From contig NZ_JAUEQY010000003.1 in the NCBI RefSeq assembly GCF_030406325.1, forward strand, positions 1 through 64,000: a stretch of DNA of 64,000 nt. Reading direction: 5' to 3'. Within the stretch, counting starts at the first letter, position 1. Each line of letters begins with the position of its first letter. Shown piece by piece: positions 1 to 64,000 of this stretch. A program made the translations under genes and the position numbers. Below the pieces are notes generated by a model. The model did no database searches, was not told the DNA's origin, and worked only from the letters and a program-made list of their open reading frames with translations. This stretch comes from Actinomadura sp. DC4 (lineage in GTDB: Bacteria; Actinomycetota; Actinomycetes; Streptosporangiales; Streptosporangiaceae).

Positions 1-635
1 GCTCGTCCGATCTCCCGCCGCGGCCTCGGCCCGCGGCGGGCGACCAGGCCGCGGCGGTACGCCGCGCGCTCGAGGCCGCCGGCCGGGCCGGGGACGCGGA
101 GGTCGCGCTGTTCTCCCTGCACAGTGTCGTACGGCTCGGCGCCGCCGAGACGGTGGCCGGGCGGCTGGCCGACGGCGCCGGCGGCGCGCTCGCGAGGCTG
201 TTCGCCCGGCACGCGGAGGCGAGCGCGGGCGAGGACGGCGGCGCGCTGCGGGCGGTCGCGCGGGAGTTCGAGGCGCTGGGCCTGATCCTCTACGCGGCCG
301 AGGCGCAGGCCCAGGCCGCCCGCGCGTACCGGCGGGCGGGCGAACACCGGCAGGCCAAGGCCGCCGCCGCGACCGGCTGGACGCTCAGCCACCGCTGCGA
401 GGGCGCGCGCACACCCGCGCTGGCCGAGCTGACCGCGCCCGAGCTGACCCTCCGGCAGCTGGAGATCGCGCGGCTGGCCGCCGCCGGGCTGAGCAACCGC
501 GCGATCGCCGAACGGCTCACCGTCTCGATCCGCACGGTCGCCAACCACCTGTGCGGCGCGTACGAGCGGCTCGGCGTCAACGACCGCGCGGGCCTGGCCC
601 GCCTGCTCGCCGGGGTGGAGCGCCGTGTCGCCTGA
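1..635 (+). CDS. LuxR-family transcriptional regulator, C-terminal part (cut by left edge)
   Basis: The frame is open from base 3 to the TGA at 633-635, so the gene begins outside the window; the GTG at 153 is only an internal start candidate. The last ~65 residues form a LuxR/NarL helix-turn-helix: LTLRQLEIARLAAAGLSNRAIAERL, then SIRTVANHL and a YERLGV ending. The preceding Ala/Arg-rich helical part resembles the TPR-like tail of large LAL-type regulators, but no ATPase domain is visible here, so that placement is inference. A palindrome lies 6 bp downstream, in front of the next gene, and recurs before lanA; this regulator is the natural candidate to bind it. Confidence 0.85.
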   Translation, partial: SSDLPPRPRPAAGDQAAAVRRALEAAGRAGDAEVALFSLHSVVRLGAAETVAGRLADGAGGALARLFARHAEASAGEDGGALRAVAREFEALGLILYAAEAQAQAARAYRRAGEHRQAKAAAATGWTLSHRCEGARTPALAELTAPELTLRQLEIARLAAAGLSNRAIAERLTVSIRTVANHLCGAYERLGVNDRAGLARLLAGVERRVA

Positions 636-640
636 GGGAT

Positions 641-660
641 CTGAGTACGGCCCTACTCAG
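641..660. promoter_or_regulatory. Palindrome TGAGTA-N6-TACTCA, candidate operator A
   Basis: CTGAGTA (641-647) and TACTCAG (654-660) are perfect 7-bp inverted arms around a 6-base centre. It is centred about 70 bp before the ATG at 721. Nearly the same element occurs at 3291-3309, upstream of lanA. Inference: operator of a dimeric regulator, most simply the adjacent LuxR protein. Confidence 0.6.
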
Positions 661-720
661 GCGCCCCGGTACGGCCGCGGCGACCGTGGAACCCCACCCC
701 CGCACCGGCGAGGAGCGGCC

Positions 721-1449
721 ATGCCGAACATCAAGATCGCGATCTTCAACCTCAGCACCGTACTCACCGACGAGCAGGTCCGGCAGGCGGTGCCCGCGCT
801 GCAGACCCAGATCACGCGCGACTTCGCCCCCGTCTGGGGCATCGACGGCGAACTGGTCTTCGTGCCGCACGGGTCCCCTCCGCCGCGGACCATGTGGTGG
901 CTGGGCGTCTTCGACGACTCCGACGTCGCGGGCGCGCTCGGCTACCACGACCTCACCCCGCAGGGACGGCCGCTCGGCAAGGTCTTCGCCGCGACCGACC
1001 TGCGCACCGGGCACAGCTGGACCGTGACCATGAGCCACGAGCTGCTGGAGATGCTCGCCGACCCGGACGTCAACCTCACGGTGTTCGTCCAGAACAGCGC
1101 CTCGACGGGTCGGCTGTACGCGTACGAGTCCTGCGACGCGTGCGAGGCCGAGGAGTTCGCGTACCGGATCGACGGGACGCTGGTGAGCGACTTCGTCCAC
1201 CCGTCCTGGTTCCAGGAGCACGCGCGCACGGGCACCCGGTTCGACCACGCCGGCAAGATCAAGGCTCCACTGCAGCTGCTGCCCGGCGGCTACATCGGCG
1301 TGTTCGACCTGGTGTGCGGGGGCTGGACCCAGCTCCACCCCGCCGGGGCGCAGCTCGCCTACACCGACCGGCCCCGCGTGGGCAGCCGCCGCGAACGACG
1401 GCGCACCCCGCGGGACCAGTGGCAGCTCAGCGCCGTGGAAACGGCCTGA
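721..1449 (+). CDS. Conserved protein of unknown function with HExxE motif
   Basis: A 242-residue protein. ATG 721 is preferred over the in-frame GTG at 625 because GAGGAG (710-715) sits 5 bases upstream and because MPNIKIAIFNLST looks like a natural beta-strand N-terminus. Visible motifs are SHELLEMLADP (His106-Glu107-x-x-Glu110), reminiscent of metal-binding HExxH/HExxE sites, and ESCDACE with Cys138 and Cys141. I recall similar proteins in varied bacteria but no established function. There is no signal peptide or membrane segment, so it is probably cytoplasmic. The upstream palindrome is shared with the lanthipeptide operon, so a role in peptide maturation is possible but unproven. Confidence 0.7.
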   Translation: MPNIKIAIFNLSTVLTDEQVRQAVPALQTQITRDFAPVWGIDGELVFVPHGSPPPRTMWWLGVFDDSDVAGALGYHDLTPQGRPLGKVFAATDLRTGHSWTVTMSHELLEMLADPDVNLTVFVQNSASTGRLYAYESCDACEAEEFAYRIDGTLVSDFVHPSWFQEHARTGTRFDHAGKIKAPLQLLPGGYIGVFDLVCGGWTQLHPAGAQLAYTDRPRVGSRRERRRTPRDQWQLSAVETA

Positions 1450-1457
1450 GCCAGGCG

Positions 1458-1499
1458 CCGGTGGAACCCACCGCACGGGGGTTCGGCGGGTTCCACCGG
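1458..1499. terminator. 12-bp perfect inverted repeat between convergent genes
   Basis: CCGGTGGAACCC (1458-1469) and GGGTTCCACCGG (1488-1499) pair perfectly around an 18-base loop. They sit between the stop of the HExxE gene (1449) and the stop of the minus-strand gene (1516). Likely a bidirectional terminator without a T-tract, as is usual in high-GC actinomycetes. Confidence 0.65.
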
Positions 1500-1515
1500 T
1501 TCCGTCGCGTGCCGT

Positions 1516-1953
1516 TCACAGGGTGATCCAGTCGGTGGTCAGGGGACCCGCGCCGGGAGCGCGGACGAGCAGGCTGAACGGGCCGGGCGCCAGGCGCGGG
1601 AAGCCGAAGCGGCCCAATCCATCGGCCACGGTGATCGCGGAGCGCGGCCCGCGAACCGTGATCTCCGCGGGCCCCGCCGGCGTGAGCCGCCCCACGAGCG
1701 ACAGGCCCGGCCCGCGCGGCGTCACCTCCACGTCCACGCTCAGCATGGCGGCGTCGAAGGTGAACAGCCGGACTCGCGTGCCGCCCCGTACGGCGGCCGG
1801 TGCGGTGCCCGAGTCGAAGGTCACCTCGGCGAGCTCGGCGCCCGGCATCCGCACGGCGTACGCGACGACGGCGGTCTCCAGCAGCCCGGCCGTCACCGGG
1901 TCGAACAGCCGGGCCGCACGGCGAAGTGACCGCTGGAGGTCGTCCGCGTCCAC
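1516..1953 (-). CDS. Sigma-factor-partner-like protein, paralogue 1
   Basis: 145 residues starting at GTG 1953 (MDADDLQRSLRRAARLFDPV). It is clearly paralogous to the gene at 2837-3274: both share FDPV near residue 20, a TFDS segment, a PAGPAEI/PPGPAEI motif, a DxLGRF motif and a TDWI ending. The second half looks like a beta-sandwich (transthyretin/carboxypeptidase-regulatory type). In actinomycetes proteins of this shape commonly sit beside ECF sigma genes, sometimes with CHAT proteases; no CHAT gene is present here. Function is unknown; a role in sigma control is inference from the neighbouring paralogue. Confidence 0.65.
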   Translation of the reverse strand: MDADDLQRSLRRAARLFDPVTAGLLETAVVAYAVRMPGAELAEVTFDSGTAPAAVRGGTRVRLFTFDAAMLSVDVEVTPRGPGLSLVGRLTPAGPAEITVRGPRSAITVADGLGRFGFPRLAPGPFSLLVRAPGAGPLTTDWITL

Positions 1954-1984
1954 CGGGGCCGCCCACCACGCTCGCCGCGCGCCC

Positions 1985-2098
1985 TCAGGCCCCGGGCCGC
2001 CGCCGGTGGCCGTCCGGGACGACCGGACTCCCCGCGAGCACCGCCGTCCCGGGCGTCTGCCGCGTCGTCCCCGGCCGCCCGACGAGTCTTCCGCTCAT
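1985..2098 (-). CDS. Putative 37-residue ORF upstream of partner paralogue 1
   Basis: ATG 2098 follows GAGGGAG at a good distance, and the frame runs 37 codons to a stop 31 bases before the start of the 1953 gene. The peptide is Gly/Pro/Arg-rich (MSGRLVGRPGTTRQTPG start) with no recognised motif, hydrophobic stretch or Cys. A TATACC -10-like box lies about 25 bases upstream. It could be a small protein, a leader ORF, or merely the 5' untranslated part of the downstream gene. Confidence 0.35.
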   Translation of the reverse strand: MSGRLVGRPGTTRQTPGTAVLAGSPVVPDGHRRRPGA

Positions 2099-2151
2099 GA
2101 CGATCTCCCTCGGTGTTCCGGCCCTCTTGGTATAGAGAGCGCGCCGGGGCC

Positions 2152-2200
2152 CGCGTGATACGCGTGGACGGAAGACGGGTCCCAATCCCGCCACGGCGGG
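2152..2200. promoter_or_regulatory. Two small palindromes in the divergent sigma/partner promoter region
   Basis: CGCGT-GAT-ACGCG (2152-2164) and CCCGCC-AC-GGCGGG (2187-2200) lie between the minus-strand start at 2098 and the sigma start at 2251. A TACGAT -10-like hexamer follows near 2212. They may be operators or the sigma factor's own promoter context; no specific protein can be assigned. Confidence 0.3.
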
Positions 2201-2250
2201 TGGTGATCCGCCTACGATGAAGCTCCCCCGACCGCGAGGAAGACATCGCC

Positions 2251-2850
2251 GTGCGTACCGATGACGTCGGCGGCCTGGTGCTGGCCGCGGCCCGAGGCGA
2301 CGCCGCCTCGTGGCGTGCGCTCGTCGAGCGGTTCAGCGGTCTCGTCTGGTCGGTCGCGCGAGGCCACGGCCTGGCCAACGCCGACGCGGAAGAGGTCTAC
2401 CAGACCACCTGGCTGCGGTTCGCCGAGCACGTCGGCCGGCTCAAGGAGCCCGAACGCGCGGGCGCGTGGCTGGCCACCACGGCGCGGCACGAGTGCTTCC
2501 GCATCTCCCGCGCTCGGACGCGCGTGGACCTGACCGACGACCTGGACGGCCTCGCGCCGCAGGTCGACGAGCACTCCCCCGAGGCCGCCGTGGTCGCGTC
2601 CGAGGAGACCGCCGACGAGCTGGAGCTGCTGCGCGGCCTGTGGGAGTCCTTCCACGAACTGCCGACGCGCTGCCTGCGACTGCTCCGCGCGCTGCTGGCC
2701 TCGCCGCCGCCGAGCTACGCCGAGATCGCGGCCGCCTTCGAAATGCCCGTCGGCAGCATCGGGCCGACGCGCGCCCGCTGCCTGGGCCGTCTGCGCGACC
2801 TGCTGGCCGAGCGCGGCATCCACGGGGAGGCCGGTCATCGACGAGTCTGA
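2251..2850 (+). CDS. ECF RNA polymerase sigma factor
   Basis: 199 residues. Region 2 (about 20-90) shows ALVERFSGLVWSVARG, DAEEVYQTTWLRF and AWLATTARHECFR; region 4 (about 130-190) shows LPTRCLRLLRALL and a YAEIAAAFEMPVGSIGPTRARCLGRLR helix-turn-helix. The order and length are typical of ECF (group IV) sigma factors, and no membrane segment is present. GTG 2251 follows CGAGGAAG. The stop overlaps the beginning of the downstream partner gene (14 bases if that starts at 2837), implying translational coupling. No conventional anti-sigma gene is adjacent; the partner protein may fill that role (inference). Confidence 0.88.
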   Translation: MRTDDVGGLVLAAARGDAASWRALVERFSGLVWSVARGHGLANADAEEVYQTTWLRFAEHVGRLKEPERAGAWLATTARHECFRISRARTRVDLTDDLDGLAPQVDEHSPEAAVVASEETADELELLRGLWESFHELPTRCLRLLRALLASPPPSYAEIAAAFEMPVGSIGPTRARCLGRLRDLLAERGIHGEAGHRRV

Positions 2851-3274
2851 GCTCTCCGCGCTGGAGGCCCGGCTGCGGCGGGCCGCCGAGGTCTTCGACC
2901 CGGTCCCCCCACACCTGACCGACACCGCCCTCGCCGCGTTCTCCTTCCGTACGCTCGACGCCGAGCTGGCCCGGCTCACCTTCGACTCGCTGGTCGAGGG
3001 CGCCGGAACCGTCCGCGGCGACGGGCCGCGGGTGCTGACCTTCACCGGCGAGACGACCACCGTCGAGGTGGAGGTGGCCGGGGGCCGGCTCGTCGGCCAG
3101 GTGCTGCCTCCCGGGCCGGCCGAGATCGAGGTCCGCTCCGCGGAGGGCACGACCGGCGTGCCGGCCGACGACCTCGGCCGCTTCACGGTCGCGTCGGCCG
3201 CCGGCCCGTTCAGCCTGCGCCTCCGCCTCGCCGGGGACCGCACCGTCGTCACCGACTGGATCTCAGGTCACTGA
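2837..3274 (+). CDS. Sigma-factor partner protein, paralogue 2, with apparent ATC start
   Basis: The coding frame, judged by similarity to the 1516-1953 paralogue, begins at IDESELSALEARLRRAAEVFDPV. That point has GGGGAGG (2824-2830), six spacer bases, then ATC (2837) where a start codon should be. No ATG, GTG or TTG occurs in frame before the GTG at 3032, and starting there would remove the conserved N-terminal half. Either ATC is a rare non-canonical start, translation depends on the overlapping sigma gene, or a base is wrong. The protein would be ~145 residues with the same beta-rich C-terminal half (PPGPAEIEVRS, DDLGRFTV, VVTDWI). Confidence 0.6.
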   Translation: MDESELSALEARLRRAAEVFDPVPPHLTDTALAAFSFRTLDAELARLTFDSLVEGAGTVRGDGPRVLTFTGETTTVEVEVAGGRLVGQVLPPGPAEIEVRSAEGTTGVPADDLGRFTVASAAGPFSLRLRLAGDRTVVTDWISGH

Positions 3275-3290
3275 CCCTTGTGACGGGCGA

Positions 3291-3309
3291 ATGAGTAGGG
3301 GCTACTCAT
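3291..3309. promoter_or_regulatory. Palindrome TGAGTA-N5-TACTCA, candidate operator B (lan operon)
   Basis: ATGAGTA (3291-3297) and TACTCAT (3303-3309) are perfect arms around GGGGC, centred ~106 bp before lanA. The core hexamers are identical to those at 641-660. Two copies in 3 kb, each in front of a plus-strand transcription unit, support a shared regulator. Confidence 0.62.
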
Positions 3310-3405
3310 GTGACATGTGCCGGTGAACAGGCACCTTGAGGGGACCTGCCGATCGGCGGGGAAACGGGGGCCGAAAATCCCCGACCATCCGTAAGGAGCC
3401 GTTCC

Positions 3406-3546
3406 ATGTCACGTCTGCTCGAACTCCAGAAAATGGCGCTGGACAAGGCGCTGGGCGACGACCCGACGCCGATGAGCGCCACCTCCTGCTACGCCAACAG
3501 CTGCATCGGGGCCGAGGAGCAGCCGCCCGAGACGCTGCCCGAGTAA
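3406..3546 (+). CDS. Class III lanthipeptide precursor peptide (LanA)
   Basis: A 46-residue ORF with AAGGAG (3393-3398) seven bases before ATG 3406. The leader begins MSRLLELQKMALDKALG and carries the LLELQ motif (residues 4-8), the helix signature recognised by class III LanKC enzymes. The acidic/Pro junction is GDDP (17-20). The core holds T21, S24, T26, S27, C28, S32 and C33 (TPMSATSCYANSC). After it comes an acidic Pro/Glu tail ending at residue 46 with only one more Thr. S24-A-T-S27 followed by Cys at 28 or 33 fits the S-x-x-S-(x)n-C labionin/lanthionine pattern. The LanKC start lies 38 bases downstream, so the two form an operon. The exact ring topology and leader cleavage site are not visible. 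Confidence 0.85.
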   Translation: MSRLLELQKMALDKALGDDPTPMSATSCYANSCIGAEEQPPETLPE

Positions 3547-3584
3547 CCGTCCATTCCGTTAGACGCAGACGAGGAGGCCGGGCC

Positions 3585-6287
3585 GTGCATTCATGGGATG
3601 CCATCGATCGGTACAGTCAATTCCACCCCAGGTGGTTCGAATCCGCTCACCGGTATACCCCGGCCCCGGCCTACCTCGCCGTCTACCGGTCGCTCGTGCC
3701 GGCGTCGTGGCGGCTGGAGCGCAGCGGCATCTGGTACGTCGCGACGCCGCCGGGCGTGCTCCTCGCCGAGCAGGGCTGGAAGCTGCACGTCTCGGCGGCC
3801 AGTGCCCGGTCGGCCGAGGTCCTGCGGCGGATCCTGCCGATCCTGCGCGACCACCGGGTGCCCTTCAAGTTCCTGGTCGACCCGCGCACCACGGCGCGGG
3901 TCAACGGCAAGCTGTGGCCGCGCAGCGCCGGCGGGAAGTTCGTCGCCGTCTACCCGGAGACGTCCGGAGAGTTCCACCGGATCGGCGGCCTGCTCGCCGA
4001 GGCCCTGGAGGGCGAGGCCGGGCCGTACGTCCTCTCCGACCGCCGCTGGCCCGGGTCGCGGTCGGTCTTCTACCGGTACGGCGGCTTCCAGGCGCGGTCG
4101 CGGCTGCGGATCGACGGCCGACGCGACCTGCTCATCACCACGCCCTCCGGGGAACGGGTCAAGGACGGCCGGCTGCCGTACTGGAGCCCGCCGGAGTGGG
4201 TCACCGCGCCGTTCCCCGACGATGAGTCCACCGACGGGGCCGGGGTCCTGTGCGGCGGACGCTTCTCGGTGGAGTCGGCGCTGAGCTTCAGCAACGGCGG
4301 CGGCGTCTACCGGGCGACCGACCACCACACCGGCCGTGAGGTCGTGCTCAAGGAGGCGCGCCCCGGCGTCGAGATCGGGCGGCGCGGGCTGGACGCGGTC
4401 GCCGTGCTGGAGAAGGAGTACCGCCTGCTCGGCCGGCTCGCCGGCACCGGCTACTTCGTCCGGCCGATCGCGTTCTTCCGCGAGTCCGAGCACGCGTTCC
4501 TGGCCGAGGAGTTCGTCCCCGGCGGCCACCTCGGAAAGGCGACCGTCACGCGGAACCCCCTGTACGTCGGCCCGCCGACCACTGAGGCGTTCGCGGGCTA
4601 CCTCGCGTCGATGCGCGGGCTCTGGACGCAGATCGCGCGGGCCATCGCCGCCGCGCACCGCGAGGGCGTCGTGCTGGCCGACCTGTCCTTCACCAACATC
4701 ATGGTCGACGGCGACCGCGTCCGGATCGTCGACCTGGAGGCCGGCGCGGAGGAGACGGACGAGCAGCTCGGCCTGCACACCCAGGGCTTCGCCAGCCCCC
4801 GCGTGCTGCGGACCGGGGCCGGCGGGCCGGCCGACGACCACTACGCGCTCGGCGGGATCATCTTCGGCAGTCTGATGCTGGCCACCGGCCTGACCGGATT
4901 CCATCCACCGGCCCGGCGGCGCTTCCTGGACGAGCTCACCGAGGACATGGGCCTGCCCGCCGCGCTGGGCGCGCTGGTCGACCGGCTGATGGAGCCGTCC
5001 GGGCCGTACGAGGACTCCGTAGCCGAGGCGATCGCGAAGCTGCCGGTGGAGACAAGGCCCGCGCGGCTGGCCGTACCGGCCGGCCGGCGCCTCGCCCCTC
5101 CCCACCGGGCGCCGCTCCGCAAGCGCGTGGCCGAGACGCTGGAGGGGATCACCTCATACATCCACGCCGTCGCCGACACGGCGCGGGAGGACCGGCTGTT
5201 CCCCGCGGACCTCATGGTCTTCGAGTCCAACCCGCTGTCGGTCGCCTTCGGCGCCGCCGGGGTCCTGCACGCGCTGCACCACGTCGAGGGCGGCGTGCCG
5301 GGCCGGCTGGAGGCCTGGATGCTTTCCCGTACGGCCGCCGGCGACGCGTACGCGCCGAGCCTGTACTTCGGGCAGTCCGGGATCGCGTGGGTGCTCGCCG
5401 AGCTCGGCCACACCGAGGCCGCGGCCGACCTGCTCATCCGGGCGTCGGAGCATCCGCTGCTGCACGAGTCCCCCGACCTGCTGCGCGGCGCGGCCGGGCA
5501 CGGGATGGCCTGCCTCAAGCTGTGGAAAATGACCGGCGACGAGCGGTTCCTGGACGGGGCGCGCGCCGTCGGGCGGCACCTGATGGACTCGTGCGTACGC
5601 GACGAGCGCGGCGTGCGCTGGGCCACGGCCGGAGACCTCGCGCGGATCGGCTACGCGTACGGCGGCAGCGGCCCGTCGCTGTTCCTGCTCTACCTGCACC
5701 TGGCCACGGGCGCGGCCGAACCGCTCGCGTACGGGCGCGCGGCCCTCGACTTCGAGCTCGCGCAGAGCGCCTGGGTGGACGGCCGGTTCTGCGGCTTTCC
5801 CGACCACGAGAGCGAGCAGCCGGACAAGGCGCCGGTGCTGCGGTGCTACTGGGACTCCGGCTCGGCCGGCGTCGGCACCACTCTCGTACGGTATCTGCGG
5901 GTCACCGGCGACCCCGCCCTGCGAGGGCGGCTGACCGGCCTGGTGACGGACGCGAGCCGGAAGTACACCGTGTCGCCGCAGCTCTTCCACGGGCTGGCGG
6001 GGCTGGGCAACTTCCTGCTCGACGTGTGGGAGCACACCGGCTCGGAGGACCATCTGGCGGAGGCGTGGCAGGTCGCCGAGGGCGCGCTGCTGTTCCGGAT
6101 CGAGCGCCCGGAGGGGATCGCGTTCCCGGGCGAGCAGGCCGCGCGGGAGAGCACGGACCTCGCCACGGGAAGCGCGGGCGTCGGCCTGTTCCTGCACCGG
6201 CTGCTGACCGCCGGGCCGAACCTCAACTTCGTCGTCGACGAGCTCCTGCCGGAGCCCCCGCGGCTCAGGTCTCGTGCAGGTGGGTGA
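3585..6287 (+). CDS. lanKC: Class III lanthionine synthetase LanKC
   Basis: 900 residues; GTG 3585 follows GAGGAG (3571-3576). Three domains are visible. A lyase-type N-terminus covers about 1-210 (WDAIDRYSQFHPRWFESAHRYTP is diagnostic of LanKC). A Ser/Thr-kinase-like domain covers about 220-500: Gly loop SFSNGGGVY ~234, Lys in VVLKEARP ~256, LADLSFTNIMV ~364 and VDLE in place of DFG ~382. A LanC-like cyclase covers about 540-890: GHGMACL ~638, CYWDSGSAG ~754, LFHGLAG ~800. The lyase/kinase pair phosphorylates and eliminates Ser/Thr of LanA, and the cyclase adds Cys thiols. The LanC zinc ligands (WCYG and CHG cysteines) are replaced, as is usual for class III. No transporter or dedicated protease gene is adjacent. 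Confidence 0.92.
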   Translation: MHSWDAIDRYSQFHPRWFESAHRYTPAPAYLAVYRSLVPASWRLERSGIWYVATPPGVLLAEQGWKLHVSAASARSAEVLRRILPILRDHRVPFKFLVDPRTTARVNGKLWPRSAGGKFVAVYPETSGEFHRIGGLLAEALEGEAGPYVLSDRRWPGSRSVFYRYGGFQARSRLRIDGRRDLLITTPSGERVKDGRLPYWSPPEWVTAPFPDDESTDGAGVLCGGRFSVESALSFSNGGGVYRATDHHTGREVVLKEARPGVEIGRRGLDAVAVLEKEYRLLGRLAGTGYFVRPIAFFRESEHAFLAEEFVPGGHLGKATVTRNPLYVGPPTTEAFAGYLASMRGLWTQIARAIAAAHREGVVLADLSFTNIMVDGDRVRIVDLEAGAEETDEQLGLHTQGFASPRVLRTGAGGPADDHYALGGIIFGSLMLATGLTGFHPPARRRFLDELTEDMGLPAALGALVDRLMEPSGPYEDSVAEAIAKLPVETRPARLAVPAGRRLAPPHRAPLRKRVAETLEGITSYIHAVADTAREDRLFPADLMVFESNPLSVAFGAAGVLHALHHVEGGVPGRLEAWMLSRTAAGDAYAPSLYFGQSGIAWVLAELGHTEAAADLLIRASEHPLLHESPDLLRGAAGHGMACLKLWKMTGDERFLDGARAVGRHLMDSCVRDERGVRWATAGDLARIGYAYGGSGPSLFLLYLHLATGAAEPLAYGRAALDFELAQSAWVDGRFCGFPDHESEQPDKAPVLRCYWDSGSAGVGTTLVRYLRVTGDPALRGRLTGLVTDASRKYTVSPQLFHGLAGLGNFLLDVWEHTGSEDHLAEAWQVAEGALLFRIERPEGIAFPGEQAARESTDLATGSAGVGLFLHRLLTAGPNLNFVVDELLPEPPRLRSRAGG

Positions 6288-7233
6288 CCGCCGCCTGAAG
6301 CTCCTGCCACGCCTCTTCCTTGTCGGCGGAGCGGTCGTGGGGCACGCGGAACTCCTCGATGTAGAGGGACACCTCTTCGAGGTCCCAGCGAAGAGCGTAG
6401 AGCGCGAGAGCCGGGGCACCGGGCGTACGGCCGGTGGCCTCGGCGTACCGCTCCAGGTCCTCGGGGGTCTCCGCGACGGACCACAGGTCGCGTTCGGGCG
6501 GGGCGAGGCCGACCGTGTCCCAGTCGACCAGCAGGAGGCGGCCCTCGGACTCCAGGAGGTTGCCCGGATGCGGCTCGCCGTGGGTGAGGACGGGCGGAAT
6601 GCCCTTCACGTCCTCGGCCAGCCGGTCGTACTCCTCGATCCGCCGCCGTATCGCGGGGGTGTGCTCGGCCAGCAGGGCCCGTGCGGGCGCGGCGAACGGT
6701 CCGCCCTCCCAGCGGATCTCGTCGTCCAGGGCGCTGAGCAGGAGGCCGCGCATCGACAGCCCGAGGTCGAGCACCGGCGCCTCCGCCGGTGGTGCCTGCC
6801 GGTGCAGCTCGGCGAGCAGGTCCAGGACGGCGGCGCGTTCGCCGGCGGTCTGCGGCCGGTCGGCGTCTCCGGAGATCCCGGCCACGAAGGGGAAGACGCT
6901 GACGGCGTAGCGGGGGCCGAGCCGGCGGACGGTCTCGCCGCCCTCGGTGCGCAGCGGCGCCACCACGAAGTCCAGGTGCCCGCCGTCGTGCAGCGCCGCG
7001 GCGGTGTCCATGGCCTGGCACAGGCTCCGCAGAGCCGCCTGCACGCCCTGCCCGCCCTTGACCTCCAGGTCGGCGACGGTGACGAACCACTCGTCCCCGG
7101 CCGCTCCGGCCGCGAACCAGTGATGATCACCGAACCCGACCGGGGCGTACTCCACCGAGGCCGCGCCGATCCCCCACGCGTCCAGGGCCCGGAGCAGGTG
7201 TTTCTCGTCAAGATCTTCCGGTCGGGTCCTCAC
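6265..7233 (-). CDS. Aminoglycoside-phosphotransferase-family kinase
   Basis: 322 residues with the APH/choline-kinase fold. The catalytic loop is LTHGEPHPGNLL (HGxxHxxN, ~216-227) and the metal-binding motif LLLVDWDTVGLAPPERDLW (~232-250). The N-terminal lobe has YAPVGFGDHHWFA and DEWFVTVADLE, resembling spectinomycin- or homoserine-kinase-like members. It may phosphorylate a small hydroxylated or aminocyclitol substrate; resistance cannot be inferred from sequence alone. Its 3' end overlaps the lanKC 3' end by 23 bases on the opposite strand, so no terminator separates them. Confidence 0.8.
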   Translation of the reverse strand: MRTRPEDLDEKHLLRALDAWGIGAASVEYAPVGFGDHHWFAAGAAGDEWFVTVADLEVKGGQGVQAALRSLCQAMDTAAALHDGGHLDFVVAPLRTEGGETVRRLGPRYAVSVFPFVAGISGDADRPQTAGERAAVLDLLAELHRQAPPAEAPVLDLGLSMRGLLLSALDDEIRWEGGPFAAPARALLAEHTPAIRRRIEEYDRLAEDVKGIPPVLTHGEPHPGNLLESEGRLLLVDWDTVGLAPPERDLWSVAETPEDLERYAEATGRTPGAPALALYALRWDLEEVSLYIEEFRVPHDRSADKEEAWQELQAAVTHLHET

Positions 7234-7278
7234 GGCGGATCACGTTAGGCGGTCCCCGGCGATTCCGCACCGCAATAT

Positions 7279-7701
7279 TCACGGCCCCCGAAGCAGCGCG
7301 CCGACGAGGGCGCCGAAGGCCGCGTGGTCGAGCCACTGCGGCCACCGGGGCAGGGCACGGATCGCCGGGTAGCGGCGGCCGGCCAGCTCCAGGTCCAGCG
7401 CCGCCACGCACAGGCCCGCCGCGCCTCCGCCGAGCGGGCCGAGACGGTGCCGGCGGTCGGCGGCGGCCAGCACCGCCGTCCAGCCCGCCGAGACGGCGAG
7501 GTGCACGGCCACGCCGGCCAGAACGCCGGGCCGGTCCCGGCGGCCGGGCACGAGCGTGCCGGCCGCGCGGGTCGCCTGCAGCGGGTCGGCCCCGGTCGCC
7601 AGCGCGTGCACCGTCGACGGCAGGCCCGCGCCCAGCGCGGCGACCGTCCCCGCCACCACGACCCGGCGGGGCGGGACCAAGGAGAACACCATGAGGGCCA
7701 T
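7279..7701 (-). CDS. Small membrane protein, function unknown
   Basis: 140 residues, mostly hydrophobic, with about four potential membrane helices (VVVAGTVAALGAGLPSTVHAL, LAGVAVHLAVSAGWTAVLAA, GAAGLCVAALDLELAG, AAFGALVGALL). ATG 7701 or 7692 could be the start. The gene diverges from the MerR gene and their starts are 64 bp apart, so the MerR operator could also affect it. I do not recognise the family. Confidence 0.6.
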   Translation of the reverse strand: MALMVFSLVPPRRVVVAGTVAALGAGLPSTVHALATGADPLQATRAAGTLVPGRRDRPGVLAGVAVHLAVSAGWTAVLAAADRRHRLGPLGGGAAGLCVAALDLELAGRRYPAIRALPRWPQWLDHAAFGALVGALLRGP

Positions 7702-7728
7702 CCTCCACCGGCTGCGGGACCGTGTGCC

Positions 7729-7759
7729 TTGACTTGAAGCGCTTCAAGTGCCGGAGACT
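7729..7759 (+). promoter_or_regulatory. MerR-type promoter with 19-bp spacer and perfect operator
   Basis: TTGACT (-35, 7729-7734) and GAGACT (-10, 7754-7759) are separated by 19 bp, the overlong spacing typical of promoters activated by MerR-family proteins. The perfect 18-bp palindrome ACTTGAAGCGCTTCAAGT (7732-7749) lies in the spacer. The predicted transcription start falls on or next to ATG 7766, implying a leaderless mRNA. Confidence 0.78.
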
Positions 7760-7765
7760 GAGGTC

Positions 7766-8206
7766 ATGACAGAGGTCAGCGACACCCCGGGCCTGACGAT
7801 CCAGGAGGTGTCGAGGCTGAGCGGGCTGCCGGAGCCGACCCTGCGGTACTACGAGCGGATCGGCCTGATCGACGCCGTGGACCGCGACGAGAGCAGCGGT
7901 CACCGGCGCTACGGCCCGGCCGTCGTCGCGCGGGCCGAGGCGCTGGGCTGCCTGCGGTCCAGCGGGACGAGCGTGCGGGACATGCGCGCCTACCTTCGCC
8001 ACCTCGACACGGGTGACGCGGCGCAGCTGCGCGCGTTGTTCGAGCGCAACGCCGACCGGATCACCGAGGAGATCGAGCGCATGCGGGTCCGGCTGCGCTA
8101 TCTGCGGCTCAAGGCCGACCTGTGGGGCGCGCGGGAGCGCGGCGATCCCGAGGCCGAGCGCGACGCCCGCGTCGAGGTCACACGGGTCATCTCCCAACTA
8201 CACTGA
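7766..8206 (+). CDS. MerR-family transcriptional regulator
   Basis: 146 residues from ATG 7766. The GTG at 7748 is rejected because it lies inside the operator. LTIQEVSRLSGLPEPTLRYYERIGLI and GHRRYG form the MerR winged helix (about 10-75), followed by a dimerisation coiled coil (DTGDAAQLRALFERNADRITEEIERMRVRLRYLRLKADL). No Cys-based metal site is seen, so it is more like the small-molecule-responsive group. The operator in its own promoter predicts autoregulation and control of the SDR gene 13 bases downstream. Confidence 0.85.
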   Translation: MTEVSDTPGLTIQEVSRLSGLPEPTLRYYERIGLIDAVDRDESSGHRRYGPAVVARAEALGCLRSSGTSVRDMRAYLRHLDTGDAAQLRALFERNADRITEEIERMRVRLRYLRLKADLWGARERGDPEAERDARVEVTRVISQLH

Positions 8207-8219
8207 CGACGGGAAAATC

Positions 8220-9218
8220 ATGGATCTTGTACTCGTGACGGGTGGCAGCGGCCACGTGGGATCGCACGCGGTCCGTCATCTGCTCCAGGAGGGCTACCAG
8301 GTACGTACGACGGTCCGCTCCCCCGACCGCGCGGCCGGTGTGCGGGCGACGGCGGCCGGCGACGGCGGAGGGCTCGAGGTCGTCAGTGCCGAGCTGACCT
8401 CCGACGACGGCTGGGCGGAGGCAGTGGCCGGGTGCGCCTACGTCCTCCATGTCGCGTCGCCCTTCCCTGCGGCCCGGCCGGCCGACCCCGACGAGGTCAT
8501 CGTCCCCGCCCGCGACGGCGCGCTCCGCGTCCTGCGGGCCGCGCGCGACGCCGGGGTGAGGCGCGTGGTGCTCACGTCGTCCTTCGCCGCGGTGGGGTAC
8601 ACCCGCAAGGCGAGCGGTGAGTACGACGAGAGCGACTGGACCGACCCCGACGACGACAACTCCCCCTACGTCAGGTCCAAGACCATCGCCGAACGGGCGG
8701 CCTGGGACTTCGTACGGGACGAGGGCGGCGACCTCGAACTCACGGTGATCAACCCTTGCGGGATCTTCGGCCCGCTGCTGGGGCCGCACCTGTCCAGCTC
8801 GACCGGCCTGGTCAAGGCGATGCTGGACGGCGCCATGCCGACCGTGCCCCCGGTGTACTTCGGCGTGGTGGACGTACGCGACGTCGCGGACATCCACGTA
8901 CGGGCCATGCGGCATCCCGCCGCCGGTGGCGAGCGGTTCCTGGCCTGCGGCGGAGAGGCGGTCAGCTTCCTCCAGATGGCACGGACCCTGGCCGAGAACC
9001 TGGGCCCGGCCGCGGCGAAGGTACCGGCGCACGAACTCACCGCCGAGGCGGTACGGGCCGACCCCGCGCTGCGGGAGGCGGCCGGCCGACTCGGCGAGGT
9101 TCCCGTCCTGCGTACGGACAAGGCCCGCGACGTACTCGGCTGGGCGCCGCGCGACCCGGAGACCACGATCGTCGAGACCGCGCGGAGCCTCATCCGCCTG
9201 GGACTCGTCGCGGGCTGA
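8220..9218 (+). CDS. Extended SDR, dihydroflavonol-4-reductase-like NAD(P)-dependent reductase
   Basis: 332 residues; ATG 8220 is only 13 bases after the MerR stop. The Rossmann motif TGGSGHVGS is at ~7-15 and the catalytic YVRSK (YxxxK) at ~150, with the upstream Ser in LTSSFAAVGY. The later NPCGIFGP motif is typical of the DFR/epimerase branch. The likely reaction is NADPH reduction of a ketone or aldehyde. Co-transcription with the MerR gene suggests inducible detoxification, as in many MerR-SDR pairs; the substrate is unknown. Confidence 0.82.
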   Translation: MDLVLVTGGSGHVGSHAVRHLLQEGYQVRTTVRSPDRAAGVRATAAGDGGGLEVVSAELTSDDGWAEAVAGCAYVLHVASPFPAARPADPDEVIVPARDGALRVLRAARDAGVRRVVLTSSFAAVGYTRKASGEYDESDWTDPDDDNSPYVRSKTIAERAAWDFVRDEGGDLELTVINPCGIFGPLLGPHLSSSTGLVKAMLDGAMPTVPPVYFGVVDVRDVADIHVRAMRHPAAGGERFLACGGEAVSFLQMARTLAENLGPAAAKVPAHELTAEAVRADPALREAAGRLGEVPVLRTDKARDVLGWAPRDPETTIVETARSLIRLGLVAG

Positions 9219-9219
9219 C

Positions 9220-9754
9220 TCAGCGGGGGCGGCAGCGGGGGCGCAGGCCGAAGCGCGCGCGGCCCGTCGCGGCGACGGCGTCCACCACGCCGCCGTACCG
9301 TTTGAGCGAGACGTACAGGAACGTCGAGCACGCCGCCAGGACCGGCAGGCCCGCGACCGTCACGAACGCCACGCGTGCCATGTGCCGGGTCGTCTCGATC
9401 GCGCGCAGGTCGGCGGGCGGGTTCTTGCTGCGGCAGGATCTGGGAGAACACCAGGGCGTAGCGGTCGCGGTCCCGCAGCGTGCCCGGCCGGCCGGCGACG
9501 TGCGCGAGCGTGAGCACTCCGGTCAGCGCCGGCGCCGCGAGTGCCGGCCGGCCTCGTCGGTGCCGTCCTCGCTGTCATCGTCGATCACCCGGATGTGACC
9601 GGCGGGAAAGGTCTCGTGCAGCCGGTAGTAGCCGTTCCCGTCACCGGGCGAGGCCGGTCTGCGGATGGCGTACGGCACCAGGATGTTCGTCAGGGAGGCG
9701 GAACAGCACGACCATGAAGACCGAGACGGCCCGTGCCGTCGGCCGGAAACGCAT
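9220..9754 (-). pseudogene. Frameshifted membrane-protein gene
   Basis: Coding-like protein is spread over all three minus frames. It starts with MRFRPTARAVSVFMVVLF at ATG 9754 (AGGAG upstream), jumps frame to SLTNILVPYAIRRPASPGDG and HETFPAGHIRVIDDD, and later jumps to RDRYALVFSQILP. It then continues in another frame as LRAIETTRHMARVAFVTVAGLPVLAACSTFLYVSL, ending at TGA 9220. The pieces join into one ~175-residue protein with N- and C-terminal membrane helices. At least two or three indels are needed. It trails the lipoprotein gene by 24 bases and would be third in that operon. Sequencing error is the alternative explanation. Confidence 0.6.
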
Positions 9755-9778
9755 CGTGTCACGCTCCTGACGCTCGTC

Positions 9779-10579
9779 TCAGCCGTGCCGTACCGGCGAC
9801 GGCGTCCTCACGAGATCGGCGGGCGCGCCCGGGGCGCCGGGCGCCACGCGGTTCGGGTTCGGGTTCGGCGTGATGGTCGGCGTGACGCTGGGCAGGAGCG
9901 GCCCGGACGGGGGGCCGAGCGCGTCGCTGGACGCGGCGATACGCCGGATCACCGGCGCGGCGCCGAGCACGTGGCGGATCTTCGCGGTCGCCCGGCCGGA
10001 GTCTCCCTCGACCGCGACGACCAGCCCGTTGCCGAACGACACGCCGATCTGCTTCCCTGTCGTCGAGCTGACGACCATGTCGATGCCGGGCACCGTGGTC
10101 GCCAGGCCCGCGATCCGCACGGTCGCCCAGCCGGCCGGCACCGCCGCGTCCAGCGGCAGGTGGTCCCGTTCGCCGACGGAGTGGCTGACCAGCGCACTCC
10201 CGTCCGTGACCGCCTTCCAGACCGCGGTCGCGTCGCTGGTGTCGGCCGAGGTGAAGGCCCGGTAGGTGGCCGGGTCGACCGTGGCCGTCGGGATCTGCTC
10301 GCCGTACACCCAGACCAGGCCGTAGCCGATCAGCGCGAGCCGGCTCACCTCGTCCAGGTGCCGCAGCCGCCGCACCTGGCTCTCGGTGAAGGGCTGGGCC
10401 TGGTTGATGAGCAGGTCGGGCACCGCCGGTGTCACCGACCTGCTCGCCGACGGCGTGGGCCCGGAGATCGGCGGGAGTTCGATCGAGGCGCGCGTGGCCC
10501 GGCTCCCGCACGCCGTCAGTGCGAGCATGCCCAGTGCGCCGGCCGCGGCGGCCGTCGCCGTACGCGGGGCGGCCCTCAT
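9779..10579 (-). CDS. Secreted lipoprotein, function unknown
   Basis: 266 residues. The signal peptide ends in lipobox LTAC (Cys24), so the protein should be lipid-anchored outside the membrane. The mature part has a Pro/Ser linker, a helical segment (FTESQVRRLRHLDEVSRLALIGY) and repeated beta-like stretches (VRIAGLATTVPGIDMVV, GVSFGNGLVVAVEGD), with a Pro/Asn-rich tail. I recognise no catalytic motif. Its ATG overlaps the upstream stop in ATGA (10576-10579), implying coupled translation and a joint envelope function. Confidence 0.72.
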   Translation of the reverse strand: MRAAPRTATAAAAGALGMLALTACGSRATRASIELPPISGPTPSASRSVTPAVPDLLINQAQPFTESQVRRLRHLDEVSRLALIGYGLVWVYGEQIPTATVDPATYRAFTSADTSDATAVWKAVTDGSALVSHSVGERDHLPLDAAVPAGWATVRIAGLATTVPGIDMVVSSTTGKQIGVSFGNGLVVAVEGDSGRATAKIRHVLGAAPVIRRIAASSDALGPPSGPLLPSVTPTITPNPNPNRVAPGAPGAPADLVRTPSPVRHG

Positions 10580-11895
10580 TCGTCCACTTCGCTCCGGCCG
10601 ACGGCCTGGTCGGTGAATGCGTGCGGGTCCCCTGCCTCGCTCGTCCGCCGGACGACGTCCACGACCCCGCGCGGCGGGTTCGTGCTCACGTTCGACCTCG
10701 GCATCTGGAGACGCGGGTCGATGCGTACCGGAGTCGGCGTACGCGTGCCCGGGTCGACACCCGGGGGCAACGGGAGCGGGCGGACGTTCAGGCTCGTCTC
10801 GTCCTCTTCCTTCTCAGGTTCCTCCTCCTTCCGGCGGCGCAGGCGGGCGCCGATGAGGCCGCCCACGAGGGCCATCGCGGTCAGCAGGAACGCCGCGCCA
10901 CCGATGAGGAAGGCGAGCACCCGGCCGCCGAGGTCTCCGTGGGAGTCGGACGACTGCAGCACCGTTCCGGGCGGGTCGGCCTGCTGGGATGCCGCACCGG
11001 GCGCCGGCGCGGCGGTGGGCACGACCGGTGCGCGGTTGACCTGGGACAGCGCGCTCGGAGTCGGGGTGCCGCTCGGAACCGGCCCTGCCGGGGGCACGAC
11101 GGGAAGCGCGCCGGCGGCCGGCGGACGCGTCACCGGTGGCGCGGCGGGCGCAGGGGCCGCGGGGGGCACGGTCGGCCGGCCCCGCAGCTTCGGCGACACG
11201 ATCGGCGGTACGCCCGGCCGCGCCGGCAGGGGCCTGGACACGGGTCCGCGGTGGACCGGCGCGGGGCGGGCCGGCCTACTGACCGGCGGCGCGAGGCCGG
11301 CGGCCGGGAGGGGCAGCGGGACGGTGACGCGGCAGTGGGCCTCGATCGGCGTGTCGGCGTCCTGGAGCGCGGGGCAGTTGGAGACCGGGCCCGTGGTGGC
11401 GATCTCGCCGACGAGCGGGCCGCCGCGCGCGTCCGTACGGACGCGGATCGCGAAGGTGGCGGTCGCGGGCGCGCTGCCGAGGTCGAACCGCCAGGTGACC
11501 GCGCGCGGCCCGGTGGTCACCCGCCCCGTCGTGGCCGACGGCAGCCTGGCGAGGGCGGCGTCGCCAGGCACGCAGGTCAGGCGGGCGATCACCGTGATGC
11601 CGCGCAGCGGCGTCGACGCGGGACTGGCGCTGATCCGGTACACGACCAGGTCGTTCCCCGCCTCGCGGGAGGCGCGGGCCGTCAGCGCGAGCCGGAGCGA
11701 CGGGGCGTTCTCGCCCGCGGACGGCGACGCTTCCGGGATCGCCGAGACGGGTGTGCGGACGTCGGCCGGACATGGCGTCGCCTGCGGTACGCGCGACCAC
11801 TGCGGGTCACCTCCCGCTCGCGCGGCGGTCCCCGCCCCCAGGACCGCGGCCGTGGCGGCCATCGGCACCACGAGCCTCGTGACCCTTCGATCCAT
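10576..11895 (-). CDS. Exported, membrane-anchored surface protein with Pro-rich stalk
   Basis: 439 residues. N-terminal signal peptide (MDRRVTRLVVPMAATAAVLGAGTAARA), then an extracellular beta-rich domain resembling DUF11-type repeats (residues ~60-195, Cys pair CPALQDADTPIEAHC). A long Pro/Ala stalk follows (~200-320), then one membrane helix (about 325-350, FLIGGAAFLLTAMALVGGLIG). A charged cytoplasmic tail begins RRRKEEEPEKEEDE. Such architecture suits a cell-surface scaffold or adhesin-like protein. It is the first gene of the operon with the lipoprotein and the pseudogene. Confidence 0.7.
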   Translation of the reverse strand: MDRRVTRLVVPMAATAAVLGAGTAARAGGDPQWSRVPQATPCPADVRTPVSAIPEASPSAGENAPSLRLALTARASREAGNDLVVYRISASPASTPLRGITVIARLTCVPGDAALARLPSATTGRVTTGPRAVTWRFDLGSAPATATFAIRVRTDARGGPLVGEIATTGPVSNCPALQDADTPIEAHCRVTVPLPLPAAGLAPPVSRPARPAPVHRGPVSRPLPARPGVPPIVSPKLRGRPTVPPAAPAPAAPPVTRPPAAGALPVVPPAGPVPSGTPTPSALSQVNRAPVVPTAAPAPGAASQQADPPGTVLQSSDSHGDLGGRVLAFLIGGAAFLLTAMALVGGLIGARLRRRKEEEPEKEEDETSLNVRPLPLPPGVDPGTRTPTPVRIDPRLQMPRSNVSTNPPRGVVDVVRRTSEAGDPHAFTDQAVGRSEVDE

Positions 11896-12066
11896 CTCAG
11901 TCCCTCAGTTCCTCAGTTCGCCGTATCGGGCCGAATCTTCCGAACGGCCGCCGCGGTGCAACGGCGGTCCGGACACACATGCCGGCTCGACAATCCCGAG
12001 AAATCCGTTTCCCTAACTCGGCCAGCACTCGCGCCGATCCAGATCATTCGAAATACTCGATCATCG

Positions 12067-12363
12067 TTACTGATCGACATGACCGATGCGCGATGGCGGC
12101 TGGTTCATGGAATCGAATCCGGTGAACGGCAGTGCGCCATGCGGGCCGCTCGGGCCGCCGATCGCGTGCCCGCCACGGCCGGCCGGGCCGCCGACGGCCG
12201 CGCCGCCGGGATCGTGGAAGCCCCCGCCATCGTGACCACCGTCGTGGCCTCCTACGATGCGACCGTGGATACCGTCACCGCCATCATCGTCGGCGCCGTC
12301 TCCACCGCCGAGGGTGACGCCCGCTCCATCGAGGGCGGGGATTCCATTCCTGATGTTGCACAT
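12067..12363 (-). CDS. Gly/Asp/His-rich small ORF with LPFTG-like end
   Basis: 98 codons from ATG 12363. The middle is highly repetitive in Gly with Asp and His (GGGDGADDDGGDG, GGHDGGHDGGGFHDPGG), and ALPFTGFDSMNQPPS lies near the C-terminus. G/C third positions look coding, but the ribosome site (GAGAAAGAG, ~8 bases away) is weak and no family is recognised. LPFTG resembles a sortase LPxTG core, but no hydrophobic segment or Arg tail follows, so sorting is doubtful. Gly/Asp/His clusters could bind metal. It could also be non-coding. Confidence 0.4.
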   Translation of the reverse strand: MCNIRNGIPALDGAGVTLGGGDGADDDGGDGIHGRIVGGHDGGHDGGGFHDPGGAAVGGPAGRGGHAIGGPSGPHGALPFTGFDSMNQPPSRIGHVDQ

Positions 12364-12618
12364 TCCATACTCTTTCTCAGCAAAAGAAACACTTGGCGCG
12401 GATATCAGACACCTCACTTCGACGCTCGCCGCCATCTCACAAGTCTCTTGATCATGGACCATAACAACAGTTCCGACCGTTGTCGCGACCACGTCACAAA
12501 CTCGACCTCAAAACTGCTTCACGCGATGGCCATCTTCCCCGACTCGCAACCTCCGAGCAGATATGCCTGGGCGCGGCACCACGCCACACTCAGCGCGATG
12601 CGATTTTCGGGGGGAAAT
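12364..12618. other. AT-richer non-coding stretch before the epimerase gene
   Basis: Together with 11896-12066 this flank is visibly lower in GC than neighbouring genes and contains runs such as TTTCTCAGCAAAAG and AACAACAG. No convincing ORF, RNA fold or mobile-element end was seen. It probably holds promoters for the minus-strand genes and for the gene at 12619. Confidence 0.4.
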
Positions 12619-13743
12619 GTGAATGCACCCGGCAGGGTGGCCGTCGTATATGGGACCCGGCCCGAGATCGTCAAGCTCGGCGGGGTCGTCCGGCGCCTTG
12701 GCCCGTACGCGCTGCTGGTCCACACGGGACAGCACTTCGACGCGACCATGTCGGAGGACGTCGCCGTGCATGTGGGCATGCCCGTCCCCGACATCCGGCT
12801 CGACGTCGGCGGCCTGCCGCGTGCCGGCCAGATCTCGGCCGCCCTCGGCGGTCTCGACAAGATCCTGGCCCGGCGCGAACTGCGCGCCGTCGTGGTCCAG
12901 GGCGACACGAACGCAACGGTCGCCGGCGCGCTGGCGGCGAATGCCCGCGGCCTCCCGCTGATGCACGTCGAGGCCGGGCTGCGCTCTCTCGACCGGACGA
13001 TGCCCGAGGAGCACAACCGGGTGGTCACCGACCACCTCTCCGACCTGCTGTGCGCGCCAACGCCCGGATGCGTGGCCAACCTGGCGCGCGAAGGGATCAT
13101 CGGCGACCACGTGGCACTGACGGGCAACACCGTGGTGGAGGCCGTACGCGACATGACGCCGCCGCCCGCGGAACGCGCGGCCCTCCTCGCCCGCCTGGGC
13201 CTGACCGCCTGCGGCTACGTGCTGGCGACCATCCACCGCCCGGAGAACACCGACGACGCGTGCGTGCTCGCCACGATCCTGTCGCAGCTCGCCGCGCTCC
13301 CGCTGGAGGTGGTGCTCCCGCTCCACCCGCGTACGGCGGCCGCGGTGCGGCGGCACGGGCTGGAGGCCCTGCTGAGGGATGTCCGGGTGCTGGACTCTCT
13401 CGGGCCGCGGACCTTCCTCGGCCTCGCCGCCGAGACCGCGGTCCTGGTGTCGGACTCCGGCGGCGTCCAGGAGGAGTGCACCGTGCTCGGCCGCCCGCTG
13501 GTGGTCGTACGGCGCTCCACTGAGCGGCCGGAAGTGATGGCGGACTTCGCCCGGCTCAGTCCCGGCGGGGTGGGACTCGCGTCCGCCGTCGGCGAGATCC
13601 TGGGCCAGTGCCCGGACCTGCTCGACCACCTCGCCTCGCTGGCCAGCCCCTTCGGCGACGGGACGGCCAGCGGCCGGATCGCCGCTGCGCTCGGCGAGCT
13701 CGCCGGAGTGCCGCGCGACCGGATGCTCACTCCCGCGACCTGA
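12619..13743 (+). CDS. UDP-N-acetylglucosamine 2-epimerase (non-hydrolysing), WecB-like
   Basis: 374 residues; GTG 12619 follows GGGGGGAAA. Family motifs are YGTRPEIVKL (~9-18), HTGQHFD (~36), VQGDTNATVAGALAA (~95), HVEAGLRS and PEEHNRVVTDHLSDLL (~115-140), IHRPENTDD (~205), and SDSGGVQEECTVLGRPLVVVR (~282-302). The reaction is UDP-GlcNAc to UDP-ManNAc, feeding cell-wall or exopolysaccharide sugars. There are no WecC or glycosyltransferase neighbours, but two membrane acyltransferase genes follow, consistent with surface glycan synthesis. Confidence 0.88.
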   Translation: MNAPGRVAVVYGTRPEIVKLGGVVRRLGPYALLVHTGQHFDATMSEDVAVHVGMPVPDIRLDVGGLPRAGQISAALGGLDKILARRELRAVVVQGDTNATVAGALAANARGLPLMHVEAGLRSLDRTMPEEHNRVVTDHLSDLLCAPTPGCVANLAREGIIGDHVALTGNTVVEAVRDMTPPPAERAALLARLGLTACGYVLATIHRPENTDDACVLATILSQLAALPLEVVLPLHPRTAAAVRRHGLEALLRDVRVLDSLGPRTFLGLAAETAVLVSDSGGVQEECTVLGRPLVVVRRSTERPEVMADFARLSPGGVGLASAVGEILGQCPDLLDHLASLASPFGDGTASGRIAAALGELAGVPRDRMLTPAT

Positions 13744-13744
13744 C

Positions 13745-13765
13745 GGCCACGGTCGTGCCGTGGCC
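13745..13765 (+). terminator. Hairpin after the epimerase gene
   Basis: GGCCACGG (13745-13752), loop TCGTG, CCGTGGCC (13758-13765): a perfect 8-bp stem starting two bases after the TGA. Likely intrinsic terminator lacking a T-run. Confidence 0.65.
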
Positions 13766-14145
13766 ATGGAAGCTCTCACGGCCACGGCACGTTCGGTCGT
13801 GCGGAAACACTCACTCCGCGACCACGGACACGCCGACCGGCTCGGGCCGAGCCCGCACCGGCGCTCCGCGCACGCTCTTCGACGCCATCCGGCGAGCCAT
13901 CGCTTCCGGAACTTTTCGCTTTCGCGACGAACCCGGGTAACGGCCGGACGACCACGAGGTGAACGCCTTCTACGGGGGCAAACACCGCACACAGGCGTAC
14001 GCGGGGGCATGAATCGGACCCTTGGGGGAGCCTGAGAGTTCTCTCACTCTGGTTCGCCGGGGCGACCAGACTGGGTAAGGTCGGCGACGCCAGTTCGGTC
14101 CTGGAGTCGCCGGGACCAAATAGAGCGGACGATGAGTAGATCGCG
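13766..14145. other. Non-coding stretch before the acyltransferase genes
   Basis: 380 bases in which the open frames (for example plus 13760-14035) are Arg/His-rich shadow-like peptides. A small palindrome GAGAG-TT-CTCTC is at 14034-14045, about 100 bp before the next start, and may be regulatory. Nothing else was recognised. Confidence 0.4.
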
Positions 14146-15345
14146 ATGACACCCACCCCCCAGTCTTCGGCGTTCGAGCCGGCCCAGCGGACGCAGGCCG
14201 CGCTGCCGCCCCCGGCACCGTCGTCGCTCGAGGAGGTCGTCCCCGTCCCGCCCCCGCGGCCCCGGCCGCAGCGGGACCCGTTCTTCGACAACGCCAAGTT
14301 CTTCGCGATCCTGCTCGTCGTCGCGGGCCACTCGATCGAGAACCTCCGCGACGTCCGCTTCGCGCACGCGGCGTACCTCTTCGTCTACACGTTCCACATG
14401 CCGGTGTTCATCGTCATCACCGGCTACTTCTCCCGCCGGTTCACCTTCTCCGGCGGCAAGGCGCGCAAGCTCCTGACGAACCTCGCCGTGCCGTACGTCG
14501 TGTTCGAGACGGCGTACTCCACCTACCACTGGGCGGTCGGGCACTCGAAGTTCGAGATCAGCCTGCTCGACCCGTACTACCTGACCTGGTTCCTGCTCGC
14601 GCTGTTCGCCTGGCGGCTGTCGACGCCGGTGTGGCAGCAGATCCGCTTCCCGGTCGCGGTGGCGGTGGTGATCAGCCTGCTGTCGGGGATGGACCAGCTG
14701 CCGACGACGCTGGAGATGAACCGCGTCTTCGGGCTGGTGCCGTTCTACGTCCTGGGGCTCTTCCTCAAGCCCGAGCACTTCGAGATCGTCAAGAAGCGCT
14801 GGGCGGCCGTGCTCGGCGTGCTCATCCTGGCCGGCGGGTTCGCCTTCACGTACCTCATCGCCGACCGGCACATGGCGACCGAGTGGGTCTACTGGCGCAG
14901 CGGCAACCCGTCGCTGCACGTGAACAACCTCGTCGGCACCGGCATGCGGCTCGGGCTGCTCCTCGCCGCCGGCGTGCTGGTCGCGGCGTTCCTGAGCCTC
15001 GTGCCCCGGAAGGAGCACTGGTTCACCTCGCTGGGGTCCGCGACGCTCTACGCGTACCTCCTGCACGGTTTCGCCACCAAGCTCGCCGACTACTACGGCT
15101 GGTACGACGCCTCGGTGCTGCACACCGTCCCCGGCGTCCTCGGGGTCGCGGCGGCCGGCGCCGTGCTCGCCACGCTGCTGTGCACCCCGCCCGTGCGCTG
15201 GACGATGCGCTGGGCGCTCGAACCCAACATGGCCTTCGCGTTCACCGCGCTGCGCCGTCCGAAGAACTACCTGTACGCCGGGCGCCGGCGGGCCATCAAG
15301 GACGCGCCGCACAATCCCGCGCCGGACCAGAGTGGCGCGGGCTGA
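14146..15345 (+). CDS. Membrane acyltransferase, fucose 4-O-acetylase type
   Basis: 399 residues. A Pro-rich cytoplasmic N-terminus (about 1-45) is followed by about ten hydrophobic helices. The family start DPFFDNAKFFAILLVVAGHSIEN (Asn and His near the first helix) and TFHMPVFIVITGYFSRR are typical of acyltransferase-3/COG3594 proteins, which O-acetylate sugars of surface glycans. The C-terminus ends in a basic tail. Placement after the UDP-ManNAc-forming epimerase suggests decoration of an envelope polysaccharide (inference). Confidence 0.78.
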   Translation: MTPTPQSSAFEPAQRTQAALPPPAPSSLEEVVPVPPPRPRPQRDPFFDNAKFFAILLVVAGHSIENLRDVRFAHAAYLFVYTFHMPVFIVITGYFSRRFTFSGGKARKLLTNLAVPYVVFETAYSTYHWAVGHSKFEISLLDPYYLTWFLLALFAWRLSTPVWQQIRFPVAVAVVISLLSGMDQLPTTLEMNRVFGLVPFYVLGLFLKPEHFEIVKKRWAAVLGVLILAGGFAFTYLIADRHMATEWVYWRSGNPSLHVNNLVGTGMRLGLLLAAGVLVAAFLSLVPRKEHWFTSLGSATLYAYLLHGFATKLADYYGWYDASVLHTVPGVLGVAAAGAVLATLLCTPPVRWTMRWALEPNMAFAFTALRRPKNYLYAGRRRAIKDAPHNPAPDQSGAG

Positions 15346-15429
15346 CCCGTACCCTCACCCGGCTACGGTTGCCGGATGCGGCCAGGAGGCGGTCAGGTCA
15401 TCGTCAGACATCACCCATAGTCTGTCCCG

Positions 15430-16713
15430 GTGCCTCCCGCTATGTCCCGATCTTCCTCGGGCGAAACCCCTGTCCCGGCCCGGTTGGCCTGGCTGGACCT
15501 GCTGCGCGGAATCGCGGCACTCGTGGTCGCCCTGCACCACGCGACCTACTACTTCACGCCGCGCCTGCGCGCCGGGATGGTCGACTGGTTCGACCCGGGC
15601 CTGTACGGCGTCCTGGTGTTCTTCTTGGTCAGCGGCTACATCGTGCCGGCCTCGCTCGAACGGCACGGGCGGGTGCGGAGCTTTTGGATCAGCAGGCTCA
15701 CGCGCATCTACCCGCTGCTGACGCTGGCGTGCGCGGCCATGCTGCTGCCCTTCCTGCTGGGCGTCCGTGACCTGCGCGCGGGGCTGTCGGCGTACGAGCC
15801 GGTGACCGCCGTGCTGGCACACGCCACGATGCTGCAGGACGTGCTCGGCGTGCCCAACGTGATCAACGTCCTGTGGACCCTGTCGTACGAGATGATCTTC
15901 TACCTGCTGGTCGTGGCGTTCTTCGTCACAGGGATCCACCGGCGGTCCGGGCCGATCGCGGTGGTGCTGGTCTCCGTCGCCGTCCTCGCCGGCGGGCTGC
16001 TGCCGATGGCGGCGCTGACGCGGACCGCCGGCGTCTGGCCGGTCGTCGCGCTGACCACTCTGGTGATGGCGCTGGCGATCGCGGGCGCCGTCTCGCGGCA
16101 TCCGGTGGCGCGTACGGCCGGCGGGATCGCCGGCGGCGTGCTCGGCGTCGTCCTGCTCCTGACGAACGGGCGGGTCGGTCCCTGGGAGGGCCTGGTGATC
16201 CTCTCGGCGATGTTCACCGGCACCGCCCTCTACCGCGCCGAGCACGGGCAGATCAGCCGGCGCGCGGCGGCGGTGTCGGCCGGGCTCGTGCTGACCGGCG
16301 CGATCGTGGCCGGCGTGTGGCACGCCGAGATGGGCATGTCCCCGGCGCAGGCGGACGCGTTCCAGGTCTACTGGGTCGGGTCGGTGCTGCTGGCCGGGCT
16401 GACCTTCGCCGCCGGGTGGGCGCTGCGGCACCGCCGGATCCCGGCGTGGCTGACCGCGCTCGGCACCATCAGCTTCTCGCTCTACCTGCTGCACCCGGTG
16501 CTGCTGATGCTCAACGACCAGTTCCTGGGCACGCCCGACCACGACGACGGCGTCCGGCTCGGCCTGTTCGTCCTCACGCTCGTGGCGGTCAGCGCGCTCA
16601 CGTACCGGTACGTCGAGCTCCCCTTCCAGCGGCTCGGCCGGCGGCTGAACGGGCGTCCCGCCGCACGGCCCGCCGCCGCTCCCGTTCCGGTGCCCTCCGA
16701 ACCAGCGCCGTGA
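15430..16713 (+). CDS. Membrane acyltransferase, OafA/YrhL type
   Basis: 427 residues with about ten helices. WLDLLRGIAALVVALHHATYYF carries the R-x10-H pattern of acyltransferase family 3; YGVLVFFLVSGYIVPASLER and FWISRLTRIYPLL are further family signatures. The start is GTG 15430 or ATG 15442. A TAGTCT -10-like box at 15418-15423 would place transcription on the GTG, suggesting a leaderless mRNA. With the preceding acyltransferase it probably O-acylates an extracellular glycan or glycolipid. Confidence 0.8.
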   Translation: MPPAMSRSSSGETPVPARLAWLDLLRGIAALVVALHHATYYFTPRLRAGMVDWFDPGLYGVLVFFLVSGYIVPASLERHGRVRSFWISRLTRIYPLLTLACAAMLLPFLLGVRDLRAGLSAYEPVTAVLAHATMLQDVLGVPNVINVLWTLSYEMIFYLLVVAFFVTGIHRRSGPIAVVLVSVAVLAGGLLPMAALTRTAGVWPVVALTTLVMALAIAGAVSRHPVARTAGGIAGGVLGVVLLLTNGRVGPWEGLVILSAMFTGTALYRAEHGQISRRAAAVSAGLVLTGAIVAGVWHAEMGMSPAQADAFQVYWVGSVLLAGLTFAAGWALRHRRIPAWLTALGTISFSLYLLHPVLLMLNDQFLGTPDHDDGVRLGLFVLTLVAVSALTYRYVELPFQRLGRRLNGRPAARPAAAPVPVPSEPAP

Positions 16714-16902
16714 ATAATTCGGATGACCATTGCTGAATTCGGTCCTATCGTTTCCTAACGAGCCGCCCCGGCAGGGTCAGGAGCGAGTGGCCTTCCGGAA
16801 CCGGTGCAATCGAAACAGTCATTCGTTGATAACGGGTCTCCCATCCGAAAGCTCGTCCTTCATATCGGACCTGTTACGGGGCGGCTCCTCTGGGGGTACA
16901 CC

Positions 16903-17754
16903 ATGACGCGCACTCGAGAAGTCATCATCAAGTCCACTCACCGTGGCCTCCGGTACGAGGACGGCCGCCTGACGGAGGTGCTCGAAGCCGGCCGTTACGA
17001 GGTGCCCGCCGCCGAGCGGCGCCGGCGCAAGGCGCCGGTCGTCGAGATCGTCCTGGTGGACATGCGCGAGCGGGAGCTGCTGCTCAAGGGCCAGGAGATC
17101 CTGACCTCCGACAAGGTCGCCGTACGCGTCAGCATCATCACGCAGTACCGCGTGGTCGACCCGACGGCGGCGCTGGAAAAGGTGGAGGCCTACACCGACC
17201 GCCTTTACAGCGACGTGCAGCTCGCCGCCCGGCGTTCGCTGGCGTCGATGACGCTGGAGGGCATTCTCACCAATCGCAATCGGCTGAGCGAGGACATTCT
17301 CGGTGACGTCCAGGAAGCGGCTTCGGGTTACGGAATCGCCATTCTTCGCGCGGACGTGAAGGACCTGGTCTTCCCGGGAAACCTGCAGGAGATCATGAAC
17401 CGCGTCCTCGCGACGGAGCGGCTGAGCGAGGCACAGCTCGTCGAGGCCCGTACGAAGGCCGAGCGTGAGGCGATCGAGGCCCGGTCCCGTGCGGAGAACG
17501 AGCGGATCTCCGTCCAGTCCCGGCGCGAGAGCGAGCTGGTCACGGCCGAGGGCCGCGCGCAGACCCAGCGCATGCAGGCCGAGGCGGAGGCGGAGGCCCT
17601 GCGCCTGCACGCGGAGGCGGCGAGCGCCTACGCCGACCACCCGGTCCTGCTGCGCGTACGGGAGCTGGAGACCCTCGCGCGCCTGGCCACGAACGCCGAG
17701 GCGCGGCTCTACATCGGTTTCGACAAGCACACCGAGCTGCGGAACCTGGAGTGA
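16903..17754 (+). CDS. SPFH/band-7 domain protein without membrane anchor
   Basis: 283 residues from ATG 16903 (GGGGG upstream); an in-frame ATG at 16804 lacks a ribosome site. It begins MTRTREVIIKSTHRGLRYEDGRL, then the band-7 core (VDMRERELLLKGQEILTSDKVAVRVSIITQYRVVDPTAAL, LAARRSLASMTLEGILTNR). A long charged coiled coil follows (EARTKAEREAIEARSRAENERISVQ and on, ~185-255). Unlike most stomatin/prohibitin relatives there is no N-terminal membrane helix, so membrane binding would need hairpin insertion or partners. The role is likely scaffold-like. A second SPFH gene with a membrane helix is at 55618-56436. Confidence 0.8.
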   Translation: MTRTREVIIKSTHRGLRYEDGRLTEVLEAGRYEVPAAERRRRKAPVVEIVLVDMRERELLLKGQEILTSDKVAVRVSIITQYRVVDPTAALEKVEAYTDRLYSDVQLAARRSLASMTLEGILTNRNRLSEDILGDVQEAASGYGIAILRADVKDLVFPGNLQEIMNRVLATERLSEAQLVEARTKAEREAIEARSRAENERISVQSRRESELVTAEGRAQTQRMQAEAEAEALRLHAEAASAYADHPVLLRVRELETLARLATNAEARLYIGFDKHTELRNLE

Positions 17755-17762
17755 CGGATCGT

Positions 17763-17784
17763 CCCGGCCCGCGTGCGGGCCGGG
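17763..17784. terminator. GC hairpin between convergent genes
   Basis: CCCGGCCCGC (17763-17772), GT, GCGGGCCGGG (17775-17784) form a strong stem between the SPFH stop (17754) and the SRPBCC stop (17794). It probably acts in both directions. Confidence 0.7.
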
Positions 17785-17793
17785 GCGGCCCTG

Positions 17794-18249
17794 TCAGCCG
17801 CCCAGCTCTGCCTTGATGCGGTTCAGGGTCGTGCGCATGCCCTCGCGGTTGGCCTCGGCTCGGCGGCCGGACACCCGGCCGGTGAAGATCCGGCCGAGGA
17901 CGTGCGCGCCCCGGGTGCGGCGGTCGAGCCAGACCTCGGTCAGCTCGGTGCCCTCGGGGACCGGCGCCAGCCGGTAGGACCACCGCGACACCGGCAGGCC
18001 GAAGGTCGTCACCTCGAAGGCGAACTCCTCCCCCGGCTCGGCGACCACGACCCGGCACGTGGTGAACCAGATCAGCGGGCCGCGCCGGTTGAAGCCCACG
18101 AAGCCGAGGGCCTGGTCGCCGCGCCGCGACACCACCCACGTGGCGAAGCACTCCGGGCTCCAGCGCGCCATCCGGCGTACGTCGGACACGGCCGCGTAGA
18201 CCTCGGAGGGTTCGGCGTCGACGACGACGCTCTCGGCTACCTCGGGCAT
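17794..18249 (-). CDS. SRPBCC-family (polyketide cyclase/START-like) protein
   Basis: 151 residues from ATG 18249 (MPEVAESVVVDAEPSEVYAAVSDVRRMARWSPECF). The N-terminal motif and later WLDRRTRGAHVLGRIFTGR with an amphipathic C-terminal helix (EANREGMRTTLNRIKAELG) fit the Bet v 1-like SRPBCC fold, which binds small hydrophobic ligands. No catalytic assignment is possible. It is divergent from the LigD-type polymerase, with 75 bp between starts. Confidence 0.75.
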   Translation of the reverse strand: MPEVAESVVVDAEPSEVYAAVSDVRRMARWSPECFATWVVSRRGDQALGFVGFNRRGPLIWFTTCRVVVAEPGEEFAFEVTTFGLPVSRWSYRLAPVPEGTELTEVWLDRRTRGAHVLGRIFTGRVSGRRAEANREGMRTTLNRIKAELGG

Positions 18250-18324
18250 GGGCCGAACGATAGCGGCATCCGTCTTGGGTCTCCGGGGGTTGACCCAGGA
18301 GCGCGACGCCGAAAAGGTGAGCGG

Positions 18325-19299
18325 ATGAGCGGCAAGGGCGAGACGCGTGACGGAGTGTCGCTGACCAACCTCGACCAACCGCTGTTCGACGGGGCCGGGG
18401 CCACCAAGCGTGACCTGGTCGACTATCTCGACGCCGTACGGGACCGGATCCTCCCCGTGCTGCGGGACCGGCCGCTCTCGGTCATGCGGGTGCTGCGCGG
18501 CCAGAACCCGTTCATGCAGAAGAACGTCCCCAAGTACGCCCCCTCCTGGGTCGCGACGGTGTCGCTGTGGGCGGAGACCTCCAAGCGCGAGGTCGCGTAC
18601 GCCCTGTGCGACGACCGCCGCACGCTGCTGTGGTTCGGCAACCAGCGGGCGGTGGAGTACCACCCCACGCTGATCCGCGCCGCCGACCGGGAGCACGCCA
18701 CCCACCTCGTGCTCGACATCGACCCGCCGGAGGGCGACGCGTTCCCGCTCGCGGTCGCCGCCGCCCGCCTCGCACGCAGGGCGCTCGCCGACGCCGGCAT
18801 GGCGGGCGTGGTCAAGACGAGCGGGGCCAAGGGCGTGCACGTGTTCGTGCCGATCGCGCCGGAGTGGGCGCATGAGGACGTCGCCGCGGCGACCCGGGCG
18901 CTCGCGGCGCGGGCCGAACGCCTCGATCCGTCGCTCGCGACCACGGCGTTCATCCGCGAGGACCGTGAGGGCAAGGTGTTCCTGGACTCCACCCGGTCCG
19001 GCGGGGCGACCACGGTGGTGTCGGCGTACAGCCCGCGGGTCCGGCCCGGCGCGCCGGTGTCCTTCCCCCTGTCGTGGGACGAGCTCGACGACGTGACGCC
19101 GGGCGACTTCACCGTACGCACCGCGGCGCGGCTCGTCGCCGACCGCGATCCGTGGGCCGACGAGATGCCCGGCCCGCAGCGCCTGGACGCCGGCCTGATC
19201 GAGGAGGGCCACACGATCCCGATCGCGCGGGTCCAGGCGATGCACGAGGGCAAACGCCGCGCCCGCGCCCGCCGCGACGCGGAGCGCCAGGGCGAGTAG
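18325..19299 (+). CDS. LigD-type DNA polymerase/primase (PolDom), stand-alone copy 1
   Basis: 324 residues from ATG 18325 (AAGGTGAG upstream). The archaeo-eukaryotic primase-like catalytic Asp pair is in LDIDPPEGD (Asp131, Asp133), followed by KTSGAKGVHVFVPI (SxH motif), FLDSTRSGGATTVVSAYSPR, and the PLSWDELDDVTPGDFTV closing motif. These proteins fill ends in Ku-dependent non-homologous end joining. Neither ligase nor nuclease domain is fused, and no ku gene is in the window. A second paralogue is at 60506-61705. Confidence 0.85.
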   Translation: MSGKGETRDGVSLTNLDQPLFDGAGATKRDLVDYLDAVRDRILPVLRDRPLSVMRVLRGQNPFMQKNVPKYAPSWVATVSLWAETSKREVAYALCDDRRTLLWFGNQRAVEYHPTLIRAADREHATHLVLDIDPPEGDAFPLAVAAARLARRALADAGMAGVVKTSGAKGVHVFVPIAPEWAHEDVAAATRALAARAERLDPSLATTAFIREDREGKVFLDSTRSGGATTVVSAYSPRVRPGAPVSFPLSWDELDDVTPGDFTVRTAARLVADRDPWADEMPGPQRLDAGLIEEGHTIPIARVQAMHEGKRRARARRDAERQGE

Positions 19300-19349
19300 C
19301 CACAGCGGACCGGGTACCCCGGGCGGGGCGTGCGTGGCATAGTCCAGAC

Positions 19350-20081
19350 ATGACGATCTTCGACGATCTGGTCGCCGAACAGGACCGCCTGGAAGAGATC
19401 CTGGGCCTTCTCTCCCCGGCGCAGTGGGAGTCCCCGTCGGGCGCCGACGGCTGGACGGTCGCCGACGTCGTCCTGCACCTGGCCCAGTCCGAAGAGGGCG
19501 TGGTGACCAGCGTGAACGGGGCCGGCCACGACCTGCGGCCCGGCCCGGACGACTCCGTCGACGCGGCGATGGCCCGCCTCGTACGGGAGGAGCGGACCTC
19601 TCCTTCGGAGGTGTTCGGCCGCTGGCGGGAGGCACGCCGGGCGGCGGTCACCGCGCTGCGCGGGGCCGACCCGGGCCGGTCGCTGCTGTGGGTCGAGGCG
19701 CCGCTGAAGCCGGCCACTCTGGCCACCACCCGCCTGGCCGAACACTGGGCGCACGGACTGGATGTCACGGTCCCGCTCGGCATCGACCTGCCCGACACGG
19801 ACCGGCTGCGGCACATCGCCTGGCTGGCGCACCGGACCCTGCCGTACGCCCTGGCCCTGACCGGCGGCCAGGCGCAGGAGGTGCGGTGCGAGCTGACGGC
19901 GCCGAACGGCAGGGACATGTGGAGGTACGGCCCGGACGACGCGGAGTCCGCCATCACCGGCCCGGCGGGCGCCTTCTGCCGCGTCGCCGCGCAACGTCTC
20001 TCCCCCGGGGAGTCCGGCCTGCGGACGACCGGCCCGCACGCCGACGCCGCGCTGAAGGTCCTCCGCACGTACGCCGCCTGA
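19350..20081 (+). CDS. Maleylpyruvate-isomerase/DinB-like protein, TIGR03084 type
   Basis: 243 residues from ATG 19350. An N-terminal four-helix DinB-like bundle (FDDLVAEQDRLEEILGLLSPAQW, WTVADVVLHLAQSEEGV) carries the metal-binding His of the mycothiol-dependent isomerase superfamily. A second His is in RLAEHWAHGLDV. The C-terminal half matches the wHTH-like SCP2-type tail of this subfamily. Probably mycothiol-dependent or metal-binding; the substrate is unknown. Confidence 0.72.
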   Translation: MTIFDDLVAEQDRLEEILGLLSPAQWESPSGADGWTVADVVLHLAQSEEGVVTSVNGAGHDLRPGPDDSVDAAMARLVREERTSPSEVFGRWREARRAAVTALRGADPGRSLLWVEAPLKPATLATTRLAEHWAHGLDVTVPLGIDLPDTDRLRHIAWLAHRTLPYALALTGGQAQEVRCELTAPNGRDMWRYGPDDAESAITGPAGAFCRVAAQRLSPGESGLRTTGPHADAALKVLRTYAA

Positions 20082-20164
20082 GCCGGCGTCACACCCGCGT
20101 CCAGAGCCCCGGCCCCGCGCACGTCGTAGAGCTCGTCTGACACGTCTCCGGCGGGCCCTCGCGG

Positions 20165-21166
20165 CTACGCCGTGTCGCCGTCCTGACGGAGATGTCGCTG
20201 GAGCATGCGCATCGCCCGGATGGTCGAACGCATCTCCTGCAGGTAGTTGGTGGCGGCGAAGTTCTGCTGTGGCAGGCCGCCGGTCAGTTCCGGCGCCGCC
20301 CCCACCGTCTCGACGGCACAGCCGTGGACCGAGGCCAGCATGCGGACGGCGTCGGCATGCTGGAACGGCACGTATATCGCCGAAGTCACGAGGAGCACCC
20401 GGTGGCCCGGGCCGAGCTCGGCGACGTTCTCGGCCCACCAGGCGTACGTGTCGGCGGTGTTCGCCCGGCGGGTCTCGGGCTGCGTCGACGGCGCCGCGAC
20501 CACGGTCAGTGGCAGACCGTCCGCGTGGTAACGACGCACGGCCCATCCGCGGTTGGGGTCTTCCGGGATGTATTCGCCTTCCATCTTCGGCTCGCCGGCC
20601 ACGGCGAAAGCGCGTCGCAGACCGACGTCCATGGCGTGAAGTTCGTCGACGACATCGCCCATGCCGGCGATCTCTGCCAGGGCCGGCTCGTCTCCGCCGA
20701 GCCTGCGGAAGCCGCCCAGCGCGGTGACGTCGCCGAACTCAACGCCGGTGTGGCGGAGCCCGGCCGCCCACAGCGGGCGGACGACGCAGGCGCGGACCAT
20801 TCCACCGAGGATCAGGCAGTGGTCGTAACGGGCCTTCGCCGGGCGTTCGAACGCATCACGTAATCCGAGTGTGCGAGCGGCGTCAAAGATCTTTCCCTCA
20901 TCGCCTTCCAGCACTTCCTTGGAATGCGCGAGGTTGCGTTCGCGGCCGGCCCGGAAGTCCCATGCGACCGAGAACTCCTCAAGTGCGGCGAGATATTCCG
21001 GCAGATCACGGTCTACGGCCGGACCACCGAAGTCCGCCACCAGCCGCATGAATGCCGGGTGGGTCACCCAGGCGCGTATGGCGTCTTCGACCTCGGCCGT
21101 ATCAACCCCGCCGCCTGGTGCGGGAACCAGCGGAACGACATCGTTCGCGTTCTCAGGCTTCTTCAT
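20165..21166 (-). CDS. Conserved protein, weakly DUF218/YdcF-like
   Basis: 333 residues from ATG 21166. YDHCLILGGMVRACVVRPLWAAGL, a middle PSTQPETRRANTADTYAWWAEN and VLLVTSAIYVPFQHADAVRML recall the order of strands and the S/T-rich loop of DUF218 proteins, but without the usual membrane anchor; I hold this assignment loosely. TACTCT lies six bases before the ATG, so the transcript may be leaderless. GC is lower than in adjacent plus-strand genes. It is followed upstream by the two-gene membrane unit on the same strand. Confidence 0.5.
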   Translation of the reverse strand: MKKPENANDVVPLVPAPGGGVDTAEVEDAIRAWVTHPAFMRLVADFGGPAVDRDLPEYLAALEEFSVAWDFRAGRERNLAHSKEVLEGDEGKIFDAARTLGLRDAFERPAKARYDHCLILGGMVRACVVRPLWAAGLRHTGVEFGDVTALGGFRRLGGDEPALAEIAGMGDVVDELHAMDVGLRRAFAVAGEPKMEGEYIPEDPNRGWAVRRYHADGLPLTVVAAPSTQPETRRANTADTYAWWAENVAELGPGHRVLLVTSAIYVPFQHADAVRMLASVHGCAVETVGAAPELTGGLPQQNFAATNYLQEMRSTIRAMRMLQRHLRQDGDTA

Positions 21167-21242
21167 ATCGGTAGAGTACGTCCCTCAACGTTGGCGTGCC
21201 ATGCTGTTCCGATAAACGCCCACCCCTCCACCACTCACGGAA

Positions 21243-21995
21243 TCATGGGCTCAACATTCCCATATCAATACCACTGAGCCAGCGTTCCCATCGCCATCGG
21301 CCATAACGTGGAATTCGGAGTGGACGATCGAAGCGCTCACGGAAATCATAAACTCGGCGCTCCCATTTTCCAGGCGCACGCAGCACAGGTCCTATTGGCG
21401 GCTCATGCCCCTTGGCGGCAAAGTAGATCGCCTCCCGCTGCTGGCGCGCACGTGAGTTGTACGCGGCGGCCAACTCGACCAGTGCCAGGCCCCAGCTGAG
21501 ACGATCGATCTCTTCCGGTGACAGCTCGTCCCGCGCCATCAGGCTCATGGCGATGGGGACGGCGATCACACCTTCGCGGATGACACCGAGGTGATACGTT
21601 CCCAGAAAGGGGCGTAGATCGACCCTACTTCGCGACGCCGCTTCGGCGAGGGCACCGACGGTCTCGATCCACTTCCTCGCGGCCAGTACCGCCTCGGCTC
21701 TCAATGGCTCGGGTAACTTGGCCGCTTTATCGGCTCGCAGCCGGAACCTGTCTCGCCGACGCCCTATCGGCGTCCTCAGCGCCAGATGGGGTACCAACTG
21801 GTACAGCTCCAACGGCCGGTTCTTGTAGAAGCGTTCGGTGAGGTCTAAGCGGACCGTGTGATCCTTGGCGCTCGTCGCCACGCTTCGCTCCCAGCGGGGA
21901 GTATCCAGGGACAAGAACGCCAGCACCAGACTGATGAGACCCGTCGCCACCGCCGCGGCATCGACCTCGTTGAACATCGCCGGGAGCGAGCTCAC
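21243..21995 (-). CDS. Hypothetical protein with N-terminal membrane helix (second gene of a pair)
   Basis: 250 residues. One hydrophobic segment (about 14-30, AAAVATGLISLVLAFLSL) is followed by a soluble, Arg-rich helical domain (YQLVPHLALRTPIG, ARKWIETVGALAEAASRSR, LSPEEIDRLSWGLALVELAAAYNSRARQQREAIYF). No family recognised. Its start overlaps the stop of the 21992-22765 gene (GTGA), so the two proteins are probably made together and may form a membrane-tethered complex. GC is below the window average, which could mean horizontal acquisition. Confidence 0.6.
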   Translation of the reverse strand: MSSLPAMFNEVDAAAVATGLISLVLAFLSLDTPRWERSVATSAKDHTVRLDLTERFYKNRPLELYQLVPHLALRTPIGRRRDRFRLRADKAAKLPEPLRAEAVLAARKWIETVGALAEAASRSRVDLRPFLGTYHLGVIREGVIAVPIAMSLMARDELSPEEIDRLSWGLALVELAAAYNSRARQQREAIYFAAKGHEPPIGPVLRAPGKWERRVYDFRERFDRPLRIPRYGRWRWERWLSGIDMGMLSP

Positions 21996-22765
21996 CAGTC
22001 CACCGCCCGCCCCGGACCGTCGCCACGGTCGGTGTCCACGCCGGCCTCCATCAGTTTGACTGATATCGCGACGCGTTCCCGCGCCTGAGCGAGCTTGGAC
22101 CGTACGTTGATGGTGGGTGAGCGCATCTGTAAGCGAACCCAGCCCAGGACCCGCTCGGCTGCCGTCACGCTTTCCAGCGCCAGGAAATGGATGCCACCGA
22201 CCTCGATTTCAAGGGGTGCCCTCAGGTGCCGTCGCGACGAGACGACTCGCAGTTGCTCGAAGATGGTTTTCAGCCTCAGCATGCGATACCCCCAGCGGCC
22301 TCTCCCTCCCAGAATCGACACGTACCAGATGAACGGTGCGACGAGGGCGAGGTGATTCAGCAGAGCGGCGTGCCGGCCTGGGTACTGCCGAGCTACGTCT
22401 ATGGGACGTACCAGGCCCTCGTCGACGAGTGCCGCGAATTTGTTCATGATATTGACGTCGCGGGTGACGAGTTCGCGCAGGTCGGCCACCGCACGGTCGT
22501 CGGCACATTCCAATGCGCAGATCGCCCAGATCTGCGCATTATTCATGTCCGCGCTCACGATGGCCTGGCCGATGACCGCAGCCCACGCATCGAGCATCGG
22601 ACCGGTCTCCGGTAACTCACTGAGATACCCCTCAGCCTCTTCCAGAAAGTGCTGACGGGTCTCCCTCGCTCGCCGACGCCTCAGGAACATCGTGTCGGAC
22701 CCTAAGACCACGGCGAACAAGACAAGCGGGACGTTGAGGATCCATAAGACGTGGGCAACACTCAT
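21992..22765 (-). CDS. Hypothetical protein with N-terminal membrane helix (first gene of a pair)
   Basis: 257 residues from ATG 22765, seven bases after GAGG; the GTG six bases earlier would sit on the ribosome site. It has one N-terminal helix (AHVLWILNVPLVLFAVVLGS) and then a cytoplasmic helical domain with EEAEGYLSELPETGPMLDAW and ALVAPFIWYVSILGGRG. Acidic and Arg residues are mixed and no motif was recognised; it is loosely reminiscent of DUF4760-like membrane proteins. Its promoter region carries an inverted repeat flanking a CATAAT -10 box. Confidence 0.6.
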   Translation of the reverse strand: MSVAHVLWILNVPLVLFAVVLGSDTMFLRRRRARETRQHFLEEAEGYLSELPETGPMLDAWAAVIGQAIVSADMNNAQIWAICALECADDRAVADLRELVTRDVNIMNKFAALVDEGLVRPIDVARQYPGRHAALLNHLALVAPFIWYVSILGGRGRWGYRMLRLKTIFEQLRVVSSRRHLRAPLEIEVGGIHFLALESVTAAERVLGWVRLQMRSPTINVRSKLAQARERVAISVKLMEAGVDTDRGDGPGRAVDW

Positions 22766-22780
22766 TGGCACCCCTCACCA

Positions 22781-22804
22781 GAACGCCTTCATTATGCGGC
22801 GTTC
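22781..22804 (-). promoter_or_regulatory. Inverted repeat flanking a -10 box of the membrane pair
   Basis: GAACGCC (22781-22787) and GGCGTTC (22798-22804) flank TTCATTATGC; read on the minus strand the centre contains CATAAT, about 28 bases before the start at 22765. A protein bound here would cover the promoter. Confidence 0.45.
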
Positions 22805-23002
22805 TCCCCGTTCAGGTGGCGCCCCGGACCACCGGCTCAGTTGTGAACCCTCAGCCTTATGACGCGCACCCTAAGGCAGCAGAGGACCGGATTTGATAAC
22901 AAAACAGTAATCTAACCATTTGGGCTCCGTCACCGATCGCAAAGGCGTGGAACCGGAAGATCGGCAAGGTGATGCCCACCTGATCGTGACGCCGGAGCAG
23001 GG

Positions 23003-24190
23003 CTAGTCGGGCAGGAGCGGGACCGCGGTGCCCTCTTCGCGGCCGAGGAGGACCGCCGGGGTGATGGCCGACGAGCCGAAGCGGTCGCGTACCTCGTCCA
23101 CGGCGCCGTCGACCGTGCTCGGCGCCGCCCGGTCGAGGGGCAGAGAGAGCTGGACCGCGCCGTCGTCGTATAGGCTCGCGAGGGTCACGCCGACGAGCGT
23201 CAGGCCCCGGCCGTCGATCATCGGCCGGGCGGCGGCCAGCAGGCCTCGTGCCGCGGTCAGGACGGCCTGGGTGTCGGCCGTCGCCTGGGGCAGGGTGTGC
23301 GACCGCGTGACGCGGGAGAAGTCGTCGAACCTCAGCCGCAGCGTCACCGTACGGCAGACTCTCGCGGCCTTGCGCAGCCGCCGGCCGAGGCGGTCGGTCA
23401 GGCCGACCACGATGGCGTCGAGTTCGGCCGGCGAGCGGTCGCGGCGGCCCAGGGCCCGCTGCGCGCCCATCGACCTCCGGCGGACGCCCGTGCGCACCGG
23501 CCGCGGGTCGCGGCCCAGGGCCAGGGCGTGCAGGTGCCGGCCGGATCCGCGACCGAGCATCGCGACCAGGATGTTCTCCGGCAGCTCCGCCACCTCGCCG
23601 ACCGTCGTGATGCCCCGGTGGTTCAGCTTCTCCGCGGTGACCGGGCCGACGCCCCAGAGGCGGCGGATCGGGAGCGGGTGGAGGAAGTCCAGCTCACGGT
23701 CCGGGTCGACGACGAGAAGGCCGTCCGGCTTGGCGACGCCGCTCGCCACCTTGGCGAGGAACTTGGTGCGCGCCACCCCGACCGTGATCGGCAGCCCGAT
23801 CTCCTCCGCGATCGCGCGCCGCAGGCGTACGGCGATGTCCACCGGCGTACCCGAGATCTTCGCCAGGCCGCCGACGTCGAGGAACGCCTCGTCGATCGAC
23901 AGGCCCTCGACCAGCGGCGACGTGGCCCGGAAGACCGCGAAGACGGCCTCGCTCGCCTCGGTGTAGGCCGCCATGCGGGGCTCGACGACGATCGCCTCCG
24001 GGCAGAGGCGCCGCGCCTGCCCGCCGCTCATCGCGGTACGGACGCCGTACGCCTTGGCCTCGTAGCTGGCCGCGAGCACGACCCCGGACCCGACGATCAC
24101 CGGCCGCGACCGCAGCCGCGGGTCGTCGCGCTGCTCGACGGAGGCGTAGAACGCGTCCAGGTCGGCGTGCAGGATCGTGGCGTCGCCCAT
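23003..24190 (-). CDS. dinB: DNA polymerase IV (Y-family, DinB)
   Basis: 395 residues from ATG 24190. The palm motif ILHADLDAFYASVEQRDDP is at residues 6-24; EGLSIDEAFLDVGG carries further catalytic carboxylates; the finger/palm PVIVGSGVVLAASYEAKAYGVRTAM and the HhH region LPIRRLWGVGPVTAEKLNHRGI are present. A little-finger domain follows to the C-terminus. It performs error-prone translesion synthesis. The more upstream in-frame start at 24301 is rejected because the SOS box sits directly before ATG 24190 and the family begins here. No beta-clamp motif (QLSLPL near residue 350) is exactly terminal, though QLSLPLD is a plausible clamp-binding site. Confidence 0.9.
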   Translation of the reverse strand: MGDATILHADLDAFYASVEQRDDPRLRSRPVIVGSGVVLAASYEAKAYGVRTAMSGGQARRLCPEAIVVEPRMAAYTEASEAVFAVFRATSPLVEGLSIDEAFLDVGGLAKISGTPVDIAVRLRRAIAEEIGLPITVGVARTKFLAKVASGVAKPDGLLVVDPDRELDFLHPLPIRRLWGVGPVTAEKLNHRGITTVGEVAELPENILVAMLGRGSGRHLHALALGRDPRPVRTGVRRRSMGAQRALGRRDRSPAELDAIVVGLTDRLGRRLRKAARVCRTVTLRLRFDDFSRVTRSHTLPQATADTQAVLTAARGLLAAARPMIDGRGLTLVGVTLASLYDDGAVQLSLPLDRAAPSTVDGAVDEVRDRFGSSAITPAVLLGREEGTAVPLLPD

Positions 24191-24191
24191 A

Positions 24192-24205
24192 CGAACGTAT
24201 GTTCG
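24192..24205 (-). promoter_or_regulatory. LexA (SOS) box in front of dinB
   Basis: CGAACGTATGTTCG matches the actinobacterial/Gram-positive SOS core CGAAC-N4-GTTCG with perfect arms. It lies one base upstream of ATG 24190, which predicts a short or absent 5' leader and DNA-damage induction. Confidence 0.8.
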
Positions 24206-24213
24206 CATGGAGC

Positions 24214-24273
24214 CGGGCCGGGGGGGAGCCGCGGGGCCCGTACCAGGTAGTTCGTCCTCTGTTCCGGCCGAAG
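24214..24273. repeat. 60-bp direct repeat, copy A
   Basis: Matches 25121-25180 at 53 of 60 positions, with the conserved core TACCAGGTAGTTNGTCCTCTG. It lies in the dinB/hydrolase intergenic region, 77 bp before the hydrolase start. Confidence 0.75.
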
Positions 24274-24349
24274 GGCCGGTCGCCGCGACGCCGTTCACCA
24301 CGGCGTCCTACGCGCCGGGTGGGCTGCCGCCGGAGGTACGCTCCTCCCC

Positions 24350-25108
24350 GTGCTGAATCTCGTCGAGTCCGACTTTCCCGGCCGTGACGGCGTACGCCTC
24401 TCCTATCGGGAGATGGGGGAAGGACGGCCGCTGGTCCTTCTGCCCGGTCTCAGCGTGGAGGCGACATTGTGGCTGCAGCACGGCCTTGCCGAGCAGATCG
24501 CGACGCACGGTCACCGGGTGATCATGCCGGACTTCCGCGGGCTCGGCCGGGCGAAGCCGCGTGACGCCGCCGCCTACCCCCTCGACGTACTCGCCGACGA
24601 CGGGCTCGCGCTCCTCGACCACCTCGGGCTGGACGAGTACGACCTCGGGGGATACTCGCTCGGCGGGCGCATCGTGGTGCGGATGCTGGTGCGTGGGGCG
24701 ATACCGGGACGGGCGGTGGTCGGCGGCCAGGGGCTGCGTCAGGTGCTCGGCGACGCGGAGGGCGGGGCGGGCTCGTTCATGCTCCGGGTCCTGGCCGGGC
24801 AGGGGACGTTCGAGCCGGGCTCGCCGGAGGAACAGACCGAGCGGTGGCTCCGGGCGAATGACGCGGATCCGGACGCGCTGCGCCACGTGCTGGGTTCGAT
24901 CGTCGCCACGCCGATGGAGGCGATCGGCCGGGTCCGGGTACCGGCGCTCGTGGTGATGGGCTCTGACGACGAGCGTGCCGCGTCGGCCGATGCGCTGGTC
25001 GCGGCGCTGCCGCAGGGTGCCCTGGCCATGGTTCCCGGCGATCACAGGACGGCGGTCTCCGCACCGGAGTTCATCGCGGCGATCGTCGATTTCCTCGGCG
25101 GCCGGTAG
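24350..25108 (+). CDS. Alpha/beta-hydrolase
   Basis: 252 residues from GTG 24350. Oxyanion region PLVLLPGLSVEATLW (~26-40), nucleophile elbow GGYSLGGRI (Ser ~104), Asp in VMGSDDERAAS (~207) and His in PGDHRTAVSA (~230) make a complete triad. The shape resembles carboxylesterases and 3-oxoadipate enol-lactonase-like hydrolases. The substrate is not evident. Flanked by two copies of a 60-bp repeat. Confidence 0.8.
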   Translation: MLNLVESDFPGRDGVRLSYREMGEGRPLVLLPGLSVEATLWLQHGLAEQIATHGHRVIMPDFRGLGRAKPRDAAAYPLDVLADDGLALLDHLGLDEYDLGGYSLGGRIVVRMLVRGAIPGRAVVGGQGLRQVLGDAEGGAGSFMLRVLAGQGTFEPGSPEEQTERWLRANDADPDALRHVLGSIVATPMEAIGRVRVPALVVMGSDDERAASADALVAALPQGALAMVPGDHRTAVSAPEFIAAIVDFLGGR

Positions 25109-25120
25109 CCCGGATCCTGT

Positions 25121-25180
25121 CGGGCCGGGGGCGAGCCGCGGGGCCTTTACCAGGTAGTTTGTCCTCTGTTTCAGCCGAGG
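25121..25180. repeat. 60-bp direct repeat, copy B
   Basis: 88% identical to 24214-24273. It lies between the hydrolase stop and the GNAT start, 26 bp before the latter. The copies flank the hydrolase gene, in the same orientation. Confidence 0.75.
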
Positions 25181-25205
25181 ACCTGACACCGAACGGAGGC
25201 CCGCG

Positions 25206-25784
25206 ATGACCTGGGCACGGCTCGCGGCGACCACACTGGAGAACGACCACGCTCTGCTGCGACCGATCGACCCGCGGGACCGTACGGCGATGCACGCGGT
25301 GGCCATGGATCCCGCGATCTGGCGCTACTTCGTGACGATGATCGAGACCGACGCCGACTTCGACGCGTTCTTCGACGCGGCGCTGGAGGAGTTCGCGGCG
25401 GGCCGCCGTGTCCCGTACGTCATCACCGACAAGGGGACCGGGCGCGTCGCGGGCAGCATGAGCTTCGCGAACATGGCCGAACGCGACGGGCGGCTGGAGA
25501 TCGGCGCGTCCTGGCTGGGCCTGGCGTTCCAGGGCAAGGGCGTGAACCGCTGGGCGAAGTACCTGATGATGGAGCACGCCTTCGACGTGCTGGGCGCCGA
25601 GCGCGTGGAGTTCAAGACCGACGTGCTGAACACCCAGGCCCGCCGCGCGCTGCGGAAGATCGGCGCGACCGAGGAGGGCACGCTGCGCAGCTTCAACCCG
25701 ATGCCGGGCGGCCGCCGCCGCGACGCGATCTACTACAGCGTCCTGCGCGCGGAGTGGCCGGCCGTACGGGCGTCGCTGACGTGA
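25206..25784 (+). CDS. GNAT N-acetyltransferase, RimJ/RimL-like
   Basis: 192 residues; GGAGG lies just upstream of ATG 25206. N-terminal LENDHALLRPIDPRDRTAMHAVAMDPAIWRYF, the central EIGASWLGLAFQGKGVNRWAKYLMMEHAF (acetyl-CoA loop Q/GxGxG-like FQGKGVN) and VEFKTDVLNTQARRALRKIGATEEGTLR are the RimJ/L family layout. It transfers acetyl from acetyl-CoA to protein N-termini or small amines; the target is unknown. Its stop abuts the stop of the opposite-strand 42-residue ORF. Confidence 0.8.
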   Translation: MTWARLAATTLENDHALLRPIDPRDRTAMHAVAMDPAIWRYFVTMIETDADFDAFFDAALEEFAAGRRVPYVITDKGTGRVAGSMSFANMAERDGRLEIGASWLGLAFQGKGVNRWAKYLMMEHAFDVLGAERVEFKTDVLNTQARRALRKIGATEEGTLRSFNPMPGGRRRDAIYYSVLRAEWPAVRASLT

Positions 25785-25913
25785 TCAGTCCTGCGGCCCG
25801 GCGAATCTCCGGGCGAGGTCGCGATACCGCTCCGCCGCGCTGACGGTCGTACCGCGGTCGACGACCGTGCCGGGCAGGCGCCCCATCGGCCCGCCTTCCG
25901 GCCAGTGTCTCAC
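25785..25913 (-). CDS. 42-residue ORF coupled to the response regulator gene
   Basis: GTG 25913 overlaps the response-regulator stop as GTGA, and the frame runs 42 codons to TGA at 25785, directly against the GNAT stop. The product starts MRHWPEGGPMGRLPG and ends in an amphipathic helix (SAAERYRDLARRFAGPQD). Third positions are G/C-rich as in real genes. No family is known. Possible small partner of the two-component system. Confidence 0.5.
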   Translation of the reverse strand: MRHWPEGGPMGRLPGTVVDRGTTVSAAERYRDLARRFAGPQD

Positions 25914-26557
25914 CGGCTGCTGAGGTAGGCGAGGACGGCGAGGACGCGGCGATGGCCGCTGCCGGCCGGCGGGAGGCCGAGCTTGGCGAAGGTGTTGCCG
26001 ATGTGTTTGTGGACGGCGTTCTCGGTGATGACGAGCCGGGCCGCGATCGCCCGGTTGTCCTTACCCTCGGCCATCAGGGCGAGGACCTCGCGTTCGCGTG
26101 GTGTCAGGCCGGCGATCGGGTCGCGGGCGTGACGGGTGAGGAGCTGCGTGATCACCTCGGGGTCCATGACGGTGCCGCCGGCGGCGACCTGCCGCAGGGC
26201 GTCGACGAACTCGCTCACCCGGCTCACCCGGTCCTTGAGCAGGTAGCCGACACCGCCGCGCCTGTCGTCGAGCAGCAGTTCGCCGGCGTACTGCTGCTCG
26301 ACGTACTGGGAGAGCACGAGCACGGGCAGGCCGGGGTGCCGGCGGCGGGCGTGGAGCGCGGCGTGGATGCCCTCGTCGCGGAAGGTCGGCGGCAGCCGTA
26401 CGTCGACGATGGTGACGTCGGGCCGGTGTTCGGCGACGGCGGCGATGAAGCCGGGGGCGTCCTGGGCGATCGCGGCGACGTGGAACCCCTTGGCGGTCAG
26501 CAGGAGTTCGAGCCCGCTGGACAGCAGGACGTTGTCCTCGGCGATCACGATCCGCAT
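25910..26557 (-). CDS. NarL/FixJ-type response regulator
   Basis: 215 residues. Receiver domain with acidic pocket Glu7/Asp8, phospho-acceptor Asp52 (VTIVDVRLPP) and Lys in YLLKDRV (~110). LuxR-type HTH at about 150-195 (LTPREREVLALMAEGKDNRAIAARL, NAVHKHIGNTFAKLGL). It overlaps the kinase gene by 13 bases and the 42-residue ORF by four, so all three are one transcription unit. Target genes are unknown; the neighbouring divergent serine hydrolase is one candidate. Confidence 0.9.
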   Translation of the reverse strand: MRIVIAEDNVLLSSGLELLLTAKGFHVAAIAQDAPGFIAAVAEHRPDVTIVDVRLPPTFRDEGIHAALHARRRHPGLPVLVLSQYVEQQYAGELLLDDRRGGVGYLLKDRVSRVSEFVDALRQVAAGGTVMDPEVITQLLTRHARDPIAGLTPREREVLALMAEGKDNRAIAARLVITENAVHKHIGNTFAKLGLPPAGSGHRRVLAVLAYLSSR

Positions 26558-27693
26558 GGCAGGCTCACCGTGACCGTTGTCGGCCCGCCCGTGGGGCTGT
26601 GAACGCGGAGGGTGCCGTCGAGCGCCAGCACGCGGTGGCGGACTCCGGCGATGCCGGTGCCCAGCGTCTCGTCGGCGCCGCCGATCCCGTCGTCGGTGAC
26701 CTCGATCCTCAGCCGGCCGCCGGTGCGTACGACCCGGACGGTGGTCTCGGTGGCCCGGCTGTGCTTGGCGGCGTTGGTGAGCGCCTCGGCGATCGTGAAG
26801 TAGGCCACGGCCTCGACCGCTGCGGGGACCGTTCCGAGGTCGTCGACGTCGAGGCTGGTCTCGATCGCCGACCGGGCACCCAGTGCCACCAGCGCGCCGG
26901 CGAGACCGCGGTCGGCGAGGATCGGCGGGTAGATCGTCCGGATCACCGCGCGGAGCTCCGCCATGGCCTCCTCGGTGTTCTCGTGCGCCTCCCGCAGGAG
27001 CGTGCCCACCGTCGCCGGGTCCTCGTCCAGCAGCTCACGGGCCGCGCCCAGCCGCATCGCGATGGCCACCAGCCGGGCCTGGGTGCCGTCGTGCAGGTCG
27101 CGTTCGATCCGGCGGAGCTCCGCGCCGTGCGCGTTCATGGCGCCGGCCCGCGTCTCGGTCAGGGTCTCCACCCGCTGCGCCAGCCGCTCGGCGGCCGAGG
27201 GTTCGAGCAGCGCGACGCAGATCCGGGCGTGGAGACGCGCCAGTGGCGGAACCGTGGCAACGGTCAGGGCCGCGAACATTGCGAAATTCAGCGGCCCCCA
27301 GGTCAACGCCGTGCCCCACCCGGACAGAGGTACGCCGTCGAAGAAGAAGCGCAGGCGGGTGTCCTCGGGAAAGGCCCACCACAGGGGCACCGTGATGACC
27401 GTGGCCACCGCGTTGCCGGCGCACAGCAGCGCCACGATTCCGAACGCCACACTGGTCACGACGCACGCGCACAGCCACCCGAGGACGCGCCACGTACCGG
27501 CGCTGACGGGCCCCGGACGCGGGAGCCGCAGCAGCCGGCCGGCGCGGTGCCGATGCCAGGACGCCCAGGTACGGGCCATCGTCGGGACGACGAGCACGGG
27601 TAGCGCGGACAGGGCGACCGCGGCGGTGACCAGGCTTCCCAGCAGATAGCCGAGACCGCGCCAGGTCGCCGGCGCAGGGTGGTTCACCCGCAT
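26545..27693 (-). CDS. Sensor histidine kinase, HisKA_3 (NarX/DesK-like)
   Basis: 382 residues. An N-terminal sensor of four or more membrane helices (about 12-40, 68-105, 125-150) has no large extracellular domain, suggesting membrane or intramembrane sensing. The dimerisation/phospho-acceptor helix is IERDLHDGTQARL with His201. The HATPase has EALTNAAKHSRATE (N box, ~300) and VTDDGIGGADETLGTGIAGVRHRV (G boxes). Signals to the overlapping response regulator. Confidence 0.9.
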   Translation of the reverse strand: MRVNHPAPATWRGLGYLLGSLVTAAVALSALPVLVVPTMARTWASWHRHRAGRLLRLPRPGPVSAGTWRVLGWLCACVVTSVAFGIVALLCAGNAVATVITVPLWWAFPEDTRLRFFFDGVPLSGWGTALTWGPLNFAMFAALTVATVPPLARLHARICVALLEPSAAERLAQRVETLTETRAGAMNAHGAELRRIERDLHDGTQARLVAIAMRLGAARELLDEDPATVGTLLREAHENTEEAMAELRAVIRTIYPPILADRGLAGALVALGARSAIETSLDVDDLGTVPAAVEAVAYFTIAEALTNAAKHSRATETTVRVVRTGGRLRIEVTDDGIGGADETLGTGIAGVRHRVLALDGTLRVHSPTGGPTTVTVSLPCGS

Positions 27694-27800
27694 GAGTCTG
27701 GGCCATGGCGGCCGGGCCGGGCACTACAGCCCACTCCCCTGTTCTTCCACGGGTGCGCCGTATCGCCTGCCTTCTCGCGCCGGACCTAGCGTCGGGGCTC

Positions 27801-28943
27801 ATGAGGATTCGTTCAGTTGGGCGATTGAGTCTGGCCCTGGCCGCCGTCCTGTCCACCACCGTGCCGAGCGCGGGTGCCGCCGACCGGACCGGGCTCCGGC
27901 GCGACGCCGCCGCGCTCACCGCACTCGGCGTGACAGGCGTCCAGGCGCGCTCGACCGGCCCCGGCCTGGTCGCCACCGGCGGCGTCGCCGACCTCACGAC
28001 GCGGCGGCCGGTGTCCCCGTACGGCTATTTCCGGATCGCGAGCGTCACCAAGACGTTCGTGGCCACCGTGATCCTGCAACTCGCCGGCGAGGGCAGGCTC
28101 TCCCTGTCCGACACGGTCTCGCGATGGCTTCCCGGCGTGGTGTCCGGAAACGGCAACGACGGCCAAGCGATCAGCGTCCGCCAGTTGCTCCAGCACACCA
28201 GCGGCATCCACGACGACTATCCGGACTTCACCTCGGCGGAGGACTTCTACCGGCACCGCTACGACGTCTCCACCCCCGAGCAGACCGTCGCCCGCGCGAC
28301 GCGCCATCACCCGGACTTCCCTCCCGGCTCGCACTGGAACTACTCCAACACCGGCTACGTCCTGCTCGGCATGATCATCCAGCGGGTCACCGGGCACTCC
28401 TGGCATGAGGAGGTACGGTCCCGGATCGTGCGGCCGCTGGGTCTCGCTCACACCTTCCTGCCGGGTTCGGCCACGCTGCCCTGGCCCCATGCCGAGAGCT
28501 ACCAGAGGTTCCAGCCCTCCGAACCACTCGTGGACGTCACCGAGCAGACCGGCGTGGGCGACAACGGAGAGGCCGGGCTCGTGTCCACCACCGCCGATCT
28601 GAACCGCTTCTTCCGCGCCCTGCTCGGGGGGCGGCTTCTGCCCGCGGCGCAGCTGGCCCAGATGAAACGGACGGTGCCGGTCGGCGCGGAATGGGAACCG
28701 CTGATGCCGGGCGCCCGTGACGGGCTGGGACTCTTCTCACGGCCACTGTCGTGCGGCGGCGTCTACTGGGGTCATGAGGGCGGCGACTCAGGCTGGATCA
28801 CCGCCGTCGGCGTCACCGCTGACGGCCGGCGTGGCGTGACGGTGTCGTTGACGGGCGTCCTCGCCGAATCCCCGGACGACGTCATGCACGTGGAACGGGC
28901 CGAGAGCGAACTGGTCGACGACGCCCTGTGCACGCGGCGTTGA
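27801..28943 (+). CDS. Secreted serine hydrolase, beta-lactamase/DD-peptidase fold
   Basis: 380 residues from ATG 27801 with a Sec signal peptide (RSVGRLSLALAAVLSTTVPSAGA). Class C/DD-peptidase motifs: Ser81-Val-Thr-Lys84 (SxxK), Tyr181-Ser-Asn183 (YxN), and a GHEGGDSG near residue 325 in place of KTG. It resembles Streptomyces R61 carboxypeptidase and EstB-type esterases, so either peptidoglycan trimming or ester hydrolysis is possible. It diverges from the two-component system operon. Confidence 0.85.
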   Translation: MRIRSVGRLSLALAAVLSTTVPSAGAADRTGLRRDAAALTALGVTGVQARSTGPGLVATGGVADLTTRRPVSPYGYFRIASVTKTFVATVILQLAGEGRLSLSDTVSRWLPGVVSGNGNDGQAISVRQLLQHTSGIHDDYPDFTSAEDFYRHRYDVSTPEQTVARATRHHPDFPPGSHWNYSNTGYVLLGMIIQRVTGHSWHEEVRSRIVRPLGLAHTFLPGSATLPWPHAESYQRFQPSEPLVDVTEQTGVGDNGEAGLVSTTADLNRFFRALLGGRLLPAAQLAQMKRTVPVGAEWEPLMPGARDGLGLFSRPLSCGGVYWGHEGGDSGWITAVGVTADGRRGVTVSLTGVLAESPDDVMHVERAESELVDDALCTRR

Positions 28944-28964
28944 GCTCCGGTCGATCTCAGGCTC

Positions 28965-29160
28965 GGAGGGCGGCCTCGGTCTCCACCAACGTCACCCAGA
29001 GCCGGTGCGCCGACCGTCAGCGCTCGGTTCTCTCGCGGCGTGTGGCGTTTCTCGCCTGGGTGGCGGCTTTTGAAGAATCCGGTCGAGGCCCTCGCCACGG
29101 CTGACGAGGTCGGTGAGGCTCTTGCGGCCGTACTGGAACGCCGGCAGGGATCGCGGCGCC
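28965..29160 (-). pseudogene. Degenerate coding remnants
   Basis: Minus-strand pieces that look protein-like occur in different frames: PAFQYGRKSLTDLVSRGEGLDRILQ near 29060-29140 and AHRLWVTLVETEAALRA ending about 28965. They do not join without indels, and no start is present. I read this as the decayed tail of a lost gene; it may instead be non-coding. Confidence 0.3.
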
Positions 29161-29165
29161 GCGGG

Positions 29166-29723
29166 TCAGCGCCTCGCCTGCCTCCTTTCGACGGTGAAGC
29201 CGGGCGTGGCCCGGGCGAACCAGGCGGACATCTCGAACGCCCATGCCATGCGTCCTGAAGGAGAACCCGGGCGGCGACCGGTACGGCGAGTGCGGCCACA
29301 GGACCTCACCGCGCTCGCAACGGCGGATGCGCTCGTCGTCGCAGGCCGGCCCGTGGCGGCCCGTACGGGCGTGTAGACGTCCCTCTCCAAGACCTCACTG
29401 AGCCGCTCCGGCAGGTCACGGTACTGCCCGGCCCAGGAGCGCAGAACGTCCATCGCGACCGTCTCATCCACCGGCTCGTAAGCGTCGAGGCCGAGGCTCT
29501 CCAGCCAATAGGGGCCGTGCCTGACGCCAGAGGGGTCGACCCCTCCCCCGGCGTAGTCGTCGCGGAACTGCTCATGGCCGGCCAAGGCCCGCAGAAACCG
29601 CTCATCGCTCCCGGCCGCCAACAGCTGGAACCGCTTGAGATCGACCCAGCGACAGCCATGGCCCGGCGAGGGCCCGAAGAAGTCCCGGAAGTTCACGAAG
29701 GCCTGGTCGAGATAGGCGAGCAC
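29166..29723 (-). CDS. Hypothetical protein with possible compensating frameshifts
   Basis: GTG 29723 (VLAYLDQAFVNFRDFFGPSPG) lies 18 bases after the serine hydrolase stop, so the genes are probably co-transcribed. About 185 residues; no family recognised. The first two thirds read as a well-composed protein (LKRFQLLAAGSDERFLRALAGHEQF, GPYWLESLGLDAYEPVDETVAMDVLRSW). Between about 29240 and 29340 the frame turns Ser/Arg-rich, while the neighbouring frame encodes CDDERIRRCERGEVLWPHSPY; it then returns to sense (MAWAFEMSAWFARATPGF). Two opposite indels would restore a smooth protein. Confidence 0.5.
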   Translation of the reverse strand: MLAYLDQAFVNFRDFFGPSPGHGCRWVDLKRFQLLAAGSDERFLRALAGHEQFRDDYAGGGVDPSGVRHGPYWLESLGLDAYEPVDETVAMDVLRSWAGQYRDLPERLSEVLERDVYTPVRAATGRPATTSASAVASAVRSCGRTRRTGRRPGSPSGRMAWAFEMSAWFARATPGFTVERRQARR

Positions 29724-29740
29724 GACCCCGACCGTAGACG

Positions 29741-30985
29741 TCAGCCGGTCGCGAGGGGGCGGTGCTGGACGGCGTCCAGGTCGCCCGCAGGCCACGTCTC
29801 CACGTCGTCCGCCGTCTCCCGCAAGGCCGAGTCGATGTCGCGGTACCGCTCACCGGACGGGTCGTCGCGCTGGTCGAACATCACCGCCCACACCACCCCG
29901 TCCGTACGGCGGACGAGCAGTGTGTGCGTGCCCGGCAGGCTGCCCGGGTGGAAGGCGCTTCCCGGGCGTACGTGCCAGCCGCACCCGTAGTAGCGACCCC
30001 GGGGGCCTCGGCCCAAGGACGGTGGGGCGAACGCCAGCGCCGCCGACCCACGCGAAAGCACGGGCGTCGTGCCGTCATAAACCCTAACGAAGCGCACCAG
30101 GTCCACCGCCGACGCGAGCCAGCCGCAGTTGAAGGCGTTGTTCTCCTGGTTGAACGTCCCGTACGGCGCGGGCGCCTGGGCGCCCGACGGATCCATCACC
30201 GTCGCCCCCCGATACTGGGAGAAATAGGGCACCTCCCCCGGCGAGCGCACCAGCGTACGGCCCAGCCGCATCCTCACGACACCGGCCGGTGCCAGGACGT
30301 TCTCCCGCACGTAGCGCTCGTACGGCACACCCGCGACCTTCTGGACGAGGAGGCCGAGGAGCAGATAGCCGTAGTTGCTGTACGCGAACGCCGTGCCGGG
30401 CGCGTGGTCGAGGCCGCGGCGCCCCATGAAACGGATGATGTCGCCGTGCCCGACCGGCAACCGCCGGCCCAGCGCGGTCGCGATCGCCGCGTCGTCGAAC
30501 ATCGGGTCGGTGGAGACCGACCGGTCCCAGCCGCCCAGGTGCTGGAGCAGGTGGAGGACGGTCACGTCCCCGAGCCGAGGGTCGGCCCCGGTGTCGAGCC
30601 CCAGGACCGGCGCCACCCGGTCGGACAGGGAGATCCGCCCGTTCTGAGTGAGGTGCAGTACGGCCGCGGCGGTGATCGGCTTGGTGACGCTCGCGGTACG
30701 GAAGAGCGACGTCGGCGAGGTGGCCGGCACCGTACCCGCGCTCCACGTGTAACCGCGGGCCAGCAGCAGCCGGCCCTCGCGGGCGACGGCCAGGGACCCG
30801 CACGGGATCCCTCGTTCCTGCATGAACGCCATCACCGCGATGTCGAAGCCGCCGAGCCCAGGCAGCGAGTGCCCGGTGGTCTGCCAGGTACGGACGGCCG
30901 CCCGTGCCCTGGTCGCGACGGTGGTGGCGGCGCCGGTCAGGCTCACGAGCCTGCCGAGGTCGCGCCGAGTGAGCCAGCCCGCCAA
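29741..30985 (-). CDS. Exported serine hydrolase (class C beta-lactamase-like), Tat signal
   Basis: 414 residues. The N-terminus TRRDLGRLVSLTGAATTVATRARA fits a twin-arginine signal. Active-site motifs: Ser99-Val-Thr-Lys102 and Tyr203-Ser-Asn205 (YSNYGY); LSDRVAPVLGL and LLQHLGGWDR are typical beta-lactamase-family surroundings. It is only distantly similar to the hydrolase at 27801-28943. Tat export implies folding before secretion. Activity on beta-lactams is not implied; D-amino-acid peptidase or esterase activity is equally likely. Confidence 0.83.
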   Translation of the reverse strand: MAGWLTRRDLGRLVSLTGAATTVATRARAAVRTWQTTGHSLPGLGGFDIAVMAFMQERGIPCGSLAVAREGRLLLARGYTWSAGTVPATSPTSLFRTASVTKPITAAAVLHLTQNGRISLSDRVAPVLGLDTGADPRLGDVTVLHLLQHLGGWDRSVSTDPMFDDAAIATALGRRLPVGHGDIIRFMGRRGLDHAPGTAFAYSNYGYLLLGLLVQKVAGVPYERYVRENVLAPAGVVRMRLGRTLVRSPGEVPYFSQYRGATVMDPSGAQAPAPYGTFNQENNAFNCGWLASAVDLVRFVRVYDGTTPVLSRGSAALAFAPPSLGRGPRGRYYGCGWHVRPGSAFHPGSLPGTHTLLVRRTDGVVWAVMFDQRDDPSGERYRDIDSALRETADDVETWPAGDLDAVQHRPLATG

Positions 30986-31093
30986 TACCCCTCCATAGAA
31001 CGTGGCCAGTGACCTGGCAGAACAGCGCGGGGCGGCTGTAGGTTCTCTTCCCTCGCCCGGTGAACGCCACCCCCGAAAGAGCGCCTACTTACA

Positions 31094-33241
31094 ATGCGGA
31101 CCATGGCCACCGAGGAGCGGGCGACGTACTGCCGGATCTGCGAACCGCTGTGCGGCCTGGTCGCCACCGTCGAGGACGGCCGGCTCGCCCGGCTGCGACC
31201 CGACGGCGAGCACCCGCTGTCGCGCGGTTTCGCCTGTCCCAAGGGCATCGCGATGGCCGACGTCCAGAATGACCCGGATCGGGTGCTACGCCCGCTACGG
31301 CGCCACGGTACGGACTTCGAGCCCGTGAGCTGGGACGAGGCGCTCGACGACATCGGCCGGCGGCTCCGCCGGATCCTGCGCGACCACGGCGGTCCCTCGG
31401 TCGGCTGGTACTTCGGCAACCCCGGCGCCTTCTCCTACTCCCACGCCCTGTGGCTGCAGGGTTTCATGACCGCGATCGGCTCGCCCAACCTGTTCACCGC
31501 GGGCTCTCAGGACATCAACAGCCGGTTCGTCGCGAGCCGCCTGCTGTACGGGTCGCTCACCCGTGTTCCCATCCCCGACCTCGCCCGCACCGAGTTCCTG
31601 CTGGTCGTCGGGGCCAACCCGCTGGTCTCGCACGGCAGCGCGGTCAGCGCGCCGCGGATCAGGGACCAGCTCCGCGCGATCGTACGGCGCGGCGGGCGCG
31701 TCGTGGTGGTCGACCCGCGGCGCTCGGAGACGGCCCGCGCGTTCGAGCACCTGCCCGTACGCCCCGACGGCGACGCCTGGCTGCTGCTCTCGCTCCTCCA
31801 CGTGATCTTCGAGGAGGGACGGGAGGACGCCGCCACTCTCCAGAGCCAGGCCCGCGGCGTGGAGGCGCTGCGGGCGATGGCCGCGGCCCACCCGCCCGAA
31901 AAGACCGAAGACCGAACGGGCGTGCCCGCCGACACCGTACGCACCCTCGCACGAGACCTGGCCGCGGCGAGCAGCGCGGCGGTGTACGGAAGGACCGGCT
32001 CGTGCCTGGGCCGCCACGGCACGCTGGTGAACTTCCTGCTCGACGCGCTCAACGTCGTGACCGGCAACCTCGACCGGCCCGGCGGCGCGGTGTTCGGCTC
32101 CTCGCCGCTCGGGCTCGAACGCCTCGCCGACCGCTTCGGACTCGCCTCGTACGGGAGACGCCGCTCGCGCGTCGGCGGCTTCCCGGACGTGCTCGGCAGC
32201 TTCCCGGCCGCGCTGATGGCCAAGGAGATCACCACCCCGGGCCGGGGCCGGCTGCGGGCGATGTTCGTCTCCGCCGGGAACCCGGTCATGTCGGTCCCGG
32301 ACGGCGGCGAGCTGACCGCCGCGCTGTCCCGGCTCGACCTGTTCGTCGCGATCGACCTGTACGTCAACGACACCAGCCGGCTCGCCGACTACGTCCTGCC
32401 GGCGACGACCTTCCTCGAGCGCGAGGACGTCCCGGTGGCGAGCCTGGGCCTGTTCACGACACCGTTCGTGCAGTTCACCGAGGCCGTGGTCGCCCCGTAC
32501 GGCGAGGCGCGGCAGGAGTGGCAGATCATCGACGCGATCGTCCGGAGGGCCGGGCGGCTGCCGTTCGTGCCGGGCAGAAGGCTCGGCCGCCTGCCGCTGC
32601 CCGCCCCGGAACGGCTCCTCGACCTCGCGCTGAGGCTGGGCCCGCGCGGGGACCTGTTCGGGCTCCGGCACGGCCTGAGCCTGCGGGCGCTGCGGCGGCG
32701 TCCTCACGGCGTGATCCTCGCCGAGCACGTACGGACCGGGGTGCTGCGCACGGTCGTACGCCACCGCGACCGGCGCGTACGGCTCGATCCGCCGGAGATC
32801 CTCGCCGAGGCCGCGCGGCTGGGCGAGCGTGCCGACGACCCGGCGTACCCGCTGCGCCTCATCGGCCTGCGCGAGCTGCGGTCCCAGAACTCCTGGATGC
32901 ACAACTCCGCGACCCTCATGCGCGGCGGCCGTACGCACACCGCCCGCGTCCATCCCGCCGACGCCGCCGAGCACGGCGTCGAGGACGGCCGGCCGTGCCG
33001 GATCACCTCGCCGTACGGGGCCATCGAGCTGCCGGCCGAGCTCACCGCCGAGGTCACGCGCGGCACGGTGGCCGTCCCGCACGGGTGGGGGCACCACGGC
33101 GGCGGCTGGCGGACCGCCAACCGGGCCGGCGGCGCCAACGTCAACCTGCTGACCTCCTCCGACCCGGATCAGCTGGAGACGCTGGCCGGGATGGCCCATC
33201 TCAACGGCGTACCGATCCGGATCGAACCGGCGGCCGGCTGA
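31094..33241 (+). CDS. Molybdopterin-dependent oxidoreductase (DMSO-reductase family)
   Basis: 715 residues. N-terminal [4Fe-4S] motif Cys13-x2-Cys16-x3-Cys20-x27-Cys48 (YCRICEPLCG and GFACPKG). It is followed by the Mo-bis-MGD domains (VGWYFGNPGAFSYSHALW, FLLVVGANPLVSHGS, VVVVDPRRSETA, MFVSAGNPVMSVPD, YVLPATTFLERED) and the C-terminal molydopterin dinucleotide-binding cap (HPADAAEHGVEDGRPCRITSPYG). No Tat signal, so cytoplasmic, as in formate dehydrogenase/assimilatory nitrate reductase-like soluble enzymes. There are no partner subunits adjacent; the electron donor and substrate are unknown. A hairpin (about 33253-33276) follows. Confidence 0.88.
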   Translation: MRTMATEERATYCRICEPLCGLVATVEDGRLARLRPDGEHPLSRGFACPKGIAMADVQNDPDRVLRPLRRHGTDFEPVSWDEALDDIGRRLRRILRDHGGPSVGWYFGNPGAFSYSHALWLQGFMTAIGSPNLFTAGSQDINSRFVASRLLYGSLTRVPIPDLARTEFLLVVGANPLVSHGSAVSAPRIRDQLRAIVRRGGRVVVVDPRRSETARAFEHLPVRPDGDAWLLLSLLHVIFEEGREDAATLQSQARGVEALRAMAAAHPPEKTEDRTGVPADTVRTLARDLAAASSAAVYGRTGSCLGRHGTLVNFLLDALNVVTGNLDRPGGAVFGSSPLGLERLADRFGLASYGRRRSRVGGFPDVLGSFPAALMAKEITTPGRGRLRAMFVSAGNPVMSVPDGGELTAALSRLDLFVAIDLYVNDTSRLADYVLPATTFLEREDVPVASLGLFTTPFVQFTEAVVAPYGEARQEWQIIDAIVRRAGRLPFVPGRRLGRLPLPAPERLLDLALRLGPRGDLFGLRHGLSLRALRRRPHGVILAEHVRTGVLRTVVRHRDRRVRLDPPEILAEAARLGERADDPAYPLRLIGLRELRSQNSWMHNSATLMRGGRTHTARVHPADAAEHGVEDGRPCRITSPYGAIELPAELTAEVTRGTVAVPHGWGHHGGGWRTANRAGGANVNLLTSSDPDQLETLAGMAHLNGVPIRIEPAAG

Positions 33242-33287
33242 GCCGATCGCCTCCCTGTCACGTGAGTGACGACAGGACACTGTTGAA

Positions 33288-33301
33288 ACCTAAACTTAGG
33301 T
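33288..33301. promoter_or_regulatory. Palindrome ACCTAA-AC-TTAGGT before the DoxX-like gene
   Basis: Perfect 6-bp arms around two bases, ending nine bases before the start of the DoxX-like gene and touching its ribosome site (AGGTGAGG). The half-sites resemble iron-regulator (IdeR/DtxR) hexamers but in the opposite orientation, so the regulator cannot be named. Confidence 0.4.
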
Positions 33302-33309
33302 GAGGCGGC

Positions 33310-33648
33310 GTGATCTGGGCGATCGACGCCGCCTTCAAGTGGCTGCCGGGGTTCATCCACGGCCAGAAGCTCGACAAGGAGCTCGGCGGCGGCAGCGACA
33401 TCCACACGCCCGTCATCCACCAGTGGCTTCGGATGTGGCACGGCATCGGCACGGCCGGCCCCGGCGCCTTCGCCGTGGGCACCGCGATCGTCGAGACGCT
33501 CATCGCGGCCGGCCTGCTGCTCGGCGTCATCGCGGCGCTCGCGCTGTACTGCGCCGCGGCCGGATCGACCTGGAGCCTGGACCGTACGCTGTGCGGCCGG
33601 CTGGGCCGGTACGCCTGGCTGACCAGCCCCGCGCCGCACGCCGGCTGA
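33310..33648 (+). CDS. DoxX-like membrane protein, apparently internally deleted
   Basis: 112 residues from GTG 33310 (MIWAIDAAFKWLPGFIHGQKLDKELG). It begins with the amphipathic N-terminal stretch and HTPVIHQWLRMWHGIGTA I associate with DoxX-type proteins, then one helix (TAIVETLIAAGLLLG). That runs directly into ALALYCAAAGSTWSLDRTL, which normally belongs to the last helix. The usual length is about 160-170 residues, so roughly 50 residues carrying two middle helices seem to be missing in frame. This rests on remembered family layout, not on alignment. The product is probably non-functional or altered. Confidence 0.55.
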   Translation: MIWAIDAAFKWLPGFIHGQKLDKELGGGSDIHTPVIHQWLRMWHGIGTAGPGAFAVGTAIVETLIAAGLLLGVIAALALYCAAAGSTWSLDRTLCGRLGRYAWLTSPAPHAG

Positions 33649-33653
33649 AGCGA

Positions 33654-33690
33654 CGGCGGCGATGCCCTCCGTCTCCGGGCATCGCCGCCG
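33654..33690. terminator. 14-bp perfect hairpin between convergent genes
   Basis: CGGCGGCGATGCCC (33654-33667) and GGGCATCGCCGCCG (33677-33690) around a 9-base loop, between the DoxX-like stop and the minus-strand stop at 33694. Strong bidirectional terminator candidate. Confidence 0.8.
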
Positions 33691-33693
33691 GGC

Positions 33694-34512
33694 TCACATC
33701 GTGAAGGCCAGGTTGTCCAGGACCTGCCGGGCCAGCGCGGTGTCACCGTCCAGCCCGACGCCGGCCAGATCGCCCTTACGGCCCCCGGTCAGCCGCATGA
33801 ACAGCGACGACGTCATGCGCAGCGTCGCGGTCGGCGGCTCCGGCGCCTCGTCCACCACCTTCGCGCGGCCGTCCACGGCGACGGTCAGCCGGCGCTCCAG
33901 CGGCCCGGTGAGCTCGAAGCGGACGACCACGCCGTCGGGCGCGCCGGCGAGCTTGCCGACGATGTACCCCAGGGCGCGGGTCACCTCGCCGAGCGCGCCC
34001 TCGGCGGCGGTCCCGACCTCGTTGCCGGGAACGGCGAGGGCGACGCGGACGTCCTGTTCGTGCATCCAGCAGTCATAGAGCCGGATCCGCATGAACCGCG
34101 CGTACGTGGCCTGCCCCGCGGGCGTCCAGCTCGGGGCGTCGAAGTCGGACTGGGGAAGCTCTTCGAGCTGCTCGGTGCGGCGCGCGATGACCTCGCGGAA
34201 CCGCCGCAGCACCTCCGCGGGCGGCTCCTCGCGCAGGGCCTGGACCCACTGCTCGTTGAAGGCGCCGATGTCGTTGCGCACGTGCGGCAGCGTCTTGACG
34301 TCGACGCCGGTCTCCGGCGCGGCGTCGCCGGCGAGCATGGACTCGGTGCCGATGAGATGCGCGACGACGTCGGTGACCCGCCAGCCGGGCAGGCAGGTCG
34401 GGCGGACCCACTGCTCGTCCGGGAGCCCGTCGAGGAGCTGGTCGAGGCTGGCCCACTCGCCGGTGAGCGCGGCGACCACCGGCCCCTTGGCGACGCTTTC
34501 GTTCTGGCTCAT
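33694..34512 (-). CDS. Mycothiol-dependent maleylpyruvate-isomerase-family protein (TIGR03083)
   Basis: 272 residues from ATG 34512. The DinB-like four-helix bundle is seen in GEWASLDQLLDGLPDEQWVRPTCLPGWRVTDVVAHLIGTESML (metal-binding His in VVAHL). Further motifs are RIRLYDCWMHEQDVRVAL with its His and an SCP2/MDMPI C-terminal domain (VVVRFELTGPLERRLTVAVDGRAKVV). It is probably a thiol-dependent isomerase or transferase using mycothiol; the substrate is unknown. The ATG overlaps the stop of the TetR-remnant ORF (ATGA), so the two were once a regulator-enzyme operon. Confidence 0.78.
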   Translation of the reverse strand: MSQNESVAKGPVVAALTGEWASLDQLLDGLPDEQWVRPTCLPGWRVTDVVAHLIGTESMLAGDAAPETGVDVKTLPHVRNDIGAFNEQWVQALREEPPAEVLRRFREVIARRTEQLEELPQSDFDAPSWTPAGQATYARFMRIRLYDCWMHEQDVRVALAVPGNEVGTAAEGALGEVTRALGYIVGKLAGAPDGVVVRFELTGPLERRLTVAVDGRAKVVDEAPEPPTATLRMTSSLFMRLTGGRKGDLAGVGLDGDTALARQVLDNLAFTM

Positions 34513-34637
34513 GAGGTGCCGCCCTTCGGAAAGTCGATCACTTCGCCGCGGTGGGCCGCGTCGAGGCCGTGCTCATCCAGCAAGAGCCGCGCGGCGGGTC
34601 GCAACAGCCGCTCCCGCGCATCACCCGAACGCCCCAC
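34509..34637 (-). pseudogene. TetR-family regulator with most of the protein deleted
   Basis: A 42-codon frame from GTG 34637. It begins GRSGDARERLLRPAARLLLDEHG, the classic first helix of a TetR DNA-binding domain. It then continues at once with LDAAHRGEVIDFPKGGTS, which looks like a C-terminal tail, and ends in ATGA overlap with the isomerase gene. The HTH recognition helices and ligand domain are absent, suggesting a large in-frame deletion. An intact TetR-like palindrome remains 18 bp upstream. Confidence 0.5.
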
Positions 34638-34655
34638 CCGCCGAACATCCCGGAT

Positions 34656-34675
34656 GGTTGACCGGTCTGTCAACC
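34656..34675 (-). promoter_or_regulatory. TetR-type operator overlapping a -35 box
   Basis: GGTTGAC-CGGTCT-GTCAACC has perfect 7-bp arms. Read on the minus strand it contains TTGACA, followed after 17 bases by GGATGT, so the operator covers the -35 of the remnant/isomerase operon. Confidence 0.6.
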
Positions 34676-34683
34676 GAGGGCAG

Positions 34684-34712
34684 GGCCGGGGTGCGGGCGC
34701 CGCACCCCGGCC
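34684..34712 (-). terminator. 13-bp hairpin after the beta-helix glycosidase gene
   Basis: GGCCGGGGTGCGG (34684-34696), GCG, CCGCACCCCGGCC (34700-34712): a perfect stem seven bases past the stop (34719) of the minus-strand gene. Confidence 0.8.
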
Positions 34713-34718
34713 GATCGG

Positions 34719-36749
34719 TCACCAGGTGGACGGTGCCGGGGGCGCGACGACCGGCGGGCGGTCGTCGCAGGTGATGGTGTTCGGCAGTTCCCACGGGGCG
34801 AGCCAGGGGCCCGTCGTGCCGCCGCCGTCGTTGCCGCCCAGGTCCATCACCGTGAACTCCGAGCCGGTCGGCGGGAAGTTGAACGACCCGCAGTTGTCGA
34901 CGCCGACCGCGCCGACGTTGCGGGCGTCGACGTTCTCGAAGGAGGCCGATCCCTTGACGCGGGCGCTGAGCACCGAGGTGCCCGTGCCGTCGACTCGCAC
35001 GTTCTTGAAGTGCACGTTCGTGATGGAGTACAGGTCCTTCACCGGGAAGTCGCTGACCAGCATGATCGCGTTGTAGGTGTTGTCGAGGAAGTGGTCGCCG
35101 GTCACCTGGACGTCGGCGTCGATGTTCTTCTCCAGCGCGTAGAACCAGATGGCGCCCAGGCCGATGTTCCAGTTCAGCTCGTACGTGCCGGAGCGGACCG
35201 TGGTGTTGTCCGCGATCGACAGGCGGCCGGTGAAGGCCTCCGCGCCGAAGCGCGAGCCGACCTGCAGGGCGCTCCCCTCACGGATCGGGTCGGCGATCAG
35301 GTTGCCCGACACCGTGTTGTCGGTGCCGCCGTAGATGGCGATGCCGTTCGCGAGGACGGGCGTCTGGACCGTGTTGTGGTCGAACGTGTCACGCGCGTCC
35401 TCGGTCTTCTCCGACCACATCGCCAGGCCGTCGTCGCCGGAGTTGCGGACGAAGTCGTTCGAGACGACGGAGTCGGTGACGCCGGTGTGGAAGTTGACGC
35501 CGTCGGCGATCTGGTCGGCGATGACGTTGTTCGTGATCCGCAGATGGTCCATCGGCCCGTCGAACCACATGCCGACCTTGGTGTGGTGGACGTAGAGCCC
35601 GTCGATGGTCGAGTCGCTCATCGCGCCGCCGACGCCGTTGACCTGATCGGTGTCGATCCGCTCGCGTACGTCGCCCTCGATGGCGAAGCCGGACAGGCGC
35701 ACGTCGTGGCTGCCGCCGGCCGACGCGTCCTTGCCGTAGAAGCCGACACCGGTGTGCACCGAGCCGTCCGGCGCCGGGGTTCCGAGCGTGACCTGGTGGC
35801 CCTTGATGATCGTGTACCAGTCGCCGGCGCCCTCGATCGTGACGTCGTCCACGATGATGTGGCGGTTCACCTGGTAGGTGCCCGGCGGGACGTAGACCTT
35901 GAGCCGCCTGCTCTTGGCGAAGGCGATCGCCCGGTCGAACGCGCCGGCGGAGTCACGCCGGCCGGACGGGTCGGCGCCGAACGCCCACACGTTCGCCGCG
36001 CGCAGGTCGACGCGCGGAGCGCCGACGCGCTGTGAGTCGAGCAGGTCGATGGCGGTCCAGGCGGCCCGGCTCCCGGCGGGTACGGTCAGCCGGACCTTGT
36101 CCCCCGCGCGGTAGGTGTGGCCGAGCAGGAGGCGCTGCTCGTCGTAGAAGTGGTTCGGGCGGAACGGCTTGGTGATCGTCGGAGCGGGGGTCGTCGCGTT
36201 CGGCACGCAGGCGCACTCGGTGATCCACCAGTCCGGGTGGAGCAGGTCGGCGTTCGGGTCGTTGGTGAACGGATACTGGTTGTACAGCCAGGCGTACTGC
36301 GACGTGAGCGTCATGGCCTTGCGGTTCTTGCCGTTCACCGTCACGTCGAGCGGCGCGGTGATGCCGCCACCGCCGGGGGCGTCGGGGATGCTGTAGCGCA
36401 CGGTGATCGCGTTGGCCGCGCTCGGCAGCGTGAACTCCACGTGCTGACCGGGCGTGAGCTTGACCGCGCTGCGGCCCGAGGCCTCCGCGGGCAGCGTGTA
36501 CGCCGTGCGGTCCGGGCCGATGACGGTGCCGTTCGTCGAGGCGCTCTCCGCCTCCTGCTCGGCGAAGCCGACGGCGGCGCCCCGTCCCGCGACGAGCGAC
36601 GGAGCGAGCGCGGCGCGCGTGACGGCGGGGGCCTCGGCGGCGTCCGCGGCGCGGACCACGCCGCCGAAGCCGAGGCCGAGGGCGGCCGTGGTCACCACGG
36701 CCACGGTCCTCCAGGGCGGTCTGACGGCTGCTGGGCTGCTCCGTGCCAT
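34719..36749 (-). CDS. Secreted parallel beta-helix glycosidase, GH87/mycodextranase-like
   Basis: 676 residues. Signal peptide about 1-38 (VAVVTTAALGLGFGGVVRAADA). A CBM-like N-terminal module (~45-245) has ESASTNGTVIGPDRTAYTLPAEASGRSAVKL, WLYNQYPFTNDPNADLLHPDWW and a Cys pair CACVP. A right-handed beta-helix (~255-600) opens with ANVWAFGADPSGRRDSAGAFDRAIAFAKSRRLKVYVPPGTYQV. The coils carry repeated GxxIxxN steps (LRITNNVIADQIADGVNFHTG, NSGDDGLAMWS). DGL/DD residues in the helix could be catalytic acids. The layout matches alpha-1,3-glucanase/mycodextranase proteins; pectate-lyase-like relatives are the alternative. Confidence 0.72.
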   Translation of the reverse strand: MARSSPAAVRPPWRTVAVVTTAALGLGFGGVVRAADAAEAPAVTRAALAPSLVAGRGAAVGFAEQEAESASTNGTVIGPDRTAYTLPAEASGRSAVKLTPGQHVEFTLPSAANAITVRYSIPDAPGGGGITAPLDVTVNGKNRKAMTLTSQYAWLYNQYPFTNDPNADLLHPDWWITECACVPNATTPAPTITKPFRPNHFYDEQRLLLGHTYRAGDKVRLTVPAGSRAAWTAIDLLDSQRVGAPRVDLRAANVWAFGADPSGRRDSAGAFDRAIAFAKSRRLKVYVPPGTYQVNRHIIVDDVTIEGAGDWYTIIKGHQVTLGTPAPDGSVHTGVGFYGKDASAGGSHDVRLSGFAIEGDVRERIDTDQVNGVGGAMSDSTIDGLYVHHTKVGMWFDGPMDHLRITNNVIADQIADGVNFHTGVTDSVVSNDFVRNSGDDGLAMWSEKTEDARDTFDHNTVQTPVLANGIAIYGGTDNTVSGNLIADPIREGSALQVGSRFGAEAFTGRLSIADNTTVRSGTYELNWNIGLGAIWFYALEKNIDADVQVTGDHFLDNTYNAIMLVSDFPVKDLYSITNVHFKNVRVDGTGTSVLSARVKGSASFENVDARNVGAVGVDNCGSFNFPPTGSEFTVMDLGGNDGGGTTGPWLAPWELPNTITCDDRPPVVAPPAPSTW

Positions 36750-37067
36750 CGAATGCTCGATTCTCTCGGGAGGTGAGGCGAGATTAAGACGCTCACCGCC
36801 CGCCCGGCAAGATTCCTGGCCGACTTTTTCGCGAAGTTGCCGCCAAAATTCGTGTGATTAGCCGTTTCTTGCGTTCATCCTCACGAGACTTGCATCCGGG
36901 GACACCGCGCCGCTGTCGTACGGCGTCACCGGCGGCATTGGTCCGGCGGGGACGTCAGGACTACCAGATCTGAGGATGCGCCGGACGCCGAGGGCGGGAA
37001 GCGTCGATTGAGTAGCGGCGTCGGCGCGCCCGCCGAGCCGTACGGGCCTGCTCTGGAGGTGGCCGGT
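36750..37067. other. Regulatory region between the glycosidase and dnaK
   Basis: 318 bases, first half AT-richer (GACTTTTTCGCGAAGTTGCC, AAAATTCGTGTGATTAG). I looked for heat-shock operators: no CIRCE, and only a half-site TTGAGT (37008-37013) of the HspR palindrome with no partner seven bases on. The dnaK ribosome site GGAGG is at 37055-37059. No small ORF stands out. Confidence 0.5.
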
Positions 37068-38948
37068 ATGCCGAAGGCGGTCGGTATTGATCTCGGTACG
37101 ACGAATTCGGTGATCGCGGCGGTGGTGGACGGTGATCCGCAGGTGGTGCCGAACGCCGAGGGGGCGCGGACGACGCCGTCGGTGGTGGCCTTCACCCCGG
37201 AGGGTGAGCGGCTGGTGGGCCAGCTCGCCCGGCGGCAGGCCATCTTGAACCCGAAGGGGACGATCTACTCGGCGAAGCGGTTCGTGGGCCGGCGGTTCGA
37301 CGAGGTGTCGAGCGAGATGACCGCGGTGACCTACACCGTGGTGCCGGGTCCGGACGGCGCGGTGCGCTTCGAGGTGAACGGCAAGCAGTACGCGCCCGAG
37401 GAGATCTCCGCTCTCGTGCTGCGCAAGCTCGCCGACGACGCGGGCCGGTTCCTCGGCGAGCGCGTCACCGAGGCCGTGATCACGGTGCCGGCCTACTTCA
37501 ACGACGCGCAGCGGCACGCCACCCGCGACGCCGGCCGGATCGCCGGCCTGGACGTGCTGCGGATCATCAACGAGCCCACGGCCGCCGCGCTCGCGTACGG
37601 GCTGGACAAGAAGGGCAACGAGACCGTCCTGGTGTTCGACCTGGGCGGCGGCACCTTCGACGTGTCCATCCTCGACGTCGGCGACGGCGTGGTGGAGGTA
37701 CGGGCGACGTCGGGCGACGGGCACCTGGGGGGCGACGACTTCGACCGGCGGATCGTCGACCATCTGGCGGAGGAGTTCCAGCGCGAGAACGGGATCGACC
37801 TGCGGAACGACGCCCAGGCACTGCAACGGCTGTTCGAGGCGGCGGAGAAGGCCAAGGTCGAGCTGTCCTCGGTGACCCAGACCACGATCAACCTGCCGTT
37901 CATCACCGCCGACGCCTCCGGGCCCAAGCATCTGAACACGACGTTGATGCGCTCCACGTTCGAGCAGCTGATCGCCGATCTGCTGGAACGGTGCGAGGGC
38001 CCGCTCCGGCAGGCGATGGCGGACGCGAAGATCACCGCCGACGACATCGACGAGGTCATCCTCGTCGGCGGGTCCACTCGTGTCCCCGCGGTGCAGAACC
38101 TGGTCCGGCGCCTGACCGGCGGCAAGGACCCGAACATGACCGTCAACCCCGACGAGGTCGTCGCGATCGGCGCGGCGATCCAGGCCGGGGTGCTCAAGGG
38201 CGAGGTCGAGGACGTCGTCCTGCTCGACGTCACCCCCCTCTCCCTCGGGCTGGAGACGCTCGGCGGGGTGATGACCAAGACCATCGAACGCAACACCACG
38301 ATCCCGGCACGCCGCAGCGAGACCTTCTCCACGGCGGAGGACCGGCAGACGGCGGTGGACGTGGTGGTGCTGCAGGGCGAACGGGAGCGGGCGGCGGACA
38401 ACCGGGTGCTGGGGCGGTTCCGGCTGGAGAACATCCGGCCCGCGCCGCGGGGTGAGCCGCAGGTCGAGGTGACCTTCGACGTGGACGCGAACGGGATCTT
38501 GAACGTGTCGGCGCGCGACCGCGACACCGGGGCCGAGCAGCGGATCGCCATCAGCGAGTCCACCAACCTGGACTCGTCCGAGATCGAGCGGATGGTACGA
38601 GACGCCGAGGCGCACCGGGGCGAGGACACGCGCGTACGGGAGGTCATCGACGCCCGCAACGAGCTGGACTCGGTCGCCTACCAGGTCGAACGCCGCCTGA
38701 ACGAGCTCGGTGACGCGGTCCCGGAACACGAGCGGGCCCGCGGGCAGATGCTCGTCGGCGACGCCCGCCAGGCGATCAAGGAGGAGGCCCCGATCGACCG
38801 GATCCGCTCGCTGACCGCCGAGCTCCAGCAGGTCCACGCCGGGCTGGGCGCCATCGCCGCGTCGGGACCGGCATCGGGGCCGGCGCCGGGCGCCGGGGCG
38901 GGGCCGGGCGACGACGTGATCGACGCGGAGTTCACCACCGATGAGTGA
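37068..38948 (+). CDS. dnaK: Molecular chaperone DnaK (Hsp70)
   Basis: 626 residues from ATG 37068. ATPase motifs: [13 protein letters not shown] (phosphate 1), [13 protein letters not shown]-type [47 protein letters not shown] (phosphate 2), [14 protein letters not shown] (adenosine). The substrate domain starts near [14 protein letters not shown] and has [25 protein letters not shown] helical lid and a Gly/Pro-rich tail end in [12 protein letters not shown]. First gene of the chaperone operon; its end overlaps grpE by eight bases. It binds unfolded protein with GrpE, DnaJ and ClpB. Confidence 0.95.
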
Positions 38949-39543
38949 CCGGGGCGACGAGGGCCGCGGATGGCGTGAGGGACGGCCGTCCGGGGACGGA
39001 GCCCGGGCCGAGAGCGGGGAACCGCGCAACTGGCCGCCCGATCCGGCCGAGGAGGCTGCCGCCCGGCGACCGTCCGGCGAACCGGACGAGGACTCCGCGG
39101 CGAAGATCGCCGAGTTGGAGGACAAGTGGCGCCGGGCACTGGCCGACCTGGACAACTACCGCAAACGTACGGCCCGGATGCTCGACGGCGAGCGGGCCGA
39201 GGAGCGCGCCCGTACGTCCGCCGCGTGGCTGCCGGTCCTGGACGACCTCGAACGGGCCCTGGAGCACGCCGACGCCGATCCGGCGACGGTGATCGAGGGC
39301 GTACGGTCGGTGCTGGGCCAGGCGCGCGAGGTGATCGCCCGCCTGGGCTACCGGCGGCGCGACGACGAGGGCGTCCCGTTCGACCCGGCGCTGCACGAGG
39401 CCGTCTCCACGGTCGCGGACCCGGAGGCGGCCGACGGCACCGTCGTGCACGTCCTGCGGCCCGGCTACGGAGGCGAGCGAGGGCAGCTCCGGCCCGCGCA
39501 GGTGGTGGTGGCCAAGGGACACGGCGATGGCCGGACCTCGTGA
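38941..39543 (+). CDS. grpE: Nucleotide-exchange factor GrpE
   Basis: 200 residues. Disordered charged N-terminus (~1-50), then the long coiled coil ([28 protein letters not shown], ~53-95), a four-helix part ([18 protein letters not shown]) and a beta-wing ending ([33 protein letters not shown]). It exchanges ADP for ATP on DnaK. Overlaps dnaK by eight and dnaJ by 17 bases. Confidence 0.93.
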
Positions 39544-40444
39544 CTTCTACGCCATCCTCGGGGTGCCGAGGACGGCGAGCCGGAACGACGTCCAGCGGGC
39601 CTACCGCAAGCTCGCCCGTACGCTGCACCCGGACGTGAACAGGTCCCCCGACGCCGAGGAGCGTTTCAAGGACGTCTCCGAGGCCTACTCGGTCCTGTCC
39701 GATCCCGACCAGCGCGAACGCTATGACGCCTTCGGCGCCGACTTCCGCCGCGTGCCCGAAGACGTCGACGCCGGGGCCTGGGCCGACGCGGGCCGCCCGC
39801 GAGCCCGGGCCGGCACCGGCACCGGCTTCGAGGACGTCTTCGGCGACGTCTTCGGCGGAGGCGCCCAGGCCGGGCGCGGCTGGGGCGGCGCCGGCTGGGG
39901 TCCCATGCCGGGCGCCGACCAGGAGGCCCCGATCGACCTGTCTGTCGGGGAGGCCTACCGCGGCACCCGGCGGAGCCTCACGGTCTCGGGCCCGGAGGGC
40001 ACGCGGACCGTCGAGGTGACGATCCCGCCCGGCGTCACCGACGGGCAGCGGATCCGGCTGGCCGGACAGGGCGGGCGCGGGGTGGGCGGCGGCGCGGCCG
40101 GCGACCTGTACCTCGTCGTCGCGATCCGGCCGGACCCGCGGTACCGGGTCGAGGGCCGCGACGTCCACGTACGGCTGCCGCTGGCTCCGTGGGAGGCGGC
40201 GCTCGGCACGACGGTGGCGCTGGAGACCCCGGGCGGAGAGGCCAAGGTCAGGGTCCCGGCGGGCTCGTCCACGGGGCGGCGGCTGCGGCTGCGCGGACGT
40301 GGCCTGCCGAACCCCCGCGGCCCGGCGGGCGACCTGTTCGCCGAGGTCCAGATCGTGGTCCCGCCCACGCTCGGCGAGGACGACCGCCGCCTGTTCGAGC
40401 AGCTCGCGGCGGCGTCGGACTTCGATCCCCGGAGGGGGCGATGA
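39527..40444 (+). CDS. DnaJ/CbpA-type co-chaperone lacking the zinc finger
   Basis: 305 residues. J-domain (1-70) with HPD at 34-36, then a Gly-rich stretch (~85-125: GTGTGFEDVFGDVFGGGAQAG). Two C-terminal beta domains follow (DLSVGEAYRGTRRSLTV; VTDGQRIRLAGQGGRG; LPLAPWEAALGTTVALETPGGEAKVRVPAGSSTGRRLRLRGRGLP). There are no CxxCxGxG repeats, so it is the CbpA/class B type. It stimulates DnaK ATPase and delivers substrates. Overlaps the next gene as ATGA. Confidence 0.92.
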   Translation: MAGPRDFYAILGVPRTASRNDVQRAYRKLARTLHPDVNRSPDAEERFKDVSEAYSVLSDPDQRERYDAFGADFRRVPEDVDAGAWADAGRPRARAGTGTGFEDVFGDVFGGGAQAGRGWGGAGWGPMPGADQEAPIDLSVGEAYRGTRRSLTVSGPEGTRTVEVTIPPGVTDGQRIRLAGQGGRGVGGGAAGDLYLVVAIRPDPRYRVEGRDVHVRLPLAPWEAALGTTVALETPGGEAKVRVPAGSSTGRRLRLRGRGLPNPRGPAGDLFAEVQIVVPPTLGEDDRRLFEQLAAASDFDPRRGR

Positions 40445-40749
40445 CCGTGACCATGACGTTGATGAGGGCGCTGCGCCTGGACCTGGACTCGTTCGCCCGC
40501 GCGTGCGGGACCGACCCGGAGTTCATCCGCCGCCTGGTGGCGCTCGGGCTGCTCGACGCCGACCGGGACGTCTCCGGCGAACTGTGGTTCCTGCCGGCCC
40601 AGATCGCCGTGGTGGGGCGCATCCGGCGGCTGCGCGCGGCGTTCCCGCTGAACTACGCCTCGCTCGGTCTCGTCTGTGACCTGCTGGACCGCATCGCCGT
40701 ACTGGAATCGGCCCTGAGACACCGGACGGGAGATCGACCATGGACATGA
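40441..40749 (+). CDS. CbpM-like chaperone modulator (MerR_2 fold)
   Basis: 102 residues from ATG 40441, which overlaps the dnaJ stop. The core LDSFARACGTDPEFIRRLVALGLLDAD and WFLPAQIAVVGRIRRLRAAFPLNYASLGLVCDLLDRIAVLE fit the CbpM family, which binds the J-domain of CbpA and restrains it. The basic wing of HspR is missing, so it is more likely a co-chaperone modulator than a DNA-binding repressor. In typical actinobacterial dnaK operons hspR occupies this slot. Its stop lies inside clpB by ten bases. Confidence 0.75.
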   Translation: MTVTMTLMRALRLDLDSFARACGTDPEFIRRLVALGLLDADRDVSGELWFLPAQIAVVGRIRRLRAAFPLNYASLGLVCDLLDRIAVLESALRHRTGDRPWT

Positions 40750-43337
40750 ACCGGCTGACGGAGAAGTCGCAGGAGGCCGTCCAGTCCGCGCGGTCCGACG
40801 CGGCCCAGCGGGGCCACAGCGACGTCGACGCCGAGCACCTGGTCCTGGCCCTGCTCGCCCAGCCGGACGGGCTGGCGACGCGTCTGCTCGACGCGGCGAA
40901 CGTCCAGCCGGACCTGCTCCGCGGCGAGATGGAGACCCGGCTGGACCGGCGGCCGCGCGTCGCCGGGCCGGGCGCGGCCTCCGACCGGGTCCACGTCACG
41001 CGCCGCCTCGGCCGCGTGCTGGAGAAGGCCTTCGCGGAGGCGAGACGACGGGGCGATGACTACGTGTCGGTCGAGCACCTGGCGATGGCGCTCGTGGACG
41101 AGGGTGTGATCACGGGTGTGCCGCGGGAGAAGTTCGCCGAGGCGGTGAACGCGCTGCGCGGCAACCAGCGGGTCACCTCGTCCGCCCCCGAGGCCGCGTA
41201 CGAGGCCCTGGAGAAGTACGGGCAGGACCTGGTCGAGCTGGCGCGTGAGGGCAGGCTCGACCCGGTGATCGGCCGGGATTCGGAGATCCGGCGGGTGATC
41301 CAGATCCTGTCGCGCAAGACCAAGAACAACCCGGTGCTGGTCGGCGACCCCGGCGTCGGGAAGACCGCGATCGTGGAGGGCCTGGCCCAGCGCATCGAAC
41401 GCGGTGACGTCCCCGAGGGGTTGCGGGACAAGACCGTCATCAACCTCGATCTGGGCGCCCTGGTGGCGGGCGCGAAGTACCGGGGAGAGTTCGAGGAGCG
41501 GATCCAGGCGGTGCTGGCCGAGGTCAAGGCCGCCGCCGGGCTGGTGTTGCTGTTCGTCGACGAGCTGCACAACGTGGTCGGCGCCGGTGCCACCGAGGGG
41601 TCGATGGACGCGGGGAACATGCTCAAGCCCATGCTCGCCCGCGGGGAGCTGCACATGATCGGCGCGACGACGGTGCAGGAGTACCGGCGGCACATCGAGA
41701 AGGACGCGGCGCTGGAGCGCCGGTTCCAGCCGGTCATGGTCGAGGAGCCCAGCGTCGAGGACGCCATCTCCATCCTGCGCGGGCTGCGTGAACGGCTGGA
41801 GGTCTTCCACGGCGTGAAGATCCTGGACTCGGCGATCATCGCGTCCGTCACGCTGTCCCACCGCTACATCGCCGACCGGTTCCTGCCGGACAAGGCGATC
41901 GACCTGGTCGACGAGGCGTGCGCGAAGCTCCGTACCGAGATCGACTCCATGCCCGCCGAGCTCGACGGGCTCACCCGCCGCGTCACCCGCCTGGAGATCG
42001 AGGTCGCCGCCCTGGAGAAGGAGCAGGACCCGGCCGGGCGCGAACGGCTGGAGGGGCTGCGGCACGAGCTGACCGGCCTGCGGGCCGAGGCCGACGCGAT
42101 GCGGGCCCAGTGGGAGGCCGAGCGGCACACGCTGCGGCGGCTGCAGGACCTGCGGCAGGAGATCGAGCGGATCCGCCACGAGGCCGAGCGGGCCGAGCGG
42201 GAGTACGACCTCAACCACGCCGCCGAGCTCCGCCACGGCGTCCTGCCCGAGCTCCAGCGCCGGCTGCGGGCCGAGGAGGAACGCCTGGCCGGGAAACAGG
42301 GGGACGGGCGGCTGCTGCGCGAGGTGGTGACCGAGGAGGAGATCGCCGCGATCGTCTCCCGCTGGACCGGCGTTCCCCTGGACCGCCTGCGCGAGGGCGA
42401 ACGCGACAAGCTCCTGCGCCTCGAAGAGGTGCTGCACGAGCGGGTGATCGGCCAGGACGAGGCCGTACGGCTCGTCACGGACGCGATCATCCGCGCCCGT
42501 TCGGGCATCAAGGACCCCCGCCGCCCGATCGGGTCGTTCATCTTCCTGGGGCCGACCGGGGTCGGCAAGACCGAGCTCGCCAAGGCCCTCGCCGAGGCGT
42601 TGTTCGACTCCGAGGACAACATGATCCGGCTGGACATGAGCGAGTACCAGGAGCGCCACACCGTCAGCCGTCTCGTCGGCGCCCCGCCCGGCTACATCGG
42701 CTACGAGGAGGGCGGCCAGCTCACCGAGGCCGTGCGCCGCAAGCCGTACTCGGTCGTGCTGTTCGACGAGATCGAGAAGGCCCACACCGACGTGTTCAAC
42801 ACGCTCCTGCAGGTCCTGGACGACGGGCGCCTGACCGACGCGCAGGGGCGTACGGTCGACTTCCGGAACACCGTCCTGATCATGACGTCCAACATCGGCT
42901 CGGACCTGCTCCTCGACGGCGTCACCCCCGAGGGCGACATCGAGCCCGGCGCACGTGAGGCCGTGACGGGGGCCATGCAGACGCACTTCCGGCCGGAGTT
43001 CCTCAACCGCGTCGACGACATCGTGCTGTTCCGGCCGCTGACCCTGGCCGAGATCGAGCAGGTCGTCGACCTCATGCTCGGCGACCTGCGCGACCGCCTC
43101 GCCGAACGGCGCATGGACCTGCGGGTCGGCGCGGGAGCACGGCGGCACATCGCCCGGGAGGGCTTCGACCCGGTCTACGGCGCGCGCCCGCTGCGCCGCT
43201 ACATCGCCCGCGAGGTCGAGACCCGCCTCGGCCGCGCCCTGCTCACCGGCGAGATCCACGACGGCGCCACCGTCACCGTCGAACGCGGCGACGACGACCG
43301 GCTCGTCATCCGGCACGAGAACCCGCCTGAGAACTGA
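40740..43337 (+). CDS. clpB: ATP-dependent disaggregase ClpB
   Basis: 865 residues. N-domain (~1-150, [25 protein letters not shown]), NBD1 with Walker A GDPGVGKT (~202-209) and [29 protein letters not shown]. The long middle-domain coiled coil (~400-520) follows, then NBD2 with GPTGVGKTE (~604-612), and the C-terminal [16 protein letters not shown]. Threads aggregated proteins with help from DnaK/DnaJ/GrpE. Last gene of the operon. [17 protein letters not shown] is the linker motif before NBD2. Confidence 0.95.
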
Positions 43338-43589
43338 AGGACGTTTCTGCAGGTCATTGACATACTTAGCCTGACTGACTTACCTTTTTCCCACGCCTTC
43401 GCACTTCGGAGTGAAGGTCTACGGCCAGGCGACCTCCGCAGCTTCGTGCCGTGTCTCCCGACCAGGACGCTCGCGTGAGGTTCCCCCAACCCCCCGCATC
43501 CGCGGCACGTGTGCGTCCATCTGGGAGTCGCGCCGGTCGTTCCCGCCCCTGTTCCGGCCGGCGCGGCTCCACCCCCCGGGCAGGCCCGG
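43338..43589. other. Intergenic region after clpB
   Basis: 252 bases between convergent genes. CCTTCGCACT-TCGG-AGTGAAGG (43395-43416) could form a bulged hairpin with a stable UUCG-type loop. A T-run (CTTTTTCC) precedes rather than follows it on the plus strand, so terminator function is uncertain. Otherwise C-rich non-coding sequence. Confidence 0.4.
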
Positions 43590-44504
43590 TCAGTACGTCT
43601 CGCCGGCCGCCGTGCGCAGCGCGGCGACCACGCGCAGGGCGGCCTCCGGCAGCCGGCGCGGGAGATGGGCCACGACCGTACGGCGGCGCTCCTCCGGGCC
43701 GCCCCGCACCGCGAGCACCCGCACGCCGGCCGGCACGGCCTCGGCGACGGACGCCGACACCGTGGTCAGGCCGCACCCCGCCGCCACCAGCCGCAGCTTG
43801 GTGAGCCAGTCGCGCGAGACGTGCGCGACGTCGTGGCGGCCCGCGAGCCCGGGCCAGACGCCCAGCTGCGTCTCGTCGCCGGAGGCGCGGCCGGCGATCC
43901 ACCGCTGCCCCTCCAGGTCGCCGACCTCGACGGAGTCGCCCGCGGCCAGCGGATGCGCCGCCGGCACCGCGACGCACAGGTTCCGCTCCGCCAGCGTCTC
44001 GATGACCAGCGCGGGCGTCTCCGTGTCCGGCGGCCGGAACGGCGGGAGCAGGGCCACCACCGCGAGGTCCAGGCTGCCCGCCCGCAGCCCTCGTACGAGC
44101 GCGGGCGTGCCGCCGTCGCGGGTCACCACCGTGATGCCGGGATCGGTACGGCGCAGGGCGACGAGCGCGCGCGGCAGCAGGACGGTGCCCGCGATCGGGA
44201 ACACGCCGAGCCGTACGGTCGCCGTCTCGCCGGGCAGTCCGCGCAGCTCGCGGTCGGCCGCGTCGATCGCGCCGAGAACGGCCGCCGCGTGCCGGAGGAC
44301 CACCCGCCCGGCGGGCGTGGGGTGCACGCCCTCGCGGCGGCGTTCGAACACCGGCGCGCCGGCCGCGCGTTCCACGGCCGCCACCTGCCGGGACACCGCC
44401 GACTGCGTGTAGCCGAGCGCGTCGGCGGCCGCGGTGAACGTCCCGCGCTCGGCGATCTCCCGTACGACCCGGAGCCCGACCAGCGACACATCGGTGAAGT
44501 CCAT
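43590..44504 (-). CDS. LysR-family transcriptional regulator
   Basis: 304 residues from ATG 44504 (MDFTDVSLVGLRVVREIAERGTFTAAADALGYTQSAVSRQVAAVE). The N-terminal winged helix-turn-helix covers about 1-62; the periplasmic-binding-like effector domain covers about 90-295 (VRLGVFPIAGTVLLPRALVAL, LDLAVVALLPPF, WIAGRASGDETQLG). It diverges from the SDR gene at 44577, and GCAT-N7-ATGC in the 72-bp gap (about 44514-44528) is a possible LysR site, so it probably controls that reductase. Confidence 0.87.
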   Translation of the reverse strand: MDFTDVSLVGLRVVREIAERGTFTAAADALGYTQSAVSRQVAAVERAAGAPVFERRREGVHPTPAGRVVLRHAAAVLGAIDAADRELRGLPGETATVRLGVFPIAGTVLLPRALVALRRTDPGITVVTRDGGTPALVRGLRAGSLDLAVVALLPPFRPPDTETPALVIETLAERNLCVAVPAAHPLAAGDSVEVGDLEGQRWIAGRASGDETQLGVWPGLAGRHDVAHVSRDWLTKLRLVAAGCGLTTVSASVAEAVPAGVRVLAVRGGPEERRRTVVAHLPRRLPEAALRVVAALRTAAGETY

Positions 44505-44576
44505 GAGTTTTACGCATATCACGGATGCCCAAGTCTCGTTGGACGCATGGTGGCCGGGCTGCCTAGGTTCGGGGGC

Positions 44577-45449
44577 ATGACAACCCAGCGCATCGCCCTG
44601 GTCACCGGCGCCAACCAGGGCATCGGCCACGCCCTCGTCGAGGAGCTCGCCGCCCGGTGGAGCCCGGAGGACCTCGTCCTGCTGACCGGCCGGAACGAGT
44701 CGCGGGTCGCCGAGGCCGCCGCGCGCCTGTCCGGAGCGGCGGGCGCCCACGTCGAGGGCCGGCGGCTCGACGTCTCCGACGCCGGCGCGATCGCCCGCGT
44801 GGCGGCCGAGGTCACCGGGCGGTACGGCGGGATCGACGTCGTCATCTCCAACGCGAGCGCCCGGATCACGCCGGACCGGTCCCAGGAGGAGCAGGCCGAC
44901 GAGTTCATCGCGGTGGCGAACGGCGGCACGCACGCGATGCTCCGCTCGTTCGGCCCGGCGATCCGCCCGGGCGGGCGGCTGATCGTGGTCGCCAGCTCCC
45001 TGGGCACCCTGGGGAACCTCGACGAACGGCTGCACCCGCTGTTCGGCGACCCTTCGCTGGAGGAGGTCGAGGCGCTGGTGGAGTCGTGGCGCGGGGCGAT
45101 CCACGACGGCACGGCACAGGACCTCGGCTGGCCGCGGTGGATCAACGTACCGTCGAAGGTCGCGCAGGTCGCCGCCGTACGCGCGGTCGCGCGGTCCCGG
45201 CGGGAGGCCGACCTGGCGGCGGGCACCCTGGTCGCGGCGGTCTGCCCCGGCCTGGTGGACACGCCCGCCTCGCGACCGTGGTTCGAGGACTTCAGCCAGG
45301 CCCGTACGCCGGCCCGGGCCGCGTTCGTCCTGCTCGACTTCATCCTGGCGACGCCGGTCGCCCCGGAGACCCACGGCGGGCTGGTCCGCGACGGCGCCGT
45401 CCTCCCCTGGCTCGGCACGTCCCGCGCACGGACCACGGCCACCGACTGA
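44577..45449 (+). CDS. Short-chain dehydrogenase/reductase with altered active site
   Basis: 290 residues from ATG 44577. TGANQGIGHALVEELA is the nucleotide motif (~10-25), VVISNASARIT the NAG-like motif, and LIVVASSLGTLGN the catalytic Ser strand. At the expected YxxxK the sequence is WINVPSK, so Asn replaces the catalytic Tyr while Lys is kept; this resembles carbonyl-reductase-like members with insertion here. CPGLVDTPASRPW follows. TTGGAC and TAGGTT 19 bases apart precede it. Probably LysR-controlled; the substrate is unknown. Confidence 0.8.
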   Translation: MTTQRIALVTGANQGIGHALVEELAARWSPEDLVLLTGRNESRVAEAAARLSGAAGAHVEGRRLDVSDAGAIARVAAEVTGRYGGIDVVISNASARITPDRSQEEQADEFIAVANGGTHAMLRSFGPAIRPGGRLIVVASSLGTLGNLDERLHPLFGDPSLEEVEALVESWRGAIHDGTAQDLGWPRWINVPSKVAQVAAVRAVARSRREADLAAGTLVAAVCPGLVDTPASRPWFEDFSQARTPARAAFVLLDFILATPVAPETHGGLVRDGAVLPWLGTSRARTTATD

Positions 45450-45488
45450 CGGCACTAAGTGAACTATTCCTACCTTGATAGTCTAAAT

Positions 45489-45530
45489 ACCTCCCTCCGG
45501 AGGTGTGGCGGGAGGGAGTCGTGAAGGAGG
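45489..45530 (+). promoter_or_regulatory. 5' leader with competing anti-Shine-Dalgarno pairings
   Basis: CTCCCTCC (45491-45498) can pair with GGAGGT of the hairpin at 45489-45504, with GGAGGGAG (45511-45518, eight perfect pairs), or with the ribosome site AAGGAGG (45524-45530). The exclusive pairings could gate translation of the next gene. Confidence 0.4.
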
Positions 45531-45540
45531 AAGGTTCCCG

Positions 45541-46890
45541 ATGCCCGTCAAGCAGGTGCACCTGGCCGCGCACTTCCCCGGCGTGAACAACACCACCGTC
45601 TGGTCCGACCCCCGGTCGGCGAGCCAGATCGACTTCGGCTCCTTCGTACGGCTGGCGCAGACCGCCGAGCGTGGCAGGTTCGACTTCTTCTTCCTCGCCG
45701 AGGGGCTCCGGCTGCGGGAGCTCAAGGGCCGGATCCACGACCTCGACGTGATGGGGCGGCCCGAGTCGCTGACCGTCCTGTCCGCCCTCGCCGCCGTCAC
45801 CGAGCATCTCGGGCTGGCCGCGACGGTCAACTCCACCTTCAACGAGCCGTACGAGGTGGCCCGGCGGCTCGCCACGCTCGACCACCTGAGCGGCGGCCGA
45901 GCCGCCTGGAACGTCGTGACCAGCTACGACGCCTTCACCGGCGAGAACTTCCGGCGCGGCGGCTACCTGGCCGAGGCCGACCGGTACACGCGCGCCGCCG
46001 AGTTCCTCCAGACCGCGCGCGAGCTCTGGGACTCCTGGCGGCCCGACGCCGTGGTGGCCGACCCCGTACGAGGGGAGTTCGTCCGGGACGGCGGAATCGA
46101 GGAGTTCCGGCACGACGGGCGGCACATCTCCATCTCCGGGCGGTTCAACGTGCCGCGCGGGCCGCAGGGCCGGCCGGTGATCATCCAGGCCGGGGACTCC
46201 AACGAGGGCCGGGAGTTCGCCGCCTCGGACGCCGACGTCATCTTCAGCCGGCACAGCAAGCCGGACGAGGCGCGGGCCTTCTACAAGGACGTGAAGGCGC
46301 GGCTTGCCAAGTACGGCCGCGGGCCGGACGAGCTGAAGATCATGCCCGCGGTGACGTACGCCCTCGGCGACACCCAGGAGGAGGCCGCCGAGAACGCCGC
46401 GCTGATCCGCCGCGCCCAGGTGAGCCCGCAGACGGCGCTCGCCTTCCTCGAAGGGGTCTGGGGACGCGACTTCTCCGCCGTCGACCCCGACGGGCCGCTG
46501 CCCGACATCGAACCCGACCTCGGCGAAGGCGTGTCCAAGGGCCGTGCCCAGTTCCGCGGCGACCGCGGCGCCACCGTCGAGCAGTGGCGGGCGCTGGCCC
46601 GCCAGAAGAACCTCACCGTCCGCGAGCTCGTCATCGAGGTCACCGGCCGCCAGTCCTTCATCGGCACCCCGCAGGCCGTCGCCGACCAGATCGCGGAGTT
46701 CGTACGGACCGACGCCGCGGACGGTTTCATCTTCGTGCCGCACCTGACGCCCGGCGGCCTGGACGACCTGGTCGACAAGGTGATACCCCTGCTCCAGGAG
46801 AAGGGCGTCTTCCGCGCCGACTACACCGGCCCGACACTCCGCGACCACCTCGGACTCACCACCGCCCGCGAGCGAGAGGTCGTTTCATGA
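45541..46890 (+). CDS. NtaA/SnaA/DszA-type FMN-dependent monooxygenase
   Basis: 449 residues from ATG 45541 (GAAGGAGGAAGG upstream). LLM (bacterial luciferase) superfamily: VHLAAHFPGVNNTTVWSDP, FVRLAQTAERGRFDFFFLAEGLRLRE, ATVNSTFNEPYEVARRLATLDHLSGGRAAWNVVTS and GPQGRPVIIQAGDSNEGREFAA match the nitrilotriacetate/alkanesulfone/dibenzothiophene-sulfone monooxygenase subgroup. It uses FMNH2 supplied by a separate reductase and cleaves C-N or C-S bonds. It overlaps the next monooxygenase gene as ATGA. Substrate not determinable; sulfur or nitrogen scavenging is inferred from the family. Confidence 0.88.
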   Translation: MPVKQVHLAAHFPGVNNTTVWSDPRSASQIDFGSFVRLAQTAERGRFDFFFLAEGLRLRELKGRIHDLDVMGRPESLTVLSALAAVTEHLGLAATVNSTFNEPYEVARRLATLDHLSGGRAAWNVVTSYDAFTGENFRRGGYLAEADRYTRAAEFLQTARELWDSWRPDAVVADPVRGEFVRDGGIEEFRHDGRHISISGRFNVPRGPQGRPVIIQAGDSNEGREFAASDADVIFSRHSKPDEARAFYKDVKARLAKYGRGPDELKIMPAVTYALGDTQEEAAENAALIRRAQVSPQTALAFLEGVWGRDFSAVDPDGPLPDIEPDLGEGVSKGRAQFRGDRGATVEQWRALARQKNLTVRELVIEVTGRQSFIGTPQAVADQIAEFVRTDAADGFIFVPHLTPGGLDDLVDKVIPLLQEKGVFRADYTGPTLRDHLGLTTAREREVVS

Positions 46891-48083
46891 CCCACCTGCA
46901 CCTCGCCGCCGCCCTGGACGGCGCCGGCTGGCACCCCGCGGCGTGGCGCTCGCCGGACGCGCGGCCGGACGAGCTGTTCACCGCCGGCTACTGGGCCGGG
47001 CTGGTCACCGAGGCCGAGCACGCCCTGCTGGACTTCGTGACGTTCGAGGACGCCCTCGCCCTGCAGTCCTCCGCCTCCGACGGACCCGACGACCGGCGCG
47101 ACCAGGTACGCGGCCGGCTCGACGCCGTGCTGCTGGCCGCCCGCGTCGCGCCGATCACCTCGTGCATCGGGCTGGTGCCGACGACCGGCACGACGCACAC
47201 GGAGCCCTTCCACGTCGCGATCGGCATCGCCTCGCTCGACCACGTGAGCGGCGGCCGGGCGGGCTGGCGCCCGCAGATCTCCCCGCGCTCCGCCGACGCC
47301 CGGCACTTCGGGCGCCGGGAGTTCCCGGAGTTCGACCTCGGCCGGCGCGCCGAGCCGGCGTTCGCCGAGCACGTGAGGGCGCTGTTCGCCGAGGCCACCG
47401 ACGCGGTCGAGGTCGTACGCCGGCTGTGGGACAGCTGGGAGGACGACGCCGAGATCCGCGACGTCGCGACGGGCCGGTTCATCGACCGCGACAAGCTGCA
47501 CTACATCGACTTCGAAGGCCTCTTCTTCGACGTCCGGGGACCCTCGATCACCCCCCGGCCGCCGCAGGGCCAGCCGCTCGTCACCGCGCTCGCGCACGAC
47601 GTGCTGCCGTATGAGTTCGCGGCGCGCGGAGCCGACGTCGTGTACGTCACGCCGCACTCCCGCGACGAGGCCGCCGCTCTTCTCGGGCAGGTCAGGGCGG
47701 CCGAGGCGACCGTGGGGCGGGAGGGCGAACCACTACGGGTCTTCGCCGACCTGCTGGTCTTCCTCGACGACGCCGCCCCGGCGGCCGAGGCGCGCAAGGC
47801 CCGGCTGGACGAGCTGGACGGGGCGCCGCTCGCCTCCGACGCGCTCGTCTTCACCGGGACGCCCGGCGGCCTGGCCGACCTGCTGGAGGACTGGCGGTCC
47901 GCCGGGATCGAGGGCTTCCGGCTGCGGCCGGGCGCGCTTCCGGACGACCTGGTCGCCATCACGCGCGGGCTCGTCCCGGAGCTGCGCCGCCGCGACCTGT
48001 TCCGCCGCGAGTACGAGGCCGGCACGCTGCGCGGCCTGCTCGGCCTCGCCCGCCCCGCGAACCGCTACGAGAGGGCCGTGTGA
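46887..48083 (+). CDS. LLM-class flavin monooxygenase
   Basis: 398 residues from ATG 46887. Same superfamily but a separate branch: HLAAALDGAGWHPAAWR, GYWAGLVTEAEHALLDFVTFEDALAL, APITSCIGLVPTTGTTHTEPFHVAIGIASLDHVSGGRAGWRPQ. Shares the SGGRA(A/G)W motif with the upstream enzyme. It is coupled at both ends (ATGA upstream, GTGA downstream), so the pair and the GNAT protein are made together, probably acting in sequence on one compound class. Confidence 0.83.
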   Translation: MTHLHLAAALDGAGWHPAAWRSPDARPDELFTAGYWAGLVTEAEHALLDFVTFEDALALQSSASDGPDDRRDQVRGRLDAVLLAARVAPITSCIGLVPTTGTTHTEPFHVAIGIASLDHVSGGRAGWRPQISPRSADARHFGRREFPEFDLGRRAEPAFAEHVRALFAEATDAVEVVRRLWDSWEDDAEIRDVATGRFIDRDKLHYIDFEGLFFDVRGPSITPRPPQGQPLVTALAHDVLPYEFAARGADVVYVTPHSRDEAAALLGQVRAAEATVGREGEPLRVFADLLVFLDDAAPAAEARKARLDELDGAPLASDALVFTGTPGGLADLLEDWRSAGIEGFRLRPGALPDDLVAITRGLVPELRRRDLFRREYEAGTLRGLLGLARPANRYERAV

Positions 48084-48556
48084 AGCCGACCGTCCACGAG
48101 GTGACCTGGGCGGACCCCGACGCGGCCGCCCTGCGGGCCGCGATGGAGTCGGAGATGGCGGACCGGTACGCGGACCGGATCGCCGCGTCCGGCGGGCGGG
48201 AGATCGCGAAGGTGAACGGGCTGGACGCCGACCACGTGGTGTGGGTGGGCGTCGCCCGTACCGAGCAGGACGGGCCCGTCGGCCACGCCGCGCTGCGGTG
48301 GAACGACGGCGACCTGGAGCTCAAGCGGATGTACGTCGCCCCGTCCCACCGGGGCACGGGCGTGTCGTCGGCGCTGCTCACGGCGGCCGAGGACGCGGCG
48401 CGCGCGCTCGGCGGCCGGCGGATCGTCCTGCAGACCGGCGACCGCCAGCCCGACGCCGTACGGCTCTACGAGCGGGCGGGCTACGCCCACATCCCGATCT
48501 TCCCCCCGTACGAGCGCCTGACGTTCTCCACCTGCATGGCCAAGCCGCTGCGGTGA
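48080..48556 (+). CDS. GNAT-family N-acetyltransferase
   Basis: 158 residues. LELKRMYVAPSHRGTGVSSALLTAAEDAARALGGRRIVLQTGDRQPDAVRLYERAGYAHI is the complete acetyl-CoA site (R/Q-x-x-G-x-G/A as HRGTGVS) and C-terminal GNAT region. A co-translated acetyltransferase in a monooxygenase operon may acetylate amino substrates, as in some sulfur-compound pathways (inference). Confidence 0.82.
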   Translation: MKPTVHEVTWADPDAAALRAAMESEMADRYADRIAASGGREIAKVNGLDADHVVWVGVARTEQDGPVGHAALRWNDGDLELKRMYVAPSHRGTGVSSALLTAAEDAARALGGRRIVLQTGDRQPDAVRLYERAGYAHIPIFPPYERLTFSTCMAKPLR

Positions 48557-48620
48557 GACCGGAACGGGCCGGCGTCACGGCGTGGCCCGGCGGGTAGGAA
48601 GATCGCCGGAAGGGGCATCA

Positions 48621-50264
48621 ATGCGGACGAAATCCACCACGTACGGCCTCTCCCGTACCGGCTCGACCGCAGGCGACCTGCGGCTGGACGCCGACGTGCT
48701 CGTCGTCGGGGGTGGTCCCGCCGGGGCCTGGGCCGCGGTCGCGGCGGCCGCCGGCGGCGCCTCGGTGGTCCTGGCCGACAAGGGCTACTGCGGCACCAGC
48801 GGTTCGGCGGCCGCCGGCGGCAACAACCTCTGGTACCTGCCCGAGGACGCCGTCGTCCGCGAGGCGGCGATGGCCGAGCGGGAGACCGCGGGCGGCGGCC
48901 TCACCGACCGCGGCTGGATGGCGCGCGTACAGGACGAGACGTTCCGGCAGGTCGGCCGGCTCGCGGGCTGGGGTTACCGGTTCCCGCGCGACGAGCGCGG
49001 CGTCGAACGGCGCAACACCCTCCAGGGGCCGGAGTACATGCGGCGCATGCGCCGGCGGGTCCTGCGCTCCGGCGTCCGCGTGCTCGACCACCACCCGGCG
49101 CTCGAACTGCTCACGGACCCGGCCGGTGTCGTCGCGGGCGCCGCCGGGGTGCGGCGCCAGGACGGCTGGGGCCGCTGGGAGGTACGCGCGGGCGCGGTCG
49201 TGCTCGCCACCGGCGGCTGCGCGTTCCTGTCCGGCGCGTTAGGCCTCAACGTCGACACCGGCGACGGGCACCTGATGGCCGCCGAGCTCGGGGCGGAGCT
49301 GTCCGGCATGGAGTTCTCCGCCGTGTACGGGATGTCGCCCGCGTACGGGAACCACACCAAGGGCCTGATGATGCGGTACGCCTCCTACTACGACGAGGAC
49401 GGCACGCCGATCCCCCCGGTCGGATCGTTCCGCACGGAGCGCATGCGGATGGCCCGGCTGGTCGCCGCGGGCCGGCCGGTGTACGCCAGGCTCGACCGCG
49501 CTCCCCCGGAGCTGCGCCAGGCGATGCGCGACTCGCAGCCGAACTTCTTCCTGCCGCTCGACAAGGCCGGCATCGACCCGTTCACGACGGCGTACCCGGT
49601 GCGCCTCGCGTACGAGGGGACCGTACGCGGCAGCGGCGGGCTCCGGATCACCGACGCGGGATGCGCGACGAGCGTGCCGGGCCTGTACGCGGCGGGCGAC
49701 GTGGCCACCCGCGAGCTGATCACCGGAGCGGCCAGCGGCGGCGGGAGCTTCAACGGCGCGTGGGCGATCTCCTCGGGCACCTGGGCGGGAGGGGCCGCGG
49801 CCTCGTTCGCCCGCCGACGCGGCCCCGTAGGCGAGGGACTGCGCGCGAACGGCCGGGCGGGGCTCCGGCCGGATCGGGACGGTGGCCTGGGCGGCGCCGA
49901 GGTGGTCCGCGCCGTACAGGAGGAGATCCTGCCCCTGGACCGCAACCTGTTCCGCACCGGGGAAGGCCTCCGGCGATCGCTGGACACGCTCGACGCGCTG
50001 TGGAGCCAGGTCACGGAGCACCTCGCCGGCACGGACGGCCGCACCGCGCTGCGGGCGCGCGAGGCGGCGGCCCTCGCCGCCCACGGCCGGTGGATGTACC
50101 GGGCCGGGCTGGCCAGGGAGGAGACCCGCGGAACGCACCTGCGAGACGACCGGCCGGACCAGGACCCGCGCCTGCGCCGCCGCATCCTCGTCGGCGGTCT
50201 GGAAGAGGTGTGGACCGCGTTCGACCCGGTCGCCCCCGTCGGACCCACCCCGCAGCCGCGATGA
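48621..50264 (+). CDS. FAD-dependent oxidoreductase, fumarate reductase/APS reductase-alpha-like
   Basis: 547 residues from ATG 48621. The FAD dinucleotide motif VLVVGGGPAGAWAAVAAAAGG begins at residue 27; GTSGSAAAGGNNLWYLPED is an isoalloxazine-binding stretch; GAVVLATGGCAFLSGALG and GLYAAGDVATRELITGAASGGGSFNGAWAISSG are the family's later FAD motifs. A C-terminal helical domain (LPLDRNLFRTGEGLRRSL) follows. Coupled by ATGA to a two-cluster ferredoxin, as in soluble flavoprotein-ferredoxin oxidoreductases and dissimilatory-like APS reductases. It is likely to move electrons to or from a small substrate; the direction is unknown. Confidence 0.85.
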   Translation: MRTKSTTYGLSRTGSTAGDLRLDADVLVVGGGPAGAWAAVAAAAGGASVVLADKGYCGTSGSAAAGGNNLWYLPEDAVVREAAMAERETAGGGLTDRGWMARVQDETFRQVGRLAGWGYRFPRDERGVERRNTLQGPEYMRRMRRRVLRSGVRVLDHHPALELLTDPAGVVAGAAGVRRQDGWGRWEVRAGAVVLATGGCAFLSGALGLNVDTGDGHLMAAELGAELSGMEFSAVYGMSPAYGNHTKGLMMRYASYYDEDGTPIPPVGSFRTERMRMARLVAAGRPVYARLDRAPPELRQAMRDSQPNFFLPLDKAGIDPFTTAYPVRLAYEGTVRGSGGLRITDAGCATSVPGLYAAGDVATRELITGAASGGGSFNGAWAISSGTWAGGAAASFARRRGPVGEGLRANGRAGLRPDRDGGLGGAEVVRAVQEEILPLDRNLFRTGEGLRRSLDTLDALWSQVTEHLAGTDGRTALRAREAAALAAHGRWMYRAGLAREETRGTHLRDDRPDQDPRLRRRILVGGLEEVWTAFDPVAPVGPTPQPR

Positions 50265-50647
50265 TCGAGGTCGTCAGCGGCGGGCGGTGCGTCGCCTGCG
50301 ACATCTGCGTCAAGGTCTGCCCGATGGACGTGTTCGAGCGCGGGCCGGACGGGATACCGGTGATCGCCCGGCAGGCCGACTGCCAGACGTGCTTCATGTG
50401 CGAGGCGCACTGTCCCGTCGACGCCCTCTTCGTCGCACCGCTGTCCGGACCCGCCCCGCCCGGCTCCCCGTACACCGACGAGGCCGGGCTGGCCGCCTCG
50501 GGCGCGCTCGGGGCGTACCGCCGGAGCATCGGCTGGGGCGGCGGCCGTACGCCGGGGTCGGCCGTCGACCGCAACTACCTGTTCAACGCGGGCCTGAACG
50601 GCCAGCCACCGCCGCCCACGAGCCAACGGCCGAGGGCTTCTGAGTGA
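50261..50647 (+). CDS. Ferredoxin with two [4Fe-4S] motifs
   Basis: 128 residues. Cys10-x2-Cys13-x2-Cys16-x3-Cys20-Pro and Cys41-x2-Cys44-x2-Cys47-x3-Cys51-Pro are two complete ferredoxin motifs. A ~75-residue extension follows (YRRSIGWGGGRTPGSAVDRNYLFNAG) that may dock on the flavoprotein. Start ATG overlaps the flavoprotein stop. Its last 73 bases overlap a minus-strand frameshifted ORF. Confidence 0.88.
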   Translation: MIEVVSGGRCVACDICVKVCPMDVFERGPDGIPVIARQADCQTCFMCEAHCPVDALFVAPLSGPAPPGSPYTDEAGLAASGALGAYRRSIGWGGGRTPGSAVDRNYLFNAGLNGQPPPPTSQRPRASE

Positions 50648-50905
50648 GCCCGATCGGGCGTTCCGCCGGCGTCGCTCAGCTCCCAAGCCTCGGCGGGCGT
50701 CAGCGGAATCGAGCGGAGAACGTCCTGAGCCACCTGCTCGGGATCCCAGTCGGAAGCATCGGGGGGCGGCTCCGGGCCGATCGATGACGAGCGTTCGTAG
50801 CCGCGCGTCGTTGGTCGTCCTGCGTTCTCGGTGCCACGGCTCGTCACCGGACATACGGGCGTTGACCCGCAAGGCCAGCTCGCCGGACGGCAGGGCACTG
50901 TCCAT
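50575..50905 (-). pseudogene. Small gene split by a frameshift at a six-base homopolymer
   Basis: ATG 50905 starts MDSALPSGELALRVNARM and ERRTTNDARLRTLVIDRP. At a G6 run (50761-50766; C6 on this strand) that frame degenerates while the adjacent one continues DASDWDPEQVAQDVLRSIPLTPAEAWELSDAGG and on to a stop at 50575. With five instead of six bases the two halves form one ~109-residue protein of unknown family. Either a real frameshift, a phase-variable tract or a sequencing error. Confidence 0.5.
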
Positions 50906-50943
50906 GGAGCAAAGCGTGCCCCATGAGCGGACTCCCTGGACAT

Positions 50944-50971
50944 TACCTACTAAATAGGTATGTAATACCTA
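50944..50971. promoter_or_regulatory. Three phased half-sites TACCTA / TAGGTA / TACCTA
   Basis: TACCTA (50944-50949), TAGGTA (50955-50960) and TACCTA (50966-50971) repeat every 11 bases in alternating orientation, making two overlapping palindromes with 5-base centres. They lie directly upstream of the ribosome site (AGGAGG, 50974-50979) of the leader ORF and within the likely promoter (TAAATA, TATGTAAT). Confidence 0.6.
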
Positions 50972-50984
50972 CTAGGAGGACCGG

Positions 50985-51047
50985 ATGCTCATCGAACCGC
51001 CCGGCATGCCCGGAATCGACGCTCGCCCCAGGCCGGCCGCCCGGTGA
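50985..51047 (+). CDS. 20-residue leader ORF coupled to the FAD/NAD(P) protein
   Basis: ATG 50985 has an excellent ribosome site (GGAGG, six bases away), encodes MLIEPPGMPGIDARPRPAAR, and its TGA overlaps the next gene's GTG (GTGA, 51044-51047). It contains no Cys, Trp or amino-acid run typical of attenuator peptides. Four Pro and four Arg-containing codons near the end could slow ribosomes. Probably a translational leader; a functional microprotein is the alternative. Confidence 0.55.
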   Translation: MLIEPPGMPGIDARPRPAAR

Positions 51048-52846
51048 GCACCTCTCCCCTGGTGATCGTTCTCGTCGGCGCGGGTCCCGGTGGCACGGTC
51101 CTGCTCGAACGGCTGATCGCCAACGCGCCCGAGCTCGCCGCCGACCGGCCCGTGCGCATTCACGTCGCCGACCCGCACCCGCCCGGCGGCGGCCGGGTCT
51201 GGCGGCTCGACCAGCCGGACCTGCTCTGGATGAACTCCCAGGCCACCGACGTCACCATGTTCACCGACGAGACGGTCCTCATCGACGGGCCCGTACGGCC
51301 CGGGCCCACACTGTGCGAGTGGGGCGGCGTCGAGCCTGGCCTGTTCCCGTCGCGGCGGCTGCAGAACGCCTACCTTTCCTGGTGTTTCGAGCACGTCACC
51401 GGCTCCGCCCCGGAATCGGTCGAAGTGGAGGTGCACGCCGCGCGCGTCCTGGACGTCACCGACCACGACGGCGCCCAGCTCGTACGGCTGGAAGGGCGGG
51501 AGGAGCCGATCGCGGCGGATGCGGTGATCCTCTCCCAGGGGCACCTCGACGTCGAGCCCGCCGACGAGCACCGGGCGCTCGCCGGCCACGCGGCCGCGCA
51601 CGGGCTGACGTACGTCCCGCCGCACTACGCGGCCGACACCGACCTGACCTCCGTACGGGCCGGCGAGCCGGTCGTCATGCGCGGGATGGGGCTCGGTTTC
51701 GTCGACGACATGGTGCTGCTCACCGAGGGCCGCGGCGGACGGTACACGCCGCGCGCGGACGGCGGCCTCACCTACCACCCCTCCGGCCGTGAGCCGATCC
51801 TGTACGCCGGGTCGCGGCGCGGCGTACCGTACCACTCCAAGATCACTTATGAGCTCGGCGGGGAGCGCCCGCCGGGCCCGCGCCACTTCACCCCGGCCGC
51901 CGCGATGGAGTTGTACGAGCGGCAGGGGCCGCTCGACCTGTGGCGCGACCTGTGGCCGCTGATCGCCAAGGAACTCTCCTGGTACCACTACCACGAGCTG
52001 TTCTCCGCGCACCCCGAGCGCGTCGCGGTGCCCTGGGCGGAGTTCGAGGCGCGCCTCGGCGCCGGGAGCCTCGCCGACTTCGTGGAGGGCGCGGTGCCCA
52101 AGGCCGAGGACCGGCTGGACCTCGACCGCCTGCTCGACCCCCTCGGCGGCGTGTCCTTCGAGGACGCCGAGGGCCTCCAGGCCTGGATGCGCGCGTACGT
52201 CACGGCCGACGTCGAGCGGCACGCCGACCCCGCGTACAGCGCCGACCTGGCGGTGTTCTTCGGGCTGCTCACGGTCTTCGGCGTGCTCGTGGACGCGGTC
52301 AACAACGGCCGCCTGGCCGCGCGTTCACAGGCCGTGGAGCTCGGCGCCTGGCTGCAGGGCGTGTTCGGGTACTACGCGAGCGGCCCGCCGCCGCGCCGCC
52401 TGCGGGAGCTGGAGGCGCTGTCCCGCGCGGGGGTCGTCCGCTTCCTCGGCGGGGGCGTCGCCGTCACCCCCGGGGACGGCGTCTTCCGCGCGCGTGGCAC
52501 GGCCGAAACCGTCGACGCCCGCGCTCTGGTCGAGTCGCGGCTGCCTGCGGCGAGCATCGCCCGTACGACCGACCCGCTCCTGCGCGCCCTCCACGACCGC
52601 GGCGAGGCCACCGAGGAGGTGCTGACCGGGCCGGACGGCGTCTCGTACGTGCTCGGGAAGCTGGCCCTGCGCGACGGCCGTCTTCTACGGGCGGACGGCG
52701 GGGCGCATCCGCGCCGGTTCGCGCTCGGGGCCTGGGCGGGGCGTGGTTTCGCGATCGCCGGCTTCACCCGCCCGCGCACCAACGCGCTGTCCTTCCGGCT
52801 CGCCGACGCGCTGGCCCGCGACGTGCTCGCCGCCTGCCGGGCCTGA
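51044..52846 (+). CDS. FAD/NAD(P)-binding protein (PF13454-type)
   Basis: 600 residues. N-terminal FAD motif VIVLVGAGPGGTVLLERL (~7-24), DPHPPGGGRVWR, LLWMNSQATDVTMFTD, then VILSQGHLDVEP and VVMRGMGLGFVDDMVLLTEGRGG (second nucleotide motif). A long C-terminal domain ends in AGFTRPRTNALSFRLADALA. Members of this family occur near siderophore, sulfur and monooxygenase loci and are thought to be flavin-dependent hydroxylases or reductases. Transcription appears governed by the phased operator at 50944-50971. Confidence 0.75.
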   Translation: MSTSPLVIVLVGAGPGGTVLLERLIANAPELAADRPVRIHVADPHPPGGGRVWRLDQPDLLWMNSQATDVTMFTDETVLIDGPVRPGPTLCEWGGVEPGLFPSRRLQNAYLSWCFEHVTGSAPESVEVEVHAARVLDVTDHDGAQLVRLEGREEPIAADAVILSQGHLDVEPADEHRALAGHAAAHGLTYVPPHYAADTDLTSVRAGEPVVMRGMGLGFVDDMVLLTEGRGGRYTPRADGGLTYHPSGREPILYAGSRRGVPYHSKITYELGGERPPGPRHFTPAAAMELYERQGPLDLWRDLWPLIAKELSWYHYHELFSAHPERVAVPWAEFEARLGAGSLADFVEGAVPKAEDRLDLDRLLDPLGGVSFEDAEGLQAWMRAYVTADVERHADPAYSADLAVFFGLLTVFGVLVDAVNNGRLAARSQAVELGAWLQGVFGYYASGPPPRRLRELEALSRAGVVRFLGGGVAVTPGDGVFRARGTAETVDARALVESRLPAASIARTTDPLLRALHDRGEATEEVLTGPDGVSYVLGKLALRDGRLLRADGGAHPRRFALGAWAGRGFAIAGFTRPRTNALSFRLADALARDVLAACRA

Positions 52847-52850
52847 ACGG

Positions 52851-54047
52851 TCAGCTGCGGTCCAGGCGCGGCAGGGCGATCTCGTTGAGGAGCAGCCGGA
52901 TCGCGGCGGCGACCGGAATCGCGATCAGGGCGCCGATGATGCCCAGGAGCGCGCCGCCGATGAGCGTGGCCAGAACGGTGACCACGGCGGGCACCTCGAC
53001 CGCCTTGCCCATGATCTTGGGAATCAGGAAGTAGTCCTCGGCCTGCCGGTACGCCACGTAGAAGACGCCCGTGGCGATCGCCACGGGCAGGGACACCGTG
53101 AGCGCGATGAGCGAGACCACGATGCCGCCGATCGTCGACCCGATCACCGGGATCATGTCCATGAAGGCGACGAACAGAGCCAGGACCAGCGCGTACGGGA
53201 TTCCGAAGATCAGCAGCCAGATGTACGTACCCGCGCCGGCGATCAGCGAGGTGATGATGTTGCCGAGGACGAAACCGCCCACCTTGGTGAAGATGTCCTC
53301 ACTGATGAGGATCATGCGGGGGCGGCGCGAGCGGGGGGCCAGCCGGTAGAGGAGGTTCTTGATGGCGGGCATCCCGGCCAGGAAGTAGATGGCCAGCACG
53401 ATCACCACGAGGAGGGACGTGGCGGCCGTCAGGACCATCTTCCCCGCGCCGAGAACGCCGCCCACCACGGACGTGCCTCCGCCGGACAGGAACCCCGTCA
53501 GCTTCTGCTGGATGTGGAAGCGGTCGTTGAGCTTCCCGAGCTGTGAGCTGTGGTCCTGCAGGTTGTGCGCGTAGTGCGGCAGCCGGTCGGCCAGCGCGGT
53601 CGCCTGGGAGGCCAGCGGAGGGATCGCGATGGTCAGGAAGCCGGCGATCACCCCGAGCGTCCCGACGATGACCACGGTCACGGCGGCCCAGCGGGGCAGG
53701 CGGCGCCGGGTCAGCCACGTCACGAGCGGGTCCAGCCCGGCCGCGATGAACAGCGCCAGGCCGATGAGGATCAGTACCGAACGCGCGGCGATGATGACCT
53801 GGATGAGCCCGTACGTCACGGCGACGCCGGCCGCCCCGGTCATCCCGACGAAGAACGGGGACCGCCGGTCCAGCGGCCGCCCGGGCCGCCCGAAGGGCGC
53901 CGCGCCGTCCTCGGCACCGGCCGGTTCCGCCCTGTCCTCGACACCGGCCGGTTCCGCGTCGTCGGCGGCGCGGGACGAATCCTCCTCCGGCTCGGCCTTG
54001 GGACCGTCGCCTTCGGGAGGTGTTGAACGCTCGGAGTCGATAGTCAT
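52851..54047 (-). CDS. AI-2E-family membrane transporter (PerM/YdiK-like)
   Basis: 398 residues from ATG 54047. Acidic cytoplasmic N-terminus (~1-65: MTIDSERSTPPEGDG), then about eight helices in the family's pattern (GVAVTYGLIQVIIAARSVLILIGLALFIAAGLDPLVTWL, LLVVIVLAIYFLAGMPAIK, GGFVLGNIITSLIAGAGTYIWLLIFGIPYALVLALFVAFMDMIPVIGSTIGGIVV). A conserved C-terminal GGALLGIIGALIAIPVAAA follows. Members export small molecules or ions; autoinducer-2 is only one proposed substrate. The 5' end is partly duplicated near 59520-59580. It is adjacent to the stress island. Confidence 0.85.
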   Translation of the reverse strand: MTIDSERSTPPEGDGPKAEPEEDSSRAADDAEPAGVEDRAEPAGAEDGAAPFGRPGRPLDRRSPFFVGMTGAAGVAVTYGLIQVIIAARSVLILIGLALFIAAGLDPLVTWLTRRRLPRWAAVTVVIVGTLGVIAGFLTIAIPPLASQATALADRLPHYAHNLQDHSSQLGKLNDRFHIQQKLTGFLSGGGTSVVGGVLGAGKMVLTAATSLLVVIVLAIYFLAGMPAIKNLLYRLAPRSRRPRMILISEDIFTKVGGFVLGNIITSLIAGAGTYIWLLIFGIPYALVLALFVAFMDMIPVIGSTIGGIVVSLIALTVSLPVAIATGVFYVAYRQAEDYFLIPKIMGKAVEVPAVVTVLATLIGGALLGIIGALIAIPVAAAIRLLLNEIALPRLDRS

Positions 54048-54233
54048 GGGCAGCCCGTCCGATACGACCGAAATTTTCTCTCTCACTACCCCTCAGATGC
54101 CGATCAAACGGGACACCCGGCACGCGCGGCCCGCGCGCCGGGAAATCGACCGCCCGCACAGGCACCCTTATTCCCGCCCCGGGAAATCCGTCAACCAAAT
54201 TTACGCTGCATGAAACAGCATTTCCCGCCATTT

Positions 54234-54255
54234 CAGGTATACTATTTTAACTATC
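54234..54255 (+). promoter_or_regulatory. AT-rich promoter-like element before the LapA-domain gene
   Basis: GGTATACTATTTTAACTATCC contains a TATACT -10 (54238-54243). A similar ATTTAACTA-type block lies upstream of both DUF5994 genes (54828-54850, 59629-59652), suggesting a shared sigma factor. Confidence 0.45.
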
Positions 54256-54318
54256 CGGAATGACGACGTCTCCCGCTTGAGGTCGCCCGCCACACCGGCC
54301 CACTCCGAGAGGGACATC

Positions 54319-54678
54319 ATGCCGCTCGAGCATCACCCCGCCGACCACGAGACCCGCCCCGCTACACCGGCGCCGGCCGTGGACGCGCCGCCGTCCGAGC
54401 CGGTGGCTCCCGCGCGGGAGAGCCGGGCGGTCCCCGCCACGCGAACGAGCGTGGCCTGGATCGGCGTGTGGACCGCCACGATCCTGCTCGTCGCGTTCAT
54501 CGTGTTCATCATGCAGAACACACGCGGCGTAGAGGTCTCCTTTCTCTGGTTGCACGGGACGCTGCCGCTGGCGGTCGGCCTGCTGATGGCCACGGTCGCC
54601 GGGGTCGTGGTGACACTGGTGCTCGGCACCGCGCGGATCACCCAGCTGCACCGCCTGGCCCGTCGGCGTCGCCCCTGA
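54319..54678 (+). CDS. LapA-domain (DUF1049) small membrane protein
   Basis: 119 residues from ATG 54319. Pro/Ala-rich cytoplasmic N-terminus (~1-48), then two helices (TSVAWIGVWTATILLVAFIVFIMQN and LPLAVGLLMATVAGVVVTLVLG) separated by the short loop TRGVEVSFLWLHG, as in LapA-domain proteins. In Gram-negative bacteria LapA acts with LapB/FtsH in envelope control. In this organism only membrane localisation can be claimed, but an FtsH-like gene lies 2 kb away. Confidence 0.75.
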   Translation: MPLEHHPADHETRPATPAPAVDAPPSEPVAPARESRAVPATRTSVAWIGVWTATILLVAFIVFIMQNTRGVEVSFLWLHGTLPLAVGLLMATVAGVVVTLVLGTARITQLHRLARRRRP

Positions 54679-54827
54679 CGGTCTCGTCGAGACCCGATCC
54701 GGCCCGGGGCGACCTCCCGCCGGGACCGGCTTCGCCGCCCGGTCGCCGGTACCCAGAACGCCGAGATGTGGCGCAGGCCGCGCCAGGCCCGGCACTGACC
54801 GCACAACCAGTTCGTACGGACAATTCT

Positions 54828-54850
54828 GCTGTATTATTTAACTACCAAGG
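54828..54850 (+). promoter_or_regulatory. Promoter-like element of DUF5994 copy 1
   Basis: GCTGTATTATTTAACTACCAAG includes TATTAT (54832-54837) and is followed by GGGCATTTCGCGC, which recurs at 59650-59662 upstream of copy 2. Confidence 0.45.
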
Positions 54851-54936
54851 GCATTTCGCGCTCCGGCGATCAAGTCGGCGTCGTCCTCGGTGCAGGAAAA
54901 TCCAACTCGCTGACCGAGCTGAGGACGGGGCCGATC

Positions 54937-55556
54937 ATGGCACCGCATGTTACCGCGCAAATAGACGTTGTTTCTCAGCCGATTCCGCTGGCGTCGCGAC
55001 TGAGCCTGGATCCGCGACTCCGGCGTCTCGGGGTCGTCGACGGCGGCTGGTGGCCGCTCTCCCGCAACGCGACCGTCGAGCTGCCGGGCCTCGTGTCGGC
55101 GCTGAACGCGCGCGTCGGTGTGGTGCTGCGGCTCGGCCTCGACGCTCGCGACTGGGACGAGATCCCCCAGCGCGTCACGGTCGGCGGCCACGTCGTACGC
55201 ATCGGGCGGTTCGCCGACGTGAACCACAAGATCATCGTGACGCGTGGCCGGCAGAACCACATCATGCTGCTGGTCATCCCGCCCGACGCGCCGACGGCAG
55301 CGGCCAAGTCCGCGCTGGCCCTGGCGGCCGGCGGCAAGAACAGCGGCCGGCCGAAGAGATCCTCGCCGCCGCCGGCATCAGGCCGCGGCTGTCACCGGAC
55401 ACCGGCGACCTTCCTCCGGAATACGCCGCCGCGGACGCCCAGGACGTACGCCCGACGGCGCCCGAACGCGCCGTACGAGACGGTGGCCGCGAGGAAGGCC
55501 GCTGGATCGACGACGGCGCACCCTCCCCGGACCTGCCCACGGGACGCGCCCGCTGA
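54937..55556 (+). CDS. DUF5994-family protein, copy 1, with C-terminal frameshift
   Basis: Begins MAPHVTAQIDVVSQPI; core RLSLDPRLRRLGVVDGGWWPLSRNATVELPGLVSALNARVG and VNHKIIVTRGRQNHIMLLVIPP are nearly identical in layout to copy 2 (59739-60287). After AGGKNSGRP one base appears missing (about 55352): the other frame continues EEILAAAGIRPRLSPDTGDLPP to a stop at 55556, matching RPEEILAAAG in copy 2. As sequenced, the starting frame runs on to 55662 with an unrelated Pro/Arg-rich tail. The family is actinobacterial, cytoplasmic and of unknown function. Confidence 0.7.
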
Positions 55557-55564
55557 CGCATGGA

Positions 55565-55604
55565 GCGGCCGGCCGTCCCAGCGTGAGCTCGGGCGGCCGG
55601 CCGC
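55565..55604. terminator. GC hairpin between DUF5994 copy 1 and the SPFH gene
   Basis: GCGGCCGGCCG (55565-55575) and CGGCCGGCCGC (55594-55604), extendable by three near-pairs, lie between convergent genes; CGTTT follows on the plus strand. Confidence 0.7.
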
Positions 55605-55617
55605 CGTTTACGGCGGC

Positions 55618-56436
55618 TCAGGCGCGGCCCGCTCCGTCCGGGGCACCACCATTGGGAGCTAGCACCGGAGCCGCCGCGCCCTTCTCGCGCGCGAGGAAGG
55701 TCCCGAGTTCGGCGATCGTGGTCATCAGTGGCGCGGGGAACACCACGGTGGTGTTCTTGTCCACGCCGATCTCGACCAGGCTCTGCAGGTTGCGCAGTTG
55801 CAACGCCAGTGGGTGCGCCATCATCGTGTCCGAGGCGTCGCCCAGCGCGGCGGCGGCCATCGACTCGCCCTCGGCACTAATGATCTTGGCGCGCTTCTCG
55901 CGCTCGGCCTCGGCCTGGCGGGCCATGGCGCGTTTCATGCTGTCGGGCAGCTGGATGTCCTTCAGCTCGACCAAGCTGACCTCGACGCCCCAGCCGAGCG
56001 TGGTGACGTCCAGGATCTCGCGGATGTCGAGGTTGATCCGGTCGGTCTCTGACAGCGTCTGGTCCAGGGTGTGCTGGCCGACGACCTTGCGCAGCGTCGT
56101 CTGGGCGATCTGGTCGATGGCGGCACGGACGTTCTCGATCGCCACAACGGATTTCACCGAGTCGATCACCCGGTAGTAGGCCACCGCCGACACGTCGACG
56201 CTGACGTTGTCGCGAGTGATGATCCCCTGGGACTGAATCGGCATCGTGACGATTCGCATCGACACCCGGCGCATGACGTCGACCACCGGGATGATCAGCC
56301 GCAGCCCCGGCTCCCGCGCCCCCCGGACCCGGCCGAGCCGGAACAACACGCCCTGCTCGTACTGCTTGACGATCCGTACCGCCAGCGCGAGCACCAGCAG
56401 CAGGACCACCGCGACGACGATCACGACAACGATCAT
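55618..56436 (-). CDS. Slipin/stomatin-type SPFH protein
   Basis: 272 residues from ATG 56436. One N-terminal helix ([23 protein letters not shown]), then the canonical slipin sequence [74 protein letters not shown], and an [16 protein letters not shown] coiled coil. C-terminal Ala/Gly-rich tail. These proteins form membrane scaffolds and often regulate membrane proteases; the FtsH-like protease gene lies just across the divergent promoter region. No NfeD gene is adjacent. Confidence 0.9.
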
Positions 56437-56640
56437 CGGAATGCTCCGTTCCCCAGCTCCGGCGGACCCACCTGGCCCCACTGCGAGCCAACTCCACCGG
56501 CTCGTCCGGGGAAACAGGCGATTCGCGCGGAGCCCATCACCACAGCCGATCACCGCCGCGCTCATCAGTCTGCGTGATGGGCTCTGGTCAGGTTCGTGGT
56601 TTCCGCACCCACGAGATCGCGATTGACTGAAGAAGTGACC

Positions 56641-56817
56641 ATGCGGACAGATGACGCCAAAAACGACGTTTCGCAAGACGAGACGCCACCATCTCCGCTG
56701 TGTGCGTGCGGACATCCCATCGACGCACATGACGCCGTCGCGTCGCGCTACTGCCGCGCGACCGCGTCGGGCGACCTGCAACGGGGCTGCGTCTGCGCCC
56801 CGGCGGCCTCCCAGTGA
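56641..56817 (+). CDS. RGCVC-family Cys/His mini-protein, copy 1
   Basis: 58 residues. Conserved Cys21-A-Cys23-G-His25, His30, Cys38 and RGCVC (Cys50, Cys52), spacing suited to a small zinc-binding fold. I recall RGCVC-family as a database name for actinobacterial mini-proteins of unknown function. The copy at 60343-60504 shares all seven Cys/His positions. The FtsH-like gene starts four bases downstream, so they are co-translated; it might act as an adaptor or metal-responsive partner (inference). Confidence 0.78.
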
Positions 56818-56821
56818 CCGC

Positions 56822-58765
56822 GTGAGACTCGCGCACCGTACGAACTCGGCCCGGCCGGGCCCGCCGGAGAAGCACACGCCGGCACCTGTACCGCCCACGC
56901 CTCCGAGGTGGCGGGCCTGGGTCCTCACCATCGGAATCGCGATCATGTTCGCGGCCGGACTCGCGTTCCACTCCTACGGCGGCGGGACGTCGGCGCGGAG
57001 CCTCAGCTACACCGGCTTCGTCAACGAGGTGACGACGGACAAGGTCGCGACGGCGACGATCAACTCGACGGGCTCGGTGAGCGGCACGCTCCGCGGCGGT
57101 GCCGCCTACACGTCCCAGATCCCCACCGCGCTCGGCGACGACGCGCTTTCCGCGCTCCTCGTCCAGCACAAGGTCGAGGTCCGCGGCAGCAACCCGGGCA
57201 GGTCGGCGTTGAGCACGGTCCTGTCACTGCTGCCGCTTCTTCTCATCATCGGCATCTTCGTATGGATCAGCCGTAGCGGCAGCAAGCAGATTTCCGGCCG
57301 CCTCGGCGGCATCATGGGCGTCGGCAAGTCCAAGGCCACGCTCTATGACGAGGAGCGGCCCGCCACGCGATTCGCGGACATCGCCGGCTACGAGGGCTCC
57401 AAGGCCGAGGTCATGGAGGTCGTGGACTTCCTGAAGCATCCGACGCGGTACGCGCGCGCCGGGGCGGTCGGCCCGAAGGGCGTGCTCATGGTCGGCCCGC
57501 CGGGGACCGGCAAGACCCTGCTGGCCAGAGCCGTCGCCGGCGAGGCGGGTGTCCCCTTCTTCGCGCTCAGCGGCTCCAGCTTCGTGGAGATGTTCGTCGG
57601 TGTCGGCGCCTCCAGGGTCCGGGACCTGTTCACCGAGGCCCGCAAGCGCGCACCCTCGATCATCTTCATCGACGAGATCGACGCCATCGGAGGCCGGCGC
57701 GGTCCCGGCGGCTTCGGGTCGAACGACGAACGCGAGCAGACGCTCAACCAGTTGCTCTCCGACATGGACGGCTTCGAACCAGGCGCGAGTGTCGTCGTCA
57801 TGGCGGCGACCAACAGAGCCGAGATCCTCGACGCGGCGCTGCTCCGGCCCGGCCGCTTCGACCGGACCGTCGAGATCCCGCTGCCCAACCGCACCGAGCG
57901 TACGGCGATCCTCACCATCCACGGACGGGGCAAGACGCTCGCCTCCGACGTCGACCTCGACGTGGTGTCGCGAGGCACGCCCGGGTTCTCGGGCGCCGAC
58001 CTGGCCAACCTGGTGAACGAGGCGGCGATCAACGCCGTACGTGACGGCCGCGAGGTTCTCGGCGCCGACGACTTCGCCACCGCACGTGACCGTCTCCTCA
58101 TCGGCCGCCGGGACGCCTCCAACGCGCTCCTGCCCGAGGAGAAGCACGCCGTGGCCGTCCACGAGGCGGGGCACGCGCTCGTCGCGGTCCTCTCCCCGCA
58201 CGCCGACCCCGTCGCGAAGGTCACGATCCTTCCCCGCGGCGCCGCCCTGGGCGTGACCGAGCAACTACCGGACTCCGAACGCCACCTGTACTCCGAGAGC
58301 CATCTCACCGACTCCCTCGCCGTACGGCTGGGTGGCCGCGCCGCGGAGATCGTCGTCCTGTCTGAGCCGTCGACCGGCGCGTCCAACGACCTGCTGGCGG
58401 CGACCGACCTGGCGACGCACATGGTCAGGGAGTGGGGGTTCTCGGCCGCGGTCGGGCCGATCAGCTACGGGCCGGAGGGGCCGAGCCGTGACAACCCCTT
58501 CGCCGGCCGTCCGTACGCCGAGGAGACGCAACGTTCCATCGACCAGGAGGTCGCGCGGCTGTTGCGCGAGGCCGAGACGGGCGCCACCGAACTCATCCGC
58601 GCGAACCTGGACGCGCTCCATCGGGTCATCGACCTGCTCCTCGAACGCGAGACGATCGACGGCGCGGACCTGGAGGCGATCGTCGGGATCCCGCAGAGCG
58701 CCGGCCACTCGCCCACGCCCCGGGCGGCGATGACGGCCACCCCGCCCCACCAGGCCGGTTCTTGA
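56822..58765 (+). CDS. FtsH-like membrane AAA+ zinc metalloprotease
   Basis: 647 residues from GTG 56822, four bases after the RGCVC stop. TM1 about 33-50, a periplasmic FtsH_ext-like domain ([32 protein letters not shown]), TM2 about 131-150, then AAA+ with Walker A GPPGTGKT (225-232) and [17 protein letters not shown]. An SRH with [23 protein letters not shown] follows, then a zinc site His447-Glu-Ala-Gly-His451. Degrades membrane and regulatory proteins. It is more divergent than the housekeeping FtsH expected elsewhere; together with the SPFH and LapA-domain genes it looks like a specialised membrane quality-control module. Confidence 0.9.
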
Positions 58766-58791
58766 TCCTGGCCCAAGGCGCACGCGGCAAA

Positions 58792-58815
58792 GGCTCCCGG
58801 GGAACTCCGGGAGCC
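58792..58815 (+). terminator. Hairpin after the FtsH-like gene
   Basis: GGCTCCCGG (58792-58800), GGAACT, CCGGGAGCC (58807-58815): a perfect 9-bp stem 27 bases past the stop. Confidence 0.75.
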
Positions 58816-58818
58816 ATC

Positions 58819-58917
58819 TCACAGGGGAGGTGCCTGCTTGGCGGCCTGTTCGGCGACCGCGACCTCAACGCAGTTGCCGCCGTCTTCGCCGCGGCGGCTC
58901 GACTTCCTTCACCACTG
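58819..58917 (-). pseudogene. DUF397 remnant
   Basis: The frame reads W-stop-RKSSRRGEDGGNCVEVAVAEQ and ends at TGA 58819. WRKSSxSxxxxxNCVEVA is the DUF397 signature, here interrupted by TGA between W and RKSS and truncated after AVAEQ. DUF397 genes usually pair with XRE-DUF5753 regulators, whose remnant lies next to it. Confidence 0.6.
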
Positions 58918-58945
58918 CCTCGATCGGCTTCGGGGACTCCTGTTG

Positions 58946-59380
58946 CTAGAGGGCGAACGACCTGATGGCCTCCCACGCGCTTTTCCAGTGCCGCGATGTC
59001 CTCTCGGCTACTCGTGACAATGCCGCCGATGACCATTTCGAGATAGCCGACTTCGGCGCCGTCGTCCACGGTAGCGATGCTGAACGCCCCGTCGATCGGG
59101 GAGTCGCCTCCGATCTCACGATCTACAGTGTGAGACGTGGCCCGACGGACGCGATGAGGTGTTCGAGCCGAGCTCGCATGACCTCGGGGCCGCCGTGAGA
59201 TCGGTAGAGCACCGCCGCGTCGAGCACGACGTGGACCATGGGCGGGTCGTCCCTGGCCAGGATCTCCTGACGTCAGCCGAGCTTGGAGGCCCGCTCTTTC
59301 TGGGTGAGCCCGGTCGCCTCGCGGAAGGTACGGACCGTTCGCCCGAGCGTGATGAGTGTCGGGCTCCGAGGCTTGCCCAT
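58946..59380 (-). pseudogene. XRE-DUF5753 regulator, decayed
   Basis: ATG 59380 starts MGKPRSPTLITLGRTVRTFREATGLTQKERASKLG, an XRE helix-turn-helix, then TGA. In the same frame DUF5753 sequence resumes (RQEILARDDPPMVHVVLDAAVLYRSHGGPEVMRARLEHLI), stops again at TAG, and continues in a shifted frame (DGAFSIATVDDGAEVGYLEMVIGGIVTSSREDIAALEKR) to 58946. Roughly 100 residues between the HTH and the DUF5753 core are gone. Clearly inactive. Confidence 0.75.
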
Positions 59381-59519
59381 CTCGGTCCCTTCGTCGGTTT
59401 CAACACCACCGACTCCGAACACCCTCCATATCCGAGGATGTTCATAACGTGGTTGCTCCGATCGTAAATCGCCCCCGCCGCCCCCGGGGGGCAACGAGCT
59501 TGTGAGCCGCCTGCGGGCC

Positions 59520-59580
59520 GGAGGCCATCGGGAGGTGTCGAACGACCGGAATCGAACGTCATGGGCAGCCGTCCGGGGGG
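59520..59580 (-). pseudogene. Duplicated 5' end of the AI-2E transporter gene
   Basis: The segment 59528-59575 matches 54013-54061 at about 86%. It covers the start codon (ATG 59562, MTFDSGRSTPPDG against MTIDSERSTPPEG) and part of the upstream region. No transporter coding follows, so only the 5' end was copied. Confidence 0.65.
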
Positions 59581-59628
59581 CGGCCGACCTGCTCACCGCC
59601 CCCTTGGCGCCGATCGGACGGCGGTTTT

Positions 59629-59662
59629 GCGTGTACAATTAAAAGACCGAGGGCATTTCGCG
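59629..59662 (+). promoter_or_regulatory. Promoter-like element of DUF5994 copy 2
   Basis: GCGTGTACAATTAAAAGACC with TACAAT (59634-59639) as -10, followed by GAGGGCATTTCGCGC, nearly identical to the block upstream of copy 1. Confidence 0.5.
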
Positions 59663-59738
59663 CGCCGATAATCATGTTGACGTCGTTCTTGGCGATAGAT
59701 TATCCGGCTCGATCGTCGGGCTGAGACGGGCCGATTTC

Positions 59739-60287
59739 ATGGCACCGCACATTACCGAACATATCGGCGTCGTTCCCTCACCCGTTCTGGCGGAGGCGAG
59801 ACTCAGCCTGGACCCGGCGCTCCTGGGCCGGGGCACGGTCGACGGCGCCTGGTGGCCGCGCTCGCGTGAGGCGAGCGTCGAGTTCCCGATCCTCGTCGCG
59901 GCCCTCAATGATCAGGTCGGCGCGATCCTGCGGCTCGGCGTCGACGTCCGCGACTGGGACTCACTCCCGCGCCGCATCAGGGTCGGCGGACGGGTTGTGC
60001 GCGTGGGGTGGTTCGCCAACGTCAACCACAAGATCATCGTGACGCGTGGCCGGCAGGACCACGTCCTCCTGCTGGTCGTACCCCCCGGCGCGCCGGCGGC
60101 AGCGGCCAAGTCCGCGCTGGCGCTGGCCGGCGAGGGAGGGAGCAGGCGGCCCGAGGAGATCCTGGCCGCCGCCGGCCTCGCCACCGGCACCGGCGACCGT
60201 CCGCCCGAGCGCACCGTCGCGGCGGGGAGCGGCCGCCTCGAAGGCGGCACGCCGCCGCCGGACCACTCGGTGCGGCGGCCGAACTGA
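59739..60287 (+). CDS. DUF5994-family protein, copy 2
   Basis: 182 residues: MAPHITEHIGVVPSPV, RLSLDPALLGRGTVDGAWWPRSREASVEFPILVAALNDQVG, WDSLPRRIRVGGRVVRVGWF and VNHKIIVTRGRQDHVLLLVVPPG. WWPRSR and the VTRGRQ(D/N)H segment are the most conserved parts. Intact, unlike copy 1, including RPEEILAAAG. No signal peptide or catalytic motif. Upstream sequence and the following RGCVC gene are duplicated as well, so the unit was copied as a block. Confidence 0.82.
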   Translation: MAPHITEHIGVVPSPVLAEARLSLDPALLGRGTVDGAWWPRSREASVEFPILVAALNDQVGAILRLGVDVRDWDSLPRRIRVGGRVVRVGWFANVNHKIIVTRGRQDHVLLLVVPPGAPAAAAKSALALAGEGGSRRPEEILAAAGLATGTGDRPPERTVAAGSGRLEGGTPPPDHSVRRPN

Positions 60288-60342
60288 TCCATTTGTCGCG
60301 CATTTCGAAAATCGCGACTGCGCGTACGACCGAGGAGGGAAA

Positions 60343-60504
60343 ATGATTACACGCACGAACGAGAAAACGACGAAGCCGGACGATGAGACGCTCTGCGCGT
60401 GCGGCCATCCGGCCGACGCCCATGACGCCGTCGCCGTCCGCTACTGCGCGGCGACCGCCTCCAGCGCGCTGACCCGGGGCTGCGTGTGCACCTCGGTGTC
60501 CTGA
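60343..60504 (+). CDS. RGCVC-family Cys/His mini-protein, copy 2
   Basis: 53 residues from ATG 60343 with a strong ribosome site (GAGGAGGGAAA). Cys18, Cys20, His22, His27, Cys35, Cys47 and Cys49 align with copy 1, as do DAHDAVA and RGCVC. Charged Lys/Thr N-terminus differs. It follows DUF5994 copy 2 by 55 bases, whereas copy 1 is separated from its DUF5994 by the SPFH gene. A putative zinc-binding microprotein. Confidence 0.78.
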   Translation: MITRTNEKTTKPDDETLCACGHPADAHDAVAVRYCAATASSALTRGCVCTSVS

Positions 60505-60505
60505 C

Positions 60506-61705
60506 TCAGCCCCGGCCGGCCCACGGGTCGTAGTCGACCTCCAGCGGCTCCTGCGCGGGGCGTTCGGCCTCGGGGACGTGCTGGAGGTTGATCCGGATGC
60601 GATACCAGATCGAACTGCTGCCGCGCATACCGTCGGTCAGAACATCGGCGGGCTCCAGGTGGCGCACCACATCAGGGTGGCGGGCCTTCCAGCGTTCGAG
60701 GCCGGCCACCGCCTCGTCCCTGGTCTTGGCCCGGGCGATCTCGATGAGCGGCATCGTGAACCGCCTACGGCCGACGCCCTTGGGCGGTTTCTCGGCCGGG
60801 CCGAGGCGTTCGGCCAGGCCGAGCAGGGGTTCGAGAGACCCCGGCGTGCCCTCGATGCCCGCCCAGGGGTCTCCCAGCTCGGCGAAGCGTTCCCGGACGG
60901 CCGGCAGCGTGTAGGACGACGGCCGGCAGCCGGGTACCTCGTCCCAGGTGAGCGGCGTGGAGACCCGGGCGTCCTCGGTCGGCCGCACGGAGTAGGCGGA
61001 GGCCACCGTACGGTCCTTGGCGTTCTGGTTGAAGTCCACGAAGACGCCCTGCCGCTCCTCCTTCCACCAGCGGCTGGTGGCCAGGTCGGGTGCGCGGTTC
61101 TCGACCTCGCGGGCGACGGTCTCGGCGGCCAGCCGCACCTCGCGGTACGACCAGCGCGGATCGATGCGGGCGTAGATGTGGAACCCCCGTGAGCCCGAGG
61201 TCTTGGGCCAGGCGGTCAGCCCGTGGTCCTCCAGCACTCCCCGGACGACCAGGGCGACCTCGACGATCTGCCCCCACGCGACGCCGGGCACCGGGTCCAG
61301 GTCGATCCGGAGCTCGTCGGGATGGTCGAGGTCCTCGGCGAGGACGGGGTGGGGGTTGAGATCGACGCAGCCGAGGTTCACCACCCAGGCCAGCGCGGCG
61401 GCGTCGCGTACGACGACCTCGTCCGCCGAACGCCCCGAGGCGTAGTTCAACTGCGCCACCTCGACCCAGTCGGGGCGTTTGGACGGCGCGCGCTTCTGGA
61501 AGAACGCCTCCTCCTCGATCCCTTTCACGAAACGTTTGAGGATCATCGGCCGGCCCGAGACGCCGCGCAGCGCTCCGTCCGCCACGGCGAGGTAGTAGCG
61601 GATGAGGTCCAGCTTCGTGAACCCGCCGGATGCGAACACCGTCTTGTCCGGGTTCGTGACCGTGACCTCACGTCCTGCGACCTCCAGGACCTGCGACTTC
61701 GACAT
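60506..61705 (-). CDS. LigD-type DNA polymerase/primase (PolDom), stand-alone copy 2
   Basis: 399 residues from ATG 61705 (MSKSQVLEVAGREVTVTNPDKTVF). Catalytic Asp pair in RIDLDPVPGV (~135-137), TSGSRGFHIYARI, VFVDFNQNAKDRTVASAYSVRP and TPLTWDEVPGC match the LigD polymerase domain, with a longer C-terminal extension than copy 1. The first ~130 residues (MILKRFVKGIEEEAFFQKRAPSKRPDW, LAWVVNLGCVDLNPHP) are the family norm. Stand-alone, no ligase, nuclease or ku nearby. Converges with the RGCVC copy 2 gene. Confidence 0.88.
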   Translation of the reverse strand: MSKSQVLEVAGREVTVTNPDKTVFASGGFTKLDLIRYYLAVADGALRGVSGRPMILKRFVKGIEEEAFFQKRAPSKRPDWVEVAQLNYASGRSADEVVVRDAAALAWVVNLGCVDLNPHPVLAEDLDHPDELRIDLDPVPGVAWGQIVEVALVVRGVLEDHGLTAWPKTSGSRGFHIYARIDPRWSYREVRLAAETVAREVENRAPDLATSRWWKEERQGVFVDFNQNAKDRTVASAYSVRPTEDARVSTPLTWDEVPGCRPSSYTLPAVRERFAELGDPWAGIEGTPGSLEPLLGLAERLGPAEKPPKGVGRRRFTMPLIEIARAKTRDEAVAGLERWKARHPDVVRHLEPADVLTDGMRGSSSIWYRIRINLQHVPEAERPAQEPLEVDYDPWAGRG

Positions 61706-61788
61706 GACATCACGATAGATCGTCCGCACCCGGATCTGAATACACGGCCCCGATCTCTCCCTTCATTATACCAAATAAATTGACTGAA

Positions 61789-61809
61789 GGCGCCATTATT
61801 AATGGTGCC
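61789..61809. promoter_or_regulatory. 21-bp near-perfect palindrome
   Basis: GGCGCCATTA-T-TAATGGTGCC pairs at 9 of 10 positions; the inner CCATTATTAATGG is perfect. It lies in the AT-rich divergent region between the LigD-type gene and the hydrolase, ten bases before a TATATT -10 box (61819-61824). Confidence 0.55.
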
Positions 61810-61831
61810 CAAATTCGCTATATTGGCGCGC

Positions 61832-62782
61832 ATGACATCGGTCGATACGAAATTCGTCACCTCGGACGGCCTGCGGTTGTGGACCGAGCGGACCGGCTCG
61901 GCGGACGCCCCGGCTGTGCTGCTGGTCATGGGGACGTCGGCGCCGGCGATCGGCTGGCCGGACGAACTGGTGGAGACGCTCGCCACCGGCGGGCGGCAGG
62001 TGCTCCGGTTCGACCACCGTGACACCGGCCGGTCCGACTGCGTCGACTTCGCCGCGCGGCCGTACGCCCTCGCGGACATGGCGGCGGACGCGCTGGCCGT
62101 TCTGGACAGGTACGAGATCGAGGCCGCGCACGTCGTGGGCGCGTCCCTGGGCGGCGCCATCGCGCAGTGGCTGGCCGTGCACCGGCCCGAGCGGGTCCGC
62201 ACCCTGACCTCGATCATGGCCGGGCCGATGGGCCACGACGCCGGTCCCGCGTGGGCGCGGGCCCTCGGCGGGCAGGAGCCCGACCCCGGTGACCTGCCGC
62301 CGCCCGCGGCGCGGTTCCTCGCGCACCTCGGCCGCCTGGCGACGATGCCCCGTACGACGCGTGAGGAGATCGTGGCCGCGGATCTGGAGACCTGGCGGGT
62401 GCTGTGCGGCGGCGAGGCGGTGCCCTTCGACGAGGACGCCGCGCGCCGGTTCGTCGAGACCGCCTACGACCAGGCGAACGACTACGCCGCGGCCACCAAC
62501 CACGACCTGGCCGGACGGCGGATGACCGCCGACCGGCTCGTCCCGCTGTCGTCGATCGCCGCGCCGACGCTGGTCGTGCACGGGTCCGAGGACCCGCTCC
62601 GGCCACCGGAGCACGGCGCGGCCGTCGCCGCCGCGATCCCCGGCGCACGGCTGCGGACGATCTCCGCGATGGGCCACGGGTTCTTCTCCCCCGGCCTGCC
62701 GCGCCGGGTCGCCGGGCTCGTTCTCGGGCACACGGCCGGGCCTGGTTTGATGCGGAGTCATGAAGGGCTTCGCGAGGCGTGA
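61832..62782 (+). CDS. Alpha/beta-hydrolase
   Basis: 316 residues from ATG 61832; TATATT (61819-61824) would start transcription at the ATG, so the mRNA may be leaderless. Oxyanion region VLLVMGTSAPAIGWPDEL, RFDHRDTGRSD, nucleophile elbow VVGASLGGAIAQWLA (Ser ~105), Asp in VVHGSEDPLRPPEH (~255) and His in SAMGHGFFSPGL (~281) give a full triad. It resembles aclacinomycin-methylesterase/haloperoxidase-like hydrolases. Substrate unknown. Overlaps the next gene by 23 bases. Confidence 0.83.
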   Translation: MTSVDTKFVTSDGLRLWTERTGSADAPAVLLVMGTSAPAIGWPDELVETLATGGRQVLRFDHRDTGRSDCVDFAARPYALADMAADALAVLDRYEIEAAHVVGASLGGAIAQWLAVHRPERVRTLTSIMAGPMGHDAGPAWARALGGQEPDPGDLPPPAARFLAHLGRLATMPRTTREEIVAADLETWRVLCGGEAVPFDEDAARRFVETAYDQANDYAAATNHDLAGRRMTADRLVPLSSIAAPTLVVHGSEDPLRPPEHGAAVAAAIPGARLRTISAMGHGFFSPGLPRRVAGLVLGHTAGPGLMRSHEGLREA

Positions 62783-63344
62783 GTTCCAGTTGGTCCTGCT
62801 CCGCCGCATGACCGACTACCAGCCCGATCTCGTGACCGGCGCGATGCGCTCGCTGTCCGCCACCCGGACCGAGATGCGCGAGGTGAACGCCCGGTGGCAG
62901 CGCATCCTACGGTCCACGCGCTTCCCGGCGGGCGAGCGCCGCCTGCGGACGGTGCTCGGCCCGCCGTCCGACGGCGCGGAGCGGCGGATCGGCGAGGTGA
63001 CCTGCCGTACGGCCTGGTGGGAGCTGTCGCTCTGGCCGGACCTGCGGTTCGAGGCGCTGATCGGCCCGGACGGGTCGGTCCTGCACGAGTGGCTGGTACG
63101 GCCGGAGGGCTCGCCGGCGCCCCGGCTGGACGGCGTGGCCGACCTGACCCCGTGGTCGTGCGTCGTCGGCGACGTGGCCGGGCGGTTCGCCCCGGCGGAG
63201 CACCAGGCCGACACCCTGCCGAGCCGGTGGCAGGTCGGATTCTCCGTGCCCGAGGCGGACGGGCCGCCGCGCCCGTACGTCGCGCACTTCGTCTGGGGCC
63301 TGCTCCAGAGCGTGGAGGATCAGGGCACGGCCGCGGCGACCTGA
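62760..63344 (+). CDS. Hypothetical protein
   Basis: 194 residues. The N-terminus is basic and helical (MKGFARREFQLVLLRRMTDYQPDLVTGAMRSLSATRTEM), the rest beta-rich with many Trp (AWWELSLWPDLRFEALIGPDG, WQVGFSVPEADG, AHFVWGLLQ). No family recognised and no signal peptide. Start ATG lies inside the upstream hydrolase gene, suggesting coupled expression. The 3' end overlaps the opposite-strand hydrolase gene by 25 bases. Confidence 0.6.
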   Translation: MKGFARREFQLVLLRRMTDYQPDLVTGAMRSLSATRTEMREVNARWQRILRSTRFPAGERRLRTVLGPPSDGAERRIGEVTCRTAWWELSLWPDLRFEALIGPDGSVLHEWLVRPEGSPAPRLDGVADLTPWSCVVGDVAGRFAPAEHQADTLPSRWQVGFSVPEADGPPRPYVAHFVWGLLQSVEDQGTAAAT

Positions 63345-64000
63345 GCGGGGTGGGAGATCAGCGACAGGTGACGCGCGCCGGGGATGATGACCGGGGGCGG
63401 CGCGCCGATCCGCCGGGCGGTCTCCCACGGCGACGAGCGCGGGAACACGTCGTCGTCGGCGCCGAAGACCACCGCCTTGCGTACGGGGAGCCGCGCCAGC
63501 CCCGCCACCCGGCTCGCGGGCAGGCCCACGACGCCGGGGACGTGCCACAGCCCGTGTTCGGCCCCGGCCACCTGGAGCGGGCGCCGCCACCGGTCCACGC
63601 CCGCGCGGTCGAGGCGCGGGCAGGCCGGGCCGCACTGCGAGGCGTAGATCCGGCGGATGATCCAGTCCGAGCGGACCGCGAGCCGCAGCAGGGTCGTCCG
63701 GTACGGGTCGAGCAGCACACTTCGCAGCCCGTCCGCTCCCGCGCCCGCGCCGGTGTCCAGCGCGTCGCCGTCGAGGAGGACCAGCCCGTCGACGCGGCCG
63801 GGCGCCCGCAGCGCCGCCGCGGCCACGACCCCCGCGCCGGTGGAGTGGCCCACGAGGGTGGCGCGGGGCAGGTGCAGGGCGTCGAGGAGGCCGAGGAGCT
63901 GAGTCGCCTGGTGCTCGGCGTCGAAGGGCCCGCGCCGTTCGCTGTACCCCCAGCCGGTCACGTCGAGCGCGTACACGTGGCGGTTCCGGGCGAGCACGTC
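63320..64000 (-). CDS. Alpha/beta-hydrolase, N-terminus beyond the right edge
   Basis: The frame is open through the window end, so about 227 C-terminal residues are seen. VYALDVTGWGYSERRGPFDAEHQATQLLGLLDAL, nucleophile elbow VGHSTGAGVVAAAAL, VVFGADDDVFPRSSPWE (Asp) and IIPGARHLSLISHPAQVAAAV (His) make a catalytic triad with an SxG-type GHSTG elbow. A cap domain lies between (SDWIIRRIYASQCGPACPRLDRAG). Likely an esterase or epoxide/haloalkane-type hydrolase; substrate unknown. Confidence 0.82.
   Translation of the reverse strand, partial: DVLARNRHVYALDVTGWGYSERRGPFDAEHQATQLLGLLDALHLPRATLVGHSTGAGVVAAAALRAPGRVDGLVLLDGDALDTGAGAGADGLRSVLLDPYRTTLLRLAVRSDWIIRRIYASQCGPACPRLDRAGVDRWRRPLQVAGAEHGLWHVPGVVGLPASRVAGLARLPVRKAVVFGADDDVFPRSSPWETARRIGAPPPVIIPGARHLSLISHPAQVAAAVP

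Follow-up and report, generated by a model that had tools for sequence, protein, structure and literature searches.

A short peptide gene and the lanthionine synthetase gene that follows it in Actinomadura sp. DC4 very probably form a two-gene class III lanthipeptide locus with the chemistry of that class, ring topology apart. The precursor/lanKC pair with its two-Cys core appears to be rare and conserved in few actinobacteria, Streptomyces included. It lies in a stretch of 64,000 nucleotides (hereafter the window) whose first base is also the first base of its contig, in a genome of 10.67 Mb in 101 contigs (Table 1). On every sequence feature tested, the locus agrees with class III membership. 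We put at about even chances that, in the small clade to which the pair belongs, the labionin core SxxSx2-5C has given way to an interlocked SxxSCx3SC core, from which the cyclase makes a topology undescribed for class III, either two thioethers that overlap or a labionin threaded with one more Cys crosslink, and that clade-specific cyclase-domain residues such as R753 and Q799 accompany this change.

Table 1. Features of the putative lanthipeptide locus, in window positions.
Feature	Position	Strand	Remarks
lanA precursor	3406-3546	+	46 aa; LLELQ leader, SATSCYANSC core, 13-residue acidic tail
lanKC, class III lanthionine synthetase	3585-6287	+	900 aa; RamC_N lyase, kinase, LanC-like cyclase
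Palindrome TGAGTA-N5-TACTCA, candidate operator	3292-3308		97 bp 5' of precursor start
Second palindrome copy	642-659		6 bp 3' of the end of a LuxR-HTH gene, before gene 721-1449

The sequence-only reading of this DNA had described the small ORF, its leader, Cys pairs and tail, and a gap of 38 nt to a complete LanKC, and each of these was recovered. The translated ORF reads MSRLLELQKMALDKALGDDPTPMSATSCYANSCIGAEEQPPETLPE, which confirms the core pairs S27-C28 and S32-C33. Its LLELQ is an LxLQ-type leader, as is typical of class III, in a small peptide adjoining lanKC. Shine-Dalgarno-like sequences stand just 5' of both genes (AAGGAG for the precursor, GAGGAGG for lanKC), and GC content by codon position is coding-like in the precursor (0.63/0.48/0.91), resembling that of lanKC (0.74/0.52/0.95). 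Three NCBIfam precursor models were matched, each under its curated cut-off, with for instance 22.6 bits for lanthi_III_c (NF038160, cut-off 27) and 14.1 bits for the SapB/AmfS family (NF033212, cut-off 25); on these scores membership of lanthi_III_c, lanthi_III_a or SapB/AmfS was rejected. The low scores are what speaks for a chance ORF, with the true LanKC substrate encoded elsewhere. We consider this hardly credible in view of the ribosome-binding site, the codon pattern and, above all, the recurrence of leader and core 5' of five further lanKC genes, on which it was rejected.

LanKC scored 764.6 bits with the class III model NF038151 (cut-off 575) and 563 bits with the class IV model NF038150 (cut-off 650). 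Assignment to class IV (LanL) was rejected on the latter score, and the residues at the zinc-ligand positions, D757 and F801, differ as well. Pfam domains RamC_N, Pkinase and LANC_like were identified, and among solved structures the protein matches chains of class III LanKC, PDB 8sao best (E 2.5e-61). Its start was placed at GTG 3585, and the proteins of two relatives (L026 and L027, see below) begin with MHxW at the same position. Residues of the window enzyme, ThurKC and NisC were matched by hand via the alignment of the 8sao search and by motif. The lyase residues given for ThurKC (Lys65, His67, Lys94, Lys108, Lys117, Asp152, Arg163 and Arg191; PMC10604976) correspond to K66, H68, K95, K109, K118, D152, R164 and R196, and the DFE motif named for its kinase (PMC10604976) to D383-L384-E385. 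Where Ser726, Phe770 and Asp771 replace the zinc ligands in ThurKC (PMC10604976), the window enzyme has D757, F801 and H802. Two of the three canonical ligands are thus absent, D757/F801 being the equivalents of NisC C284/C330, and H802 is kept; the zinc-site loss that marks class III is therefore seen here too.

For comparison 92 LanKC loci were collected: the window, five paralogues of its own genome, two Deinococcus plasmids, and 80 plus four from searches. The 80 are the best of 252 relatives, hence a lower bound, obtained by scanning a genome contig collection with short peptide patterns followed by alignment; an earlier pattern scan of that collection had given nine pattern matches and no relative. 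Among these best 80 were two LanKC relatives of 50% identity, from Streptomyces zaomyceticus (L026) and Streptomyces huiliensis (L027). Screening 392 genomes of one genus, with two candidates scored in each, added L106, L107 and L108 at 50-52% and an outgroup, L109, at 38%; we take the genus to be Streptomyces, L108 being close to L027. Along their full length the enzymes of these five relatives are 48-50% identical to that of the window.

The check proposed with the sequence-only reading, whether the small ORF is conserved before orthologous lanKC genes, came out in its favour: a peptide with an LxLQ leader and an S-x-x-S-C-x3-S-C core lies upstream of lanKC in all five relatives, whose enzymes share 48-52% identity with that of the window. 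L107 has two such precursors in tandem, which brings the clade peptides to seven, window included. Within 2.5 kb either side of lanKC, where the sequence has a flank that long, the strict core occurs in 6/6 clade loci and in none of the 86 others; looser Ser/Thr variants turn up in six more loci and, besides the strict core, in L026, all without a leader. Eight positions are invariant over the seven peptides (L5, L7, Q8, S24, S27, C28, S32 and C33). The window precursor finds two of the five relatives' precursors by tblastn at E <= 1e-3 (L027, and L123, which is L108), and the other three were assigned by leader, core pattern and position. The acidic Pro/Glu tail of 13 residues, listed earlier among the unusual points, is real but peculiar to the window strain, the six other peptides having five to ten residues of unlike composition past the last Cys.

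Searches closer to home recovered orthologues in the window's own genome only, be it among eight genomes of its genus (E <= 1e-100), 341 of its family (two candidates scored per genome, E <= 1e-110) or 200 of its order (up to four scored, E <= 1e-100). NF038160 run over 396 genomes of the phylum gave weak matches in 11, the window included, and none over the cut-off. Searched against plasmids, the L027 precursor gave one match, which was unrelated. In the open-licence literature, supplements excluded, to which the word undescribed is confined here, five core sequences found no mention, and Streptomyces zaomyceticus together with lanthipeptide found no match.

In a rapidly built maximum-likelihood tree of the 92 LanKC proteins, a branch with SH-aLRT 100 separates the six SxxSCx3SC-linked enzymes from the others; the core label changes once on this tree versus a mean of 5.9 when shuffled. 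The next set, consisting of Deinococcus L013/L014, Paucisalibacillus L028, Luteibacter L029, Acidimicrobiaceae L033 and L109, joins this clade with support 91, short of the threshold of 95 set by the tool, and several branches within this set are long. All six of its loci have an ordinary SxxSx2-5C core. The five paralogues of the window's own genome are placed elsewhere. Since the clade is single and all six neighbours have SxxSx2-5C, a single origin of the SxxSCx3SC core from this type is probable. Several of the loci collected hold tandem precursor arrays, with five class III precursors in Deinococcus sp. QL22, six in D. gobiensis P4 (two of them annotated) and 11 within the 4 kb before lanKC in Paucisalibacillus (L028).

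Across all 92 aligned proteins D366 and N371 are invariant. The six clade enzymes keep the lyase residues throughout and are invariant at D757 and F801, with L107 as an exception elsewhere, having Arg in place of Lys256 (kinase) and of His802. At 24 positions a residue is invariant in the six and present in less than 5% of the other 86; R753 and Q799 adjoin the former zinc-site motifs and the remaining positions are scattered.

The labionin motif has been defined as S[^C]2S[^C]2-5C and tied to class III synthetases (PMC11251773). None of the seven clade peptides fits it, because a Cys directly follows the second Ser and C28 falls inside the register; a version with Thr for Ser is fitted by the window peptide alone, through T21. 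A leader-based scan of the 86 other loci gave 38 with the Ser motif, six with the Thr version, nine with neither and 33 without a candidate, some of which may be explained by contig ends and the strict leader pattern. Six Streptomyces loci (L073, L077, L082, L090, L096 and L102) have CxSxxS cores, the type termed 'reverse labionin' (PMC11251773). The earlier claim of a class III precursor with its LanKC is accordingly borne out by family scores, catalytic residues, leader and conservation at six loci, and the new ring pattern suggested along with it appears plausible for a core that lacks the canonical motif.

The clade core holds two interleaved registers, position 21/S24/C28 and S24/S27/C33. 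Applied to the window, the hand rule for ring prediction of PMC11251773 gives S24-C28 plus S27-C33, which are overlapping rings; it gives other partners for L106 (S30-C33) and L107 (S25-C28), so the topology does not follow from spacing alone. Judged from these sequences, the likeliest products would carry either a pair of overlapping lanthionines or one labionin plus another crosslink. Our tentative assignment, held with somewhat less than even confidence, is that of two overlapping thioether rings joining C28 to residue 24 and C33 to residue 27, a pattern that may be undescribed. The same locus may instead make an ordinary labionin from S24, S27 and C33, in which case the product would belong to a known ring type and carry one Cys more, with C28 free, disulfide-bonded or linked to S32. 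With five residues between S27 and C33, SxxSx2-5C indeed fits if the internal Cys28 is ignored; moreover, this is the core of all six nearest relatives outside the clade, and paenithopeptins have a labionin within a larger disulfide ring (PMC8960859). Nevertheless we regard this as rather unlikely, given that the published motif bars a Cys inside the register (PMC11251773) and that C28 and S32 are invariant in 7/7 peptides, suggesting that both are used. Finally, T21-x-x-S24-x3-C28 could give a methyl-labionin in the window strain, making its product unlike that of the relatives. This is improbable: position 21 is neither Ser nor Thr in the six other peptides, and C33 would need another partner.

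Biosynthesis would proceed as follows. LanKC would bind the LLELQ leader, phosphorylate Ser/Thr residues of the core and then eliminate the phosphate to yield dehydro residues, to which its metal-independent cyclase domain would add Cys28 and Cys33. Leader and tail would be removed by proteases encoded elsewhere.

The sequence-only reading had called the absence of an adjacent transporter or protease gene unusual. A Pfam scan of nine window proteins up to 8.2 kb (covering neither 7279-7701 nor the gene at 8220) found no transporter or peptidase over the cut-off, and upstream the absence can be judged for 3.4 kb only. As an oddity it carries little weight, because class III clusters of Actinobacteria usually come without a protease gene (PMC7268733; also PMC8960859) and the contig breaks off on the upstream side. 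Leaders of class III are processed by AplP-type M1 proteases that are encoded outside the cluster (PMC10885120). M1-family peptidases are encoded at seven places in the window's genome and a prolyl-oligopeptidase-type gene at one; the latter family was also found in 5/14 control genomes and the former in 8/14, hence M1 presence here says little. As for export, at least two relatives out of five have a transporter gene as a neighbour, namely a convergent ABC exporter in L026 and an MFS gene that overlaps the lanKC end in L107 (read on L122), the neighbours of the other three having been scanned in part.

A comparison of 11 window proteins (3 to 9218) with the loci of 11 relatives found counterparts for the precursor and LanKC only, apart from a weak ECF sigma match in L033. 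Gene 721-1449 was rejected as part of the system, having no homologue near the relatives, and its protein found nothing significant in PDB or PHROGs. It contains the stretch SHELLEMLADP, of which the HE..E...DP part recurs in homologues from Caballeronia, Streptomyces and Rhizobium, the Streptomyces one (L125) lying near a tgmA RiPP precursor gene. On the other side, the minus-strand gene 6265-7233, whose end overlaps that of lanKC by 23 bases, encodes a phosphotransferase like APH(9)-Ib, which by the NCBI rule is not that enzyme (294.7 bits, cut-off 675). Two small genes, 1516-1953 (minus strand) and 2834-3274 (plus strand), flank the ECF sigma gene 2251-2850; their proteins are 45% identical over 140 residues (E 9.8e-28), and the latter gene has no ATG, GTG or TTG near its beginning.

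The two palindrome copies point to possible shared regulation. TGAGTA-N3-8-TACTCA occurs twice in the window and never in 100 shuffles; with one base less per arm, 1/100 shuffles reaches two. Genome-wide, TGAGTA-N4-7-TACTCA has six sites, and the reversed-pattern control has none. The sites of TGAGTA-N4-6-TACTCA are the two in the window and those on L115, L116, L119 and L120, of which that on L116 precedes an ECF sigma gene and that on L119 a weakly matching trypsin-like protein (23.3 of 27.6 bits). No copy was found in the relatives' loci. A search of the open-licence literature for TGAGTAGG with LuxR and Streptomyces returned a Pseudomonas paper. A small strain-specific regulon around the palindrome is plausible, and the window copies may place the precursor under common control with the genes next to 642-659.

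How metal-free LanKC cyclases arrive at lanthionine or labionin is a matter of current study, and residues for it have been proposed (PMC10604976). A natural clade in which both the core and cyclase residues are unlike the rest would offer a direct comparison for this question, and both its seven peptides and its six enzymes are of a length that allows expression. The structure of the product of this conserved pair cannot be read from present rules, and NCBIfam model cut-offs do not name the clade precursors. NF038160 (lanthi_III_c) is the only precursor model matched by all seven peptides at E <= 1, with L026 (17.4 bits) and L027 (18.4 bits) below the cut-off like the window; the other four are presumably below it too, the best E of the seven being 7.3e-5 against 9e-5 for the window. 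The precursor of L030 does pass this model (29.4 bits), but it ends near CC and its LanKC sits in another clade.

Compared with class III systems of the SxxSx2-5C type (labyrinthopeptin, SapB/AmfS, curvopeptin and others), the window locus shares the LxLQ leader, the three-domain LanKC, the cyclase without a canonical zinc site and the precursor directly 5' of lanKC. It differs in its SxxSCx3SC core, in which every Ser register has an internal Cys, and in its separate enzyme clade. The synthetases of the noursin/LanKCHbt group (PMC10206099) are likewise class III enzymes and make crosslinks beyond plain labionin. They use a core His for histidinobutyrine (PMC10206099), however, whereas the window peptide has no His. 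The L026 and L106 cores (SLTSCDHHSC and SLTSCTSHSC) do have His between the Cys, which makes them a place to look for His crosslinks of the noursin type or for metal binding. Peptide T694, in the account given in PMC11251773, is type III-associated, has two Cys and two SC motifs and, like the window peptide, lacks a labionin motif as listed there; the likeness is one of description, and this kind of peptide may have been glimpsed before.
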